Positions 1 through 64,000 of a stretch of 64,000 nt of DNA are shown here, one piece after another; the stretch's first letter is position 1, and each line of letters begins with the position of its first letter. The notes below the pieces were generated by a model. It worked only from the letters and a program-made list of their open reading frames with translations, did not search any database and was not told the DNA's origin. The stretch spans positions 1 through 64,000 of the forward strand of contig JANSXA010000014.1 in the NCBI GenBank assembly GCA_024743175.1. The letters are read 5' to 3'. Position numbers and translations under genes: made by a program. The stretch comes from Pseudomonadaceae bacterium (GTDB lineage: Bacteria > Pseudomonadota > Gammaproteobacteria > Pseudomonadales > Azotimanducaceae).

Positions 1-1
1 C

Positions 2-208
2 TATCGTCCGCAGTTTTACTTCCGTACGACGGATGTAACGGGTGCTTGTGAGCTTCCGAAGGATGTTGAGATGGTGATGCCTGGCGACAATGTGAACATG
101 GTTGTTGAGTTGATCTGTCCGATTGCGATGGACGAAGGCTTGCGCTTTGCGATCCGCGAAGGCGGCCGCACGGTCGGCGCTGGTGTGGTGACGAAAGTCA
201 TCGAGTGA
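2..208 (+). CDS. tuf: Elongation factor Tu, C-terminal fragment
   Basis: Only the last 68 codons lie in the window; the gene runs in from the left edge. The reading frame starts [14 protein letters not shown] and ends with [10 protein letters not shown], which is the C-terminal beta-barrel (domain III) of EF-Tu, including the VMPGDN segment. EF-Tu delivers aminoacyl-tRNA to the ribosome as a GTP complex. It lies upstream of rpsJ, as expected where the rpsL-rpsG-fusA-tuf operon precedes the S10 operon; those other genes would be outside the window. The stop is TGA at 206-208. Confidence 0.97.
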
Positions 209-225
209 TTGGATAGGGCTTTTAG

Positions 226-256
226 GGTTATCCGTTTTTTACGGGTAACCTTTTTT
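226..256 (+). terminator. Intrinsic terminator after tuf
   Basis: A 9-bp stem (226-234 with 242-250, one G-T pair) encloses a T-rich loop and is followed by six T residues at 251-256. It lies 18 bases after the tuf stop and should end the upstream str-type operon, separating it from the S10 operon. Confidence 0.75.
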
Positions 257-260
257 AGCC

Positions 261-372
261 GGGATGGGGCAGTGGTTTAACGTTTGGGACCGCTGCGAGT
301 ACATCCATGTACGCTTCGGCGCCGGCATCCCTGCCGGCGACGATCCCAAACGTTAAACCACTGCCCCATCCC
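261..372. repeat. Compound palindrome 1 with 54-nt core
   Basis: A perfect 29-bp inverted repeat (261-289 with 344-372) encloses a 54-nt core (290-343). The core holds two small hairpins: GTACAT-CC-ATGTAC at 299-312 and GCCGGCA-TCCC-TGCCGGC at 321-338. Read on the minus strand, the core is nearly the same as the core of the second palindrome at 463-572, whereas the 29-bp arms are unrelated to that element's arms. It codes for nothing obvious. It could be a REP/MITE-like element or a strong transcript hairpin between tuf and rpsJ. Confidence 0.9.
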
Positions 373-462
373 TACTGTTAACGTGGCTGCATGGGTTAGC
401 GCCTACTCGCCAGCCAGTGAACACCTGTTACCGCGATCGAATCTATGTTGTTGACGCTGCAA

Positions 463-572
463 GGCCCGTGGTGGCTTCTACCCTTGCGGATCGTCGCACG
501 CATGGATGCGTGCGCCGAAGCGTACATGGATGTACCCGCAGCGGTCCGCAAGGGTAGAAGCCACTTCGGGCC
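463..572. repeat. Compound palindrome 2 with 54-nt core
   Basis: A 28-bp inverted repeat with two mismatches (463-490 with 545-572) encloses a 54-nt core (491-544). The core has a hairpin GCACGCA-TGGA-TGCGTGC at 496-513 and a second, GTACAT-GG-ATGTAC, at 522-535. The core has exactly the length of the core in the first palindrome and matches its reverse complement except mainly inside the first hairpin, where changes are compensatory. The arms differ completely from those of the first element. The two elements lie in opposite orientation, 90 bases apart. Confidence 0.9.
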
Positions 573-946
573 GATTAGAACCCAAAAAAACCTAATTCTT
601 ACCCAGAACAGGTGTTGCACCCCCCCACCCACGTCGGTATAGTTCGCGTCCCGCTTTCGGGGCGCCTTGTCATATGAAATTCATAAAAGGATTTCAAACG
701 ATAGAGGTTGGAAAGCAGGAAGAGACGTTTAAGGCAGTAATCCTTTGATCCTAGCTGGCGCTCGTTAAGAGTCAATGCGGTTGGAGCGGATTGATTACGC
801 TGGAAAACGTGGTTACGAGCCACGAGGGCAGTGACCTGATCTTTAACAGGAAGAGTTTCAGACACCTTTAAGCGGTGTGGTCTCAAGCAGGCTGCGGTGC
901 AAAAAAGAGTTTGAAGTAACGTAATTTGGGTTTTGGAGTACGCTAG
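573..946 (+). other. Upstream leader region of the S10 operon
   Basis: No credible gene lies here. The stretch should hold the S10 operon promoter and 5' leader. A TTGTCA at 667-672 could be a -35 element, but I see no convincing -10 at the right distance. Nearer the gene, a small hairpin (ACACC/GGTGT around 862-878) is visible. In E. coli the S10 leader mediates L4 autoregulation; I cannot show that structure here. A Shine-Dalgarno GGAG at 935-938 precedes the GTG start of rpsJ. Confidence 0.4.
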
Positions 947-1258
947 GTGCAGAACCAACGCATTCGAATACGCCTTAAGGCTTTCGATCATCGTTTAATT
1001 GACGTGTCCACGCAGGAAATTGTAGACACTGCTAAGCGCACCGGCGCGCAGGTAAAAGGGCCTATTCCTTTGCCGACGCGTAAAGAGCGTTTCACCATTC
1101 TGGTATCACCGCACGTCAACAAAGACGCGCGCGACCAGTATGAGATCCGTACCCATAAACGTCTCCTGGATATTGTTGAACCCACCGAGAAGACTGTGGA
1201 TGCGCTGATGAAGCTTGATCTTGCAGCAGGTGTGGAAGTACAGATTAGTTTGAATTGA
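947..1258 (+). CDS. rpsJ: 30S ribosomal protein uS10 (NusE)
   Basis: The 103-residue product matches S10 in length and sequence, with the conserved GPIPLPT segment near residues 38-44 and the C-terminal EVQISL. S10 sits in the head of the small subunit and also acts as NusE in transcription antitermination with NusB. The start is GTG at 947, chosen because GGAG lies eight bases upstream and the protein then begins [13 protein letters not shown] like its family. It is the first gene of the S10 operon, but is separated from rplC by an unusually long 221-base spacer. Confidence 0.97.
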
Positions 1259-1479
1259 TAAAGCGCTGGCTTATCCGAAAGGAGGCCGGCCTTTTTGTAT
1301 AGAGAGACTGGACGGCAATAGTTCGTTCCAGACAAAGAACAAGGCTCCGATAGGGAGCCACTGATAGGCGCAAGCCCGGCTCAGTTCTTCTTATCCCTGA
1401 AGGGAGATGCGAGGAGCGTGAGTTTTTTGCGCTTTGAGAAGAGTCGAACGGCTCTTGTATTTGACCAGGAAGATGACCA
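1259..1479 (+). other. Structured rpsJ-rplC spacer
   Basis: This 221-base spacer has no gene. It holds several hairpins: AAAGG/CCTTT around 1278-1294 followed by five T residues, GGCTCC/GGAGCC at 1343-1359, TCCC-TGAA-GGGA near 1394-1405, and AAGAGTC/GGCTCTT at 1439-1456. A run of six T residues lies at 1423-1428. In E. coli the rpsJ-rplC spacer is only a few tens of bases. It may be a second leader, an attenuator or a processing site; its role is unknown. Confidence 0.5.
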
Positions 1480-2145
1480 ATGGCGATTGGATTGGTAGGT
1501 AGAAAATCAGGAATGACACGGGTCTTCACCGAAGAAGGCGCGTCGGTTGCTGTGACAGTTATAGAAGCTGCACCTAACCGCATTACCCAGATTAAAACCG
1601 GCGACACAGATGGCTACAGTGCCGTTCAGGTGACTGCGGGTGAAGTTAAGCAGAACCGCGTCAGCAAGCCACGTGCGGGGCACTTTGCGAAAGCAAACAC
1701 CGGCGCTGGTCGAGGTCTGTGGGAATTCCGGGCCCTGTTGGATGGGCAGGCGGACGATGAGATGTCAGTTGGCGGTGAGCTTACTGTTGACCAGTTTGAA
1801 GCAGGCCAGAAAATTGACGTGCGCGGTATTTCGAAAGGTAAAGGTTTTGCCGGCGGTATCAAGCGCTGGAATTTCAGCCACCAGGACAACACGCACGGTA
1901 ACTCTATCTCTCACCGTGCGCCGGGTTCAATCGGCCAGTGTCAGACGCCTGGACGCGTATTTAAAGGCAAAAAAATGGCAGGCCATATGGGTGCCGTGAA
2001 AGTCACCACGCAGAACCTTGAAGTCATTCGAGTGGATGCAGAGAAAAACCTGATTCTGGTTAAAGGTGCTGTACCCGGACCTGCTGGTGGGGATGTATAC
2101 ATTCGTCCCGCCGTGAAAGCTAAGAAAGGTGGAGAGCGCTCATGA
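1480..2145 (+). CDS. rplC: 50S ribosomal protein uL3
   Basis: The 221-residue product begins [16 protein letters not shown], the usual L3 start, and carries the central extension [12 protein letters not shown]...[23 protein letters not shown] that reaches towards the peptidyl-transferase centre. The Gln in GQxQTPG is the residue methylated by PrmB in E. coli. L3 is an early assembly protein of the large subunit. AGGA nine bases upstream supports the ATG at 1480; an out-of-frame ATG at 1473 is ignored. The stop overlaps the rplD start by four bases (ATGA). Confidence 0.97.
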
Positions 2146-2747
2146 ACCTGAGTTTGGCAGCAGACGGTGGTAGCGTCGAGGTCTCTGATTCGGCATTTGG
2201 CCGCGAATTTAACGAAGCGCTGGTACACCAGGTTGTTGTTGCGCACATGGCAGGTGCTCGACAGGGTACACGCGCGCAGAAGAACCGCGCCGCGGTCAGC
2301 GGCGGCGGTCGCAAACCCTGGCGCCAGAAGGGTACGGGTCGTGCGCGCTCCGGCACCATTCGCTCGCCGATATGGCGCAGTGGCGGAGTGACCTTTGCAG
2401 CTCAGCCGCAGGATCATTCAACCAAGGTGAATCGTAAGATGTACCGTGGCGCGTTGCAGTGCATCGTCTCGGAGCTTATCCGTCAGGAACGACTCGTCGC
2501 CATCGAATCTTTCAATATCGATGCACCTAAAACCAAAGCCCTTCTGAACCAGCTGAAAAGCCTTGATCTGCGCAGCGTACTCATTGTTACCGAAGAGGTT
2601 GATGAAAACCTCTATCTGGCATCACGCAATGTCAAAGGTGTAGATGTTCGCGATGTTCAGGGTGTAGATCCGGTCAGCCTGATCAGCCACGACAAAGTGC
2701 TGGTGACGGTAGGCGCGCTGAAAAAATTAGAGGAGGCTTTGGCATGA
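2142..2747 (+). CDS. rplD: 50S ribosomal protein uL4
   Basis: The 201-residue product has the long conserved L4 loop, from [20 protein letters not shown] to the segment ending WRSGGVTFA (about residues 44-85), which lines the exit tunnel. In E. coli, L4 also represses its own operon by acting on the S10 leader. The start overlaps the rplC stop, and its own stop overlaps rplW (ATGA), so translation of the three is probably coupled. Confidence 0.97.
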
Positions 2748-3040
2748 ATCCAGAGCGTGTTTTTACGGTGTTGCGTGAGCCACATATCTCCGAAAAGGTG
2801 TCTGTGCTGGGCGATGCGTATAACCAGTACGCCTTCAAAGTGTCCACCGATGCAACCAAGGCTGAAATTCGTGAAGCAGTGCAGAAGCTGTTTAACGTTG
2901 AAGTAAAAAAGGTAACCACTGCCAACGTCAAAGGCAAAGTGAAAAAGAACGCCCGTGGTGTTACCCGTAAAAAGAATTGGAAAAAGGCGTACATCACTGT
3001 GGCCCAGGGCCAGGAAATTGACTACATGGTAGTCGATTAG
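2744..3040 (+). CDS. rplW: 50S ribosomal protein uL23
   Basis: This is a 98-residue L23. It has the N-terminal EPHISEKVS segment, the helix [17 protein letters not shown], and the basic [18 protein letters not shown] loop. L23 surrounds the tunnel exit and is the docking site for trigger factor and SRP. The start lies within the rplD stop (ATGA). Confidence 0.96.
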
Positions 3041-3071
3041 GTCTAGGTATAAGCGAGTTAGGAATTTTTAG

Positions 3072-3899
3072 ATGGCTGTTGTAAAAGCGAAACCAACTTC
3101 CCCGGGCCGACGGTTTGTCGTCCAGGTTGTTGATAAAGGGCTGCACAAAGGTGCGCCGCATAAGCCTCTGCTTGAGCGTAAAAGCAAAAACGGCGGGCGC
3201 AACAATGCGGGCCGGATAACCACGCGTCATCGTGGTGGCGGTCATAAGCAGCACTATCGAATTATTGATTGGAAGCGCACAAAAGACGGTATTCCTGCGG
3301 TTGTAGAGCGCATTGAGTACGACCCTAACCGTACCGCTCACATTGCGCTGTTGAAATATAAAGATGGCGAGCGTGCCTACATTATTGCGCCTAAAGGCGT
3401 TCAGGCAGGTGACGAGCTGATGAGTGGTTCCAGCGCGCCAATCCGTTCCGGCAACGCCATGGCGCTGCGAAACGTGCCTGTTGGTTCAGTTGTCCACTGT
3501 GTTGAACTGAAGCCGGGCAAAGGCGCTCAGATGGTACGTAGTGCCGGTGGGGCCTGCCAGCTGGTTGCTCGTGAAGGCACCTATGCAACATTGCGTATGC
3601 GCTCAGGTGAAATGCGGCGCGTGTTGACTGAATGTCGCGCAACCCTCGGTGAAGTAGGAAACAGCGAACATAATCTGCGCTCCCTGGGTAAGGCTGGCGC
3701 GACACGTTGGCGTGGACGCAAGCCGACGGTTCGTGGTGTAGCCATGAACCCGGTTGATCACCCGCATGGTGGTGGTGAAGGTAAAACATCCGGCGGCCGT
3801 CACCCGGTTACGCCCTGGGGTGTGCCGACCAAGGGTCACAAGACACGTTCAAACAAGCGTACCGACAAACTCATTGTTCGTCGTCGAGGCAAGCGTTAA
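3072..3899 (+). CDS. rplB: 50S ribosomal protein uL2
   Basis: The 275-residue product is a typical L2. It has the RNA-binding core [19 protein letters not shown] and the C-terminal [20 protein letters not shown] segment, whose histidine lies close to the peptidyl-transferase centre. L2 bridges the subunits and is one of the most conserved ribosomal proteins. The 31-base gap after rplW contains a modest ribosome-binding site. Confidence 0.98.
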
Positions 3900-3932
3900 A
3901 CGCTGCCTGGTTAAAGGATAGGAGAAAGCTAA

Positions 3933-4208
3933 GTGCCAAGATCGTTATATAAAGGACCGTTTGTCGACACACACCTGATGAAGAAGGTGGAAGTGGCTGC
4001 GGCGAATAACGAGCGTCGTCCTATAAAGACATGGTCGCGTCGGTCAATGATCGTTCCGGAAATGGTTGGTTTAACCATTGCTATTCATAATGGTCGTCAG
4101 CACGTGCCGGTTCTTGTGAACGAAGACATGGTAGGCCACAAGTTGGGTGAGTTTGCACCAACGAGAACGTATCGGGGCCATGCCGCAGACAAAAAGGCCA
4201 AGCGCTAA
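3933..4208 (+). CDS. rpsS: 30S ribosomal protein uS19
   Basis: The 91-residue product starts with GTG ([19 protein letters not shown]), the standard S19 N-terminus, and ends with HAADKKAKR. It includes the [23 protein letters not shown] core. S19 binds 16S rRNA in the head with S13 and contacts the A-site finger bridge. GGAG at 3921-3924 supports the start. Confidence 0.96.
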
Positions 4209-4246
4209 GCGCTTGCGCCGGGTAAAGACGAGAGATAGGAAATAAA

Positions 4247-4579
4247 ATGGAAGTCAGCGCGTCAGCAAGACGACTCAGAATTTCAGCGCAGAAAGCGCGT
4301 TTGGTTGCTGATCAGGTGCGTGGCAAGCCTGTTGCAGAGGCTCTGGACATCCTCAACTTCAGCACCAAGAAAGGCGCTGTGTTGGTGCGAAAAGTTGTCG
4401 AGTCTGCAATTGCCAACGCCGAGAACAACGAAGGCGCAGATATAGATGAGTTAAAGGTGGCCGGCATCTTTGTAGATGAAGGTCTGACCATGAAGCGTAT
4501 ACGTCCACGGGCCAAAGGCCGTGCGGACAGAATTTTTAAGCGGTCCAGCCACATTACTGTGACTGTGTCTGACGTCTAA
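4247..4579 (+). CDS. rplV: 50S ribosomal protein uL22
   Basis: The 110-residue product has the L22 globular part ([21 protein letters not shown]) and the beta-hairpin segment [21 protein letters not shown] that reaches into the exit tunnel. In other bacteria, macrolide-resistance mutations map to this hairpin; the sequence here looks ordinary. It lies between rpsS and rpsC in the standard order. Confidence 0.96.
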
Positions 4580-4603
4580 CAGCCAGAATTTGTTGAGAAA
4601 AGT

Positions 4604-5263
4604 ATGGGTCAGAAAGTACATCCAACCGGTATCCGCCTAGGCATCGTCAAGGATCACACTTCGGTGTGGTACGCGGACAAGAAAACCTACGCGGGTTACC
4701 TGCTTAATGATTTGGCAGTGCGCGATTTTCTGCGCAAGCGCCTGGCAGACGCCTCAATCAGTCGCATCGACATTGAGCGTCCGGCGCAAACTGCTCGGAT
4801 CACTATTCACACTGCCCGACCCGGCATCGTGATTGGCAAGAAAGGTGAAGATGTTGAGCGTCTGCGTGTTGAGCTGGCAAAGCGTATGGGTATGCCTGTG
4901 CACGTCAACATTGAAGAAATTCGCAAGCCTGAGCTTGATGCGCAACTGGTTGCGCAGAATGTGGCTCAGCAGTTAGAGCGTCGCGTGCAGTTTCGCCGGG
5001 CGATGCGACGGGTGATTCAAAACGCCATGCGGCTGGGTGCTGAAGGCATCAAAGTGCGTGTTGCGGGACGATTGGGCGGCGCTGAGATAGCGCGATCCGA
5101 GGTTTATCATGAAGGTCGCGTGCCTCTGCACACGCTTCGGGCAGACATTGACTATTCAACCTGTGAAGCGCTGACAACCTACGGGATTATCGGCATCAAG
5201 GTTTGGATCTTCAAAGGCGAGGTCATTGGTACTGCGGAAGAGCCATCCGCACAACAAGCGTAA
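4604..5263 (+). CDS. rpsC: 30S ribosomal protein uS3
   Basis: The 219-residue product is S3 with its N-terminal KH type II domain; the GxxG loop [10 protein letters not shown] lies near residues 78-87. The C-terminal domain has the conserved segment ending [12 protein letters not shown]3 lines the mRNA entry channel and has helicase-assisting arginines. Length is slightly below the E. coli protein, mostly at the C-terminal tail. Confidence 0.97.
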
Positions 5264-5289
5264 GCGGTTGAGTAGACGAGAAAGACAAG

Positions 5290-5703
5290 ATGTTACAGCC
5301 GAAAAGAACAAAATTTAGAAAAATGCACAAGGGCCGCAATCGCGGTCTGGCTGAGCGCGGCAGCAAAGTCAGCTTTGGTGAGTATGGCTTGAAAGCGGTT
5401 GGTCGCGGACGCATGACGGCGCGCCAGATTGAGGCGGGTCGACGTGCAATGGTTCGCCACATTAAGCGTGGTGGTAAAACCTGGATACGCGTTTTTCCCG
5501 ATAAGCCAATTACCAAAAAGCCTTTGGAAGTTCGTCAGGGTAAAGGTAAGGGTAGTGTTGAATATTGGGTGGCATTAATTCAGCCGGGCCGCGTCATCTA
5601 TGAGATGGAAGGCGTGCCGGAAGAAGTGGCTCGTGAAGCGTTTACGCTGGCGGCTGCGAAATTGCCTTTCAAAACAGTATTTGTGAAACGGACGGCGATG
5701 TAA
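5290..5703 (+). CDS. rplP: 50S ribosomal protein uL16
   Basis: The 137-residue product begins [19 protein letters not shown], as L16 does. It contains [13 protein letters not shown] and the [16 protein letters not shown] loop; the Arg in the segment PLEVRQG corresponds to the region hydroxylated by YcfD in E. coli. L16 helps place tRNA in the A and P sites. The TAA stop shares its last base with the rpmC ATG. Confidence 0.97.
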
Positions 5704-5894
5704 TGAAAGCCAAAGAGTTGCGCGAAAAGACAGTTGAGGAGCTCGGTGAAGAGCTTTTGCGTATGCGTAAAGACGAGTTTTCTTTGCGTATGCAGTATGC
5801 CAGCGGTCAGCTGGGACAAACACATATGGTCAAAGAGGTTCGTCGCGATATCGCGCGGGTTAAGACTCTGATCAAGGAGAAGGCTAATGGCTGA
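5703..5894 (+). CDS. rpmC: 50S ribosomal protein uL29
   Basis: The 63-residue helical-hairpin protein starts [19 protein letters not shown], typical for L29, and contains the conserved [20 protein letters not shown] motif. It binds beside L23 at the tunnel exit. It overlaps the rplP stop by one base and the rpsQ start by eight bases. Confidence 0.95.
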
Positions 5895-6165
5895 AGCTAG
5901 CGTTGAGCGCCAGTCTAATCCCCGTACCGTCAGTGGTGTGGTGGTCAGTGACAAAATGAACAAGACCATAACAGTGCGCGTTGAGCGCCGGGTAAAACAC
6001 CCGGTCTACGGCAAGTTCGTACGCAAGTCTGCGAAATTGCATGCACATGATGAAGAGAACACCTGCCAGGTTGGCGATACCGTCACCGTGGTTGAGTGTC
6101 GACCTTTGGCAAAAACCAAAACGTGGATGTTGAAAAGCATCGACGAGCGGGCAGGCGGAGTCTAG
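5887..6165 (+). CDS. rpsQ: 30S ribosomal protein uS17
   Basis: The 92-residue OB-fold protein contains [27 protein letters not shown] and the [18 protein letters not shown] segment, both diagnostic of S17. It is a primary 16S rRNA binder in the body of the small subunit. The start overlaps rpmC, so the two are likely coupled. Confidence 0.96.
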
Positions 6166-6171
6166 CGGACC

Positions 6172-6540
6172 ATGATTCAGACAGAAAGCATGCTGGAAAT
6201 TGCTGATAACAGCGGCGCGCGGAAAGTCCAGTGCATCAAGGTGCTGGGTGGATCCAAGCGTCGTTATGCAGGGATTGGCGACATCATCAAGGTCACCGTA
6301 AAAGAGGCGATTCCACGGGGTCGTGTGCGTAAAGGCCAGGTGATGAACGCCGTTGTTGTAAGAACCCGTAAAGGCGTGAGACGAGCTGACGGTTCCCTGA
6401 TCAAGTTCGATCACAATGCCGCGGTGTTGTTGAACCCACAGAATCAGCCTGTTGGTACGCGTATTTTTGGCCCGGTTACGCGTGAACTGCGTACGGAAAA
6501 CTTCATGCGCATTGTATCGCTCGCGCCAGAAGTGATTTAG
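6172..6540 (+). CDS. rplN: 50S ribosomal protein uL14
   Basis: The 122-residue product begins [20 protein letters not shown], the near-invariant L14 start, and ends [13 protein letters not shown]14 lies at the intersubunit face, forms bridge B8 with 16S rRNA and is the docking site of the silencing factor RsfS, encoded in this window at 27480. It begins the group that forms the spc operon in E. coli; no separate promoter is evident in the six-base gap after rpsQ. Confidence 0.97.
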
Positions 6541-6557
6541 CGGATATTGAGACGCAC

Positions 6558-6875
6558 ATGTTGAAGATTAAAAAAGATGACGAAGTAGTAGTGCTCACTG
6601 GCCGTGATAAAGGCCGTCGTGGTGAAGTGCTGCGCGTAATGAAAGATGGCCGCCTGTTGGTGGGCGGTATCAATATGGTGAAGAAAGCGACGCGTCCCGA
6701 TCCGAATGCGGGTGAGCAGGGCGGTTTGATCAGCAAGGAAGCACCGATACAGGTGTCTAATGTGGCTATCTGGAATCATGAAGACAGCCGTGCAGACCGG
6801 GTTGGCTTCTCTGTTGATGATGACGGTAAGAAAATTCGCGTTTTCAAATCCAACGGCAAGGCGATTGAGGTTTAG
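6558..6875 (+). CDS. rplX: 50S ribosomal protein uL24
   Basis: The 105-residue product carries the N-terminal KOW motif ([21 protein letters not shown], roughly residues 7-27) and the central [14 protein letters not shown] segment. L24 is an assembly initiator for the large subunit. It lies between rplN and rplE as usual, two bases from the rplE start. Confidence 0.96.
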
Positions 6876-6877
6876 GC

Positions 6878-7417
6878 ATGGGTAAGTTGCAGAGCGTTTA
6901 TAACAGTGAGATCCGCGCCCAGCTGAAAGAAGACCTGGGGCTTGCGAATATCATGGCGGTGCCACGGATAGAAAAAGTGACACTCAATATGGGTGTTGGT
7001 GAAGCGGTTGCGGACCGTAAAGTTATGGAAGCTGCAGTGGCAGACATGACTGCGATAGCAGGTCAGCGTCCTGTCGTTTGTAACGCACGCAAGTCTGAAG
7101 CGGGTTTCAAAATTCGTGAAGGCTGGCCGATTGGCTGCAAAGTTACGCTGCGCAGTGAGCGTATGTACGATTTTATCGAACGCCTGGTAGGTATTGCCAT
7201 TCCACGTATCCGTGACTTTCGTGGTCTTAATCCGAAGTCGTTTGACGGGCGCGGTAACTTCAGCATGGGTCTTACGGAACAGATTGTTTTCCCGGAAATT
7301 GATTACGACAAGATCGACAAGATCCGTGGTTTGGACATCTGCATAACAACCAGCGCGGAAAACAACGAACATGCACTGGCACTGCTGAAAGCATTTAAGT
7401 TTCCGTTTCGCGTATAG
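6878..7417 (+). CDS. rplE: 50S ribosomal protein uL5
   Basis: The 179-residue product contains [19 protein letters not shown] and the P-site loop followed by [20 protein letters not shown], typical for L5. It organises the 5S rRNA particle with L18 and contacts P-site tRNA. It ends AFKFPFRV, slightly different from the E. coli terminus but the usual length. Confidence 0.97.
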
Positions 7418-7459
7418 ATTCGGCGAACTGCAAAAAGAGATAGGTAAAAGAGAACAGGT

Positions 7460-7765
7460 ATGGCTAAGACATCGATGATCGAAAGGGAAAAGAAGCGTGC
7501 AAAAATGCGTGCTAAGTACGCGAAGAAGCGTGCCGCCCTGAAAGCTGTTATTGCTGATCGCAATTTGTCTGACGATGAGCGCTGGGATGCGCAGTTGAAA
7601 TTGCAGGCATTGCCGCGTGACGCAAGTCCTGTTCGTGAGCAGCGACGCTGCGGCGTTACTGGTCGTCCACACGGCGTCTACCGAAAATTTGGATTAGCCC
7701 GCAACAAACTGCGTGAAGCAGCGATGCGCGGCGACGTGCCTGGGCTTGTTAAGGCCAGCTGGTAA
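7460..7765 (+). CDS. rpsN: 30S ribosomal protein uS14, zinc-independent type
   Basis: The 101-residue S14 is of the long, zinc-free class. It has the [20 protein letters not shown] segment and the [23 protein letters not shown] terminus, but lacks the two CxxC pairs of the short zinc form. S14 assembles late into the head of the small subunit near S3 and S10. Confidence 0.96.
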
Positions 7766-7780
7766 GAAGGTAATTACAAC

Positions 7781-8173
7781 ATGACGATGCAAGACCCAAT
7801 CTCAGACTTGTTGACCCGCATCCGCAACGCGCAGATGGCAGGCCACAAGAACGTTGAGATGCCTAACTCCAAAATCAAGCGCAGCATCCTTAAAGTGCTG
7901 CTCGATGAAGGGTTTATTGATGGTTATAGCGCTGACGAAGAAGTGAAGTCAGCGTTGAACGTAGACCTGCGCTATCACAATGGCTCTCCTGTTATTGAAG
8001 AGATCAAGCGTGTCAGCCGACCCGGTTTGCGGATCTACAAAGAAAGCGGCGAAATTCCGTCGGTACGTGGTGGATTGGGTGTGGCCATTGTCAGCACCAA
8101 CAAAGGTGTTATGACGGATAAGCGTGCGCGCGCAGCCGGTGTAGGCGGCGAAGTTTTGTGCACGGTCTTTTAG
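7781..8173 (+). CDS. rpsH: 30S ribosomal protein uS8
   Basis: The 130-residue product starts [18 protein letters not shown] and ends GGEVLCTVF, both characteristic of S8. It includes [10 protein letters not shown] and the [13 protein letters not shown] segment. S8 binds the central domain of 16S rRNA, and in E. coli it represses the spc operon by binding mRNA near rplE; I did not identify that mRNA structure here. Confidence 0.97.
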
Positions 8174-8182
8174 GAGTAGACG

Positions 8183-8716
8183 ATGTCACGAGTTGCAAAT
8201 AATCCGGTACAGGTGCCTTCAGGCGTTGAGATAAAGCTCAGCGGTCAGGACCTGTCCGTGAAAGGCTCCAAAGGCGAAATGAAATTTGGTGTGCACAATG
8301 CAGTGATCATTAACCAGGGCGACGGCGAGCTGACATTTGCAGCGCGCAACGGCGATACCGGTTCACGCGCAATGGCAGGCACCATGCGTGCGGTTGTGCA
8401 GAACATGGTCACCGGTGTAACCACTGGTTTTGAGCGCCGTCTGGATCTGCAGGGTGTTGGTTACCGTGCCCAGGCTCAAGGTAGAACATTGACCTTGCAG
8501 CTGGGTTTCTCTCACCCGGTTGTCTACGAGTTACCGGAAGGCATAGAGGCGCAAACGCCGAGCCAGACTGAAATAGTGATTTCCGGCATCGATAAGCAAC
8601 GTGTTGGTCAGGTTTGTGCAGAAATACGCGCGTTTCGTCCACCTGAGCCTTACAAAGGCAAAGGGGTGCGTTATCAGGGCGAATATGTGCGCCGTAAAGA
8701 AGCCAAGAAGAAGTAA
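8183..8716 (+). CDS. rplF: 50S ribosomal protein uL6
   Basis: The 177-residue product is L6 with its two related alpha/beta domains. The second domain holds [23 protein letters not shown] and the C-terminal [26 protein letters not shown]. It lies near the sarcin-ricin loop and factor-binding site. A 75-base gap separates it from rplR, longer than most gaps in this operon. Confidence 0.96.
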
Positions 8717-8791
8717 GACAGGAACAAGAAAGACAAGCTGATGGGCTGACAGGTCCGCAGTTGTTCGTAACCAAAGTAACGAAACAGATCA

Positions 8792-9142
8792 ATGAATCAA
8801 AAGAATATCAGCAGACAACGCCGCGCACGAAGAGGCCGCATGAAAATGCGCGAGCTTGGAGCAACACGACTGAGTGTGACACGCACTCCGCGTCATATTT
8901 ATGCCCAGGTGTTATCACCCGACGGCGGCACAGTGATTGCGCAGGCTTCTACGTTAGAGAAATCGTTACGTGGTGACGCGACGGGAAATACTGATGCCGC
9001 TGCCAAGGTTGGCGCTCTGGTTGCCGATCGTGCAAAACAGGCAGGCGTAACGGCGGTTGCCTTTGATCGATCCGGGTACAAATACCACGGACGGATAAAA
9101 GCGCTGGCGGATGCCGCCCGCGAAGCTGGTTTGGAGTTCTAG
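8792..9142 (+). CDS. rplR: 50S ribosomal protein uL18
   Basis: The 116-residue product has the basic N-terminus, then [18 protein letters not shown] and the C-terminal [20 protein letters not shown] motif, diagnostic of L18. It binds 5S rRNA together with L5. The gene ends directly against the rpsE ATG. Confidence 0.96.
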
Positions 9143-9646
9143 ATGGCATATTCTGAAGAAATACGAGAAGAAGGCCTGGTTGAAAAACTGGTCCAGGTAA
9201 ACCGTGTAGCCAAAGTGGTTAAAGGTGGACGCATTTTTGGTTTTACCGCGCTGACTGTTGTCGGTGATGGTAATGGCCGTGTGGGTTTTGGTCGCGGTAA
9301 GGCGCGTGAAGTGCCGTTGGCGATCCAGAAAGCCATGGAAGCTGCGCGTCGCAACATGATCGATATCGACCTTAATGGCACAACGTTGTGGTATCCACTG
9401 GTTGGTCGACATGGTGCTTCGAAAGTTTATATGCAGCCAGCGTCGGAAGGTACCGGCGTAATTGCCGGTGGCACCATGCGTGCTCTGCTTGAAGCAGTTG
9501 GCATTCAAAACGTATTAGCCAAGTGTTATGGCTCGACGAATCCGGTGAACGTTATCAACGCAACATTCAAAGCGTTGCAGAACATGCGTTCTCCTCAGGA
9601 TATCGCAGCCAAGCGTGGCAAGCCCGTAGAAGACGTCGTCGCGTAG
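9143..9646 (+). CDS. rpsE: 30S ribosomal protein uS5
   Basis: The 167-residue product has the N-terminal double-stranded RNA-binding-like fold ([19 protein letters not shown]) and the conserved [16 protein letters not shown] and [20 protein letters not shown] segments. S5 lines the mRNA entry with S3 and S4 and influences accuracy. It immediately follows rplR. Confidence 0.97.
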
Positions 9647-9670
9647 ACGGCCCGAAATTAGGTCAAGCTC

Positions 9671-9859
9671 ATGAGTGACAAGACAGTAAAAGTGACGCTA
9701 ACCAAAAGCCCTATTGGGCGTTTGAAGAGACATAAAGCGTGTGTAGCCGGATTGGGTCTACGCCGCATTGGTCATACCGTGGAAGTTGAAGATACTCCTT
9801 CAGTACGCGGCATGATTAACCGCATCAGCTATATGCTGCTGGTGGAAGGAGAAGCTTAA
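9671..9859 (+). CDS. rpmD: 50S ribosomal protein uL30
   Basis: This is a 62-residue L30 with the motif [37 protein letters not shown], here spanning about residues 12-49. It is a small two-layer alpha/beta protein on the large subunit. Its stop shares one base with the rplO start. Confidence 0.95.
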
Positions 9860-10296
9860 TGCGACTGAACGAGTTACAACCGGCAGAAGGCAGCAAACGC
9901 GCAAAACGTCGCGTTGGTCGTGGTGCGGGTTCAGGTTGGGGTAAAACCGCAGCGCGTGGCCAGAAAGGGCAGAAAGCGCGTTCTGGTGGCGGCGTTCGAC
10001 CTGGTTTTGAAGGCGGACAACAGCCTTTGAAAATACGCATCCCGAAATTTGGCTTTCGCTCACGTGTAGGACTGGTTACAGCAGAAGTACGTACCAGCGA
10101 GCTGAATTCGGTGTTAGGTGATGAGATCACGCTTGATGCGCTCAAGTCAGCCAATCTTGTCCGCCGTGATATGAAGCGTGCGCGGATTATGCTGAGTGGT
10201 GATGTTCAGCGCGCGGTTAAAGTATCTGGTGACGATATCAAAGTCACCAAAGGTGCGCAGTCAGCTATCGAAGCGGCTGGCGGCTCGGTCGCTTAA
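9859..10296 (+). CDS. rplO: 50S ribosomal protein uL15
   Basis: The 145-residue product begins [20 protein letters not shown] and has the glycine/arginine-rich N-terminal arm ([20 protein letters not shown]) that penetrates 23S rRNA, followed by the globular C-terminal domain. It precedes secY as in most bacteria. Confidence 0.96.
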
Positions 10297-10331
10297 AAAG
10301 TTACAGACGAAAGTTAGACGACACTAAAGAC

Positions 10332-11672
10332 ATGGCACGCAATCAAGGCGAAGTAGCAAACCAGTTAGCTGGCAACCAGGCGGGGATCGCAGAACTCCGC
10401 AGTCGCCTGCTGTTTGTCTTATTTGCACTGCTGGTTTACCGGGTGGGCACGCACATACCTGTGCCCGGAATCGATCCGGGTCAGCTGGCGGCTTTGTTTG
10501 ATCAGAGCCAGGGCGGCATTCTCGAACTGTTTAACATGTTCTCAGGCGGTGCCTGGGAGCGCATGAGTATTCTGGCGCTGGGTGTTATTCCTTATATTAC
10601 CGCCAGCATCATTATGAATCTGATGACAATGATGTACCCGCAGTTCCAGCAATGGCGTAAAGAAGGTGATGCAGGCCGTCGTAAAATTACGAAGGTAACC
10701 CGCTATCTGACATTGGCCATTGCTTCAATCCAGGGTATCTCGCTGACGGTCACACTGGCGAATCAGGGTCTGGCATTTGATCCGAGCTTCACCTTCTACT
10801 TTGTAGCGTCGCTCACTCTGGTAACGGGTGCCGTGTTCATGATGTGGCTCGGTGAGCAGATTACTGAGCGCGGCGTAGGCAATGGTATTTCGCTGCTGAT
10901 CTTTGCGGGTATCGTTTCCGGTTTCCCATCAGCGCTCGGACAGGTATTTGAGGCGGCTCGACAGGACCAGATCAATATAATTGCGTTGCTGTTTATCACT
11001 GCAATTGCGATAGGCGTGGTCTGGTTTATTGTTCGCGTTGAGCGCGGCCAGCGCCGGATCACGGTTAACTACGCCAAACGGCAACAGGGCCGCCGTGTGT
11101 TCCAGGCGCAAAGCAGCCACCTGCCGTTGAAAATCAACATGGCCGGTGTGATTCCGGCAATTTTTGCCTCGAGTCTGCTGTTGGCGCCGGCTTCCATGGC
11201 CAGTTGGTTTGGTACCAATCCTGGTATGGGCTGGTTGCAGGAAATTTCCCTGGTATTGTCACCCGGGCAGCCGTTGTACATCATGATGTTTGCTGCGGGC
11301 ATTATCTTTTTCAGCTTTTTTTACACCGCAATCATGTTCGACCCTAAAGATGTGGCGGACAACTTGAAGCGGCAGGGCGCCTACGTACCAGGTATTCGAC
11401 CGGGACAGCAGACGGCTAAGTATATTGATGACGTTATTACCCGGCTGACAGTGTTCGGCGCGCTGTATGTAACGTTGGTATGTTTGTTACCGGAATTTAT
11501 GATTGTTGCATTCGATATAACTTTTCAACTGGGTGGCACCGCGCTGCTGATTGTGGTGGTTGTGGCAATGGACTTCATGTCCCAGGTGCAATCTCACCTG
11601 ATGTCCAGCCAGTACGCCAAGTTGATGGAAAAATCGAATCTACAGACTTACGGACGTCGTAAAGGCGGATAA
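10332..11672 (+). CDS. secY: Protein translocase channel SecY
   Basis: The 446-residue inner-membrane protein has ten predicted membrane segments and the SecY hallmarks [10 protein letters not shown] near residue 40, [15 protein letters not shown] in segment 2, and the cytoplasmic loop around [11 protein letters not shown] near residue 357. With SecE and SecG it forms the channel for exported and membrane proteins. The start ATG at 10332 begins [13 protein letters not shown]. It is the last large gene of the spc group, followed by rpmJ after four bases. Confidence 0.97.
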
Positions 11673-11676
11673 GACT

Positions 11677-11793
11677 ATGAAAGTTAGAGCATCAGTAAAG
11701 AAGATTTGCAGAAACTGCAAAGTGATTAAGCGGAAAGGTGTCGTGCGGGTAATCTGCAGCGCCGAGCCGCGTCACAAGCAGCGTCAAGGCTAG
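11677..11793 (+). CDS. rpmJ: 50S ribosomal protein bL36
   Basis: A short 38-residue frame begins [20 protein letters not shown] and ends HKQRQG. It is L36 of the zinc-binding class, with Cys11, Cys14, Cys27 and His33 as the expected ligands. It lies between secY and rpsM, the standard position in gammaproteobacteria. Confidence 0.96.
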
Positions 11794-11831
11794 CCTCGCG
11801 GCAGCCAGCAGGAATTTAACGGAGCGTATAA

Positions 11832-12188
11832 ATGGCACGTATTGCCGGCATAAACATACCTGATAACAAGCATGCGAGAATTTCGCTGACTTATATCTAT
11901 GGCATTGGGCAGACCACCGCAGAAAAGATCTGTGCAGAGGCGGGCGTCAGCCCTTCAGCCAAAGTAGGCGAGCTGGATGAAGCTAATCTCGACGCGATTC
12001 GTAGTGAAGTTGCGAAACTCAGCGTCGAAGGTGACCTGCGTCGAGAGACATCGATGAACATCAAACGTCTGATGGACCTCGGTTGCTATCGTGGTATGCG
12101 GCACAGACGTCACCTGCCTGTTCACGGTCAGCGGACTCGTACCAATGCGCGTACGCGTAAAGGTCCAACCCGTCCGATTCGCAGATAA
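11832..12188 (+). CDS. rpsM: 30S ribosomal protein uS13
   Basis: The 118-residue product begins [21 protein letters not shown] and ends with the basic tail [16 protein letters not shown] that contacts P-site tRNA. It contains the helix-hairpin-helix segment [12 protein letters not shown]. It is the first gene of the alpha operon. In E. coli S4 represses this operon at a leader pseudoknot; the 38-base gap here is short and I did not recognise one. Confidence 0.97.
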
Positions 12189-12224
12189 GCACAAGTTAAG
12201 AAGCGTAACTAGGAATTTTAGGAA

Positions 12225-12599
12225 ATGGCAGAGCGTAAAAAAGCCAAGCGAGTGGTTATTGACGGGATGGCACACATCCACGCGTCGTTTAACAACACCA
12301 TTATCTCCATCAGTGACCGCCAGGGTAACACTCTGTGCTGGGCGACTTCTGGTGGGTCAGGGTTCCGTGGTTCGCGTAAGAGCACACCTTTTGCTGCGCA
12401 GGTCGCAGCAGAGCGTGCCAGCAACACTGCCCTGGAATTTGGTATGAAGAGCGTAGACGTTTTTGTGAAAGGCCCTGGGCCTGGCCGTGAATCCGCGGTA
12501 CGCGCTCTGAACGCTGCAGGATTGAAGATTAACAGCATCTCGGACGTGACACCCATTCCGCACAATGGTTGTCGCCCACCGAAAAGACGACGCGTTTAA
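12225..12599 (+). CDS. rpsK: 30S ribosomal protein uS11
   Basis: The 124-residue product has the S11 core [44 protein letters not shown] and the terminus [18 protein letters not shown]. The Asn-Gly in HNGCRPP is the site of isoaspartate formation in E. coli S11. The N-terminal basic arm is a few residues shorter than in E. coli. S11 lies on the platform near the mRNA exit. Confidence 0.96.
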
Positions 12600-12625
12600 G
12601 CGTCCAGCAAACTAAGAGGTAAGTT

Positions 12626-13246
12626 ATGGCCCGATATCTAGGTCCAAAACTAAAACTGAGCCGACGCGAAGGCACCGATCTTTTCTTAAAGAGTGGTGTT
12701 CGTCCGATCGATTCGAAATGTAAGATTGATCAGGCGCCTGGTCAGCACGGCATTCGCCGTGGCCGGTTGTCTGACTATGCCGTGCAGCTGCGTGAAAAGC
12801 AGAAAGTCCGTCGTATTTACGGGGTTCTGGAAAAGCAGTTCCGTAACTACTACAAGAAGGCAGACCGTCAGAAAGGTGCGACAGGCACGAATCTGCTGCA
12901 ACTGCTTGAATGCCGGTTGGATAACGTGGTTTATCGCATGGGTTATGGCTCAACACGTGCGGAGTCCCGGCAGCTGGTTTCACACAAGTCGATTACCGTG
13001 AATGGCGGGATTGTGAACATTGCGTCTTATCAGGTGAAGCCTGACGACGTGGTAGCCGTAGCAGAGAAATCTCGTGGACAGATGCGTATTCAGGCTGCAG
13101 TGCAGCTGGCTGCGCAGCGCTCACCCATAGAATGGGTCGACGTTTCGGCAGAAAAACTGGAAGGTGTATTTAAGCGCCTCCCGGATCGCGAAGAGCTGCC
13201 CGTAGAAATTAATGAAAACCTCATAGTTGAGCTTTACTCGAAGTAA
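12626..13246 (+). CDS. rpsD: 30S ribosomal protein uS4
   Basis: The 206-residue product begins [21 protein letters not shown] and carries the S4 RNA-binding domain ([20 protein letters not shown], from about residue 92). It is a primary assembly protein at the five-way junction of 16S rRNA and the repressor of the alpha operon in E. coli. The N-terminal segment lacks the four-cysteine zinc motif found in some S4 proteins. Confidence 0.97.
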
Positions 13247-13287
13247 GTGAACTAGCGCGCCATTGGCGCTCTCAGGAGACGATATAT

Positions 13288-14280
13288 ATGTCACAGTTGG
13301 CAAACGAGTTTTTGACCCCACGAAATATCGAGATTCAATCGGACACGCCTACCCGGGCGAAAGTCACATTGGAGCCGTTGGAGCGTGGCTTTGGTCATAC
13401 CCTGGGCAATACGCTCCGAAGAATTTTGTTGTCTTCAATGCCTGGCTGCGCGATCACTGAAGTACAGATTGATGGTGTTCTGCACGAATACAGTACGCTG
13501 GAAGGTGTTCAGGAAGATGTCATTGATATCCTTCTGAACCTCAAGGGTATCGCTGTCGTTCTGCATGACCAGGACGAAGCGATCATTTCTTTATCGAAAT
13601 CAGGTGGCGGCCAGGTTACGGCTGGAGATTTCCAGTTGAACCAGGACGTTGAGATCGCTAATCCAGATCACATTGTTTGTTCACTGAACGACAGTGGCGC
13701 TATCCGCATCGAAGCGCGAGTTACTCGCGGGCGCGGCTACGTACCTGTTGATTCAGCGGGCGAAGAAGAAGAAAGCCGTCCGATAGGCGTGTTGCGCCTG
13801 GATGCATCTTACAGCCCGATGCAGCGTGTCGCGTACAGTGTTGAAAGCACACGTGTTGAGCAGCGTACCGACCTCGACAAACTGATTCTCGACCTGGAAA
13901 CCAACGGGACTATCGACCCGGAAGAAGCCATTCGTCGTGCAGCAACTATTCTGCAGCATCAACTGGCGGTCTTTGTTGACCTTGAGAGTGAAGGTGAGCA
14001 GGTTGTTGAAGAGAAAGAAGACGAAATTGATCCGATTCTGATACGTCCTGTGGACGACCTTGAGCTGACCGTCCGGTCTGCAAACTGTCTGAAAGCAGAG
14101 AATATCTACTACATAGGCGATCTGATCCAACGTACAGAAGTTGAGTTGTTGAAAACTCCAAATCTGGGCAAAAAGTCGCTGACAGAGATCAAAGACGTTC
14201 TTGCATCACGTGGCCTGTCGCTGGGTATGCGTTTAGAAAATTGGCCGCCGTCAAACTTGCATGGTGGGCGTGTAGCTTAG
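13288..14280 (+). CDS. rpoA: RNA polymerase alpha subunit
   Basis: The 330-residue product has the N-terminal dimerisation domain ([21 protein letters not shown] near residues 31-51), a flexible acidic linker around residues 233-248, and the C-terminal domain. The C-terminal domain has [20 protein letters not shown] and the helix-hairpin-helix [10 protein letters not shown] that binds UP elements and activators. It assembles the polymerase core. The gene sits between rpsD and rplQ as in all relatives. Confidence 0.98.
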
Positions 14281-14314
14281 TCAGCTGCAGGTTGTTTACA
14301 TAGGAATCTGAGAA

Positions 14315-14797
14315 ATGCGTCATCGTAAGAGTGGCAGACAACTAAACCGTAACAGCTCGCATCGTCAGGCGATGTTTCGCAATATGGCGGCATCGTTGAT
14401 CGAGCACGAAGTGATTAAAACCACGGTACCGAAAGCCAAAGAGCTGCGTCGGATTGCCGAGCCCTTGATCACACTGGCTAAAGAAGACTCAGTGGCAAAT
14501 CGTCGACTGGCGTTTTCACGCACCCGTGATAAAGCTGCGGTAGGTAAGCTGTTTGCAGAGCTGGGTCCTCGATATGAGGCCCGTCCTGGCGGCTATACCC
14601 GTATTCTGAAGTGCGGTTTTCGCCCTGGTGATGCTGCGCCTATGGCATTTATTGAACTGGTCGACCGTCCGCTGGAAGACTTCGACTACGATGAAGACGT
14701 GGTTGTGGAAGACGAGGCTGAAGTCGCTCAAGACAGTACGGACGACATTGAAGACGCGGAAATCGTCGAAGAAGAAGCCGCTAAAGATAAAAGCTAG
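14315..14797 (+). CDS. rplQ: 50S ribosomal protein bL17 with acidic tail
   Basis: Residues 1-120 are a normal L17 ([20 protein letters not shown] to FIELVDRP). Residues 121-160 form an extra tail that is almost wholly Asp, Glu, Val and Ala. E. coli L17 ends near residue 127 without such a tail. The tail is in frame and ends in TAG at 14795-14797, whose last base begins the GTG of the next gene. Its role is unknown; the acidic composition would put a strong negative charge on the ribosome surface near the tunnel exit side. Confidence 0.96.
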
Positions 14798-15918
14798 TGT
14801 CCGACTACACTAGGTTTATCCCTACACCAAGAACGCTGATGGGCCCGGGCCCATCAGATGTGCATCCCCGGGTTCTTGCAGCAACCGCTCAGCCCACCAT
14901 TGGTCACCTTGATCCTGAATTTGTTGGTTTGATGGATGACATCAAATCGCTGATGCGCTATGCGTTTCAAACCTCCAACAGCTTGACCTTGCCCTTGTCC
15001 GCACCAGGCTCTGCTGCAATGGAAGCGGCATTTGCCAACCTGATTGAGCCGGGCGATAAAGTAGTTGTCTGTATTAACGGCGTGTTTGGCAACCGTATGG
15101 CTGAGAACGTACGGCGTATGGGTGGCGAACTGGTCACGGTTGAAGACGACTGGGGTACTCAGGTCGACCCACAGAAGCTCAAAGAGGCTCTGCAGCAGCA
15201 TCCTGACACCAAAGTGGTTGGCTTTGTGCACGCGGAAACCTCTACTGGCGTATGCTCGGACGTTAAAACCCTGTGCGCTGTGGCAAAAGAAGCTGGATGC
15301 CTGACGATCGTAGACAGTGTCACCGGATTAGGTGGCGTAGAACTACGTGTCGATGATTGGCAGGTAGATGTGGCCTACTCCGGCAGCCAGAAGTGTTTAT
15401 CCTGTCCTCCGGGTATCAGTCTGATTACCTACAGCGACGCCGCAGCTGCCAGAGTGAAAGCGCGCAATTCCGCCGTGCAGAGCTGGTTTCTGGATCTGTC
15501 TCTTTTGATGGCTTACTGGGACGGTGACGGTGCGCGCACGTACCATCACACCGCACCGGTTAACGCCATGTACGGTCTGCATGAAGCTTTGTTGATGCTG
15601 CATGAAGAAGGGCTCGAACATGCCTGGCAGCGACATCGCGATATGCATAACCTGTTAGCTGATGGGCTCGGTGAGCTGGGCCTCAACATGGTTGTAGACG
15701 CAAGCTATCGATTGCCTCAGCTCAATGTAGTTGCAGCGCCTGACGGCATCAACGAAGCTGACGTACGCAAACACCTTCTGTCCCACTACAACCTTGAGAT
15801 TGGTGCCGGGCTGGGTGTATTTGCCGGCAAAGTCTGGCGCATAGGCCTGATGGGATATGCCGCGCGTAAAGAAAACGTGTTGTTGTGCGTTAACGCTCTG
15901 GCCAGCGCGCTGAAATAG
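14797..15918 (+). CDS. Class V aminotransferase, alanine-glyoxylate/serine-pyruvate type
   Basis: The 373-residue product is a fold-type I PLP enzyme of the AgxT/SgaA family. [12 protein letters not shown] (about residues 16-27) binds substrate, VDS at 172-174 gives the PLP-pyridine Asp, and [12 protein letters not shown] places the Schiff-base Lys at 199. Likely reactions are alanine or serine to glyoxylate transamination; the substrate cannot be fixed from sequence. The GTG start overlaps the rplQ stop (TAGTG), so the gene is probably translated from the alpha-operon message. It ends seven bases from the convergent uvrA stop. In Pseudomonas this slot holds katA-bfr. Confidence 0.88.
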
Positions 15919-15925
15919 GTCTGCG

Positions 15926-18799
15926 CTAACTGGCGCGCTTGCTCTGTGCCGAGCGCTTGCTCTGGGTGCCAACCAGTGGTTTAAGAAAGCGTCCAGTGTG
16001 AGATTTGCGTACTTTTGCCACCGCTTCAGGTGTGCCGGTTGCCACAATAGTGCCTCCGCCGGAACCCCCCTCAGGCCCCAAGTCGATTACCCAGTCAGCT
16101 GTTTTGATGACATCCAGATTGTGTTCGATCACGACAACGGTATTGCCCGCATCACGCAGCCTGTGCAGCACATCTAACAACTGAGCAATATCGTGAAAGT
16201 GCAGGCCGGTTGTGGGTTCGTCGAGAATATACAGGGTTTGCCCAGTGTCGCGTTTAGACAGTTCGCGGGAAAGTTTTACCCGCTGCGCTTCGCCACCGGA
16301 CAGGGTGGTTGCAGATTGTCCCAGCCTGACATAAGACAAACCCACATCCATAAGGGTCTGTAGTTTGCGCGACAGCATGGGCACCGCTGCAAAAAATTCG
16401 TGCGCGTCTTCGATGGTCATATCCAGCACTTCGTGGATGTTCTTACCTTTGTAGCGCACGTCCAGGGTTTCGCGGTTGTAGCGCTTACCGTTGCAGACAT
16501 CACAAGGCACATACACGTCCGGCAGGAAGTGCATTTCCACTTTGATCACACCATCACCCTGACAGGCCTCGCAGCGACCGCCTTTGACATTGAAACTGAA
16601 TCGGCCGGGTTTGTATCCGCGGGCGCGGGATTCCTGTACCTGGGCAAACAACTCTCTGATCGGAGTGAACAAGCCCGTATAGGTTGCCGGATTGCTGCGT
16701 GGTGTGCGGCCGATGGGACTTTGATCAATATCAACAACTTTGTCGAGGTGGTGCATGCCTTCGATATGGTCGAATGGCGCAGCCTTCAGCGTCTCGGCGC
16801 GGTTCAACGCGGTGGCTGCCAGCGGATAAAGCGTTTGATTGATCAAAGTCGATTTGCCGGAGCCTGACACACCTGTAACGCAGGTCAGCAGGCCGCAGGG
16901 GATGGTGACTGTGACGTCCTGCAGATTATTACCTTTGGCGCCAATCAGACTGACAACTTTCTCGTCGTCAAACGGTGTGCGATCGCTCGGCACGTCGATG
17001 GCTTTGCGTCCGGAAAGGTACTGGCCTGTAATTGAGTTCTTGGCTTTGAGGATATCTTTGATGCCACCCGCGGCGACAATCTTACCGCCGTGTACTCCGG
17101 CACCGGGGCCGATATCAATCAAATAGTCTGCCGCTCGAATGGCTTCTTCATCATGTTCAACCACCAGTACCGAGTTGCCCAGATCACGCAGGTGTTCCAG
17201 GGTGCGGAGCAGGCGTTCGTTGTCGCGTTGATGTAAACCGATGGACGGTTCATCAAGTATGTACATGACGCCAACCAGACCAGCACCAATCTGGCTGGCC
17301 AGGCGGATACGCTGCGCCTCGCCGCCGGATAACGTATCCGCACTGCGATCCAGGGTCAGATAATTAAGGCCAACATCCACCAGAAACCGCAGACGGGCGA
17401 TAATTTCTTTCAGAATTTTATCTGCAATGGTGGCGCGCTGACCTTTCAGTTTCAGGCTCTGGAAGTGTTTCAGCGTGTCTTCCACTGAGCCATGGGTGAT
17501 TTCAGGCAGGTTGCTGGTGCCGATAAATACATGGCGGGATTCCTGTCGCAGGCGTGTGCCGTCACAGCTCGGGCAGTGCGCCACGCGCAGATACTTCTGC
17601 AGGTTCTCGCGCACCATGTTCGAATCAGTTTCGTGGTAGCGACGTTCCATATTCGGGATGACACCCTCAAAGCGGTGACGCCGCCTGATCACATCGCCCC
17701 GATCGTTGGCGTAGCTGAAATCGATGCGGGTCTGTCCACTGCCGAACAGAATCGCCTGACGCTGTTTTTTATTCAGCTTTTTGAAGGGCATCTCAACGTC
17801 AAAACCATAGTGTTCTGCCAGCGAAGTCAGCATATGGAAATAGTAAACGTTGCGTCTGTCCCAGCCGCGAATAGCACCTTCCGCCAGGGTCAGATCTTCG
17901 TCAGCGACTACCAGTTCGGGGTCAAAAAAGTTGGTGACACCCAGGCCATCACACGCTTCGCACGCACCGGCAGGGTTGTTAAACGAAAACATGCGAGGCT
18001 CAAGTTCAGAAATGCTGTAGCCACATTGAGGGCAGGCAAAGCGGGCGGAAAAAATCTGCGGCGGCGCTTTTTCATCCTCCATGCTGCGCACCAGAGCTAC
18101 GCCGTCTGATAACTGCAGGGCCGTCTCAAAGCTTTCCGCGAGCCGCTGTTGCAGATCATCACGGATGCGCACGCGGTCGATAACGGCTTCGATGCTGTGC
18201 TTTTTGTTTTTGTCCAGATCTGGGGTGGAGTCCAGGTCAACAACAATGCCGTCAATGCGGGCGCGCACAAATCCGTTGCTGCGTAATTCTGCAAACACGT
18301 GCTGATGTTCGCCTTTACGCTCGGATATGACAGGCGCAAGAATCATGATGCGCTCACCGTCCTGCATCTGCAGTACCTGATCAACCATCTGGCTGACGGT
18401 TTGTGCTGCCAGCGGCTCGTTGTGGTCCGGACATCGCGGCTCACCAACTCTGGCATACAGCAGGCGCAGATAGTCGTAGATCTCAGTGATTGTGCCAACC
18501 GTGGATCGGGGGTTGTGGGAGGTAGATTTCTGTTCAATCGAAATTGCGGGTGATAACCCTTCAATATGGTCGACGTCCGGTTTTTCCATCATCGACAGAA
18601 ACTGTCGTGCGTAAGCTGACAGAGACTCAACGTAGCGGCGCTGGCCTTCGGCATAAAGCGTATCAAAGGCTAAAGAAGACTTTCCCGACCCGGACAGGCC
18701 GGTGATGATCACCAGTTTGTCGCGTGGAATATCCAGGTCGATGTTCTGCAGGTTATGGGTGCGCGCACCGCGCACTGAAATCGTATCCACTGATAACAC
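15926..18799 (-). CDS. uvrA: Excinuclease ABC subunit A
   Basis: The 957-residue product has two ABC ATPase modules, with Walker [10 protein letters not shown] near residue 34 and GVSGSGKST in the second half, each followed later by an LSGGEAQR signature. Zinc-finger pairs are visible as CPQC...CEAC and CEAC...CDVC. UvrA scans DNA for bulky lesions with UvrB in nucleotide excision repair. The start is GTG at 18799 ([18 protein letters not shown]); an ATG is not available nearby. No LexA-type palindrome was seen in the 48 bases upstream. Confidence 0.97.
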
Positions 18800-18847
18800 T
18801 CGGGAGAAAACCGCCCAAGTTATCCTGCCCGGGTGTGCGGGGCAACT

Positions 18848-20446
18848 CTATTTACGTCTGGCCAGCAGCAGAGTAGGTATCAGACTCAATGCAAGAATAA
18901 ACAGCGCTGCCGTTGATGCTTCAGGCAGGCGTTCATCCGCCGCCAGCCGATAGACTCGGGTGGCCAGTGTTTCGAAGTTAAATGGCCGCATGATCAGGGT
19001 CGCGGGCAGTTCCTTGATTACATCGATGAATGAAAGAAGACCCGCGTAAGCGATGGTCGACGTTAACAGCGGCAGATGGATACGCCCGAACAACCGGCCT
19101 GGCGACGCACCCAGAGTGCGGGCAGCGGCATCCAGGGACGGATGGATCTGTCCAAGCCCACCCTGCACGCTGTTGAATGCAACTGTCATGAAGCGCGCTA
19201 TGTAGACAAACACCAGACCAGCCACGGTGCCGGTAATCACCAGGCTGTTGATGCTGTTGAACTGACCTGCCAGCCACTGGTCGATTGCGGTCAGAGGCAG
19301 CAATGCGCCAGTTGCCAGCACAAGTCCCGGAATCGCGTAACCCAGTGTCGCCACCCGAATACCGTATCTCACCGTCACGTTGGGTCGCAGTCGTGCGGCG
19401 TAGGCCAGCCACATGGCGCCGACAACACACAGGCCGGCTGCGATAGTGGAAACAAAAAGCGAATTTTTTATAAACTCAATGAAACGCGTGCCGAGCAGTG
19501 GGTCACCGGTTTCGACAGCGTAGCCCAGGAGCAAACCAGCCGGCAGGATAAAACCCAGGATGATAGGTAACAGGCAGACGGTAAGCGCAAGGCCACTGGC
19601 CAGACCGCGAAGCTGCTGTTTTCTGCTCGGTTTGTCCGGCGTCGCCAGGTTGAAGCGCTGACCTCTGCGGGTCGCCTGCTCCAGTGCCACCAGAAAGATC
19701 ACCAGCAGGAACAACCAGGCGGCAAGCTGCAGAGCTGCGCTGCGCTCACCCATGGCCAGCCAGGTTCTGAACACACCAGTAGTCAGCGTAGCGACGCCGA
19801 AGTGTTCCACAACACCGAATTCGGCAGCGGTTTCCATCAGCACCAGTGCCAATCCACCGGCGATTGCGGGTCTTGCAAGGGGCAGCGTAACTCTGCGCAA
19901 CAGCGCAAAATCTGATACCCCCAGTGTGCGGGACGCATCAGTCAGACTGCTGGATTGTGATTCCAGATTGACCCGAACTAACAGATATACATAGGGGTAT
20001 AAGACAACGGCCATTACCAGAGCTGCCCCGGGTAAAGAGCGTATTGGCGGCAAACGAAATTCGCTGACGCCCCAGCCGCCGATTCCGCGAATAAAAGACT
20101 GCACAGGGCCGGATACTTCCAGCAGATCCGCGTAGACATAGCCTGCCACATAGGTAGGTAGAGCCAGCGGCAATACCAGAGCCGGGGCCACCCACCGGTG
20201 CCCTGCAAATGTGTAACGTGTGCTCAGCCAGGCTGTACTGATACCAAAAATACCTGCAAGCAGGCCGGTCAATAACATCAGCGACAGCGTATTGAGTATG
20301 TACTCGGTCAGCAGATATTCACGCAGGTGCAGCCAGACCTCATCGGCGGGTCCGAACAGTGCCGCCAGCACGATGATCAGCGGCAGTGCTACCGGGATGG
20401 CAATCAGCAGTGTGCCGAGATCGAGGATACGAGCCTGGTTACTCAT
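18848..20446 (-). CDS. fbpB: Ferric iron ABC transporter permease, FbpB type
   Basis: The 532-residue protein has about twelve hydrophobic segments in two homologous halves, each with an EAA-like cytoplasmic loop ([27 protein letters not shown] near residue 170 and [24 protein letters not shown] near 440). That arrangement is the fused FbpB/HitB/SfuB permease of ferric iron importers. It is divergent from the ATPase gene at 20508, and the binding protein follows at 21553, so the three form one transporter. Thiamine-type permeases are related, but the neighbouring Fur box and FbpA-like protein favour iron. Confidence 0.88.
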
Positions 20447-20507
20447 CTAGATTTGATGCATGGACGTAGAACACTGAGAATGGCCGACCGATGTATAGGA
20501 CTTTCGC

Positions 20508-21527
20508 GTGAGTATAACCTTCCACAGCATTCAACACGCTTACACAGATGAACCCGTTTTACGCGATATCAGCTTTGCCGTTGAAAGTGGTGAGATTGTC
20601 TGCGTGCTGGGACCGTCCGGCAGTGGTAAATCAACCCTGCTGAAGCTGGTTGCCGGTCTCGAAACGCTGCAGGCGGGAAGAATCGAACTACCTGATTTGG
20701 AGATCACGCCAAAACGGTCCTCACCGCCGGAACGTCGTCCTGTGGGTCTGGTGATGCAGGAGCACGCTTTGTTTCCCCACTTCACGGTGGCGGCCAATAT
20801 CAGTTTCGGTTTGCAGAAGCTTGATCGTAGTGAGCAGGCTGAGCGGGTCACGTCATTGTTGGCTCTGGCAGGGTTGGAGCTGATGGCTGATCGTTACCCG
20901 CACACGCTTTCTGGTGGACAGCAACAGCGTGTTGCCCTGGCAAGGGCTCTGGCACCAAAGCCCGCGGTGATGCTGCTGGACGAACCCTTCGCCAGTATTG
21001 ATGTACTGCTGCGCAATCGTCTGCGCAGTGATACCCGCCAGCTACTTAAAGCATCGTCAACAACAGCTTTGCTGGTCACACACGACCCGGCGGATGCGAT
21101 GGCGCTGGCGGATCGTATCGCTGTGATTGTTGCGGGTGAACTGGTCCAGTTTGGGGAGCCCAGGACTTTGTGGCAGGCACCCGCGCATCCGTTTGTGGCT
21201 GAAGTCCTGGCGGGTCGCCAGTTGTTTGACGCGGTTTTCCGGCAGTCTGCGGTAATGTCCGTTTTTGGTAGCTTCGCCAGTAACGCCCGCCTGTCTGAGA
21301 ACACCTCTGTGCAGATAGCGGTTGCACCCGACAGGATAAAACTGGTGCCGGCGTCACAGAGCCCGATCGCGATTATTGATATCCGTTTTGCCGGCCAGCA
21401 GTTTACGATTCACCTGGCAGCAGAGGGCCAGTCTCTGGAAGCGCAGTTGTCCGACATCAGAGGGTTGGAGATCGGGCAATCTGTCGCGATTGAGATTGCG
21501 CCGGACGATATGCTGATATATGGTTGA
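20508..21527 (+). CDS. fbpC: Ferric iron ABC transporter ATPase, FbpC type
   Basis: The 339-residue ATPase has Walker A GPSGSGKST (about 35-43), Q-loop VMQEHALFPH, signature LSGGQQQRVALARAL, Walker B VMLLDEPFA and the H-loop LLVTHDP. The C-terminal about 100 residues form a regulatory OB-like (TOBE) domain, as in FbpC. It energises the permease encoded divergently at 18848-20446. The start is GTG at 20508 and gives MSITFHSIQHAY. Its stop lies inside a Fur box that precedes fbpA. Confidence 0.9.
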   Translation: MSITFHSIQHAYTDEPVLRDISFAVESGEIVCVLGPSGSGKSTLLKLVAGLETLQAGRIELPDLEITPKRSSPPERRPVGLVMQEHALFPHFTVAANISFGLQKLDRSEQAERVTSLLALAGLELMADRYPHTLSGGQQQRVALARALAPKPAVMLLDEPFASIDVLLRNRLRSDTRQLLKASSTTALLVTHDPADAMALADRIAVIVAGELVQFGEPRTLWQAPAHPFVAEVLAGRQLFDAVFRQSAVMSVFGSFASNARLSENTSVQIAVAPDRIKLVPASQSPIAIIDIRFAGQQFTIHLAAEGQSLEAQLSDIRGLEIGQSVAIEIAPDDMLIYG

Positions 21528-21541
21528 GAATGATTCTCATT
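21523..21541. promoter_or_regulatory. Fur box before fbpA
   Basis: A perfect 7-1-7 palindrome TGAGAAT-G-ATTCTCA (21525-21539) matches the Fur consensus arrangement. It overlaps the fbpC stop codon and lies 13-31 bases upstream of the fbpA start. Fur with ferrous iron would repress fbpA here when iron is sufficient. The promoter itself would have to lie in the end of fbpC; I see only weak -35/-10 candidates. Confidence 0.8.
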
Positions 21542-21552
21542 TAAGTTGTATT

Positions 21553-22554
21553 ATGTATCGTATTCTTGCACTCGCTGTTCTATTGCTGGCACCACTGACC
21601 TCATTTGCAGCTGAGGAACTCAATCTTTATTCCGCTCGTCACTACGACACCGATTTCTCGCTTTATGATCGCTTCACCGAAGAGACAGGCGTAAAGGTCA
21701 ATCTCATCGAAGGAGGTAGCGATGCATTGATAGAGCGTATTCTCGCCGAGGGCGAATTGAGTCCGGCGGATATTCTGATCACCGTGGATGCCGGCCGGCT
21801 CTGGCGTGCCGCACAAGCGGGAGTTTTTCAATCCATTGATTCCCCCATCCTGGACTCGCGTGTACCGGAATACCTCAGAGATTCTGACAACCTCTGGTTT
21901 GGTCTCTCCAAACGAGCCCGGGTCATTGTTTATCGCAAGTCTGAAGGCCTTACAAAACCAACTCGATATGAAGATCTGGCCGATCCAGCGTACCGTGACA
22001 GGGTTTGCATGCGGTCCTCTTCAAACATCTACAACTTGTCGTTGTTAGCCGGGATGATTGAAACTGCCGGTAGTGAAGCGGCCATGCAATGGGCCCAGGG
22101 TGTAGTGCAGAACTTTGCACGGCCGCCGCAGGGTAACGACACTGCTCAGCTACGTGCTGTGGCCAGCGGCGAGTGCGGAGTGACCATAGCTAACACCTAT
22201 TATCTGGGGCGTCTGATGGCCTCCAGTGAAGCAGCGGATAAAGCGGTAGTCGCTGAGTTGGGTGTCGTATTCCCAAATCAGGCCGGTCGTGGCGCTCACG
22301 TCAACATCAGCGGCGCTGGGGTCACGCGTTATGCGCCGAACAAAACTGCAGCGATTGCCTTTATGGAGTATCTCACCAGCGAGTTTGCCCAGCGCCTGTT
22401 TGCTGAAGGCAACAACGAATACCCGGTGGTGGGAAAAGCAACCGGTCCTATTTCTCAGCTTGGTGAGTTCAAAGAAGACCAGGTCAATGCCGCGATCTTT
22501 GGCAGACGGCAGGCTGAAGCCGTCATGATTTTCGATCGAGCCGGGTGGCGCTGA
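21553..22554 (+). CDS. fbpA: Ferric iron-binding periplasmic protein, FbpA type
   Basis: The 333-residue product has a signal peptide (MYRILALAVLLLAPLTSFAA, cleavage expected near residue 20) and begins the mature part with ELNLYSARHYDTD, typical of FbpA. The adjacent tyrosines in NTYYLGRL are the conserved iron ligands. It captures ferric iron in the periplasm for the FbpB/FbpC importer. The ATG at 21553 was chosen because it gives a clean signal peptide; an in-frame ATG at 21520 would add eleven residues, placing the Fur box inside the gene. No good ribosome-binding site is visible. Confidence 0.88.
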   Translation: MYRILALAVLLLAPLTSFAAEELNLYSARHYDTDFSLYDRFTEETGVKVNLIEGGSDALIERILAEGELSPADILITVDAGRLWRAAQAGVFQSIDSPILDSRVPEYLRDSDNLWFGLSKRARVIVYRKSEGLTKPTRYEDLADPAYRDRVCMRSSSNIYNLSLLAGMIETAGSEAAMQWAQGVVQNFARPPQGNDTAQLRAVASGECGVTIANTYYLGRLMASSEAADKAVVAELGVVFPNQAGRGAHVNISGAGVTRYAPNKTAAIAFMEYLTSEFAQRLFAEGNNEYPVVGKATGPISQLGEFKEDQVNAAIFGRRQAEAVMIFDRAGWR

Positions 22555-22572
22555 TTTAGGCAAGCCTAAATC
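22553..22572. repeat. Short palindrome at the fbpA stop
   Basis: GATTTAGGC (22553-22561) and GCCTAAATC (22564-22572) form a perfect 9-bp inverted repeat with only two bases between the arms. It overlaps the fbpA stop. No T run follows, so it is not a normal intrinsic terminator; it could be an operator or a 3' stabilising hairpin. Confidence 0.5.
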
Positions 22573-22597
22573 CCACGAGTATCTGCGCGGTTTATGA

Positions 22598-22626
22598 TTG
22601 GGCTGCGCCAGTCAATCCATTACACT
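22598..22626 (+). promoter_or_regulatory. Candidate ssb promoter
   Basis: TTGGGC at 22598-22603 and TACACT at 22621-22626 are separated by 17 bases, a reasonable sigma-70 pair. They end 30 bases upstream of the ssb start. No LexA site is visible in this interval. Confidence 0.5.
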
Positions 22627-22656
22627 AACACCACTTGAAATGAAAAGAGCAGGACC

Positions 22657-23145
22657 ATGGCCAGGGGAATCAACAAAGTCATCCTAATTGGTAATCTGGG
22701 CAGAGACCCGGAAACGCGTTATGCGCAGAATGGTGGCGCCGTCACCAACTTCAGTGTGGCCACTTCAGAATCCTGGCGCGATAAGGCCAGTGGGGAAAAT
22801 CAGGAGCGCACTGAATGGCATAATGTGGTGTGTTTCGCGCGTCTGGCGGAGATCGCAGGTGAATATCTGCGTAAAGGCTCGAAGGTTTATATCGAGGGTA
22901 GTTTACGCACTACCAGCTGGGAGCAGGATGGCCAGAAAAAATATCGCACCGAGATCATGGCCCGCGAACTTCAAATGTTAGACAGTCGTGGCGGAAATAT
23001 GGATGGGGGTATGGGCGGTAACCAGGACTCACGCAGAGCACCAGCAGGAGCGCCGACGGGGTTTGAATCCAATTCGCCGGCAATGGCGGATAACGCGCCC
23101 ACCCTGTCTGACGATACTGACTTCGAAGACGATATCCCCTTTTAG
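22657..23145 (+). CDS. ssb: Single-stranded DNA-binding protein
   Basis: The 162-residue product begins [22 protein letters not shown], with the OB-fold through about residue 110, a glycine-rich linker, and the acidic tip DFEDDIPF that recruits partner proteins. It coats single-stranded DNA in replication, repair and recombination. In Pseudomonas ssb is close to uvrA; here an iron transporter lies between them. Confidence 0.97.
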
Positions 23146-23173
23146 CCTGGGCAAGTTCGCAAGGCCAGTTTGA

Positions 23174-23965
23174 CTAGAGCAGATAGAACGCCAACAGGGC
23201 CGTTCCCAGAAGCAGCCGGTAGATCACATAGGGGGTCATGCCGGTTCGCTCAACCAGAGCAATAAAGAAGTGAATGCACGTGTAGGCCGCCAGGCCTGAA
23301 AGCACCGCGCCAGCAACGAGGTCCAACCACTGCTGCTGGGCGGCATTGCGGGCCAGATCTATGCTGAGCAGTAACTGCGCACCTAGAATTGTTGGAATGG
23401 CCAACAGGAAAGAAAATCGGGCTGCGCCGGTTCGGCTCAGACCAACCATCAGTGCAGCGGTAATAGTTATGCCGGAGCGGGATGTACCTGGAACTAAGGC
23501 CAGCACCTGCATACCGCCAATAAATGCGGCCTGACCCCACGATACCAGTGTCTGCTTGCCGGGTTTACGGTCAGCCAGCCACAGCGCGATACCAAACACG
23601 ATAGTTGTCGTTGCAATCACCGGCACACTGCGCAGGTGAGTTTCTATCGCGTCCTTTCCAAGCAGTCCAGCAACCACAACGGGTAGTGTGGCAAGCGCAA
23701 GTTTGAACACCATATCAATGTCAGGTTTATAGATCCGATGTGCAGGGTAGGTAGCCACCGCCGTCGCCATCTGCAGGAGGTCTGTGCGGAAGTAGGCGAC
23801 TACCGCCACCAGCGTGCCGAAGTGTACGCCTACATCAAAAGCAAGACCCTGGTCAGGCCAGTCGGTCAGCAGCGAAGGCAGGATCAGATGGGCGGAGCTG
23901 GAGATCGGCAAAAACTCGGTTAAGCCCTGTACCAGGCTCAGGACAATGATCTGTAGCCATTCCAT
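23174..23965 (-). CDS. uppP: Undecaprenyl-diphosphate phosphatase
   Basis: The 263-residue membrane protein has the two BacA/UppP signature regions: LTEFLPISSSAHLIL near residue 15 and PGTSRSGITITAALMVGLSR in the second half, containing the catalytic Glu and Arg. It recycles the lipid carrier for peptidoglycan and other wall polymers by removing a phosphate from undecaprenyl diphosphate. It is convergent with ssb and follows the gene at 23972 with a six-base gap. Confidence 0.95.
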   Translation of the reverse strand: MEWLQIIVLSLVQGLTEFLPISSSAHLILPSLLTDWPDQGLAFDVGVHFGTLVAVVAYFRTDLLQMATAVATYPAHRIYKPDIDMVFKLALATLPVVVAGLLGKDAIETHLRSVPVIATTTIVFGIALWLADRKPGKQTLVSWGQAAFIGGMQVLALVPGTSRSGITITAALMVGLSRTGAARFSFLLAIPTILGAQLLLSIDLARNAAQQQWLDLVAGAVLSGLAAYTCIHFFIALVERTGMTPYVIYRLLLGTALLAFYLL

Positions 23966-23971
23966 GAGTAA

Positions 23972-24736
23972 TCAGCTGCGCAGTTTCTGATCAAAATAAG
24001 TCAGCACGTCGTCCAGCGCCTGCTGTGCAGGTTCGCCGCCGCTGATCAGATCCAGAGTCAGAACTGAATGACCTTTACCTGGAAGTTCCACCAGGGAAAT
24101 ACGTTTCTTGTCATCGTTAAAGGCCTGATCCAGTGCCTGGAATTTACCTGCAGTGCACAGTTTGTCACCGGCGAAACGCAGCGCCATCATCGGACCGTGT
24201 TCATCGAGGCGCTGGCGCGCCTGATTCACTTCATGTGGAGACATATGCAGGGCGTGTTGATCAAACAGCGGCATGGAAGGTTGTGAGGCTACTCCGGCCA
24301 GCACATGCTCATCAGCCATTAGAGAAATAGCAAAATTGCCTGTCAGGCACATGCCGATGACGCCAACAGCACTGGCGTTCTGTTGTGTTTTCAGGTCACG
24401 ACACAATGCTTTTAACCAGTCGACAATCGGGCTGCTGACATTTTTCTCGAACAGCTTGAATTCACGCCGCAGGCACAACACGCGAGCGACATTGCCCAAC
24501 ATCGATACTTTGCCAAGCGGTCCGAACAGGTGCGGTAAAACGACCTCGTAGCCGTGCTCTACAAATGTGTTTGCCAGGCTCACCGTTTCCGGACCAATGC
24601 CCGGTAGCTCCTGAATGATGACAACCTTAGGCCCGTCAGACCGCTGGTCTGGTGCTTTACTGTAAACATCATGAGTCACCGGCTGCCCATCGCTTAAAGG
24701 CGCGGTGAATGCGCGTTTGTCGAAGGTTTCTAACAT
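23972..24736 (-). CDS. Dienelactone hydrolase family protein
   Basis: The 254-residue alpha/beta-hydrolase has the family's cysteine nucleophile in GVIGMCLTGN (about residue 127), the partner Glu in QELPGIG, Asp in FAGDKLC and His in GKGHSVL. Dienelactone hydrolases open lactone rings in chloroaromatic breakdown, but most chromosomal members have unknown substrates. There are no catabolic genes nearby, so no pathway is claimed. It is probably cotranscribed with uppP. Confidence 0.8.
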   Translation of the reverse strand: MLETFDKRAFTAPLSDGQPVTHDVYSKAPDQRSDGPKVVIIQELPGIGPETVSLANTFVEHGYEVVLPHLFGPLGKVSMLGNVARVLCLRREFKLFEKNVSSPIVDWLKALCRDLKTQQNASAVGVIGMCLTGNFAISLMADEHVLAGVASQPSMPLFDQHALHMSPHEVNQARQRLDEHGPMMALRFAGDKLCTAGKFQALDQAFNDDKKRISLVELPGKGHSVLTLDLISGGEPAQQALDDVLTYFDQKLRS

Positions 24737-24857
24737 GGTTACAGCCGCTGTGGGATCCCGCGAAAGTATACATGGCGTCAGCCTTTTTTAGGCCCTGCAA
24801 ATGTAAGTCACCGGCAGCTGTATACTGCGCGGGTATTCAGGCCGAATCAGAGTGTCC

Positions 24858-25466
24858 ATGACCACAGACGAGACTGTAGAAATCCCCCTGTTTCCTTTGC
24901 GCAGCGTGCTGTTTCCCGGCGGTGTGCTGCCGCTGCGAATATTCGAGCCCCGCTATGTGGATATGGTGAGCCGTTGTATGCGCGAAGAGATGGGATTCGG
25001 GGTTGTTCTGATCCGCGAGGGTGCTGAAGCGCGGCTGGAAAATGATGTGCAGCAGCCGGATGTCTTTCATATTGGAACGGAAGCAGAGATCGTCGACTTT
25101 AATCAGGCTGACAACGGGCTTTTAGGCATCGTTACCCGTGGGCGAAGAAAGTTCATGGTGCTGGAAAGCTACGAAACCTCGGATCACCTGTTGATGGGGC
25201 GTGTTGAATTCCTCGCTGAAGAAGCCGCTGGAGAATTGCTGCCCGAACACGACACGCTGATCAGCGTGCTCAAAGAACTGACCCAGCACCCCCTGGTGCA
25301 GAGGCTGAATATTGAAGTGGATTTCACCGAAGCGCGCTCGGTCAGCTTGCGTCTGGCTGAACTTCTGCCGATAGAGCCAGAGATCAAGCAGGCGTTGCTG
25401 CAATTGCGGTGGCCGCGTGAGCGCCTGGCTGAACTGTCCCGCATAGTCGGCAAATTCCAGGGCTGA
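24858..25466 (+). CDS. Lon N-terminal substrate-binding domain protein
   Basis: The 202-residue product is a stand-alone version of the N-terminal domain of the Lon protease ([24 protein letters not shown] near the start; later RRKFMVLE and the helical EIKQALLQL part). It has no ATPase or protease domain. Such proteins (COG2802) are common in proteobacteria, without a settled role. I chose ATG 24858; a GTG six bases earlier is also possible. It is divergent from the hydrolase gene. Confidence 0.8.
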
Positions 25467-25486
25467 GTCGATCTCTGCTGATCTTC

Positions 25487-25514
25487 AGTACCTCCTTGGC
25501 ACCAAAGAGGTACT
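25487..25514 (+). promoter_or_regulatory. Hairpin covering the proA ribosome-binding site
   Basis: AGTACCTCCTTGG and CCAAAGAGGTACT form a hairpin of twelve pairs with one mismatch. The right arm contains the AGAGG Shine-Dalgarno at 25506-25510 used by proA. Folding would hide the site. No T run follows, so it is not an obvious terminator of the upstream gene. Confidence 0.6.
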
Positions 25515-25518
25515 GGGT

Positions 25519-26814
25519 ATGAATAGCCTGGCTGCGTATACTGTTGCCATGTCAGAATCACTCAAACAGTACATGAAAGAACTCGGTGTAGCCGCTCGCG
25601 CTGCTTCCCGGGTGCTCGCCGCTGCCAGCACGCAAACCAAATCTGCGGCGCTACTGGCCATTGCAGAAGCCACAGACAAGGCCCGCGCAGAGATTAAACA
25701 GGCCAACGCGCTGGACATGGCTGCGGCACAGGAAAATGGTATCGATCAGCCCCTGATCGACCGACTTCTGCTTGACGATGCCGGTATTGATCACATGATC
25801 GAAGGCATTGTTCAGGTTGATGCGTTAGCAGATCCGGTAGGGGAGATCAGTGGCCTGCGCTATCAACCTTCGGGTATTCAAGTGGGCAAGATGCGTGTGC
25901 CTCTGGGCGTGATTGCCATGATCTACGAGTCGCGTCCCAACGTCACAGTGGACGCGGCCAGCTTATCCATTAAATCAGGTAACGCCTGCATTTTGCGCGG
26001 CGGCTCTGAGGCATTTGAATCGAATCAGGCAATCGGAAAATGTGTTGCCGAGGGTCTGGCCAAGGCAGGTTTACCGATGACTGCAGTCCAGCTGTTGAAT
26101 ACCACCGATCGAGACGCGGTTGGAGAGCTGCTGACGCTGGATGAGTACGTGGATGTCATTGTGCCTCGTGGCGGAAAAGGTCTGATTGAGCGCATCATGC
26201 GTAACTCAAGCATTCCGATCATCAAGCACCTCGATGGCGTCTGCCATGTTTACATCGACGCGCAGGCAGATGTCAGCATGGCGGCAGATATTGCATTCAA
26301 CTCGAAAGTGGAAAAATTTGCGGTCTGCAACGCCCTTGAGACGCTCCTGGTGCACACACAAGCTGCACCGCTGGTGCTGCCTGAGTTGTGCCGGCGCTTT
26401 CAGGCTGCCGGTGTGGAAGTGCGTGGATGCGAGCTTACCCAGCAGATTGTCACGCAGGTCACGCCAGCGGTCGAAAATGACTGGTATGAAGAGTATCTGG
26501 GACCGGTACTTGCTGTGCGGGTGGTAGACGGCCTTGACCAGGCCATTGCGCACATCAATCAATATGGTTCTCAACACACAGATGCCATTGTCACAACGGA
26601 TTACGCCCAGGCGCGTCGGTTTATCACGGAAGTGGATTCTGCATCCGTCATGGTCAACACCTCGACCCAGTTTGCAGACGGTTTTGAATATGGGCTGGGT
26701 GCTGAGGTAGGGATTTCCACGGATAAAATTCACGCCCGTGGTCCAGTAGGCCTGGAAGGGCTGACCTCACAGAAATACGTGGTGTATGGCAACGGTGAAA
26801 TACGCCATCGTTGA
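25519..26814 (+). CDS. proA: Gamma-glutamyl phosphate reductase
   Basis: The 431-residue enzyme reduces glutamyl phosphate to glutamate semialdehyde in proline synthesis using NADPH. It shows the family motifs [21 protein letters not shown] and [13 protein letters not shown], and the active-site Cys in [19 protein letters not shown] eight bases upstream supports ATG 25519; a second ATG at 25549 ([13 protein letters not shown]) fits the family's usual N-terminus and may be the true start. proB is not in the window. The proA-nadD order is as in Pseudomonas. Confidence 0.95.
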
Positions 26815-26844
26815 TCCTATGTGTCAGCGTGAGTTGTTAATTCC

Positions 26845-27483
26845 GTGTTAGTTGGTCTCTATGGCGGTACGTTTGACCCCATTCACTCAGGTCATTTGCA
26901 TGCAGCACAGGCTGCTCGTGAAGAGCTCAATCTGTCCAGCGTGCATCTCATTCTATCTGCCCGCCCCGGGCACAGATCTGCGCCTGCAGGGGACACCGCT
27001 CACCGCTGGCAGATGCTGCAGCTGGCCTGCTCTGCGTCACCAGGGTTGATTGCTGACGACAGCGAGCTGCAGCGCAGCGGCCTGTCTTATACGATTGATA
27101 CACTGATTGAGTGGACTCGGGTGCACCCTGACGCACTACCGTGTTGGATTATGGGGCAGGATGCATTTGCCACTTTGCCGAGCTGGCATCGATGGCTCGA
27201 GTTGATGCAGTGGTGCAATATTGTGGTTTTACGTCGGCCTGGTGATGAGCGGGTAGAACCTGAAGCGGTGCAGCTTTTATGTCAGAGCCATGAAGTGGAC
27301 AACATGGACACGCAAAAGATTGGTCAGGTCTACCGGGTGCACAGACCCATGCTGGAAATCTCAGCAACGGATATCCGGGAGCGCTTGAAAAAGGCGGAGC
27401 CGGTCAAAAATTTGCTCGCAGACCCGGTATACTCCTATATTAGGCAACACCACCTTTACGAATACTCGGAGAAGGCTATTTGA
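26845..27483 (+). CDS. nadD: Nicotinate-nucleotide adenylyltransferase
   Basis: The 212-residue nucleotidyltransferase has the ATP-binding GLYGGTFDPIHSGHL at its N-terminus and the C-terminal ISATDIRERL. It adenylates nicotinate mononucleotide in NAD synthesis. The start is GTG at 26845 (MLVGLYGGTFDP). Its TGA overlaps the TTG start of rsfS. Confidence 0.95.
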   Translation: MLVGLYGGTFDPIHSGHLHAAQAAREELNLSSVHLILSARPGHRSAPAGDTAHRWQMLQLACSASPGLIADDSELQRSGLSYTIDTLIEWTRVHPDALPCWIMGQDAFATLPSWHRWLELMQWCNIVVLRRPGDERVEPEAVQLLCQSHEVDNMDTQKIGQVYRVHRPMLEISATDIRERLKKAEPVKNLLADPVYSYIRQHHLYEYSEKAI

Positions 27484-27827
27484 CCGCAACCAAACTGCGT
27501 GATCATATCGTAACCGCCCTGGAAGACGGCAAAGGGCAAGACATCCAGGCGCTCGACGTCGCCAAACTCACCCCCATGACCGATTACATGATTCTGGTCA
27601 GCGGCACCTCAAACCGGCATGTTAAATCTCTGGTCGATCAGACCATTGAGGCTGCAAAAAGCAGCGGTGGCCGAGTGCGCGGTGTTGAAGGGCGCGAGAG
27701 CAATGAATGGGTGCTGGTAGACCTGGGTGATGTCATCGTCCACGCCATGCAGAAAGAGGCGAGAGAGTTTTACGATCTGGAGCGTCTCTGGGTAGAAATG
27801 CCCGCTGACAGCGAAACCAGCGTCTGA
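27480..27827 (+). CDS. rsfS: Ribosome silencing factor RsfS
   Basis: The 115-residue protein has the RsfS/Iojap features DVAKLTPMTDYMILVSGTSN near residue 22 and GRESNEWVLVDLGDVIVHAM. It binds uL14 and blocks subunit joining when nutrients are scarce. The start is TTG at 27480, overlapping the nadD stop, with GGAGAAGG just upstream. It precedes rlmH as in most gammaproteobacteria. Confidence 0.95.
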   Translation: MTATKLRDHIVTALEDGKGQDIQALDVAKLTPMTDYMILVSGTSNRHVKSLVDQTIEAAKSSGGRVRGVEGRESNEWVLVDLGDVIVHAMQKEAREFYDLERLWVEMPADSETSV

Positions 27828-27839
27828 TCCCGCCAGCTG

Positions 27840-28304
27840 ATGAAACTGACCATTGTTGCTGTGGGCAACAAAGCACCAGCCTGGGTAAAAACAGGCTACG
27901 AGGAATATGCCAAACGTTTTCCCCGTGAGTTAACCCTCGAACTGGTTGAGATCCCTGCACCCCGGCATCATCGCGACCCGGCCAGGTTTAAGCAGTTGGA
28001 AGGGGAGAAAATGCTCGGCAGCCTGTCATCCGAAGACTGGGTGGTCGCGCTGGAAGAAAGCGGGCGTGCGGTGACCAGCGTGCAACTGGCTGAAAAGCTC
28101 TCCGCGTGGCAGATGAAAGGTCAGAATGTGGTATTCCTGGTGGGCGGCTCTGATGGCCTGGCAGATATCGCACTGAACCGAGCTAATGAACGTATGTCTT
28201 TGTCTTCATTAACATTTCCCCATTACGTAGTACGTGTAATACTTGCCGAAGCGTTGTATCGTGCGCGCAGTATTGGCACAGGTCATCCGTATCACCGGGC
28301 ATAA
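27840..28304 (+). CDS. rlmH: 23S rRNA pseudouridine-1915 N3-methyltransferase
   Basis: The 154-residue SPOUT methyltransferase has the knot elements VVFLVGGSDGL and the C-terminal RVILAEALYRARSIGTGHPYHRA (residues 132-154). It methylates pseudouridine 1915 in helix 69 of 23S rRNA. It follows rsfS by twelve bases. Confidence 0.96.
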   Translation: MKLTIVAVGNKAPAWVKTGYEEYAKRFPRELTLELVEIPAPRHHRDPARFKQLEGEKMLGSLSSEDWVVALEESGRAVTSVQLAEKLSAWQMKGQNVVFLVGGSDGLADIALNRANERMSLSSLTFPHYVVRVILAEALYRARSIGTGHPYHRA

Positions 28305-28356
28305 ACAGTCACCTGCATCTGGCAGGTAGAAAAGAGCAGAGAGCAGGACAACTCAA

Positions 28357-30240
28357 TTGGTTGGTTTAGCCTTAAAAGATCCCAACAGGGAGAAGCAGCT
28401 TTTTGCATCACGTGCGCTTGCGCTGTTCGTGATTATTCTCGGGCTGGCTGCCCTGCTGGTTCTGCGTTTTGTGCAGCTGCAGATCTGGGAGCATGAGGCG
28501 TACCAGACCCGTTCCGATCAGAATCGAATTCAAATCCAACCGTTGCCGCCGCCCCGAGGCCTGATTTTTGATCGTAATGGTGAGCTCCTGGCGGATAACA
28601 GAGATACTTCCAGTCTATCGCTGGTCACCGAGCGAATAGATAATCTGGCTGCAACCCTTGAACGTCTGAGCCGCCTGGTGGGCGTAACCCCTGCAGATAT
28701 TTCCGAATTTGAGAATCGCCTGCGGCGTAAGCGGCGACCATTTGAGCCCGTGGTATTACGTCCGGCATTAAACGAAGATGAAATCGCGTTGCTGGCGGTT
28801 AATCGACACCAGTTTTCCGGTGTAGAGGTCACCACAGAGCTGATACGCAACTACCCCTATGGTGAACTGTTTGCACATGCCGTTGGTTCTGTGCGTCGCA
28901 TCACTGAAAGCGACCTGAGTAAACTGGACCCGGTGACTTACAGCGCAACCAAGTTTGTTGGCAAGCGCGGCGTTGAAAAATTTTATGAGCGATCACTGCA
29001 CGGTGAGGTAGGTTACCAGCAGGTTGAGACGGACGCGCACGGCCGAATTCGTCAGGTGCTCGATATCAGCCCCCCTGTTGCAGGTCAGAACATAAGCCTG
29101 CAGTTAGACAGTCGATTGCAAATTGCAGCGACTGCGGCCCTGGGTGATCGGCGCGGCGCGGTGGTAGCCATGGATCCTCGCTCAGGGGGTCTGTTAGCGC
29201 TGGTTAGTCATCCCGGCTACGACCCGAACCTGTTTATCACCGGTATGAGTTCAGAGCAGTACGGTAAGATGTCACATTCGCTGTACAAGCCCCTCTTCAA
29301 TCGGGCCATTAATGGTCAATATGCGCCAGGTTCAACGTTCAAGCCGGTGGTGGGCCTGGCGGCTATAGTTGAGCGGGTGGTTACCTGGGAAGATACCATC
29401 GAAGACAACGGATTCTTTAAGCTGCCTAATCAGGATCGAATTTATCGGGATTGGACCTGGACAGTGAATAACTCCGGTGGTCAGGGCACCGTTGACCTAC
29501 ATCGTGCTATCTATAGATCGTCCAACGTATTTTTTTACGATATGGCAACGCGCATGCCCGTGGAACGGCTGGTTTCTTTTGCTCGACAATTTGGTATCGG
29601 TAAAAATCTGTCCTTTGATATTGCCGATGCAAGCGTTGGCCTGATGCCGGATCCGATCTGGAAACGGGGTTACAAAGGCGAGGTCTGGTATCCCGGCGAC
29701 TCGATTAATATGGGCATCGGCCAGGGTGATGTGCTGGTCACCCCCATGCAGATGGCGGTTGTAGCCTCAACTCTGGCCAATCGAGGCGCCATGGTTCGTC
29801 CTCGGATGTTGTTGTCCAGCGATGCGCCATTACCTGAAATTGATCCTCCCGCTCCGCTCCCCCGCGTCGAGGGGCCAAGTCCGCAAGACTGGGAAAACAT
29901 GGTTGATGCCATGGAAGACGTGGTGCACCGGGGCAACAAAGGCTTTCGCGGTAACGGCACAGCCTGGTTCTATATCGGGCAGGATATTTCTTATCGTATG
30001 GCAGGTAAATCCGGTACGGCGCAGGTGATCGAAATTCCTCAGGGAGAAGAATACGACGCGGACCTGATTGAGGATTTTAATAAGAAACACGCGTGGTTTA
30101 TTGCTTTTGCGCCAGCTGACGATCCGGTTATTGCGCTGGCAGTGCTGGTTGAAAATGGCGGAGGCGGAAGCAAAATTGCTGCCCCGATCGCGCGACAGGT
30201 ACTGGACGCCTATCTGCTACCGCAGTTGGCAGCACGGTAA
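28357..30240 (+). CDS. mrdA: Penicillin-binding protein 2
   Basis: The 627-residue transpeptidase has one N-terminal membrane segment (about residues 20-40), a dimerisation/pedestal domain, and the penicillin-binding motifs PGSTFKP (SxxK), SSN in YRSSNVFFYD and KSGTAQV. It crosslinks peptidoglycan during rod elongation with RodA. The start appears to be TTG at 28357 (MVGLALKDPNREK). The gene leads the wall-elongation run rodA, mltB, rlpA, dacA. Confidence 0.96.
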   Translation: MVGLALKDPNREKQLFASRALALFVIILGLAALLVLRFVQLQIWEHEAYQTRSDQNRIQIQPLPPPRGLIFDRNGELLADNRDTSSLSLVTERIDNLAATLERLSRLVGVTPADISEFENRLRRKRRPFEPVVLRPALNEDEIALLAVNRHQFSGVEVTTELIRNYPYGELFAHAVGSVRRITESDLSKLDPVTYSATKFVGKRGVEKFYERSLHGEVGYQQVETDAHGRIRQVLDISPPVAGQNISLQLDSRLQIAATAALGDRRGAVVAMDPRSGGLLALVSHPGYDPNLFITGMSSEQYGKMSHSLYKPLFNRAINGQYAPGSTFKPVVGLAAIVERVVTWEDTIEDNGFFKLPNQDRIYRDWTWTVNNSGGQGTVDLHRAIYRSSNVFFYDMATRMPVERLVSFARQFGIGKNLSFDIADASVGLMPDPIWKRGYKGEVWYPGDSINMGIGQGDVLVTPMQMAVVASTLANRGAMVRPRMLLSSDAPLPEIDPPAPLPRVEGPSPQDWENMVDAMEDVVHRGNKGFRGNGTAWFYIGQDISYRMAGKSGTAQVIEIPQGEEYDADLIEDFNKKHAWFIAFAPADDPVIALAVLVENGGGGSKIAAPIARQVLDAYLLPQLAAR

Positions 30241-30241
30241 T

Positions 30242-31369
30242 ATGAGTAACGATTTTATCCGCAGTTTGCCCGGGCATGAACGTGATCTGCGTGCTAACTG
30301 GTTCTATCGTATTAATGTCGATCCCATTCTGTTTTTCCTGCTCAGTGCAGTCGTTGTTTATGGCCTGATAGTTCTGTACAGCGCAGTAGGTCAGAGTGAT
30401 GCTTTGTTTCAGGCACAGTTGATCCGCCTGATGCTGGCTTTCACAGCTTTGATTGTGGCTGCACAGTTACCTCCTCAGCTGTATATTCGCTGGGCACCCA
30501 TAGTCTATCTGCTTGGTCTGGGGTTGCTGGTGCTTGTATTGCTCGTGGGTGTCACGGTCAAAGGTTCCCAGCGCTGGTTAGACATTCCCGGTCTGATTCG
30601 ATTTCAGCCTTCGGAACTGATGAAGATAGCCGTCCCCATGGCGGTGGCCTGGTACTTCCACAGTCGACCATTGCCGCCGTCATTCAAAGATGTCTGTGTT
30701 GCGCTGGCGATAGTGGCGATACCCGGGGGGCTGATCATTATGCAGCCCGACCTGGGTACCGGGATCCTGGTAGCCGGCGCGGGTCTTGCGGTGGTGCTGC
30801 TGGCGGGTTTGCCCTGGCGATGGATATTGTATGCGCTGCTTGCTTTTGCGGCCGCTGCGCCAGGTTTGTGGTACACCCTGCAGGACTATCAACGGCAGCG
30901 GATACTGACTCTGTTTGATCCCGAAAGTGATCCGCTGGGCGCCGGTTGGAACATTATTCAATCAACCACAGCCATTGGTTCTGGCGGTCTGTTTGGTAAA
31001 GGTCTGCTGCAGGGCACTCAGAGTCATCTGGAATTTTTACCCGAAGCGCGCACAGACTTCATTATCGCCGTAGTGGGTGAAGAGTTGGGTCTGGTTGGCG
31101 TTCTAGGGTTGTTGGTGCTTTACCTGATGCTGATTGGCCGAGGTCTTTACATGGCAGCCAACGCGGAAAGTACTTTCGGGCGTTTACTTTCCGGGGCACT
31201 CATCCTGACTTTTTTTGTCTACGTCTTTGTCAACATTGCGATGGTCAGTGGCCTGTTACCCGTTGTTGGTGTACCGCTGCCACTGGTCAGCTACGGTGGC
31301 ACCTCGGCCATTACCTTGATGGCGAGTTTTGGAATTTTAATGGCTGTCAGGATGCATAAAGCATGGTGA
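30242..31369 (+). CDS. rodA: Rod-shape SEDS glycosyltransferase RodA
   Basis: The 375-residue polytopic protein begins MSNDFIRSLPGHERDL at 30242, one base after the mrdA stop. It has about ten membrane segments with SEDS motifs such as GLIRFQPSELMKIAVPM, DLGTG, and VGVPLPLVSYGGTS near the C-terminus. It polymerises lipid II glycan strands together with PBP2. The frame is open further upstream, but that part overlaps mrdA and is not RodA-like. Its 3' end overlaps mltB by seven bases. Confidence 0.95.
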   Translation: MSNDFIRSLPGHERDLRANWFYRINVDPILFFLLSAVVVYGLIVLYSAVGQSDALFQAQLIRLMLAFTALIVAAQLPPQLYIRWAPIVYLLGLGLLVLVLLVGVTVKGSQRWLDIPGLIRFQPSELMKIAVPMAVAWYFHSRPLPPSFKDVCVALAIVAIPGGLIIMQPDLGTGILVAGAGLAVVLLAGLPWRWILYALLAFAAAAPGLWYTLQDYQRQRILTLFDPESDPLGAGWNIIQSTTAIGSGGLFGKGLLQGTQSHLEFLPEARTDFIIAVVGEELGLVGVLGLLVLYLMLIGRGLYMAANAESTFGRLLSGALILTFFVYVFVNIAMVSGLLPVVGVPLPLVSYGGTSAITLMASFGILMAVRMHKAW

Positions 31370-32367
31370 TTCGAAAAATCTTTTTTATCTGTTTTATCAC
31401 CTTGTCCTTACCCATTTTTGCACAGGAGAGTTTTCCACAGCCGTATGCTGAGCGTGCAGATGTGATTGCGTACATTGCAGAACTGACTGAGCAGCATGGA
31501 TTTTCCGAGCAGGAGCTCATGTTGTTGTTTGCACGCGCACATCATCGTCAGGACATTATTGATCGGATCTCCCGTCCTGCGGAAAAGACCTGGACCTGGG
31601 CCCGTTATCGGAAACTGCTGGTTGATGAAGCGCGTATAGATAAAGGCGTTGCGTTCTGGGCTGACCATGCTGAAACATTAGCTCGCGCGCAGCAGGTTTT
31701 TGGTGTCGAGCCGGAATATGTATTAGCGATACTGGGAATAGAAACCCGTTATGGTGAAGTTAAAGGTAGTTTTGCTGTGCTCGATGCGCTGGCGACCCTT
31801 GGTTTTGACTATCCGCCCAGAGCTGCTTTTTTCCGCAGTGAGCTCACGCAATTTCTTCTGCTGGCACGTGAAGAGGGTAAAGATCCGGGGCAGCTCCTGG
31901 GCTCCTACGCAGGGGCTATGGGTTACGGGCAATTCATTTCTTCCAGCTATCGACATTATGCGGTGGATTTTGACGATGACGGCGTCAGAGATATCTGGGC
32001 CAACCCGGTTGATGCGATTGGCAGTATCGCCAACTATTTTGCCGAACATAACTGGCGCGAAGGTCAACCCGTCGCGCGCGAGCTGAATCTGTCAGCGGCC
32101 CAGGCGCAACCCTGGCTGACAACAGGCTTAAAGCTACCCCATACGGTTGCACAGCTGGCGGCGGCCGATTTGGCAGTGGGTGATCTGCCTGCCGAGGCAA
32201 AGGTTGCCCTCTACCGGATGGATGCCCAGGAGCAGGATGAATACTGGCTTGCGCTACATAACTTTTATGTCATTACCCGGTATAACCGCAGTCATATGTA
32301 CGCTTTGGCAGTACATCAGTTGAGTCAGGAAATTAAGCGCAGATACAATTTGTTGGAGATGCAATGA
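31363..32367 (+). CDS. mltB: Lytic murein transglycosylase B
   Basis: The 334-residue product has an N-terminal signal peptide (MVIRKIFFICFITLSLPIFA) and the MltB catalytic segment LGIETRYGEVKGSF with the catalytic Glu, followed by SYAGAMGYGQFISSSYRHYA. It cleaves peptidoglycan to give anhydro-muropeptides. No lipobox cysteine is visible, so it looks soluble-periplasmic like P. aeruginosa SltB1 rather than a lipoprotein. It overlaps rodA and rlpA. Confidence 0.92.
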   Translation: MVIRKIFFICFITLSLPIFAQESFPQPYAERADVIAYIAELTEQHGFSEQELMLLFARAHHRQDIIDRISRPAEKTWTWARYRKLLVDEARIDKGVAFWADHAETLARAQQVFGVEPEYVLAILGIETRYGEVKGSFAVLDALATLGFDYPPRAAFFRSELTQFLLLAREEGKDPGQLLGSYAGAMGYGQFISSSYRHYAVDFDDDGVRDIWANPVDAIGSIANYFAEHNWREGQPVARELNLSAAQAQPWLTTGLKLPHTVAQLAAADLAVGDLPAEAKVALYRMDAQEQDEYWLALHNFYVITRYNRSHMYALAVHQLSQEIKRRYNLLEMQ

Positions 32368-33167
32368 TCATGCAGAACAGGTTTTGGATTGTCTCAGCCC
32401 TGCTGTGGCTGGCCAGTGGCTGCGCCTATACAGGCGGTGTCAACATTCCCGGAGCACCCAAGCCTCACCAGGATAAGGCGCCGCGTCTTTCGAATACCAT
32501 GCTCACTCAGATGCAGCAGCTACCCGATCCGGAAGTTCTCGATGAACCACGCAGCAGGCGCGGTAATGGCCCGGTCTACACCGTCTGGGGGAAGTCTTAT
32601 CGAGTGATGGATTCTGCGCAGGGGTTTGTGCAGGAAGGTACAGCATCCTGGTATGGGACAAAATTTCATGGGCGCGAGACCTCCAGTGGCGAGGTATATG
32701 ATATTTATCGCCTGACAGCAGCCCATAAGCACCTGCCATTGCCCACGTATGTGCGTGTCACTAATTTAGCGAATGGCAAAGCAACCGTTGTGAAGGTCAA
32801 TGATCGCGGGCCGTTTCATGACGATCGCATCATTGATCTGTCTTATGCGGCTGCGGTGAAACTGGGATTTCATGAGCACGGCACCAGCCGGGTCCGGGTC
32901 GAGGTCCTGGAGCCTTATACCGAACCGGAAACATATATGGTGCAAGCAGGTGCCTTCAGCGAATTTGACCGGGCGGATAGAAGTCACCGAGAATTGCAGG
33001 AATTGACTGGATTTAAGGGTGTTGTGGTGAAGATTCCCGCGGACGGCTTTTATCGCGTCAGGCTGGGGCCTGTTCCGGCAAATGACATCCCGCGCCTGCA
33101 GAACCTGTTGCAGGCGGCTGATTACGGTATGCCAAAATTGATTCCCGCACCTCAGGGTGCCCGTTAA
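32364..33167 (+). CDS. rlpA: Septal-ring lipoprotein RlpA
   Basis: The 267-residue lipoprotein has a signal with the lipobox LASGC (Cys near residue 20), a double-psi beta-barrel (GTASWYGTKFHGRETSSGE to NDRGPFHDDRIIDLSYAAA) and a C-terminal SPOR domain (YMVQAGAFSEFDRADRSHRE onward). In P. aeruginosa RlpA is a transglycosylase acting on denuded glycan at septa. It starts at ATG 32364 within the mltB stop; ATG 32370 is an alternative. Confidence 0.94.
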   Translation: MIMQNRFWIVSALLWLASGCAYTGGVNIPGAPKPHQDKAPRLSNTMLTQMQQLPDPEVLDEPRSRRGNGPVYTVWGKSYRVMDSAQGFVQEGTASWYGTKFHGRETSSGEVYDIYRLTAAHKHLPLPTYVRVTNLANGKATVVKVNDRGPFHDDRIIDLSYAAAVKLGFHEHGTSRVRVEVLEPYTEPETYMVQAGAFSEFDRADRSHRELQELTGFKGVVVKIPADGFYRVRLGPVPANDIPRLQNLLQAADYGMPKLIPAPQGAR

Positions 33168-33169
33168 AA

Positions 33170-33187
33170 ACAGGCTGCACAGCCTGT
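33170..33187 (+). other. Hairpin between rlpA and dacA
   Basis: ACAGGCT and AGCCTGT form a 7-bp stem with a GCAC loop three bases after the rlpA stop. No T run follows. It may partly attenuate or stabilise transcripts between rlpA and dacA. Confidence 0.4.
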
Positions 33188-33209
33188 CTCAACGATAAGT
33201 AGACTATGG

Positions 33210-34388
33210 ATGGATCTGATGACTGATTGGTTAAAGCGCAGCTTCAAGCTGGCTGGTGTGTTGTGTGTTCTGACAGGGGCCCAAGCTGGCCAGGCTGCGG
33301 CACCGATCATCCCGCCAGCTCCGGATATAGCTGCGAGTTCCTACCTGCTGGTAGATGCGGCATCGAAAAAAGTGCTGGTTGAACACAATGCACATGCGCG
33401 TATTCCTCCCGCCAGTCTGACAAAAATCATGACCAGCTACCTGGTGGAGCAGGAAGTCTCCAGCGGGCGAATCAACCTTGATGATCAGGTGATGATCAGC
33501 GTTAATGCCTGGCGTACCGGGGGTTCGAAAACGTTTGTGCGGGAGGGTACAACGGTCTCCGTCGATGACCTGTTAAAAGGCATCATCATTCAATCAGGCA
33601 ATGACGCCAGTATTGCCATGGCCGAGCACATTGCCGGCAGCGAAGCGGCATTTGCCAACATGATGAATCAACAGGCCGCTGTGCTTGGCATGAACGACAG
33701 TCATTTCACTAATGCAACAGGCTTGCCCGATTCAGAGCACTACAGCTCGGCATGGGACCAGGCGATGTTAACTATCGATCTGATTGAACGCTTTCCAGAG
33801 CACTATGACCTGTATTCCCAGCGCAGCTTCAGCTACAACGATATTGATCAGCCGAACAGGAACAAGCTGCTGTGGCGTGATAAATCTGTCGACGGGGTAA
33901 AAACCGGTTACACCAAAGATGCGGGTTACTGTCTGGTTGCCTCTGCGGTGCGACAGGGTATGCGCCTGGTCTCGGTGGTCATGGGTACGGATAGTGACCA
34001 GGCGCGCATGCGTGAAAGCCAGAAATTGCTGTCTTACGGTTTCCGCTATTACGAAACCCAGTCACTGTATGAAGCCGATGTCATGCTCAAAGAGCAGGAT
34101 ATCTACTATGCCGAAGCTGACACCATCAGCCTTGGGGTAGCCGATGATGTAGTGCTCACCTTCCCGCGCGGTTATTACAAAGATATAGAAGCTGAGCTTG
34201 AAGTGCCCAGAGTGCTTGAAGCGCCACTTGCTGCGGGTGACGAGGTTGGCGAACTGAAATTGAAGCTGCACGGTGAGATTATTTTTGAGACGCCATTGGT
34301 CACCCTCGCAGACGCCCCGGAAGCGGGAATGTTCAGTCGGTTAGGCGATTTTCTGACACTGTTCTTCAAAGAACTGCTGGACTTCTGA
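33210..34388 (+). CDS. dacA: D-alanyl-D-alanine carboxypeptidase, PBP5/6 family
   Basis: The 392-residue product has a signal peptide (cleaved near AGQAAA), the low-molecular-weight penicillin-binding motifs SLTK, SGN (IIQSGNDAS) and KTG (GVKTGYT), and a C-terminal beta-domain ending in an amphipathic helix FLTLFFKELLDF for membrane attachment. It trims the terminal D-alanine of peptidoglycan stems. It follows rlpA as in Pseudomonas. Confidence 0.95.
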   Translation: MDLMTDWLKRSFKLAGVLCVLTGAQAGQAAAPIIPPAPDIAASSYLLVDAASKKVLVEHNAHARIPPASLTKIMTSYLVEQEVSSGRINLDDQVMISVNAWRTGGSKTFVREGTTVSVDDLLKGIIIQSGNDASIAMAEHIAGSEAAFANMMNQQAAVLGMNDSHFTNATGLPDSEHYSSAWDQAMLTIDLIERFPEHYDLYSQRSFSYNDIDQPNRNKLLWRDKSVDGVKTGYTKDAGYCLVASAVRQGMRLVSVVMGTDSDQARMRESQKLLSYGFRYYETQSLYEADVMLKEQDIYYAEADTISLGVADDVVLTFPRGYYKDIEAELEVPRVLEAPLAAGDEVGELKLKLHGEIIFETPLVTLADAPEAGMFSRLGDFLTLFFKELLDF

Positions 34389-34392
34389 TTGT

Positions 34393-34653
34393 ATGGAACC
34401 GCCGCGCATAGAATTTCCCTGTGATTACCCTATCAAGGTAATAGGTGATGTGCATGACGACGGCATTGCAGAGATTGTTACTGTGGTTCGCCGTCATGCC
34501 CCGGAAGTCACGCCCGACCAGGTCAGTACGCGAGAGAGCAAAAAAGGCAACTTCTGTTCAGTCCGGGTGACCATAGTGGCTACCGGTGAGGAACAGCTGC
34601 GAATGATGCATGAAGATCTGCTGGCACTGCCGAACGTCCGTCTGGTGTTGTAA
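34393..34653 (+). CDS. ybeD: DUF493/YbeD family protein
   Basis: The 86-residue product matches Ybe[14 protein letters not shown] near the start, then the ferredoxin-like fold with [14 protein letters not shown] and a final PNVRLVL. It is a small ACT-like protein of unsettled function, conserved between dacA and lipB. Its stop shares a base with the lipB start. Confidence 0.93.
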
Positions 34654-35282
34654 TGCACCCGGTAATTATCAGAGACCTGGGCCTCAGTGACTATCAAACG
34701 GTTTTCCAGGATATGCAGGCGTTCACCGCCGCAAGGGGTGCAGACACGGCAGATGAAATATGGCTGACAGAGCACCATCCGGTGTTTACGCAGGGGCAGG
34801 CAGGTAAGGCGGAACACCTGTTGGCACCCGGCGATATTCCCGTTGTTCAATCTGATCGTGGTGGTCAGGTCACCTATCATGGCCCTGGCCAGATAACCGC
34901 TTACCTGATGTTCGATCTCCGACGTCTGGGTTTAGGCGTGCGCAATCTGGTGACCGGTATAGAAGAGGCCATGGTGGATACCCTTGCTCATAACGATATC
35001 CAGGCAGCACCTCGAGCGGACGCGCCTGGCGTATATATCGGTGATGACAAAATCGGCTCTCTCGGTTTGCGGGTACGTAGAGGTTGCAGTTACCACGGTT
35101 TAAGTCTGAACGTGGATATGGATCTCGAACCGTTCTCACGCATCAATCCCTGCGGATTATTTGGTATCCAGGTCACGCATATGGCCAGCTTCTTATCTGT
35201 AGATCTGCAAGGGGTGCAACGTCAGTTGGTAACGTCGCTGCTGAAGCAGTTCAATCTTGAGGTGAGCAAACAGGACAGTTAA
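34653..35282 (+). CDS. lipB: Octanoyl-ACP:protein octanoyltransferase
   Basis: The 209-residue transferase has [20 protein letters not shown], the catalytic Lys in [17 protein letters not shown], and the catalytic Cys in INPCGLFG. It moves octanoyl groups to lipoyl domains. In Pseudomonas and E. coli lipA is nearby downstream; here the next gene is moeB on the other strand, and the last 32 bases of lipB overlap the 3' end of moeB. Confidence 0.95.
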
Positions 35283-36000
35283 GACGTTTAGTCAGTGTCA
35301 ACTTACGCCACTCCATGTACTTGGCGTCAAAGTAGAGTACGTGGCCGATTAGATTCTCACCAACCCCTGTGATCAGTTTCACCGCCTCAAGTGCCTGGCA
35401 GGTGCCAATCACTCCTACCAGAGGCGCAATGACACCGTTCTCGGCGCAGTTCAGATCTGCACCTTCCTGGTCTGGATACAGGCAGCTGTAGCAAGGCGAA
35501 CCGGCGATATTCGCATCAAAAACAGCGACCTGGCCTTCCCAGCGAATAGCGGCTCCGCTGATCAGGGGCGTGCGACTCTGCCAACAGATTCTGTTGATCA
35601 TATGCCGGGTTTCAAAGTTGTCTGTGCAATCGAGGACCAGATCAATCTCCTCGATTTTTGACCGAAGCTCATCCTGGGACAGACGCCTGGTTTGTGTGTC
35701 CACTTTAACGTGTGGATTGATTGCCTGGATAGTCTGCGCAGCGGACACGGCTTTGTTCATGCCAATAGCGTTTTTGTTGTGTGCGATCTGACGCTGCAGG
35801 TTGGATAGTTCAACCTCATCGTCGTCACACAGAAGTAAAGTGCCAACACCTGCGGCGGCGAGGTAAAGTGATACGGGCGATCCCAGACCGCCAAGGCCAA
35901 CAATCATCACGCGACTGGCCTGTAGTGCCTCCTGGCCGGCGATGTCTACTTCCGGCAGCATGATCTGCCGGCTATAGCGGAGTAGCTCAGCGTCCTGCAT
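35251..36000 (-). CDS. moeB: Molybdopterin-synthase adenylyltransferase, MoeB/ThiF family
   Basis: The 249-residue E1-like enzyme has the ATP site VGLGGLGSP, the arginine-finger [15 protein letters not shown], and two zinc-binding pairs, CYSC near residue 180 and CPVC at the very C-terminus. It activates the C-terminal glycine of MoaD or ThiS. The start is ATG 36000 ([12 protein letters not shown]), overlapping prmC by 14 bases; the open frame upstream is not family-like. The C-terminal zinc pair confirms that the 3' end truly overlaps convergent lipB. Confidence 0.9.
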
Positions 36001-36793
36001 ATTGAGCCAGGGTAACGCGGTTGATACCGGCCAGATCCTTTCTGGAATGCACGTTGGCCAATCCGGCGACAGACATAAGTTGTTGTACACTCTCAGCCTG
36101 ATCGAAGCCGTGTTCGATAAGTAAGTAGCCGTTTTGATGCATTTGTTTAGACGCCGCAGGGATGATCTGGCGTATCGCATCCAGCCCGTCCGTTCCTGCA
36201 ACCAGCGCGAGCCTGGGCTCGGCGCGCAGGGCAGCTAGGTGTGGGTCGCGCTCGGCGATATAAGGTGGGTTGCTGACAACGATATCCCAGACAGCGTTGC
36301 TGCCCTGTAACCAGGATTGCTGATGAAAAGCGATATCAGCTTTTAATCTGCACGCATTGTGGCGGGCTATTTTCAACGCAGCACCGGACTTATCAACCGC
36401 GGTTACCGCCAGATCGGGACGCTCGCTTTTTACCGCGATGGCGATCGCACCACTACCTGTTCCGAGATCAACCACGTTGCCACCCTGCGGAGCCAATTCA
36501 ACAACCAGTTCAACCAGCAGTTCGGTTTCGGGGCGGGGAATGAGGACATCGGCCGTTACCCGAAAGTTCAGGCCCCAGAATTCCCGCTCACCGGTGATAT
36601 AAGCAAACGGCTGACCAGCACGGAGTTGTTCGATAGTCGGCTGCAGCTGTTGCAGGGCGTTCGCGGGGATAGCACGGTCCGGGTAAGCCAGTATCTGCGC
36701 CCGGCTCAGCACCATAACCTCACCCAGCAGAAGCTCACATTCGATCAATGGAAGGTCGCTGGTCTGTTGCAGCCATTGCCTGACCGTTGTCAC
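35987..36793 (-). CDS. prmC: Release-factor glutamine methyltransferase
   Basis: The 268-residue enzyme has the AdoMet motif [15 protein letters not shown] and the catalytic NPPY in [12 protein letters not shown]. It methylates the Gln of the GGQ loop in RF1 and RF2. It follows prfA with a four-base overlap, so enzyme and substrate are made from the same message. Confidence 0.96.
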
Positions 36794-37884
36794 GGGGTTG
36801 CACCCAGTTGCTGTAGAAGATCCGCCTGATGTTCCTGGATGAGGGGATCGATCACCGAACCCAACGCACCTTCCATCACTTCGTCGAGCTTATACAATGT
36901 CAGGTTTATGCGGTGATCGGTCACACGACCCTGGGGGAAGTTATACGTACGGATCCTCTCTGAGCGGTCACCCGAGCCAACCAGCTCACGTCGATTTTCT
37001 GCCTGCTCGGTCTCCTGCGCGCTGCGTGCTGAGTCCAGCAGTTTGGCCTGCAACAGCGACAAAGCACGCGCACGGTTCTTATGCTGAGATCGTTCATCCT
37101 GACATTCGACAACTGTACCCGTAGGTAAGTGCGTCAGACGAATCGCTGAGTCAGTTTTGTTGACGTGCTGTCCACCAGCACCGGAGGCGCGAAAAGTATC
37201 TTCGCGAATATCCTTTTTTTCAATCGCAATGCTGTCGATTTCGTCGACCTCGGGCATGATCGCAACGGTGCAGGCTGAGGTGTGAATGCGACCCTGGGAT
37301 TCGGTTTCAGGCACGCGTTGCACACGGTGTGCGCCGGATTCAAATTTCAGCTGGCTGAACACGTCTTTGCCTTCGATGCGGGAGATGATTTCTTTGAAGC
37401 CACCGTGCTCGCCGGGCCGTTCATTGAGAACCTCCACACGCCAGCCTTTCTGTTCAGCAAATTTACTGTACATGCGAAACAGATTGCCTGAGAACAGCGC
37501 GGCTTCGTCACCGCCTGTACCAGCGCGAATCTCCAGAAACACGTTGGAATGGTCGTTAGGGTCGCGTGGCAGCAGCAGCATCTGTAGCCTGGCCGTCAGC
37601 TCATCGAGGGCGGAACTGGTCTGTTCAATATCCTCTTCTGCCAAAGCGCGCATTTCGGCGTCGTCTTCAGCCAGAATAGCCTGGCTGTCGGCAAGCTCCG
37701 TTTCCAGTTTCTGCACGTCTCGATAACACAAAACAACCGGTTCCAGTTCCGCAAACTCGCGTGACAAGCCAGCAAATTTCTCTCGATCACTCATCACTTC
37801 CGGATCAGACAGCAGCGCGGAAACTTCTTCAAAGCGGTCGTTCAAGCCGGCCAGCTTGATGACCATAGACTCAGTAAGGGCCAT
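36790..37884 (-). CDS. prfA: Peptide chain release factor 1
   Basis: The 364-residue factor has the GGQ motif in [16 protein letters not shown] and a PxT-type codon-recognition motif RVPETES, where E. coli RF1 has PAT. It terminates translation at UAA and UAG. It follows hemA by five bases and overlaps prmC. Confidence 0.97.
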
Positions 37885-37889
37885 CGGCG

Positions 37890-39170
37890 TTATTCTTCTT
37901 GGTTTTCAGGTTGGTCGGTGTCGACATCGTAAAGAACGCGCAGGTAATCGAGCAGATCTGCCCGACCCTCTGCGCTGGCATCACGGATAGCCATTGTTGG
38001 GGCGTGTATCAGCTTGTTTGTCAGATCGTTGCTCAAACGTTCGAGTACGCGCTCAGGATCCGTTCCACGTTGCAGATCTTTCCTGGCGCGGGCCAGAGAT
38101 TCTGCCTGGATGGCTTTTGCCTGGTCGCGAAAAGCGCGCAGCAAAGCCTGATCTTTCTGCACTCTGCTTTCGCGCAGAAACTGTTTTGCACCTTCGTGCA
38201 CAAAAGTTTCTGCTGAAGCGGCAGCTTGGCGTCGTTGGGCGAGATTGCCCTCAATAATCGCGGAAAGATCATCAATCGTGTACAGGTAGACGTCAGGCAG
38301 CTCTCCTACACCGGCTTCGATGTCTCGCGGCACGGCAATATCCACCATGAATATCGGGCGTCGGCGTCTCTGTTTGATGGCGGCTTCAGCAGCACCTTTG
38401 CCAACAACAGGCAGGGAGCTGCCCGTTGAACCAATGACAATGTCAAACTCTGCCAGTCGCTCAGCAACGTCGGTCAACTGCATATAGTCGGCTTCGTATT
38501 TTGCCGCCAGCAGCTCAGCGTTGACCAATGTGCGGTTGGCGATTGCCATGTGACCTATTCCCTGGCTGGCGAGATGTTCGGCCACCAGACCAATGGTTTC
38601 CCCCGCGCCCAGCAGCAATGCACGCTTGGAGCTGAGGTCACTGAAAATCTGCTGTGCTAGCGATACTGCCGCGTAAGCCACAGAAATTGGATTACGGCCG
38701 ATATCGGTTTGAGTGCGAACTTCTTTTGCCGTACGCAGAATGATTTGTGACAGAAGGCCCAGTTCGGGCCCCATTGTGCCGCAGGCGCGTGCAGTTTCAT
38801 AAGCGGCTTTGACCTGCCCCATAATTTGCGGCTCTCCCAGCACCTGGCTGTCGAGACCGGCGGCGACACGGATCTGATGTCGTGCCGCATCCTGATCCCA
38901 GTGGGTGTATGAAGCACCCTCCAGTTCGCTGGTGGATACAGGCCGATAGCGGGTCAACCAGGCGGCCAGATCGGGTTCTGCTTCAGGGTGCAGGGCGCAA
39001 TACAACTCGGTGCGATTGCAGGTAGAGATGATGGCCGCTTCCTGCACGCCGGCTACATCACGTTTCACCTGAACCAGTGCGTCGGTGACGTAGTCTTCCG
39101 GGAAAGCCACGCGCTCGCGCAGCTCAACGGAAGCCGTGCGATAGTTCAAACCGTATGCCAATATGCTCAT
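37890..39170 (-). CDS. hemA: Glutamyl-tRNA reductase
   Basis: The 426-residue product has the catalytic Cys in [14 protein letters not shown] (about residue 50), the NADPH-binding domain with [16 protein letters not shown], and a C-terminal dimerisation helix. It makes glutamate-1-semialdehyde from charged tRNA-Glu, the first step of tetrapyrrole synthesis. It is divergent from lolB across 30 bases and leads the hemA-prfA-prmC-moeB run. Heme is needed by the cbb3 oxidase encoded in the same window. Confidence 0.97.
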
Positions 39171-39200
39171 TGCGTGGAAAATGGACCCGAAGTTGGGCGG

Positions 39201-39785
39201 ATGATAGCAGATTGTGGACAGAACAACTTAGTAGCTAAGTCTCTAATTTTAAACAGCATTTTGTTGACACTTTTGCTCGCTGGCTGCGTCGCCAGAGCGC
39301 CTGCACCCGTGGATGAGCTGAATTTCCAGATTTTAGGCAAAATTGGTGTCAAACAGGCTGGTGATGGCTTTTCCGCCAACTTTGACTGGCGTCAGCACAC
39401 TCAGGCGCGCTATGAGATCGATGTCTGGGGTCCTCTGGGGCAGGGAAGGACACAACTCAAAGGAGACCAGGGCGCCATGCAGGTCAGCAGAGGCGACCAG
39501 GTACTGGCTCTGGGACAGCCTGACGAGGTAATGCTGGCGCATCTGGGCTGGTCTATACCGCTGGATGTACTGCCAGCCTGGATTCGCGGGGTGCCGGCTG
39601 CTCAGTATGGTGTTGATGACAGACGCTTTGACGACCAGGGCCGATTTGTCGAATTTACTCAGGCCGGCTGGGCTGTCACTCTGGGTCGTTACGATCAGCG
39701 CAAGGACATAATGACACCGGGACGCATCAAAGCCAGTCAGGCGGACAAGACGATTACTGTGATCGTTCGCGAATATCTCCAATAA
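39201..39785 (+). CDS. lolB: Outer-membrane lipoprotein receptor LolB
   Basis: The 194-residue product has a signal with lipobox LLLAGC (Cys near residue 29) and the LolB core FQILGKIGVKQAGDGFSANFDWRQ and YEIDVWGPLGQGRTQL. It accepts lipoproteins from LolA and inserts them into the outer membrane. ATG 39201 gives a reasonable signal; the open frame continues upstream over hemA but is not family-like. Normally ispE follows; here a tRNA follows directly. Confidence 0.9.
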   Translation: MIADCGQNNLVAKSLILNSILLTLLLAGCVARAPAPVDELNFQILGKIGVKQAGDGFSANFDWRQHTQARYEIDVWGPLGQGRTQLKGDQGAMQVSRGDQVLALGQPDEVMLAHLGWSIPLDVLPAWIRGVPAAQYGVDDRRFDDQGRFVEFTQAGWAVTLGRYDQRKDIMTPGRIKASQADKTITVIVREYLQ

Positions 39786-39834
39786 ACCTCTGATTTCAGG
39801 CATTTATTTTCCTGCCATGGGCTGCTGCTTAAGT

Positions 39835-39863
39835 TTGACAGGGGGAGTGCCGATCAGCACAAT
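39835..39863 (+). promoter_or_regulatory. tRNA-Gln promoter
   Basis: A perfect -35 TTGACA (39835-39840) and CACAAT (39858-39863) are separated by 17 bases. The region after the -10, AGCGCGC, is GC-rich, as in promoters under stringent control. It would transcribe tRNA-Gln and perhaps prs. Confidence 0.75.
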
Positions 39864-39879
39864 AGCGCGCTCGAAAAAT

Positions 39880-39954
39880 TGGGGTGTCGCCAAGCGGTAA
39901 GGCACCGGGTTTTGATCCCGGCATGCGCAGGTTCGAATCCTGCCACCCCAGCCA
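39880..39954 (+). tRNA. tRNA-Gln (anticodon UUG)
   Basis: The 75-base sequence folds as a tRNA. The acceptor stem TGGGGTG pairs with CACCCCA, then discriminator G and an encoded CCA. The anticodon stem CCGGG/CCCGG encloses the loop TTTTGAT with anticodon TTG at 39912-39914, and the T arm contains GTTCGAATC. The TTG anticodon reads CAA and CAG. Its place before prs is conserved in Pseudomonas-like genomes. No terminator follows before prs. Confidence 0.97.
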
Positions 39955-40044
39955 TACTCTGCAAAGTTCCAGTATGTTCACAGGCATTGTCGTTTCACGC
40001 ATCAACTTTAGCGGGAGAAGCAGCCTTGAGCGGGAGAAAGAATA

Positions 40045-40989
40045 TTGGCTAATTTGATGCTTTTTGCCGGCGGTGCTAATCCGGAGTTAGCGCGGCGTGT
40101 GGCTGAAAAGTTGCGCGTCGAACTGGGCAGAGCGGATGTAGGTCGCTTCAGCGATGGCGAGGTCATGGTGGAAATCCATGAAAATGTCAGGGGTCATGAT
40201 GTGTTTCTGTTGCAATCAACATGTGCACCGACCAATGACAGCCTGATGGAACTGCTGATTATGGCAGATGCAATCAAGCGTGCGTCGGCCACCCGGGTGA
40301 CTGCGGTGATTCCGTACTTTGGCTACGCGCGCCAGGATCGGCGGCCACGGTCGGCCAGAGTGTCGATCAGTGCAAAAGTAGTGGCTGACATGATCGGCGC
40401 TGTGGGTGTGGACAGAATTCTGACGGTTGATCTGCACGCAGATCAGATCCAGGGATTCTTTAATATTGCGGTGGACAATGTTTACGGTTCACCGGTGCTG
40501 GTCGATCACGTGATCGCACAGCGCTACAAGAACCCTATAGTGGTGTCGCCGGATGTTGGCGGCGTGGTTCGAGCCAGGGCCATAGCGAAGCAGATTGACG
40601 ATCTTGACCTGGCCATTATTGATAAGCGGCGCCCGCAGGCCAATGAAACCAAGGTCATGAACGTCATCGGGGACGTGCGCGGCAAGGTCTGTATTCTGGT
40701 CGATGATATTGTCGATACAGCAGGTACGTTGTGTACCGCTGCCGAGGCGTTGAAAGATGAAGGCGCGGAGCAGGTGGTGGCTTACATCACCCATGCGGTT
40801 TTGTCAGGACCTGCGATTGCGCGAATTGCGAAATCGCAGATTGATCAGATGGTGGTTACCGATACCATCCCGCTCAGTGAAGCGGCAAAAGCGTGTCAGA
40901 AGATCACGCAGTTGAGTTTAGATAGCTTACTGGCCGAATCCATTCGGCGGGTGAGTAACGAAGAGTCTATATCGGCGATGTTCAGATAA
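40045..40989 (+). CDS. prs: Ribose-phosphate pyrophosphokinase
   Basis: The 314-residue enzyme makes PRPP from ribose-5-phosphate and ATP. It has [21 protein letters not shown], the flexible catalytic loop near [16 protein letters not shown], and the PRPP-binding [16 protein letters not shown]. The start is TTG at 40045 with GGGAG upstream. It follows tRNA-Gln by 90 bases. Confidence 0.96.
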
Positions 40990-41091
40990 GCGGTTCTATC
41001 CGAACCCATCCTGAACAATGCAGAAATAGACGTAACAGTTCGTTTGGTTGGTCGCAGACCAGATGAATTTTTTAACTTGAAGGAGAAGCGA

Positions 41092-41796
41092 ATGTCAGAT
41101 GTATTAGAACTGACTGCCGAGCTCCGTACAGACGTAGGGAAAGGTGCGAGCCGCCGCCTGCGTCGTGCGGGTCAAAGAGTTCCGGCAATTATTTACGGTG
41201 GTGAAGAATCACCTCAGAAACTGACCCTGGCTGTAAATCAGCTGGTGAAAGTGATGGAGCAGGAAACTTTTTACTCGCAGATTTTAAACGTTGTTGTAGA
41301 TGGTCAGCCAACCAAGGCGGTGGTTCGTGATCTGCAACGCGATCCTGCGTCGAACAAAGTGCACCACGTCGACTTTCAACGTATCGATATGAACAAAGTC
41401 ATGATCGCAACGGTGCCAATCCACTTCATGAACGAGGACATCTGTGTCGGCGTGAAAATGAGTGGCGGCAGCATTCTGCATAACATGACGGACGTTGAAA
41501 TCAGCTGTCTGCCTACCGATCTACCTGAGTCCATTGAGGTGGATATGAAGGATGTGGACGTTGGTTTTTCCATCCATCTTTCAGGTCTGGCGTTGCCGCC
41601 TGGCGTTACGCTAACGGCCTTTGCGCATGGTGGTGATGATGAGGATCACGATATTCAGGTGGTCAGCGTTGAAGTGCTGCGTGGTGCTGAAGAGCTTGAA
41701 GATGAGGAAGATGTTGCAGAGGCAGCTGGCGACGTACCAACTGTTGGTGACGAAGAAGCAGGCGACGACGAAGGCGGCGACGAAGACAAGTCTTAA
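41092..41796 (+). CDS. rplY: 50S ribosomal protein bL25, Ctc type, acidic tail
   Basis: The 234-residue protein is the long Ctc/TL5 form. An N-terminal 5S-rRNA-binding domain (LTAELRTDVGKGASRRLRRAG to VHHVDFQRIDMNK) is followed by a beta-rich C-terminal domain. The last about 35 residues are mostly Asp, Glu, Gly and Ala. AGGAG just upstream supports ATG 41092. In Ctc proteins the second domain is linked to general stress. The strongly acidic end resembles the tail on bL17 in this window. Confidence 0.95.
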   Translation: MSDVLELTAELRTDVGKGASRRLRRAGQRVPAIIYGGEESPQKLTLAVNQLVKVMEQETFYSQILNVVVDGQPTKAVVRDLQRDPASNKVHHVDFQRIDMNKVMIATVPIHFMNEDICVGVKMSGGSILHNMTDVEISCLPTDLPESIEVDMKDVDVGFSIHLSGLALPPGVTLTAFAHGGDDEDHDIQVVSVEVLRGAEELEDEEDVAEAAGDVPTVGDEEAGDDEGGDEDKS

Positions 41797-41837
41797 GCCG
41801 GTCCTTGGTGATGTGATGAACGCATCCGCTGCTTTTT

Positions 41838-42428
41838 ATGTCGGCCATTAAACTGATAGTTGGCCTCGGTAATCCCGGCGCCAGCTATCAAGCCACACGC
41901 CACAATGTTGGTGAACGCTGGGTGCGCGAGCTGGCTCAGCGTTTTGCAATTCCTCTTGCGTCGGAAACTAAATTTAAAGGCGACATCGGGCGTGGGGATA
42001 TCCTCGGTCACGATGTGCGTTTGCTGGTTCCCACTACTTATATGAATCTCTCCGGAGATTCGGTGGGCGCAGTGCAGCGTTTCTTCAAGATTCCGCCGCA
42101 ATCCATCCTGGTTGTCTATGACGAGATGGCCTTTGTACCCGGCGTTGTACGTTTGAAGCAGGGTGGTGGTGACAACGGTCACAACGGCATTAAAAGCGTG
42201 CGTTCAGGTCTGGGCAACAATCCTGATTTCATGCGCCTGCGTATTGGTGTTGGCCACCCAGGAAGTCCTTCAAAGGTGACGTCCTATCTCACGCAACAGG
42301 CTATGCCTGTGGACGAGCGTATTGAAGTCGAGCGGTGCACAACGCTGGACGATGGTTTATTAGATAACATTCTGCAGGGCAATTGGCAGCAGGCCATGAA
42401 TGTCCTGCACGCAACCGGAGAATCTTAG
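41838..42428 (+). CDS. pth: Peptidyl-tRNA hydrolase
   Basis: The 196-residue enzyme releases tRNA from stalled peptidyl-tRNA. It begins [25 protein letters not shown], with the catalytic His in RHNVG, and has VVYDEMAF and the [13 protein letters not shown] segment. E. coli has DDLDL where this has YDEMAF, a moderate difference. The TAG shares a base with the ychF GTG. Confidence 0.95.
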
Positions 42429-43519
42429 TGGGCTTTAAATGTGGCATTGTTGGTATGCCTAACGTGGGTAAATCCACTTTGTTTAATGCACTGACCAAGG
42501 CGGGTATCGATGCGGAAAACTTCCCTTTCTGCACCATCGACCCCAACACGGGTATTGTGCCGGTTCCGGATTCCCGTCTGGCCAACCTGGCGGAGCTTGT
42601 GCATCCAGAGAAGATTGTGCCTGCAACCATGGAATTTGTAGATATTGCCGGGCTGGTTGCCGGTGCATCTCAGGGTGAGGGGCTGGGTAACAAGTTCCTT
42701 GCGCATATCCGTGAAACTGACGCGATTGCACACGTTGTCCGATGTTTTGACGATGACAACGTCGTGCACGTATCCGGTAAAGTCTCGCCAAAAGATGATA
42801 TTGAAATCATCAACACTGAGCTTGCGCTGGCCGATCTGGAAACTCTGGAACGGGTTTATGATCGTAACCGAAGAGTATCCAATTCCGGTGATAAAGCTGC
42901 GCTGGCGATGCTGGCGATTCTCGACAAGGTCAAGGATAAGCTGGAAGCGGGTTTACCGGTTCGATCAGCGGGTTTGACAGAAGATGAAAAACTGGCGATA
43001 CGCGAGTTTCATTTCATCACCAGTAAACCGGTCCTGTACATCGCTAACGTTGCCGAAGATGGCTTAAACGACAATCCGCTGGTAGACGTTGTAAAAGATA
43101 TAGCCGAGCAGGAGCATGCAGAAGTGGTTGTCGTCAGCAACCAGATCGAGTCGGAAGTGGCTGAACTTGATGATATTGAGCGGGCGGAGTTTCTCGAAGA
43201 TCTGGGCATTGAAGAACCTGGTTTGAACCGGGTTATACGCGCCGGGAATAAATTGTTAGGTCTGCAGCAGTACTTCACTGCCGGACCAATGGAGGTGAGG
43301 GCGTGGACAATACCGGTAGGCGCGAAAGCTCCACAGGCAGCCGGTGTCATTCATACAGACTTTGAGAAAGGCTTTATTCGCGCCGAGGTGATCGGTTATG
43401 AAGACTTTGTGACCTATAAAGGTGAGCAGGGTGCAAAAGATGCCGGACGTTGGCGCCTTGAAGGCAAGGAATATGTGGTTCAGGACGGTGATGTCGTGCA
43501 CTTTCGATTTAACGTCTAG
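42428..43519 (+). CDS. ychF: Redox-regulated ATPase YchF
   Basis: The 363-residue Obg-family protein has the P-loop GMPNVGKST near the N-terminus, then [20 protein letters not shown], and a C-terminal TGS domain ending DVVHFRFNV. YchF prefers ATP over GTP and is involved in translation and oxidative-stress responses. The start is GTG 42428 (MGFKCGIVG), overlapping the pth stop. Confidence 0.95.
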
Positions 43520-43537
43520 GCGCAAGTCCCGGCACAG

Positions 43538-44026
43538 CTAGAGTTCGTCCGGACTGCTCACGAACAGTGCAATCAAGGCAATCATGCCACCGTAGCGAAA
43601 TGCGGAGTCCAGCACCGGGCCTCGTAAAACATCTGATCGCCACAGTTCGAACCAGGTCTCAGCCAGTACAATGAACCCACCGAACAGCATCAGAATAGAA
43701 ATTGCACAACCGCTCAAAGCAAGGTTTTTGCTGCGTTGGAATACGGATGTGCCGGCATGCCGAGCGCGCCACATCTGACCGCTACCCAGCAGACAAAGAC
43801 CGCCGCTGGCCAGCTTGCTGACGACGATTAACACAGCACCCAGCCAGATGAGGAGGCTGTTAGAGGTTGCCTGCCAGCTCTCTGCGCCACTTTCAAAAGT
43901 AGTCATCGAGGTGGCGGCCCTGATGGCATCCAGCGTACCCTGCCAGTCGAGCAGGTTCTGCAAAGCGGCGATGAAACCCCAGCCGGCAACAGCCAGAATG
44001 AGAAGTGTTTTTAAAGCCCGCAACAT
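43538..44026 (-). CDS. DUF2165-like small membrane protein
   Basis: The 162-residue protein has four hydrophobic segments (about residues 5-25, 55-80, 100-125 and 140-157). The overall pattern, including LRALKTLLILAVAGWGFIAA near the start, resembles DUF2165 membrane proteins. No catalytic motif is evident. It is convergent with ychF and 15 bases downstream of the cupin gene, with which it may be cotranscribed. Confidence 0.7.
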   Translation of the reverse strand: MLRALKTLLILAVAGWGFIAALQNLLDWQGTLDAIRAATSMTTFESGAESWQATSNSLLIWLGAVLIVVSKLASGGLCLLGSGQMWRARHAGTSVFQRSKNLALSGCAISILMLFGGFIVLAETWFELWRSDVLRGPVLDSAFRYGGMIALIALFVSSPDEL

Positions 44027-44041
44027 GGTGGGCTGCGAAAA

Positions 44042-44491
44042 TTATTTCTTTGCTTTCTTAAGCTTCTTTTTCAGTTTCTTGTTCGTTTTCTTCAGCGCTT
44101 TAAGCTCGTCTTTCAACTTGTCTTCAGCGGATGTTTTTTTGGCTGGAAAATGCTCGTCGCGGCTTTTCAGCACAACTTTCTTGCGGTCGAAATTCGAGTT
44201 GAAAACTGTCACAGCTTCAAGGTTTTCGCTGCCGGTATTGCACACTGCGTGAAACTTGCCTGCAGGCACGATAGCGACTGAGCCCGGGCACAAATCGAAG
44301 GTGTCATTTTCGATCTGAATCTGTCCATGGCCCTTTTGTACAATGAGCATCTCTTCGACGATAGTATGACTATGGCCGTCGTTGGCTTCTCCCGGTGCCA
44401 TACACACGGCAACAAAACCCAGCTCATTTAATTTGGCAGAACGTACCGCGCGGGCGGCTTCAAAGTCTGTTGAATTCAGTACGGTTTGCAT
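44042..44491 (-). CDS. Cupin-domain protein with lysine-rich coiled tail
   Basis: The 149-residue product has a single cupin barrel with likely metal ligands His40, His42, Glu46 and His81. Residues about 121-149 form a lysine-rich, probably coiled-coil tail (KLKDELKALKKTNKKLKKKL). Small cupins can be isomerases, dioxygenases or ligand sensors; the fold alone does not say which. The basic tail could bind nucleic acid or acidic membrane. No close family assignment. Confidence 0.75.
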   Translation of the reverse strand: MQTVLNSTDFEAARAVRSAKLNELGFVAVCMAPGEANDGHSHTIVEEMLIVQKGHGQIQIENDTFDLCPGSVAIVPAGKFHAVCNTGSENLEAVTVFNSNFDRKKVVLKSRDEHFPAKKTSAEDKLKDELKALKKTNKKLKKKLKKAKK

Positions 44492-44580
44492 GATTCCAGT
44501 GCCTTAATTTTGTTCGGTCGAACACTTTAGCTGCAATTTCACGGAAAATCACGGCTATCTGCTTTAGTCACGAGCACAAA

Positions 44581-44612
44581 AAAAGCAGCGCTGGTTAACC
44601 AGCGCTGCTTTT
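44581..44612 (-). terminator. Bidirectional palindromic terminator after fusA2
   Basis: A perfect 32-base palindrome (16 bp arms, AAAAGCAGCGCTGGTT) lies 20 bases past the fusA2 stop. On the minus strand it ends in a run of T residues, the form of an intrinsic terminator. The plus strand has a shorter T run, so it may work both ways. Confidence 0.85.
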
Positions 44613-44632
44613 CTGATCGAGCTGAGGCCTGT

Positions 44633-46720
44633 TTAAGACGCGGCTGCTTTCCTTGCTTTGACTTCGGCTATAACGCCTTCCGACACGTTTGCCGGGCAGG
44701 GTGCATAATGTGAAAACTCCATGGAGAACTGACCACGCCCCGAGGTCATGGTACGCAGATCGCCAATGTAGCCAAACATCTCAGCCAGCGGGCAATCCGC
44801 TTTCACACGAACGCCAGTCACGCCCGCTTCCTGGGATTTGATCATGCCACGACGGCGGTTGAGGTCGCCGATCACATCTCCGACGTGATCATCAGGTGTG
44901 TACACGTCCACCTTCATAACAGGCTCCAGGAGCTGCGGTGAAGCCTTCGGAATACTCTGGCGATACGCCGCCTTGGCAGCCAGTTCGTAAGCAATGGCTG
45001 AAGAATCGACCGGGTGAAAACCACCATCTGTCAGCGTGACTTTAACGTCCAGCAGCGGGAAGCCGGCAAGCGTGCCTTCTTCCATGGAAACGCCAAAAGC
45101 TTTCTCTACAGCAGGCCAGAATTCACGCGGAACGTTACCGCCGGTGACCTTGGATTCAAATTCGTAGCCGCTGCCCGGTTCGCCCGGTTCAATGGTGTAG
45201 TCGATCTTCGCAAACTGGCCTGCGCCACCAGTCTGCTTTTTGTGTGTGTAGCTGTCGTCGATCGGTTTGGTAATGGTCTCGCGGTAAGCCACTTGAGGTT
45301 TACCTACATCAACATCGATACCGTGGGTCCGCTTCAATATGTCCACTTTAATATCGAGGTGCAGTTCACCCATGCCACGCATGATGGTTTCACCGGATTC
45401 TTCATCGGTTTCGACGTAAAAAGAGGGGTCTTCCGCGATCATCTTAGACAGAGCAATACCCATTTTCTCTGCACCGGCTTTGTCTCTAGGCGCAATGGCT
45501 ACAGAGATGACCGGCGCTGGGAACACCATCGGTTCCAGCGTTGCAGGTTTAACCGGATCGCACAGGGTGTGGCCGGTCTGGGTGTTTTTCATACCCAGCA
45601 GGGCAACAATGTCACCGGCCTGAGCCGAATCAATTTCGTTACGCGAATCGGCGTGCATTTCAACAATGCGACCAATACGTTCGGTTTTTCCGGTAAACGT
45701 ATTGAGTACGTTGTCACCTTTGTTAATCCGACCTGAGTAGATGCGGGTAAACGTCAGCGCACCGTAGCGGTCATCCATAATTTTGAACGCCAGCGCACGC
45801 AGCGGATAATCCGGGTCGACAATCGCTTTGCCGCCGGTTTCGTTACCTTCCAGGTCCACTTCGGGCTGGGGTTCTACTTCCATTGGGTTCGGCAGGTAGT
45901 CAACGACGCCGTTGAGCACATTCTGCACACCTTTGTTTTTGAACGCCGAGCCACAGTACGTTGGGAAAAAGTCCAGCGCGATGGTGCCCTTGCGGATGCA
46001 ACGCTTGAGATCCGCAATGGATGGCTCTTCACCTTCGAGGTACGCTTCCATCAGGTCGTCGTCCTGCTCAAGGGCGGTTTCGACAAGTTTTTCGCGATAC
46101 TCTTCCAGCTTGTCTGCCATATCGGCAGGCACTTCTTTGATCTCGTACGCTTCAGGGTTACCGGTCTCATCCCAGACGTAGGCTTCGCGGTTGAGTACGT
46201 CCACAACACCGCAGAACTGGTCTTCTTCACCGATGGGCAAAGTCATGACCAGAGGCACAGCGCCCAGTACTTTTTCGACCTGTTCGATAACCCGGTAAAA
46301 GTCCGCGCCGAGACGGTCCAGCTTGTTTACAAAAATCAGTCGCGCCACTTCTGAATCGTTCGCATAGCGCCAGTTTGTTTCTGACTGAGGTTCAACACCG
46401 CCAGATCCACAGAACACGCCAACGCCGCCGTCCAGTACTTTCAGCGAACGGTAAACTTCAATGGTGAAATCAACGTGTCCGGGAGTGTCGATGATGTTCA
46501 GGCGGTGCCCAGCCCACTCACAGGAAGTCGCAGCGGATTGAATGGTAATACCGCGCTCCTGTTCTTGTTCCATGAAGTCTGTGGTTGCGGCACCGTCATG
46601 CACTTCACCGGTTTTATGGATTTTACCGGTGAGTTTGAGGATGCGTTCGGTCGTGGTGGTTTTACCCGCATCCACGTGGGCAAAGATGCCGATGTTCCGA
46701 TAGAGCGCTAAGTCTGTCAT
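44633..46720 (-). CDS. fusA2: Elongation factor G 2
   Basis: The 695-residue GTPase is the second EF-G type found in Vibrio, Pseudoalteromonas and relatives, rather than the canonical fusA product. It has the P-loop [12 protein letters not shown], the DTPGHVDF switch II motif, NKLD, and all five EF-G domains through a C-terminal [13 protein letters not shown]2 paralogs differ in translocation or recycling ability; the role here is not known. The canonical fusA is expected upstream of tuf, outside the window. It stands alone with its own terminator. Confidence 0.92.
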
Positions 46721-46879
46721 GTTGGTTCTCTAAAAGTCACTTTATGGGCAGCTCTCGTAACGTAACTTATTGAAAAATAAGGATATTTTAGTAGAGCAGA
46801 ATTCTCGAGCGCGTACCTTACCATTGAACGGGATAAAGCTCACGCGAATTATTAGGCCTGTCCTTCCGCCGATCGAACA

Positions 46880-47653
46880 TCAGATGTTCAGATCAGCGTA
46901 CACAGGTGCGTGGTCTGAAGCGGTCAGGCCATCGAGTTTTTTACGATAATCCCGATCGATGACCACCTCTTCGGTAGCTTCCACTGCGGCTGGCGTGCCC
47001 AGCAGAAAGTCGATGCGCAGGCCATGTTTGCGATGGAAAGCGCCGCCGCGGTAGTCCCACCATGAGAAAGCCTGTTCTTCAGGGTACAGGTGTCGAAAAA
47101 GATCAGTAAGACCTGTATCCATAACGGCGGCAAAACGTTTGCGCTCATCCTCAGTATAAAAAATATGACCTTCGCCGGCTTCGCCGCGCCAGCCGTCGAG
47201 TGGGGTAGGCACAATATTGAAATCCCCGCATAGAATACGCTTGGGATGATCGCCTGCTGACCAGTGTGCATGCAGACTGTCATACCAGGCCAGTTTGTTT
47301 GCGTAGTCGGCGTGTTGCAGCGATTTCCCGTTGGGGCAATAGACCGTAGTAAACTCCAGACCGCCTTCAATCTCTGCGGTAATCAGCCGAGCACCCCAGT
47401 CCTCCTGACCGGGTAAGCCCACCTGACGCAGTTGTGCATCGACGTTTGTCAGAATGGCTACACCGTTCCAACTTTTCTGGCCGTGCACCAGAGCTTTGTA
47501 ACCGAGGGCTTCAAATTCTTCGTGGGGAAACGCTTCTGTCGGGGTTTTCAGTTCCTGCAGGCCAACGACGTTGGGCTTGCGGTCCGCCAGCCAGAGCTTC
47601 ATGAAGTCTAAACGGGCACGCAGGCCATTGATGTTCCAGGTTGCAATTCGCAT
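46880..47653 (-). CDS. xthA: Exodeoxyribonuclease III
   Basis: The 257-residue nuclease begins MRIATWNINGLRARLD and contains the catalytic Glu in VVGLQELKTP, LCGDFNIVPTP, and the C-terminal DFLLG and SDHAPV motifs. It incises apurinic/apyrimidinic sites and degrades DNA 3' to 5'. ATG 47653 was chosen because the family begins MRIATWN; the open frame extends upstream without family similarity. It is divergent from the pabB-pabC gene. Confidence 0.95.
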   Translation of the reverse strand: MRIATWNINGLRARLDFMKLWLADRKPNVVGLQELKTPTEAFPHEEFEALGYKALVHGQKSWNGVAILTNVDAQLRQVGLPGQEDWGARLITAEIEGGLEFTTVYCPNGKSLQHADYANKLAWYDSLHAHWSAGDHPKRILCGDFNIVPTPLDGWRGEAGEGHIFYTEDERKRFAAVMDTGLTDLFRHLYPEEQAFSWWDYRGGAFHRKHGLRIDFLLGTPAAVEATEEVVIDRDYRKKLDGLTASDHAPVYADLNI

Positions 47654-47773
47654 GGTGTTTTCGGGCCTGCTCCGGCGGGTCAATTTTGGATGGGGCACAA
47701 TAACGCAAGCAAGCCGTTGTTGTCTCTGGCCAGGTTGGGGACAGGTTGCCTCGTCCATAAATTCAGGCGGATA

Positions 47774-49558
47774 ATGCGCCGCCTATGCCGCACCACTGTA
47801 TTTCCCATGCTGTCTAAAATTGTGCTCCGTGATTCCGATGAGGGGTGCTGGTATGTTTATGAGCAACCGGTTCAAGTGCTGACCACCTCGCGCCTCAGCG
47901 AGGTTGAAAACACTTTGCGGGCGATTGAAGATCTTGTTGAAACCCAGGGCTGGTTTGCAGCCGGTTTTGTGAGTTATGAAGCGGCAGCCGGGTTTGATGC
48001 AAAACTGACAACCCATCAACCTGATGGAAGTTTACCGCTGATCTGTTTTGGTTTATTTGATGGGCGGACCCGACTGCACTGTCTGGACAGCACCCCTGAT
48101 CCAGTTAAACAAGCCTCTGCTGCTGTACATGAGTCGAACATAAACTGGCGTATGGCAGACACGCCTGAAGACTACAAAGCGCGCGTAGAGTTGATCAAAC
48201 AGCGAATCGCTGCAGGCGAAACCTATCAGGTTAATCTCACCACGCAACTGCAGGGTGAAGGTCAGGTTAGTTTTGATACTTTCTGTCGGATTGCCCAGGA
48301 CGCGCCTTATGGCGCTTATATCAAGGCTGACAGTTTTGACATCGTGTCAGCATCGCCGGAGCTTTTTTTTCAATGTGACCGCGAAACGGTGATCTGCGAG
48401 CCGATGAAAGGCACGGCACCTCGTGGCTTCAGTGCATCCCAGGATCGGCACCAGGCACAGTGGTTACAACACTCTGCAAAAAACCGAGCTGAAAATCTGA
48501 TGATTACAGATATGGTACGCAATGATCTGGGTCGGATTGCAGAACCCGGTTCCGTTGAGACAAAAGACCTTTTTACTGTGACTGCCTACCCCACTGTCTG
48601 GCAGATGACTTCGACGGTCACTGCGCAAACGCCGCTGGGGGTGACCGACCTGTTCCGTGTCCTGTTTCCGGGCGCTTCCATAACCGGCGCGCCAAAGCGG
48701 GCCAGCATGGCCTTTATCAGACAGTTCGAATCAACACCGCGAGGTGTCTATACCGGCGCTATCGGAATGCTTGCACCCGGCCGTATCGCCAGGTTCAGCA
48801 TTGCCATACGCACTGCCTGGTCTGACAAACTCAGAAACACAAGCTTTTATGGCGCCGGTTGCGGCATCGTCTGGGATTCTGATGCCGCTGCTGAGTTATC
48901 TGAGCTGCAACTGAAAACCGAGGTGCTCACCACTGCCCCCTCAGGTTTTAGGCTTATAGAAACCATGCGCGCTGGTCCTGACGGCGTGTTTTTATTGGCA
49001 GGACATCTGGCCCGGCTGCAGAGCAGCGCAAACTACTTTGGTTTTGTCTGTGATCTGCCCTTGATAGAAGCGGAGCTGTTAGCTATACAGCTAACGGAAA
49101 CCATGAGGGTAAGGCTGACCCTGGCCCGCGATGGCCGATTTAACATCGAAACTGCCGAAATCCCGACGCAGTCCTCACCACAGCCAATTATGCTGGCGCC
49201 GGAAACAGTTAACACCCAGCAACCCTGGCTCTATCACAAAACAACCTGTCGTGAGGTTTATGAGATCGCGAGCAACCAGGTGCCTGTTGAGTGTGAGGCC
49301 GTGCTCGTCAACAGTGAGGGTTTTGTAACCGAATCGGTGATTGCTAACATTGTTTATCAGCTCGACGGACAGCTGTTCACGCCACCTGTCAGTGATGGCT
49401 TGTTGCCCGGTATTTTGCGCGGTGTCGAAGTTGCTGCCGGTAAAGTGATGGAACGTTCCCTGCCGGTTTCTCAGGTAGATAAAGTTGAGCGTTGGTTTCT
49501 GCTCAATACATTGCGAGGCTGGCGTGAAGCCAGCCTCCAACGGTCACGCGCATTCTGA
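47774..49558 (+). CDS. pabB: Aminodeoxychorismate synthase component I fused to lyase
   Basis: The about 594-residue protein joins a chorismate-utilising PabB-type domain (GETYQVNLTTQL, AYIKADSFDIVSASPELFF, EPMKGTAPRG, NRAENLMITDMVRNDLGRIA, GSITGAPK-like segment) to a C-terminal class IV aminotransferase-like PabC domain (RLIETMRAG, LVNSEGFVTESVIANIVYQL, TPPVSDGLLPGILRG). Together they make 4-aminobenzoate for folate. A separate PabA glutaminase is needed and is not in the window. ATG 47774 and 47807 are both possible starts. It converges on the gene at 49578. Confidence 0.9.
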   Translation: MRRLCRTTVFPMLSKIVLRDSDEGCWYVYEQPVQVLTTSRLSEVENTLRAIEDLVETQGWFAAGFVSYEAAAGFDAKLTTHQPDGSLPLICFGLFDGRTRLHCLDSTPDPVKQASAAVHESNINWRMADTPEDYKARVELIKQRIAAGETYQVNLTTQLQGEGQVSFDTFCRIAQDAPYGAYIKADSFDIVSASPELFFQCDRETVICEPMKGTAPRGFSASQDRHQAQWLQHSAKNRAENLMITDMVRNDLGRIAEPGSVETKDLFTVTAYPTVWQMTSTVTAQTPLGVTDLFRVLFPGASITGAPKRASMAFIRQFESTPRGVYTGAIGMLAPGRIARFSIAIRTAWSDKLRNTSFYGAGCGIVWDSDAAAELSELQLKTEVLTTAPSGFRLIETMRAGPDGVFLLAGHLARLQSSANYFGFVCDLPLIEAELLAIQLTETMRVRLTLARDGRFNIETAEIPTQSSPQPIMLAPETVNTQQPWLYHKTTCREVYEIASNQVPVECEAVLVNSEGFVTESVIANIVYQLDGQLFTPPVSDGLLPGILRGVEVAAGKVMERSLPVSQVDKVERWFLLNTLRGWREASLQRSRAF

Positions 49559-49577
49559 CCAGGAGAGCGAGTCCTCG

Positions 49578-50777
49578 CTAGGACGCGAGGGCTACGTTTG
49601 CGGGTGCTCGGAAGTCCGTTCTACCCGGTACATAAGTAGCCATCCTGGGCACTTCCCGTAGCGTGATACACAGGTCTTTCAAGCCGCGCTGTTCGGCATC
49701 GCGCTCTACCAGGCCGCAAATATGCTGGGCTACGTTTGCGCCGGTAACACATTGCAGCATGCCGTACTCCTCGTTAATTCGTGCTCCGGCCAGGTAGGCA
49801 TCTGCACCAGCGGCGTTGAAACGTGCGTAAGCAATATTCAACCCTGGCGCGCCGGCATCCAGCAACATGTCCATGACCATTGAACACTGATCCCGTTTAG
49901 CCCAGGCGGACAGGCAAACCTGTTCTTCCAGAGGCACAGTATTTGTTTGCAGAACTTCCACACCGACGCCGCGACCCTGACCGCCAATATCAAACACAGA
50001 CTGATCCCGCCAATGGGTATGACCACTCAAGTGGTCTATGGCATTGATGATCTGCTGCATGTTTGCATCGTAGTGGTGGTGCGAAATCCTGCTGGGTAGA
50101 TTGAACATGCCGCGATCAATTTTCAGCCGGTACATGAAACCACGCCCGGGCAGATGTAGATCGCCGGCTTTAGCCATTGCCTCGAAGACGCTGTCGGCAT
50201 CACTTTCTTCCGTGATCACCATCATCACTTCTTTTTCGTGCTCTTTGGTGATGCGCAGCCATCCCAGTCGATCGCGCAGACCGCGCCCTTCACAGTAGTA
50301 AACTACCGGCCCGTGGGTGCCGGAATTGATCGCTGCTTTGGAAACCCGATCAGCATTGTTGTGGCCTACGATGGCCAGAATAATGCTCAGATCTTCTGTC
50401 AGGCTGTGTTGGCCACTGGTCACACCGGCGCCTTCGCGACCAGGCCAGACGTGAAAATCGGAGCCCAGATATACGGAGTCACAAGGGGTGCTGAATACTG
50501 CGCCAGTGGCTTGCTGATGTAGGCGTCCAGTCTCAACAATGGTGCCCACCAGCCGTGACACATCAGCATCGGGGACCAGCATCTGCAGCATGGTTTTTGC
50601 CGGGCTGATGGGTGGCAGCCATCGCTTCCACCAGTGATCCTGCAACAAGGTGCCGCGAGCTTTCCAGACCAGAGCACTGGTGCCCGGATCTTCAAGCACC
50701 TCGGGCAGAACACTGCTGGTGCTGGCGTTGGGTAAGATAGCTGTAACAATCGAAAATTTGTCGTTATTGGTGAACAT
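49578..50777 (-). CDS. Triple PII-like domain protein
   Basis: The 399-residue soluble protein appears to hold three PII/GlnB-like ferredoxin folds, at about residues 7-105, 129-222 and 285-383. The second is clearest: ILAIVGHNNADRVSKAAINS, then a T-loop-like CEGRGLRDR, a VMMVITEESDADSVFEAM strand-helix, and a PGRGFMYRL end that parallels GDGKIFV of GlnB. PII proteins sense ATP/ADP, 2-oxoglutarate or other ligands and bind membrane partners. Its ATG overlaps the stop of the DUF1538 gene by one base (TGATG), so they are coupled. The ligand is unknown. Confidence 0.75.
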   Translation of the reverse strand: MFTNNDKFSIVTAILPNASTSSVLPEVLEDPGTSALVWKARGTLLQDHWWKRWLPPISPAKTMLQMLVPDADVSRLVGTIVETGRLHQQATGAVFSTPCDSVYLGSDFHVWPGREGAGVTSGQHSLTEDLSIILAIVGHNNADRVSKAAINSGTHGPVVYYCEGRGLRDRLGWLRITKEHEKEVMMVITEESDADSVFEAMAKAGDLHLPGRGFMYRLKIDRGMFNLPSRISHHHYDANMQQIINAIDHLSGHTHWRDQSVFDIGGQGRGVGVEVLQTNTVPLEEQVCLSAWAKRDQCSMVMDMLLDAGAPGLNIAYARFNAAGADAYLAGARINEEYGMLQCVTGANVAQHICGLVERDAEQRGLKDLCITLREVPRMATYVPGRTDFRAPANVALAS

Positions 50778-52696
50778 CAGGTTGCCTCCGCTTCAATCAG
50801 TTCGGCATCGTCTGCAAGAGTCTCGTCGGTGTTATCCCGCTGACTGTACTGTGTGTATAACCCTACTGTTAAAACGGTGAGTATCGGTCCTACTGAAGCC
50901 AGAGCCAGTATTCCAAAACCATCTGAGACGCCGGGCACGTTTGCGCCCACACCAAGACCCATAGCCAGCACTAACGGTACGGTTATTGGGCCGGTTGTGA
51001 CCCCAGCACTGTCCCAACTGAAGTTGACAAAGCTATGTGGTGATAACCAGGTGAGTACCAGAACTAAAAGATAAGGTGGAATCAGCATCCAGATCAGAGG
51101 CAGGTTGTAGGCCATTTTAAAGATACCCGCAGCGATGCCGAAGCCAACACCGACAGCAACACTCTGCATCAGCAGCTTCTTACGGAATGCGCCGACGGTG
51201 ATGCGTTCTACTGTGTCTCCCAGCGCGTTGAGTGCAGGCTCGGCCAGGGTTGCGCCGTAGCCGAGGAAAAAGGCAAAGCCGATGGCAACAAATTTACCCC
51301 AGTGGTCGCTGAACAGGGGACCCTCAACATGGTCAAGTCCCCAGGGTAAGATCTCTGCAAACGCAACGGGTACGTTGCTGCCTAACTGACCGCCCAGCGG
51401 TGTTAAACCCAGCGCAATACCCAGGCCGAACAGCGTCATACCAGCAAAAGCAAACAGCACGCCAATACCTACGTCATTTCGGGGTGCCATACGCTGGCGC
51501 AGCACTAAGCGCAGCACGATGTACAGGAACAGACACAGTGGAATGATCGCGCGTAATGCATCCATACCTGCGGCACTGAGTTTGTCTGAAAAATTGCTGT
51601 CCTCGTCCCAGGTCTGGTCGCTGATAACTTCGAAGTCGCGCTGGTACAATTTCTTGATGGTCAGATCCGGCTTCTCAACTGTGATAATGCCGTTTTCCAG
51701 CTCGGCGGCACCACCATGAAACTCAAGGACATAACCTTCTGGTAGTTTGCCGCTGTTCAGATATTCCGCGTATTCAGCTGGGCGGATCGGTTCAAGGCTT
51801 TTTTCCAGTGTAGGCTTGCTGGCGTTGTCCTGAACACTGTTTTCAATTTCTGTGGAACCGGTGTAGTGCGCCGCTCCCCAGTAGTCCTGTTGGGCATAAT
51901 GGAAAAGTGACAGGCATAAAACGGCCAGAATCGGGAACAAAGAAGCCAGCGTTACGATGCCGAAACCGGAATGTCCACCACCACCGCTGCCGCTACTGAC
52001 AACACGGCAGACACCGATGCCTAACGCGAGCACTAACGGCACGGTAACCGGTCCGGTGGTGACCGCGCCACAATCCCAGGCTAGACCGAGGACATCTGCC
52101 AATACCGGAACACGGGAAAAATAGAACGACAGGGCCAGTAGCAGGCCGACCACAGGGATCGCGAGATACTTTAGTGGCCAGGCAAAAAAGAACCGTAACA
52201 CACCGATCATCACGGCTAGGCCGACACCAACGCCAACGGAACCGACAAGCTGACCGGAGAAGTCGTTCAGCAGACTGTACAGCAGGGGTGCCTGGTCGGC
52301 TTTTACACCAGCGCCGGCAGCTTTCAGAACTGCGATGGCGGGTTCAGCAAAGGTAGCGCCTACACCCAGCAGAAACGCAAACAGTAGAATGACGGGCATG
52401 CGGCTGTTTTTTGGCAGAATAGAGCCGATTTCCTCACCCAGTGGCATCAGGCCCAGGCGCAGGCCTTCCATGAAAAACATAAGACCTACTGCGACAACAA
52501 AAATGCCAATTGCAATCATGCCGGCGTAAACAATCGGTAACTGCAGAATCAGCAGCTGAAAGATAATGAGGTACGCCACAATGAACCAGATACCTTCCAC
52601 CTGATTCATGAAGTTGCGTTTCACATAGGGCCAGAGAATACGCAAAGTATCCCGGGCGCCCAGTTTGAATCTGGGGTTGTCCATCATGTCTGCCAT
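50777..52696 (-). CDS. DUF1538 membrane protein, internally duplicated
   Basis: The 639-residue protein has many membrane segments in two halves joined by a hydrophilic stretch (about 275-375). Each half carries the same two signatures: GVGATFAEPA at 111 and GYGATLAEPA at 479; then WDCGAVTTGPVTVPLVLA at 207 and WDSAGVTTGPITVPLVLA at 561. That repeat architecture is typical of transporters and channels. DUF1538 has no settled function, and in other genomes often lies next to PII-like genes. ATG 52696 is preferred; the frame is open further up without similarity. Confidence 0.8.
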   Translation of the reverse strand: MADMMDNPRFKLGARDTLRILWPYVKRNFMNQVEGIWFIVAYLIIFQLLILQLPIVYAGMIAIGIFVVAVGLMFFMEGLRLGLMPLGEEIGSILPKNSRMPVILLFAFLLGVGATFAEPAIAVLKAAGAGVKADQAPLLYSLLNDFSGQLVGSVGVGVGLAVMIGVLRFFFAWPLKYLAIPVVGLLLALSFYFSRVPVLADVLGLAWDCGAVTTGPVTVPLVLALGIGVCRVVSSGSGGGGHSGFGIVTLASLFPILAVLCLSLFHYAQQDYWGAAHYTGSTEIENSVQDNASKPTLEKSLEPIRPAEYAEYLNSGKLPEGYVLEFHGGAAELENGIITVEKPDLTIKKLYQRDFEVISDQTWDEDSNFSDKLSAAGMDALRAIIPLCLFLYIVLRLVLRQRMAPRNDVGIGVLFAFAGMTLFGLGIALGLTPLGGQLGSNVPVAFAEILPWGLDHVEGPLFSDHWGKFVAIGFAFFLGYGATLAEPALNALGDTVERITVGAFRKKLLMQSVAVGVGFGIAAGIFKMAYNLPLIWMLIPPYLLVLVLTWLSPHSFVNFSWDSAGVTTGPITVPLVLAMGLGVGANVPGVSDGFGILALASVGPILTVLTVGLYTQYSQRDNTDETLADDAELIEAEAT

Positions 52697-52853
52697 CTGC
52701 CTTCCATTGCTTTCAGCTAACTTAGGGGTTATCGGCACCAGGGCTGGAGACTTGAGCCGAACATCTAAGGGTTTTCTGCAATAGCGCGATGTTGATGATC
52801 GCGTTAGCCTCATAGTTGAATATGAGATTTAAGAGCCGGGAGACTTGCGCCAT

Positions 52854-53723
52854 ATGGATATACAAAAAATCATCACAGTTCTGGACAAACCTAAACATGA
52901 CCAGGTGGCATGGCGCCGAACCCTGGCGTTGCAGCAAGTCACAGGCGCAAAGGCGGAGGTGGTGACGTTCAACTGGAATGCGATGTGCGAGAAATCATCC
53001 GGTTTGTCAGCCGACGAGCGGACTAAACTTCGTCATTCGCTGGTAGCAGAGCGCAAAGCCTGGCTGGAAGAGCTGGTCGCGGATAAACCCGTGCGTGGCC
53101 GGGCGATATGGACACACGATATTGCGCGCTGGGTGATTGAAGAAGTTGAGAAGAAAAAACCGGACCTGATCATCAAGACGGTGCACAAAAGCGGATCCCT
53201 GGTGCACACCCCGATTGACTGGCAACTTTTGCAGGATTGTCCGGCCCCAGTGTTGTTAACGACCAAAAGGCGCAGGCAGTCCAGTAGCGTTGTCATGGCC
53301 GCGATTGACCCGCGCGTAACAGATACGAAACATCGTCACCTCAATTGTAACGTGCTTGAGGCGGCACACCGTTATGCGGCGTTGTTTGACGCAACGGTAC
53401 ACGTGGTCTTTGCAGTAGAAGTGTCAAAGGCATTGCTGGATCTGGGTATCATCGGCGAGCGGGCCAGCAAGAAGAAAGTGGTCGACAAAATTACGCCTGA
53501 ACTCAACAGGTTACTTGCGCCGTACAATATTCCGAAGTCGCGCATTCATATGCCGGTGGGTAAAGCTGGCGCTGTTGTGGCACAAACAGCACGTAAGTTA
53601 AACGTAGATACACTGGTTGTTGGAACCTACGCCCAGCGTACGCGACGCAGGGTAGGACTCGGTAATACTGCTCAGCGCATTGTCACCAAATCTGTCTGTG
53701 ATGTACTTGCAGTACACCCTTGA
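52854..53723 (+). CDS. uspE: Tandem universal stress protein, UspE-like
   Basis: The 289-residue protein has two Usp domains. The second carries VMAAIDPRVTDTKHRHLN at its start and the nucleotide-loop-like VGTYAQRTRRRVGLGNTAQRIV near the end; the first lacks the full GxxG motif. UspE-like proteins respond to stress and affect motility and survival; their biochemistry is unclear. It is divergent from the DUF1538 gene. ATG 52854 is favoured over a TTG nine bases earlier, since GGAG lies 11 bases upstream. Confidence 0.88.
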   Translation: MDIQKIITVLDKPKHDQVAWRRTLALQQVTGAKAEVVTFNWNAMCEKSSGLSADERTKLRHSLVAERKAWLEELVADKPVRGRAIWTHDIARWVIEEVEKKKPDLIIKTVHKSGSLVHTPIDWQLLQDCPAPVLLTTKRRRQSSSVVMAAIDPRVTDTKHRHLNCNVLEAAHRYAALFDATVHVVFAVEVSKALLDLGIIGERASKKKVVDKITPELNRLLAPYNIPKSRIHMPVGKAGAVVAQTARKLNVDTLVVGTYAQRTRRRVGLGNTAQRIVTKSVCDVLAVHP

Positions 53724-53744
53724 TTGGCGTCATGGACCTTACGG

Positions 53745-54203
53745 CTAGGGGTATTGATACACCGCGTAGGGTGGAACCCATACCTGATAGGTAGGTTCCA
53801 GAAAAGATGTAATATCTATGAGCTGCTGTACTGACATGATCTCGTTATAAACCGGCATGCGGGACTGGCCCTCTGGCGTAGTTGTCATCAGGTTTGTACC
53901 ACGGGATAAACGGTGTGATGGATTGATGATTGAAGTAATGAGGTCATCGTAGGTTTTAACACGACTGACAGTGCCCCCCAGTTCGACGTGGATTGCTCCT
54001 GGTGTAAGCGGGGCATGTTCAACCTGATCGGTAACGCTGTGGCAGCTGTTACACTTAAGCTCCAGAAATTCCTGTTTGCCCGCTGCTTTGTCACCCGGGG
54101 GCAGAACGAACTCTTTGCGCTCGCAACCCGCGATGGCAAACAGCGTCATCACAATCATGATGAAGGCTCGATAACGCAACGGCGTACTGTTCAAGCTGGT
54201 CAT
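53745..54203 (-). CDS. Lipoprotein c-type cytochrome
   Basis: The 152-residue product has a signal with lipobox FAIAGC (Cys27) and one heme-attachment site CNSCH at residues 51-55; Met in SRMPVY near residue 116 is the likely sixth ligand. It should be an inner- or outer-membrane-anchored electron carrier in the periplasm. It lies near the cbb3 oxidase, to which it might deliver electrons, but this is inference. It converges with the preceding Usp gene. Confidence 0.85.
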   Translation of the reverse strand: MTSLNSTPLRYRAFIMIVMTLFAIAGCERKEFVLPPGDKAAGKQEFLELKCNSCHSVTDQVEHAPLTPGAIHVELGGTVSRVKTYDDLITSIINPSHRLSRGTNLMTTTPEGQSRMPVYNEIMSVQQLIDITSFLEPTYQVWVPPYAVYQYP

Positions 54204-54365
54204 AATGTATTCACCCCATAGATTTACGCTTCAAGTTAGCGTGTGATGTGAACCGGTCATATAGGGGATAAGCGTCTGCACCTACGTAGAATTGCGCATC
54301 TGCACGGCAGTAGAGTTTTGTTTGTATAGTTAATCAGATCACGCTGAGATTCTTAAGGGGTACGT

Positions 54366-54944
54366 ATGAAAAATTTAATAACGTCTGGTTACGTGCTTTT
54401 GTCTCTGCTGATGCTTAGCGGCTGCCAGACGCCCATGCAAACAGGTAATCAGTGTGTGGTGGCTCCGGGCTTTCTGGCTGGCCAATCTACGTTTACCTGG
54501 CGTACGGACAAACCAGTGGATGTGAACGATGGCACGGGTTACGTCAGTCCACTCATGGAGCGTGGCCTGGCCCAGGCGGTTATTGAGGAGTTATCCAGCA
54601 AAGGTTTCAGCTTTGTGGAGCGTATTCCGGATGCCAGTGGTCTGGTCGATCAGCCAGCGGATATAGAAGTTGCGTTGACCTTGCGTACCCGTCGTGAACT
54701 GGTTTCCGTCACGGTAAACAACTCTCCCTGCCTCGACGCAGATTGCTGGGAGCGGATTGACCCGGGTTCCAGTACCCGGATGGATACACGGACAGTTGGA
54801 TTTCTGGCGGCGGATGTTTATTTTGCCGGTGAGCCGATCTGGCGTGGCTGGGTCGAGCGTGACCTGTTTCCCCAGGACAGGGACGCAGCAAACGAAGTCA
54901 TCGGCGAGTCTGTCCCTGCTTTACTTGAATCTTTTCCGCCCTGA
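54366..54944 (+). CDS. DUF4136-like lipoprotein
   Basis: The 192-residue product has a lipoprotein signal with LMLSGC (Cys20) and a core with STFTWRTD, MERGLAQAVIEELSSKGF, and ADIEVALTLRTRRE, similar to DUF4136. This family is periplasmic and of unknown function. A second Cys pair (CLDADCW near residue 119) may form a disulfide. Its 160-base upstream gap has no other gene. Confidence 0.75.
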   Translation: MKNLITSGYVLLSLLMLSGCQTPMQTGNQCVVAPGFLAGQSTFTWRTDKPVDVNDGTGYVSPLMERGLAQAVIEELSSKGFSFVERIPDASGLVDQPADIEVALTLRTRRELVSVTVNNSPCLDADCWERIDPGSSTRMDTRTVGFLAADVYFAGEPIWRGWVERDLFPQDRDAANEVIGESVPALLESFPP

Positions 54945-54968
54945 TACCAGCCCGGGCCTCCAAGGAGC

Positions 54969-55439
54969 ATGTTTGAAGTGAAAAAAGTTTTAGTTGCGAT
55001 TGAGTTGTCCAATGACGTTGCTCACTTTGTTATCAGTAAGGCCCTTGATGCGTGTGGTCCGGATGCCCGACTTGAAGTGGTGCACGTTGTTGATCCTGCT
55101 TCGGTGACCTACAGCGTTGATCCAACCATGACCGGGCAGCTATATCAGGAGATGTTTGATCAGGTCATGAGTAATGGCAAACGTCGCCTTGCTGAAATCT
55201 GCGCGCCGTTTGCGATTGCCGCGGACTGCCAGCATGTGCGCTACGGCCGAGTGGCTCATGAAGTTCATGCGCTGTTAGCCGAAGGTGAATTTGACGCGTG
55301 TATGTTGGGGTCGCATGGTTATGCTGGATGGCGGCGGCTGCTGGGATCAAAGGCCAACGCCATTTTGCACGGCACACCAGTCGACACCTGGGTGTTCAGC
55401 CTGGCTCAGATGCCTGCTGATTCAGCAGAACAGGACTGA
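54969..55439 (+). CDS. Universal stress protein A family
   Basis: The 156-residue single-domain Usp has a start MFEVKKVLVAIELSNDV and the ATP-binding loop GSHGYAGWRRLLGSKANAIL, which fits the G-2x-G-9x-G-S/T pattern. AGGAG precedes ATG 54969. It lies 24 bases after the DUF4136-like gene, so the two may be cotranscribed. Confidence 0.9.
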   Translation: MFEVKKVLVAIELSNDVAHFVISKALDACGPDARLEVVHVVDPASVTYSVDPTMTGQLYQEMFDQVMSNGKRRLAEICAPFAIAADCQHVRYGRVAHEVHALLAEGEFDACMLGSHGYAGWRRLLGSKANAILHGTPVDTWVFSLAQMPADSAEQD

Positions 55440-55449
55440 ACACGTCGGT

Positions 55450-55785
55450 TTAATTGGAACCGCTGGAGAAAAACACCAGCAGCAGCATATCTTCCTGAAT
55501 TTCGAAAAAAGAATGTTCTTCGGCGGCGCGGATGTATAACACCATGCCAGGTGTGACTTCTTTGACTTCATCCCCCACCTTCAGCTGTGCATGTCCTTCG
55601 ATGACGTAGTACAACTCGTCTTCATCGTGCGGTGTCTGCATGTCTTTTGAACCGGCACGCAGCCGGTAAAGACCACAGTGCATTGCGGGTACATTGAGAA
55701 ACTGGCTGTAACTCACTGGCGCATCTTCACTCAACTGCGCTTTGAGCGTCTTCAGATCAAATAGATCCCAGCCTGAATCTGTCAT
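55450..55785 (-). CDS. Small cupin protein
   Basis: The 111-residue product is a single cupin barrel. His53, Glu57 and His91 are candidate metal ligands, in PHDEDELYYVIEGHAQLKVG and AEEHSFFEI. It lacks the lysine-rich tail of the other cupin at 44042. It ends 10 bases from the convergent Usp stop and lies after the Yip1-like gene. Function is not recognisable. Confidence 0.8.
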   Translation of the reverse strand: MTDSGWDLFDLKTLKAQLSEDAPVSYSQFLNVPAMHCGLYRLRAGSKDMQTPHDEDELYYVIEGHAQLKVGDEVKEVTPGMVLYIRAAEEHSFFEIQEDMLLLVFFSSGSN

Positions 55786-55848
55786 GTATGCGCCTCCAAC
55801 TGCGACCCCGATTTGATGTAAACCCGGACTTTCCGGGTCTATGTTGCG

Positions 55849-56451
55849 CTAGTAGGTGTACTCTGGCGCCGGTCCAAAGTCCCACAATAGAACGGTTACC
55901 GTCAACAGGCCAACAAACGAAACCAGAGCGACAGCAAATACCGCACTGGCGTACAGAAAGCCGCGATCTCGAGCAATGCGCATAACCGGACCTACACCCG
56001 CGTAAAGCAGATAGATGCAGTAAATGGCAACGGCCAGACCAATCAGAATGTCTACCCAAAGCACCGGGTACAAACCGAGCAGGCCGGAAACAAAAAACGG
56101 CGTCGCTGTGTAACTGATCAACGTTGCACCTTCGGCAAGACCTGCAGGTTCACCATAAGTGGTAGACATCCATTTGACCATGAAGCCGAGAAACAATACG
56201 CCCAGGACACAGGCAAAGAAAAACATGATGCACATGGGTAACGCACTTGCCGTTGTAAGTCGCATGGTGTCGCCTGCAACTTCCCAGCCATATTGAGTGA
56301 CGCCAACGTACCAGCAGGCGGCGGGAATGATCGACAATGGGATAGTGTGCAGACTTAATACTTTAGCCGCGCTGGGCGCTGCATCAGCGATTGCCTGCCA
56401 CGCCTTGTTTGGCGCGTACAACAGCCAGAATCCGTGGATCAGTGTTTTCAT
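55849..56451 (-). CDS. Yip1-family membrane protein
   Basis: The 200-residue protein has about five membrane segments. The N-terminal APNKAWQAIADAAPS segment is typical of bacterial Yip1-domain proteins. Its start overlaps the ccoS stop by three bases (ATGA), so it is translationally coupled to the cbb3 assembly genes. A role in cbb3 biogenesis or heme/copper handling is possible but only inferred from position. Confidence 0.8.
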   Translation of the reverse strand: MKTLIHGFWLLYAPNKAWQAIADAAPSAAKVLSLHTIPLSIIPAACWYVGVTQYGWEVAGDTMRLTTASALPMCIMFFFACVLGVLFLGFMVKWMSTTYGEPAGLAEGATLISYTATPFFVSGLLGLYPVLWVDILIGLAVAIYCIYLLYAGVGPVMRIARDRGFLYASAVFAVALVSFVGLLTVTVLLWDFGPAPEYTY

Positions 56452-56603
56452 TTTTTATCGCTCCCCGTATCGTCGATCAATATATCCATAGCCTGCTTGT
56501 CTAAATCATCAAACTGGCGATTGTTAACAGCCCAGATAAAAGCCCATCCCGCGAGGCCCACCAGAATGATGGACAGTGGAATAAGTAGCAGCAGAATTTC
56601 CAT
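56448..56603 (-). CDS. ccoS: cbb3 oxidase maturation protein CcoS
   Basis: A 51-residue frame begins MEILLLLIPLSIILVGLAGW and continues AFIWAVNNRQFDDLDKQAMD, the CcoS signature: one membrane segment, then a conserved (N)xQFDDL and a short hydrophilic tail. CcoS is needed to place heme and copper in cbb3 oxidase. It follows ccoI by 12 bases and overlaps the Yip1-like gene. Confidence 0.95.
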   Translation of the reverse strand: MEILLLLIPLSIILVGLAGWAFIWAVNNRQFDDLDKQAMDILIDDTGSDKK

Positions 56604-56615
56604 AAGCTTGGCCCT

Positions 56616-58718
56616 TCAGTGTTTGGTCAAAGGCGTATTTAAGATTCGAGATGCATTAAGCATCACGATCAGTGAGCTTGCTGACATGCCCAGCGCCGCG
56701 GCCCATGGTGGCGCATAACCGAAAGCCGCCAGGGGTATTGCAATGAGGTTGTAACCCAGCGCCCACAACAGATTTTCATGCATGATTTTCTGTGTGCGTG
56801 CACCGATGTTGAAAAAATCAGTGATGGCCCCCAGCCGCCTTGTCAGTAACATGACGTCTGCCTTTGATTTCACCAGATCCGAGGTCTCCATGGTGGCAAC
56901 GGATATGTCAGCGTTGGCCAGCGCTGGCAGATCATTTACGCCATCACCAACGTACATGACGCCGCCGGTCGTTTGCTGTGCAGCTTTCAGCACTTCGGGT
57001 TTAGCTTCCGGCTGGCTCGTTGCTATAAAACTGATGCCAACCTGCTGTGCCACTGCAGCGCAGTTTTCGGGGTTATCACCGCTGAGCATCTGGACTGCGA
57101 GACCGCGCTTTTTCAGGTCAGCAATTGTGCCCTGTGCATCTTCGCGAATATCACTGGTCAGATGGAAAACTGCTGCAGGCGTGTTGTCCACCGCCAGGTA
57201 AACAAGTTTACTTGCCGCGTTTGAGCGAGGGATAAAAGCACAGAATTCAGCGCTGCCGATGCGAACCTGGCGACCATCCAGTTGGCCTGATATGCCTTGT
57301 CCGGCCTGAATATGTATATTGGTAGCCGGTACAATGGTATTTCTCTTAAACGCCTGAGCGAGCGGATGTGATGAATGAGCCTGCAAACCGGCAGCCCAGT
57401 CAAGGCAGACGTTCTGATCAAAATCACCCAGTACTTCTACCTGCTCAATTCTGGGGCGTGGATGCGTCAGGGTTCCGGTTTTGTCAAAAAACACCTGGGT
57501 CAGTGAGCGTGTGATTTCAAGTGCACGGCTGTTTTTCACCACGATGCCACCCTGGCGCAGTCTTGTAAGCGCAGCTGTCAGTGCGGCGGGTGTTGCCAGC
57601 GAAAGTGCACAGGGACAGCTTACGACCAGGACGGCCAGGGCCGCAGACAGCGCGTGCTCAGGAGATATCTGCAGCCATACCCAGTAAGTTGTGGCGGCAA
57701 GTGCGAGGATGCTGGGTATAAAGACACGGGCGACTCGGTCGGCTATAGACGCCAGTGAGTGTTTCGCCTCAAATGCGGTTTGTGCCAGTTGATCTATCTC
57801 TGCTGCTCGGGAATGGGCCAGATCAGCGGTGACGTTGAGTTGAAAGGCCGCGCCGCGATTCAGAGTGCCGGCATAAATCAGGTCGCCGCTGGTTTTATCC
57901 TGCCAGTCGCTCTCACCTGTTAGCAGGGCTTCTTCGAGTGTGGCGTGGGTACCTGCAAGCGTGCCATCTACAGGCACGATGGCCCCTTCTTCTATCCATA
58001 GCTGATCGCCCGCTGAAACCTGCAGCAGAGCTGTTTCAACATATTGTTCATCAACAATGCGTAACGCGGTGCGTGGCATGCTGGCTATCAGACTGTCAGC
58101 AACGCCCAGGCGCTGGCGAAGACGTTGCTCAAGGTAACGTGCGCCCAGCATCAGGAATGTGAACATCACCACTGAGTCATAGTAAACCTCGCCACTGCCT
58201 GCGAGTGTGTGCCACAGGCTGACGCTGAATGCGATGGTGACGGCCAGCGCAATGGGTGCGTCCATATTCAGTCCGTGCCGAATAGAGGTCAGTGCACTTC
58301 TGAAGAAGGGCACAGCGCTGTAGACGACTACCGGAATACAGAATATCAGAGCGGTGAACTCCAACAGGCGACGTATGCCTTCATCCATGCCCTGAAACAT
58401 CCCGGCGTACAGCGCACCCTGCACCATCATGACCTGCATCATGCCCAGACCGGCAACACCCAGGCGTTTGAGCAGCGTGTGGCTTTCATGCCACACCATG
58501 GATGAATCGCCAGCGAGCTGAGGGTGAAAGCCAGCTAACTCGATTTCTTCGATGAGCGTTGCACTGGCTAAAGTGTCAGCATGTGTAACAAATACCTGGC
58601 GCCGCACCGGATTGAACTGCAGATTCTCTATGTCGCGCAGGTGCGCAAGTGCGTTACTGATCTTGTTACTGCAAGCTGCACAATGCATGTCGGTAACGCT
58701 GATGGTCGTGACGGTCAT
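56616..58718 (-). CDS. ccoI: Copper-translocating P-type ATPase CcoI
   Basis: The 700-residue P1B-type ATPase has an N-terminal metal-binding CAAC at residues 13-16, the membrane CPC (VVSCPCALSLATPAAL), the phosphorylation motif DKTGTLTHPRP, the HP motif in HSSHPLAQAF, and VGDGVNDLPALANADISVA. It exports copper to the periplasm for the oxidase CuB site. It overlaps the small gene in the ccoH position by four bases. Confidence 0.95.
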   Translation of the reverse strand: MTVTTISVTDMHCAACSNKISNALAHLRDIENLQFNPVRRQVFVTHADTLASATLIEEIELAGFHPQLAGDSSMVWHESHTLLKRLGVAGLGMMQVMMVQGALYAGMFQGMDEGIRRLLEFTALIFCIPVVVYSAVPFFRSALTSIRHGLNMDAPIALAVTIAFSVSLWHTLAGSGEVYYDSVVMFTFLMLGARYLEQRLRQRLGVADSLIASMPRTALRIVDEQYVETALLQVSAGDQLWIEEGAIVPVDGTLAGTHATLEEALLTGESDWQDKTSGDLIYAGTLNRGAAFQLNVTADLAHSRAAEIDQLAQTAFEAKHSLASIADRVARVFIPSILALAATTYWVWLQISPEHALSAALAVLVVSCPCALSLATPAALTAALTRLRQGGIVVKNSRALEITRSLTQVFFDKTGTLTHPRPRIEQVEVLGDFDQNVCLDWAAGLQAHSSHPLAQAFKRNTIVPATNIHIQAGQGISGQLDGRQVRIGSAEFCAFIPRSNAASKLVYLAVDNTPAAVFHLTSDIREDAQGTIADLKKRGLAVQMLSGDNPENCAAVAQQVGISFIATSQPEAKPEVLKAAQQTTGGVMYVGDGVNDLPALANADISVATMETSDLVKSKADVMLLTRRLGAITDFFNIGARTQKIMHENLLWALGYNLIAIPLAAFGYAPPWAAALGMSASSLIVMLNASRILNTPLTKH

Positions 58719-58930
58719 GGCGCGGCGTCGTCCGGTGCTGTGTTGTCAACTGAAGTGTGATCGACTGATTGGTTATCACTGGAATTCCGCCAGCTGGTTT
58801 TTGACATGGGTGCCTGATCATCAAGAATGTTCTGATCGCTGGACGTGTAAGCAAAGTAGAACATAACGCCACCGAAGCAGACGCTCGCCAGTGGGATACA
58901 GATGACCAGCGCAATCATGAATCGCTTCAT
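58715..58930 (-). CDS. Small membrane protein in the ccoH position
   Basis: The 71-residue product has one membrane segment (residues about 5-28) and a short polar tail rich in Ser, Asp and Thr. It sits exactly between ccoG and ccoI, overlapping each by four bases, where ccoH/fixH usually lies. FixH/CcoH has an N-terminal membrane helix and a periplasmic domain of over 100 residues; this protein would keep only the first part. It may be a reduced CcoH or an unrelated small subunit. Confidence 0.7.
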   Translation of the reverse strand: MKRFMIALVICIPLASVCFGGVMFYFAYTSSDQNILDDQAPMSKTSWRNSSDNQSVDHTSVDNTAPDDAAP

Positions 58931-60342
58931 CGTGCGTCCCCGGTGTTCATCGGTCCCAGGAAAGTTGTTTTTTCAGTAATGCAGGATTCATTGGACTCCT
59001 GACAAACCCTGATTTCGACTGGCGTGCTGCCCGGCTCTGGTGATTCAGCCAGCAGCCGAAGAGTAAGGTTCTCTATCTCACCGGCTGGAATCAAAGCCTC
59101 GTAATCGCGATCCAGCTTGACCCAGTCCGGCTGAACAAGTTCAAGCGTGTAAGTGCTGTCCTGCTGTGATTTATTCATGATTTTCAGCTGGTAGTCGTTG
59201 CTGGTGCTGCCGTCAGCCTGTGTCTGGAATAGTTGCCCGCGTTCACGCAGCACGTCGAAGGCAAATGTTTCGCGATCAAACACCATAAAGATGAAGGCAC
59301 TGATTAACGCCAGACAAACAATTGCGTAACCAACCGTGCGACCACGAACCCAGTTTGTTTTGTTGCCGGCTAATTCGTGTTCCGTTGTGTAGCGAATCAG
59401 CCCTGGCGGGTAGTCCATTTTTTCCATGACCTGATTGCATGCATCAATGCAGTGCGCGCAACCGATACATTCGTACTGCAGGCCGTTGCGAATATCGATA
59501 CCTGTTGGACAGACCTGTACACACAATTGGCAATCGATACAGTCGCCGAGCTGGGCTTGCTCAGTATTTCGCTTACGGGATCCCCGGGGCTCACCGCGTG
59601 CCGCGTCGTAAGAAACTATCAGCGTGTCTTTGTCGAACATCGCAGATTGAAAACGTGCGTAGGGGCACATGTACAGACAAACCTGTTCACGCAGCCAGCC
59701 GGCATTGATATAGGTTGCGCAAGTAAAAAACAGTATCCACAGGGCTGCCCAGCCACCAACTTCAAATTGCGCTATAGAAAGCGTGAGCTCCCGAATCGGT
59801 GTGAAATAGCCAACGAAGGTCAGACCAGTTAGAAATGCCCAGCCCAGCCAGAGGGTATGTTTGGCAGTCCGGCGACGAAACTTGTTCCAGGACATGGGCG
59901 CCTTTTCAAGGCGAATACGCTGATGGCGCGCGCCTTCAGTGATTTGTTCGACCCACATGAAGATCGCCGTCCAGACGGTCTGCGGACAGGTGTAGCCACA
60001 CCAGATTCGCCCGACTATTGTCGTGACGGTGAACAGGCCGAAAGCTGCAATCATTAATATCCAGCCCAGCAACCAGAGGTCCTGAGGCCAGATTGTGAGA
60101 CCAAAAATATGGAATTGTCGGGCAGGCAGGTCAAACAGAATGGCCTGTCGATCACCCCACATAACCCAGGGCATCAGGAAATAGCCGAGCAGTAGAGGCC
60201 AGCCTGAGTAGAAGCGCAGTTTCTGATAGAGGCCACCAACATAGCGGGTAAATATTTTTTCGCGCCGCTGGTATAGGTCTTGTGGTGCAAAACCCTCTAA
60301 CTTTACAACTTCTTCAGGTACTTCTGGCCCCTGGCTTTTCAC
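58927..60342 (-). CDS. ccoG: cbb3 oxidase accessory protein CcoG
   Basis: The 471-residue membrane protein has about five membrane segments, the CGYTCPQTVW segment, and two 4Fe-4S binding groups in CIDCQLCVQVCPTGID and CIGCAHCIDACNQ. The C-terminal part is the immunoglobulin-like FixG domain. CcoG reduces copper(II) for the oxidase. It overlaps ccoP and the following small gene by four bases each. Confidence 0.96.
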   Translation of the reverse strand: MKSQGPEVPEEVVKLEGFAPQDLYQRREKIFTRYVGGLYQKLRFYSGWPLLLGYFLMPWVMWGDRQAILFDLPARQFHIFGLTIWPQDLWLLGWILMIAAFGLFTVTTIVGRIWCGYTCPQTVWTAIFMWVEQITEGARHQRIRLEKAPMSWNKFRRRTAKHTLWLGWAFLTGLTFVGYFTPIRELTLSIAQFEVGGWAALWILFFTCATYINAGWLREQVCLYMCPYARFQSAMFDKDTLIVSYDAARGEPRGSRKRNTEQAQLGDCIDCQLCVQVCPTGIDIRNGLQYECIGCAHCIDACNQVMEKMDYPPGLIRYTTEHELAGNKTNWVRGRTVGYAIVCLALISAFIFMVFDRETFAFDVLRERGQLFQTQADGSTSNDYQLKIMNKSQQDSTYTLELVQPDWVKLDRDYEALIPAGEIENLTLRLLAESPEPGSTPVEIRVCQESNESCITEKTTFLGPMNTGDAR

Positions 60343-61208
60343 TGAGAAAGGCTCCTGATGTACGCCGCCAGAACGTGTATCTTGTCTTCACTGAGAATAT
60401 CCGATTGAGCTGGCATATTGCCGTTGCGGCCGTGTGTCAGAGTGAAATTGATCTGTTCCTCACTACCCCCATAAAGCCAGATATCGTTGGTCAGATCCGG
60501 TGAGCCGAAAACCTTGTTGCCTTTACCCTCTGCGCCATGACAAGCGACACATAACATATCGTATTGAGGCTTGGCTGCTGCGGCTTTGTCCGCATCATGG
60601 TCCTGCCCGGACAGCTTGAGAACGTAGTGAGTCATGTTAACAACACCGTCTTCGCCAAGCGCTGGACCCCAGGGCGGCATCGCCGCTACCCGGCCGTCAA
60701 TCAGAGTCGTTCTGATGGCCTGATAATCGCCACCCCATTGCCACTCTTCGTCAGTCAGATTGGGGAATCCAAATGCGCCGTTTGCGTTCACACCGTGGCA
60801 GGTGGAACAGTTATTCAGGTATAGGCGACGACCAACCTGCATAGCGCGTCGATCGCTCTGCAGGTCGCCTTCACTGATGCTGCCGAGTTCGGCATAAAGC
60901 GGTGCAAAGCGTGCTTCATGTTGCGCCACTTCCGCGTCGTGCTGAGCTGTGGAACTCCAGTTTCCGCCGCCATCCCAGTTCCCCAGACCACCGTAGTAGG
61001 CAACGTACAACAGCATGAAAATGATGGAAGCGACAAACATACCAACCCACCACATGGGTAGGGGGTTGTCCAACTCCTCAATACCGTCCCAGCTGTGACC
61101 AGTTGTGCCTTTGTTATCTTTATGCCTATTGGCAAACAACAACCAGGCCATGAACGCAAGGCTTAACAGCGTTCCCAGAACTACAAACCAATGCCAACCT
61201 GCACTCAT
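60339..61208 (-). CDS. ccoP: cbb3 oxidase diheme subunit III
   Basis: The 289-residue product has two N-terminal membrane segments with NPLPMWW between them, then two c-type heme sites, CSTCH and CVACH. It passes electrons from soluble carriers to CcoO and CcoN. It overlaps ccoQ at the start (ATGA) and ccoG at the end. Confidence 0.96.
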   Translation of the reverse strand: MSAGWHWFVVLGTLLSLAFMAWLLFANRHKDNKGTTGHSWDGIEELDNPLPMWWVGMFVASIIFMLLYVAYYGGLGNWDGGGNWSSTAQHDAEVAQHEARFAPLYAELGSISEGDLQSDRRAMQVGRRLYLNNCSTCHGVNANGAFGFPNLTDEEWQWGGDYQAIRTTLIDGRVAAMPPWGPALGEDGVVNMTHYVLKLSGQDHDADKAAAAKPQYDMLCVACHGAEGKGNKVFGSPDLTNDIWLYGGSEEQINFTLTHGRNGNMPAQSDILSEDKIHVLAAYIRSLSQ

Positions 61209-61363
61209 GATTGACCTCCTTCTGATTTTTTCGAACTGGAATTGTCCTCTTCCATGATGCTGCGTCCGAGCGACTCAAAGCGTTTGCGGTTACTGGGCTT
61301 GTAAACCCAGAAGAACAGCAACGAGAAGCTGGCAACCATAAAAATCAGGGCAACAATCTGCAT
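61205..61363 (-). CDS. ccoQ: cbb3 oxidase subunit CcoQ
   Basis: A 52-residue frame begins MQIVALIFMVASFSLLFFWV and continues YKPSNRKRFESLGRSI, the usual CcoQ form: one membrane helix followed by a charged YKPxxRKxFE stretch. CcoQ stabilises CcoP in the complex. It sits between ccoO and ccoP with tight spacing. Confidence 0.93.
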   Translation of the reverse strand: MQIVALIFMVASFSLLFFWVYKPSNRKRFESLGRSIMEEDNSSSKKSEGGQS

Positions 61364-61373
61364 ACTCACAATC

Positions 61374-62003
61374 TTATTCTCCTGATGTGCTTGCGGGGGC
61401 TTCGTAGTTGCGCATATCCAGACCCAAGGTCTGCAGATAAGCGATAAGAGCCTGGGCTTCCGTGCGACCAGCCACTGCTGCCTGTGCGCCCTCTATCTCT
61501 GCGTCTGTATAGGGTGTACCCAGCGCTTTGAGCGCGCGCATTTTATCTGCGGTGCCTTCACCGCTTAAGGTGTTCTCAAACAGCCAGGGATAACCCGGCA
61601 TATTTGATACTGGAACGACGCTGCGCGGATCCGCCAGATGCGCCGCGTGCCAGTCGTCGCTGTAGCGTCCGCCGACGCGCGCCAGATCGGGGCCAGTGCG
61701 TTTGGATCCCCACAGGAACGGGCGTTCGTAAACATCCTCTCCGGCGACAGAGTAATGTCCGTAGCGCTGAGTCTCCGAACGCAGGGTTCTTACCATTTGC
61801 GTATGGCAGCCGACGCAACCCTCGCGGATGTAAATATCGCGGCCTTCCAATGTCAGTGCACTGTAAGGCTTAACGGTATCGGTTGGTTTGGTGCTGCCGT
61901 CGAACACCAGCGGAAAGATCTCGATCATGCCGCCAACGCTGACCGCAAACAGAGTCAAACCAATTAGCAGGCCAACCCGAGTTTCGATTAGTTCATGTTT
62001 CAT
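61374..62003 (-). CDS. ccoO: cbb3 oxidase monoheme subunit II
   Basis: The 209-residue product has one N-terminal membrane anchor and the heme site CVGCH at residues 63-67; Met in [10 protein letters not shown] is the likely distal ligand. It transfers electrons to CcoN. It follows ccoN by one base. Confidence 0.97.
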
Positions 62004-62004
62004 G

Positions 62005-63459
62005 TTATGCGCCTCCTGCTGTTGCGGGCTCTAACATGGGTGTGGACGGGGATACGGTTTCATCCCGGGTTTTGCCTTGCGTTGTCATATAGACATTGAA
62101 AGCCATTACACACATACCGATGAAGAAGATGGCGCCGCCGATGAAGCGTGCGTAGTAGCCGGGATAGCTCGCTTCAACCGCCTCAGCAAAGCTGTAGGTC
62201 AGCGTGCCGTCGATGCTGGTGGCGCGCCACATCAGACCCTGCAGTAAACCGTTGACCCACATTGATGCGATGTAGATAACCGTGCCCAGCGTCGCCAGCC
62301 AGAAATGTAAATTGATCAGTTTGACGCTGTACATTTCGCCTGCCTTGCGGCCAAACAGAATCGGAATCAGGTGGTACATCGCCCCCATAGTGACCATCGC
62401 CACCCAACCCAGAGCGCCGGAGTGCACATGGCCGATGGTCCAGTCAGTGTTGTGGGATAGCGCATTGATGGTCTTTATGGACATCATCGGACCTTCAAAG
62501 GTCGACATACCGTAGAACGATATGGATACGATCAGAAATTTGATGATCGGGTCGGTGCGAAGTTTGTCCCAGGCACCGGACAGCGTCATGATGCCGTTGA
62601 TCATGCCGCCCCAGGAGGGTGCCAGCAGTACCAGAGACATGGCCATTCCCAGACTTTGAGCCCAGTCAGGTAAAGACGTGTAGTGCAGGTGATGTGGTCC
62701 AGCCCAGACGTAAATGGCGATGAGTGCCCAGAAATGCACAATCGACAGACGATAGGAGTAAATCGGTCGGCCAGCTTGTTTTGGCACGAAGTAGTACATG
62801 ATGCCAAGAAAACCTGCAGTCAGGAAAAATCCGACCGCGTTGTGACCGTACCACCACTGCACCATGGCATCGACAGAGCCTGAATAAATCGAATAGCTTT
62901 TGGTCATGCTCACCGGCAGCGCCAGAGAATTGAAAATATGCAGAATGGCTACGCCGATAATCAACGCACCAAAAAACCAGTTAGCAACGTAGATGTGTTC
63001 CACTTTACGTTTGGCGATGGTGCCGAAAAACGAGATGGCAAACGCAACCCACACCAGGGTGATGAGGATGTCGATGGGCCACTCCAGCTCAGCATATTCC
63101 TTGCTGGTGGTGATACCCAAAGGCAGCGTGATGGCTGCGCTCAATATCACCAGTTGCCACCCCCAGAATACAAACCAGGCCAGGCCTCGTGATAACAGCG
63201 GCGTATGGCAGGTGCGCTGCACGACGTAAAATGCACTGGCCATCAGCGCGCTGCCGCCGAATGCAAAAATCACCGCGTTGGTGTGGAGTGGCCGCAGGCG
63301 ACCGTAGCTGAGGTAGGCGATATCAAAGTTGAGTGCCGGCCAGGCAAGTTGGCCAGCTAATAATAATCCTACACCCATGCCGACAATGCCCCAGACTATG
63401 GTGGCAATAGCAAAATAGCGTACGACACCTAAGTCGTAGGTGGGTTCTTCGACCGTCAC
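62005..63459 (-). CDS. ccoN: cbb3 oxidase catalytic subunit I
   Basis: The 484-residue heme-copper oxidase subunit has about twelve membrane segments with [14 protein letters not shown] (low-spin heme ligand), [26 protein letters not shown] (CuB ligands) and [13 protein letters not shown]. cbb3 oxidases have high oxygen affinity and pump protons at low oxygen. The start is GTG at 63459 ([16 protein letters not shown]). It heads ccoNOQP-GHIS. I saw no perfect FNR/Anr box in the 110-base gap upstream. Confidence 0.98.
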
Positions 63460-63506
63460 GTGTGCATCCTTGTTGACGAGGAGTTGAGAGGGAGTTTAGG
63501 GGGCCT

Positions 63507-63543
63507 CAGTGGGTCGGTATATCCGTAGAACCCGAACCCACTG
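63507..63543 (-). other. Hairpin between usp and ccoN
   Basis: CAGTGGGT (63507-63514) pairs perfectly with ACCCACTG (63536-63543) about 27 bases past the Usp stop. No T run follows on the minus strand, so it would be a weak terminator or an mRNA boundary. Confidence 0.4.
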
Positions 63544-63569
63544 AATCGGCGGTGTACCCGGCGTGAAAA

Positions 63570-64000
63570 TCAGGCGTCTTCCGGGTGAATTTTCACAACC
63601 AGCACGTCGCAACCGACACCGTGCAGAACCGCATTAGCAGTAGAGCCAAGCAGCAGGCCCAGGCCCTGCCGACCGTGGGTACCGATGACGATCAAATCAG
63701 CTTCAAGTTCCTCCGCCAGCGCGCGAATTTCTGCGGCAGGTGACCCCATTCGGACATGAGCGTCACTGGATTTGATACCAAACTCGTCTGCAAGTTTGAC
63801 CAGTTTGCTGGTTGCCTGGGTGCGCATTTCTTCTTCAAATGGCATGCCGGATACCACATTGGCCATGTCCAGGCCGCCGTACGTGCGGGCCAGCGGTCGA
63901 ATGATGCTGCATGCGGATAGCGTGGCATCGTTGTCGCTGGCTGCATTTTGTGCAGCCGTCAGTACTTCCTCGGCTTCCTCGGTAAGATCTACGGCAACAA
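63570..64000 (-). CDS. Universal stress protein, partial at right edge
   Basis: The 3' part (about 143 codons) of a Usp gene is present; the start lies beyond the window. It ends with IVIGTHGRQGLGLLLGSTANAVLH, which fits the G-2x-G-9x-G-S ATP loop, and DVLVVKIHPEDA. It is directly upstream of ccoN in the same direction. It is the third Usp gene in the last 11 kb. Confidence 0.92.
   Translation of the reverse strand, partial: VAVDLTEEAEEVLTAAQNAASDNDATLSACSIIRPLARTYGGLDMANVVSGMPFEEEMRTQATSKLVKLADEFGIKSSDAHVRMGSPAAEIRALAEELEADLIVIGTHGRQGLGLLLGSTANAVLHGVGCDVLVVKIHPEDA

Follow-up and report, generated by a model that had tools for sequence, protein, structure and literature searches.

Organization of the Locus

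The window examined here, a continuous stretch of 64,000 nucleotides, carries two overlapping genes on its minus strand. The first (50777..52696, read from 52696 to 50777) is an open reading frame for a DUF1538 protein of 639 amino acids, or of 678 if an alternative upstream ATG at 52813 is used, and the second (49578..50777, read from 50777 to 49578) encodes a protein of 399 amino acids with three PII domains. The stop codon of the DUF1538 gene (50779–50777) and the ATG of the PII gene (50777–50775) overlap as TGATG, and a Shine-Dalgarno-like GGAGG (50785..50789, minus strand), still inside the DUF1538 gene near its end, precedes that ATG by 7 bases. Both reading frames and the translational coupling proposed for them in a first-pass annotation were borne out in this way. 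Consensus promoters numbered 4 (2.5 expected) and terminators 2 (4.0 expected).

The 639-residue protein was matched twice by the Pfam model DUF1538 (PF07556; E 6e-108, 359 bits against a cut-off of 22.6), the two copies being fused, which agrees with its initial description as a large duplicated membrane protein. Hydropathy predicted 14 transmembrane segments (7+7). The NCBIfam model UmpA scored best in the first half (residues 31–264; 51905..52606, minus strand), with the motifs AEPAI and WDCGAVTTGP, and UmpB in the second (residues 378–619; 50840..51565, minus strand), with AEPAL and WDSAGVTTGP. These are separated by a long hydrophilic linker (residues 266–380; 51557..51901, minus strand), predicted to lie outside from its charge bias, and far longer than its counterpart in type B proteins (see below) of alignment A2. 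The predicted topology of the UmpB half is opposite to that of the UmpA half, and the two seven-helix halves are probably inverted with respect to each other. The AEPA and WD motifs were invariant, and the TTGP region that follows nearly so, among 49 aligned type B and type C proteins; type A halves matched the same Pfam and NCBIfam models. No credible match to the DUF1538 protein was found among PDB chains by sequence, and the equivalog cut-offs of UmpA and UmpB (NF041627/NF041628) were missed, with scores of 210.7 vs. 490 and 180 vs. 500. Judged by its sequence, the window protein is related to UmpAB but fused and diverged, and is not an equivalog.

It had been stated initially that no experimental function was known for DUF1538. 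This was wrong, as UmpAB of Halomonas has been shown to act as a Na+(Li+, K+)/H+ antiporter (Meng et al., 2017; PMC5484666). In E. coli, umpAB alone gave antiport, so transport can proceed without a neighboring PII gene (PMC5484666). Exchange of Na+ or K+ for H+ by the window protein is suggested by this homology, the measurements having been made on a distant UmpAB that is split into two proteins.

Three PII Domains in One Chain

When the 399-residue protein was compared with the Pfam model P-II (PF00543), a match was obtained (E 4e-9; 37.2 bits vs. 25), the best stretch of which (residues 132–208) falls in the middle segment. As single sequences the three segments fared unevenly, with a weak match for segment 1 (E 0.0036), one of 9e-5 for segment 2 and none for segment 3, so that one sequence alone does not reveal three PII domains. 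Across the family, 63 of 78 members matched P-II at E 0.01.

Profile comparison of 78 homologs with 29 PII sequences gave a different result, as residues 1–112, 125–232, and 280–386 aligned end to end with the PII profile at 97.1, 93.3, and 96.7% (E 6e-11, 3e-7, and 4e-10, respectively), and with each other at 97–99%. The 29 sequences were drawn from loci without DUF1538 (0/29 hold it), and L350, which resembles type A PII and has a CBS gene beside it, was left out. Against the same set, reversed and column-shuffled segments reached at most 2.8%, and CutA, HMA, and a membrane-protein linker at most 5.3%; direct comparison of the segments with CutA and HMA gave no more than 9.7%. An earlier GlnB set of 30 sequences had given inflated figures, as it included a DUF1538-linked PII (L268). 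With this sequence and one divergent member removed, the resulting narrow GlnB/GlnK set of 28 gave 95, 39.5, and 89%, segment 2 being the weakest. In the PDB, the family profile matched PII chains. The first-pass annotation had suspected three PII folds, and profile homology supports this for the first and third segments as well as the middle one. On these alignments, the 399-residue protein is composed of three PII domains in tandem.

In a tree of the domains each segment formed one group (support 75, 93, and 98), which fits a single old fusion. The DUF1538-linked PII proteins stood apart from GlnB/GlnK, and the sole stray of the GlnB set, L268, was placed among PIIa. Viral copies of the triple-PII protein were also sought, and none of 15 pattern matches was a relative.

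Conservation of the Pocket Residues

The glycines of the T-loop base and B-loop that are typical of PII are retained by segment 2 and in part by segment 1, and are mostly lost from segment 3. In segment 2 (50082..50405, minus strand) the T-loop base GxGxR (G164, G166, R168) is invariant in the 78 relatives and the B-loop PGxG (G211, G213) almost so; in canonical numbering, G35, G37, and G89 are kept in 78/78, G87 in 76/78, and K58 in 69/78. The T-loop of this segment has a constant length of 15 (78/78), with R168 invariant and Arg or Lys at position 170 in 71/78. We take Q39, Y51, K58, K90, R101, and R103 to be the ligand and modification residues of canonical GlnB/GlnK, and of these only K58 is retained in segment 2. 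Position 39 is Arg in all 78 and never Gln, K90 is found in 0/78 (mostly Phe), and R101 and R103 are unaligned. Y51 has no counterpart, its position being Arg or Lys in one alignment and unaligned in the one made with the clean PII set. With most canonical ligand residues missing, nucleotide binding by segment 2 is not assured.

Segment 1 (50442..50777, minus strand) keeps the pocket in part, with equivalents of G35, G87, and G89 in 64, 66, and 77 of the 78 relatives, although the window protein itself has A at the G87 position. In segment 3 (49620..49940, minus strand), recognized as PII by profile, G27 is kept in 76/78, while G35 and G87 are never found and G37 and G89 occur in only 9 and 11 of 78; this degenerate segment probably has a structural role. 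K90 is absent from every row compared, whether of the three segments (78 rows apiece), of type A (77 rows), or of PIIa (13) and PIIb (7). Where aligned, R101 was seen only in 4/78 third segments and R103 in 3/77 type A and 2/7 PIIb sequences. A recount with the clean PII set left the positions it covered unchanged except Y51 in segment 2, R101 in segment 1 (aligned, with Arg in 0/78), and R103 in segment 3 (unaligned).

The stretch following segment 2 (residues 233–262; 49992..50081, minus strand) carries the motif QIIxAIDxLKGxxxWR, in which W256 and R257 are invariant (78/78). The idea that type A PII shares this stretch was dropped when it was not detected there.

Association of PII With DUF1538

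Co-occurrence of the two families had been set in advance as one of the observations on which the pairing would stand or fall. In 160 loci chosen by DUF1538 alone, comprising a contig-scan set and a class set of 80 each, a PII gene lay directly downstream in all 156 where the contig continues past DUF1538 and the locus could be judged (78/78 in each set). The link is near-obligate. Viewed from the PII side, DUF1538 was present in 27 of 29 loci fetched; of the exceptions, one lies at a contig start (L027; L333) and L031 is a true exception. A type A-like PII gene (L332) had no DUF1538 within its 10.5 kb. Pairwise distances of the two proteins were alike (r 0.85, 41 loci), a figure that may include shared species descent.

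Three layouts of the regulator were distinguished: one PII with a CBS-pair protein (type A), two PII genes (type B), and one triple-PII gene (type C), the last being that of the window and occurring in twelve phylum-level groups. These layouts follow the tree of 72 sampled DUF1538 proteins, in which types C and B each occupy one side of a branch, with type A elsewhere, across a very long branch from B/C. What lies upstream of type B operons differs between loci, with an AcrB-like pump in L051; in the type B locus L045, the UmpAB gene is overlapped by one for a CPA1 Na+/H+ exchanger that carries a cNMP-binding domain. Among the named type C hosts are Cerasicoccus, Sinimarinibacterium, Hahella, and Gynuella, all marine or salt-tolerant.

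Genes for Usp and cbb3 oxidase are indeed present near the pair in the window, and had been read as a pointer to energy or adenylate sensing. This reading was not supported, as the context is not conserved: a homolog of the adjacent Usp gene occurred in 1/80 contig-scan and 1/80 class loci, the small cytochrome gene in none of either 80, and four cbb3-cluster genes in 0/160, where the flanks covered at most ~6 kb and these genes lie farther off in the window. Within flanks of this length, Usp, cytochrome, and cbb3 were rejected as conserved partners. A better adenylate pointer is the CBS-pair gene of the relatives, found right after the PII gene in 77/80 class DUF1538 loci (by similarity, one being confirmed with Pfam). 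CBS proteins are typical nucleotide-binding modules.

Proposed Mechanism and Alternatives

It appears fairly probable to us that this two-gene operon encodes a cation/proton antiporter, a single-chain UmpAB, together with a triple-PII regulator that gates it in response to nucleotide. The two seven-helix halves would exchange Na+ or K+ for H+. The product of the second gene would be a regulator in the cytosol that joins the three subunits of a PII trimer head to tail in a one-chain pseudo-trimer, an arrangement with which the three fused copies are consistent. Its pockets are unequally conserved, most fully in segment 2, which adds an invariant arginine (GxGxR), partly in segment 1, and least in the degenerate segment 3. 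Segment 2 may bind an adenyl nucleotide (AMP-, ADP-, or ATP-like), and not 2-oxoglutarate in the canonical way, and the nucleotide would order its short, constant-length T-loop. This loop, perhaps with the WR stretch, could then dock on UmpAB from the cytoplasmic side, blocking or releasing ion exchange, GlnK on Amt and SbtB on SbtA serving as the model. As to the sign of control, our guess is inhibition at low energy charge, which would save proton motive force. The pseudo-trimer, the adenyl ligand, and the docking and gating are our inferences. As the host genome (98% complete) was found to contain no diadenylate cyclase domain, c-di-AMP is an unlikely ligand in this host.

More tentatively, such pairs may represent PII-gated cation/proton antiporters of a class not reported before. 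The triple form would then be a single-chain pseudo-trimer with one main sensing pocket, in which a single nucleotide and a single short T-loop control a single fused antiporter. As part of the same tentative reading, DUF1538 antiporters would almost always adjoin an adenylate-sensing module of their own, be it PII with CBS, two PIIs, or a triple PII. Searches of the open-access literature revealed neither an account of DUF1538 with PII nor one of a triple-PII protein. Pairs of a PII protein and a transporter are classic in bacterial regulation. PII proteins are homotrimers whose pockets are all identical, and their well-studied transporter partners carry ammonium or bicarbonate. The family described here ties PII to the balance of sodium, potassium, and protons, and its occurrence in many bacterial phyla suggests a little-studied means of turning ion exchange on or off. 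With the triple-PII protein, nature provides a trimer-like chain in which each of the three sites can be mutated separately. How many PII sites need to be occupied before a transporter opens or closes, a question obscured in homotrimers, thereby becomes directly testable.

Given the scores below the UmpA/UmpB cut-offs, the very long branch between type A and B/C, and the extra-long linker of type C, the type C transporter might carry another substrate, such as bicarbonate, ammonium, or an organic ion, with Na+/K+ antiport confined to the Halomonas branch and PII still acting as the gate. We regard this as unlikely in view of the AEPA, WD, and TTGP conservation in types B and C, the matching of type A halves to the same models, the Na+/H+ exchanger gene overlapping the type B gene in L045, and the marine or salt-tolerant habit of the type C hosts.

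Somewhat less likely again is a role for the triple-PII protein as structural subunit or assembly factor of the antiporter, with no small molecule bound and with fusion simply fixing the stoichiometry. The pocket is lost in segment 3 and partly in segment 1, K90 is missing throughout with R101 and R103 nearly absent, and the coupling is near-obligate, all of which would suit such a role. However, conservation of GxGxR and PGxG in segment 2, almost without exception across twelve phylum-level groups, is difficult to account for unless a ligand binds, and type A pairs its PII with a nucleotide-binding CBS protein. UmpAB was also active in E. coli without a neighboring PII gene (PMC5484666). Although its Pfam family is named nitrogen regulatory protein P-II, it is very improbable that the protein is a canonical nitrogen sensor, responding to 2-oxoglutarate and ATP, modified at Tyr51, and tying ion exchange to nitrogen status. 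In segment 2 Q39 and K90 are replaced and Y51, R101, and R103 lack counterparts, the DUF1538-linked PIIs stand apart from GlnB/GlnK, and the genome encodes a separate canonical PII on another contig (C11), which has Q39, Y51, K90, R101, and R103.

Comparison With Known Systems

One of the closest counterparts is UmpAB of Halomonas zhaodongensis, which shares the membrane family, the two homologous 7-TM halves, and overlapping genes (PMC5484666). It is a two-protein heterodimer, whereas the window encodes a single, fused chain that has a long linker and scores low with the UmpA/UmpB models. The terms P-II and PII do not occur in the main text of that article, and the regulator encoded beside DUF1538 in relatives adds a part missing from what is the one functional study found (PMC5484666).

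The cyanobacterial SbtB-SbtA pair is similar in having a PII-family protein encoded beside a membrane transporter. SbtB senses adenyl nucleotides, two of its arginines coordinate the ATP phosphates, and the SbtB-AMP trimer inserts its T-loops into SbtA (PMC10117731). SbtB is a single-domain homotrimer and SbtA a Na+/bicarbonate symporter, in contrast to the three fused domains, short T-loop, and DUF1538 partner of the window (PMC10117731). SbtB has an R43xxR46 phosphate clamp and a CGPEGC-type C-terminal loop and is encoded beside SbtA. The window protein has DUF1538 as its neighbor, and its T-loop carries the invariant R168 and a position 170 that is Arg or Lys in 71/78. GlnK-Amt likewise offers a PII that closes a membrane channel via its T-loops (PMC3198391), but it is a homotrimer with canonical sensing of 2-oxoglutarate, ATP, and ADP, most binding residues of which are not conserved here. 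In PII-NG with CzcABC, a PII is encoded with a proton-cation antiporter; this is an RND-type heavy-metal efflux system with a single-domain PII and a membrane protein unrelated to DUF1538 (PMC7726332).

Organization of the Gene Pair and Its Membrane Protein

Two genes on the minus strand make up the feature, a DUF1538 gene of 639 codons (52696–50777) and a triple-PII gene of 399 codons (50777–49578). The ORFs share one base, as TGATG, with GGAGG located seven bases upstream of the second ATG. DUF1538 is present in two copies (Pfam, E 6e-108) and the 399-residue protein matches P-II (Pfam, E 4e-9), best over residues 132–208; ORF coordinates and Pfam thus bear out the translational coupling of a soluble protein to a duplicated membrane protein proposed in the first-pass annotation. 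When the three consecutive PII domains (segments 1–3) were tested singly against P-II, E-values of 0.0036 and 9e-5 were obtained for segments 1 and 2, respectively, with no match for segment 3. As such single-sequence matches were weak or absent, relatives were needed for the claim of three PII folds. A divergent third PII-like ORF, which resembles neither GlnB nor the triple PII, is found on contig C13 of the same genome (39090–39374); the loose first match to it included a TGA.

The first half of the DUF1538 protein was best matched by the UmpA model and the second by UmpB (NCBIfam), both below the equivalog cut-off. For UmpAB of Halomonas zhaodongensis, a heterodimer, Na+(Li+,K+)/H+ antiport was measured in E. 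coli KNabc everted vesicles (PMC5484666), a result which overturns the earlier view of DUF1538 as lacking an experimental function; P-II or PII does not occur in the main text of that article. Averaged hydropathy, a simple method, gave 7+7 helices, and charge places the N-terminus inside. Under the predicted topology, the two halves carry their AEPA and WDxxxVTTGP motifs on opposite sides, which in our own comparison would resemble inverted-repeat carriers. No credible match by sequence to DUF1538 was found among solved structures.

Linkage of DUF1538 and PII

A search of 369 same-class genomes with the 399-residue protein gave matches in 40, spanning most or all of its length in six (the window's own included) and consisting of short matches to the middle segment in the remainder. 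A DUF1538 gene was present in 27 of 29 matched loci (1.5-kb flanks; the window's own locus and twelve further match rows excluded). One exception (L027, extended as L333) lies at the start of a contig, with a CBS gene after it; the other (L031, extended as L332) has no DUF1538 within 10.5 kb.

Scanning contigs with the DUF1538 alignment gave at least 589 stretches, with 563 relatives among the matches listed, and the set used is weighted toward the window's close relatives because the best 80 of the 563 were kept. In 74 of these 80 loci the next gene downstream, in the same orientation, is a complete triple-PII gene, and in three this gene is cut by the contig end; two single PII genes follow in one (L133), and the contig stops before the downstream gene in two (L055, L120). 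The organisms are distributed over Pseudomonadota (30), Verrucomicrobiota (29), Bacteroidota (5), Spirochaetota (4) and eight other phylum-level groups (1–2 each). Within the class, DUF1538 was found in 125 of 369 genomes, and one locus each was taken from 80 of these, among the matches listed, a set that favours the split type (UmpA and UmpB separate). In 77, a same-strand PII ORF is no more than 300 bases away; in L192 the distance is ~300 bases, and in L181 and L240 the contig ends. Combined, a PII neighbour was found in all 156 judgeable loci of the 160, so that the expected co-occurrence of the two families holds; the PII–antiporter pair is real, widespread and near-obligate.

Three Regulator Layouts

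Type A, the layout of the class loci, has UmpA and UmpB as separate genes or a short fusion, one PII of ~116 residues and then a CBS-pair protein. By similarity, the CBS-pair gene follows PII in 77 of the 80 class loci, 54 of these overlapping by four bases, which gives a UmpA-UmpB-PII-CBS operon, and its products are of 130–146 residues among those inspected (e.g., L243:5063–5503; the single protein scanned gave Pfam CBS, E 1e-18). It is missing from three: in L181 and L240 the contig ends, and in L220 a PII gene stands between a fused DUF1538 gene and a second DUF1538 ORF, the series being cut by the contig end. Type B combines fused UmpAB with two PII genes, as seen in 13 of 13 loci of this kind (the DUF1538 ORF of L048 is only 328 residues), and type C, the layout of the window, combines fused UmpAB with the triple PII (in L038 the DUF1538 reading is split over two ORFs). 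No CBS gene of the type A kind was found in the 80 contig-scan loci or in 18 extended class loci.

A quick tree built from a sample of 72 DUF1538 proteins (type C 35, B 12, A 25) places type C on one side of a branch (support 89), likewise type B (support 91), and sets type A apart on a very long branch. The best scorer for the UmpA model among the 369 genomes reached 422.7 bits against a cut-off of 490, and its locus (L334) reads UmpA-UmpB-PII-CBS in series.

A number of other arrangements were observed. In L332, the extended L031 locus with no DUF1538 in 10.5 kb, the type A-like PII gene (5054–5449) adjoins an ORF whose start resembles a cytochrome bd oxidase subunit. Genome G032 has a type A-like PII and CBS gene (L350) with no DUF1538 in the preceding 1.5 kb, and its DUF1538 pair (L181) terminates at the edge of another contig. 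In the type B locus L045, the start of fused UmpAB is overlapped by a CPA1-type Na+/H+ exchanger gene (476–2929; Pfam) whose product carries a cyclic-nucleotide-binding domain at its C-terminus; ORFs of similar size occupy this position in L047 and L050, the Pfam annotation being from L045 only. In L051, also type B, the ORF upstream of UmpAB is an AcrB-like pump.

Three PII Domains with Unequal Pockets

The 78 triple-PII proteins compared (six from the class search and 72 of the 74 complete contig-scan genes) were divided at residues 1–112, 125–232 and 280–386. In profile comparison with 29 PII sequences from loci without DUF1538, segments 1–3 gave 97.1, 93.3 and 96.7% over 93–97 columns, and 97–99% against each other. 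Reversed or shuffled segments gave at most 2.8% against the same 29 sequences, CutA, HMA and a linker control at most 5.3%, and the segments compared directly with CutA and HMA at most 9.7%. A narrow clean PII set gave lower values (95, 39.5 and 89%). The family profile recovers PII proteins in the PDB (top 2eg1, E 3e-6). With all three segments matching PII and controls low, the suggestion of three PII folds in one chain is upheld by profile homology, and going by the open-access literature searched this is a new domain arrangement. HisG_C, a domain that is PII-like in fold, was also matched by nine of the 78 proteins.

A domain tree of weak resolution (112 columns) has a single group for each of segments 1, 2 and 3 (support 75, 93 and 98). 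Segment 1 adjoins type A PII, segments 2 and 3 pair with each other, and GlnB/GlnK lie outside save one mislabelled row. Such grouping would be compatible with one early fusion that has since spread widely.

Pocket residues (GlnB numbering) are unequally retained. Segment 2 has equivalents of G35, G37 and G89 in all 78 proteins, G87 in 76 and K58 in 69; Arg stands at Q39 in all 78, the K90 position is Phe in 58 and Lys in none, and Y51, R101 and R103 have no counterpart in the 78 sequences. The interval between its residues G166 and K182 is 15 residues in 78/78 (20 in GlnB), and loop length varies in segments 1 and 3. Segment 1 keeps G35 in 64, G87 in 66, G89 in 77 and G37 in none; segment 3 keeps G27 in 76, G37 in nine, G89 in 11, and G35 and G87 in none. 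Pairwise identity averages 0.28, 0.43 and 0.25 in segments 1–3 and 0.44 in the stretch that follows segment 2, whose W256 and R257 are invariant. Most pocket glycines are retained by the single-domain PIIs of types A and B (His replaces G87 in 7/7 PIIb), which have no Lys at K90, no Arg at R101 where aligned, and R103 in 3/77 type A and 2/7 PIIb.

Possible Mechanism and Genomic Surroundings

GlnK T-loops are reported to block Amt channels (PMC3198391); for SbtB, AMP, ADP, ATP, cAMP and c-di-AMP are given as ligands, the SbtB-AMP trimer inserting T-loops in SbtA (PMC10117731). As a hypothesis, ligand and direction included, the triple PII would by analogy be seated on UmpAB from the cytoplasmic side, and ion exchange would alter with the nucleotide bound by segment 2. 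The CBS partner found in type A is in line with this, adenosine compounds being common ligands of CBS pairs. No diadenylate cyclase domain was found in the window's genome, making c-di-AMP an unlikely ligand here.

Usp, cytochrome c and cbb3 genes lie near the pair in the window. Energy or adenylate sensing had also been read from the Usp and cbb3 genes, a reading undercut by their not being carried along with the pair: a Usp homologue occurs in one of the 80 contig-scan and one of the 80 class loci, and neither the small cytochrome gene nor any of four cbb3-cluster genes was found in the 160 loci (flanks up to ~6 kb). The window's own cluster (56616–63459) is an ordinary cbb3 oxidase cluster (COX1, FixO, FixP, FixG-like), and the 700-residue ORF next to it (56616–58718) resembles a metal P-type ATPase.
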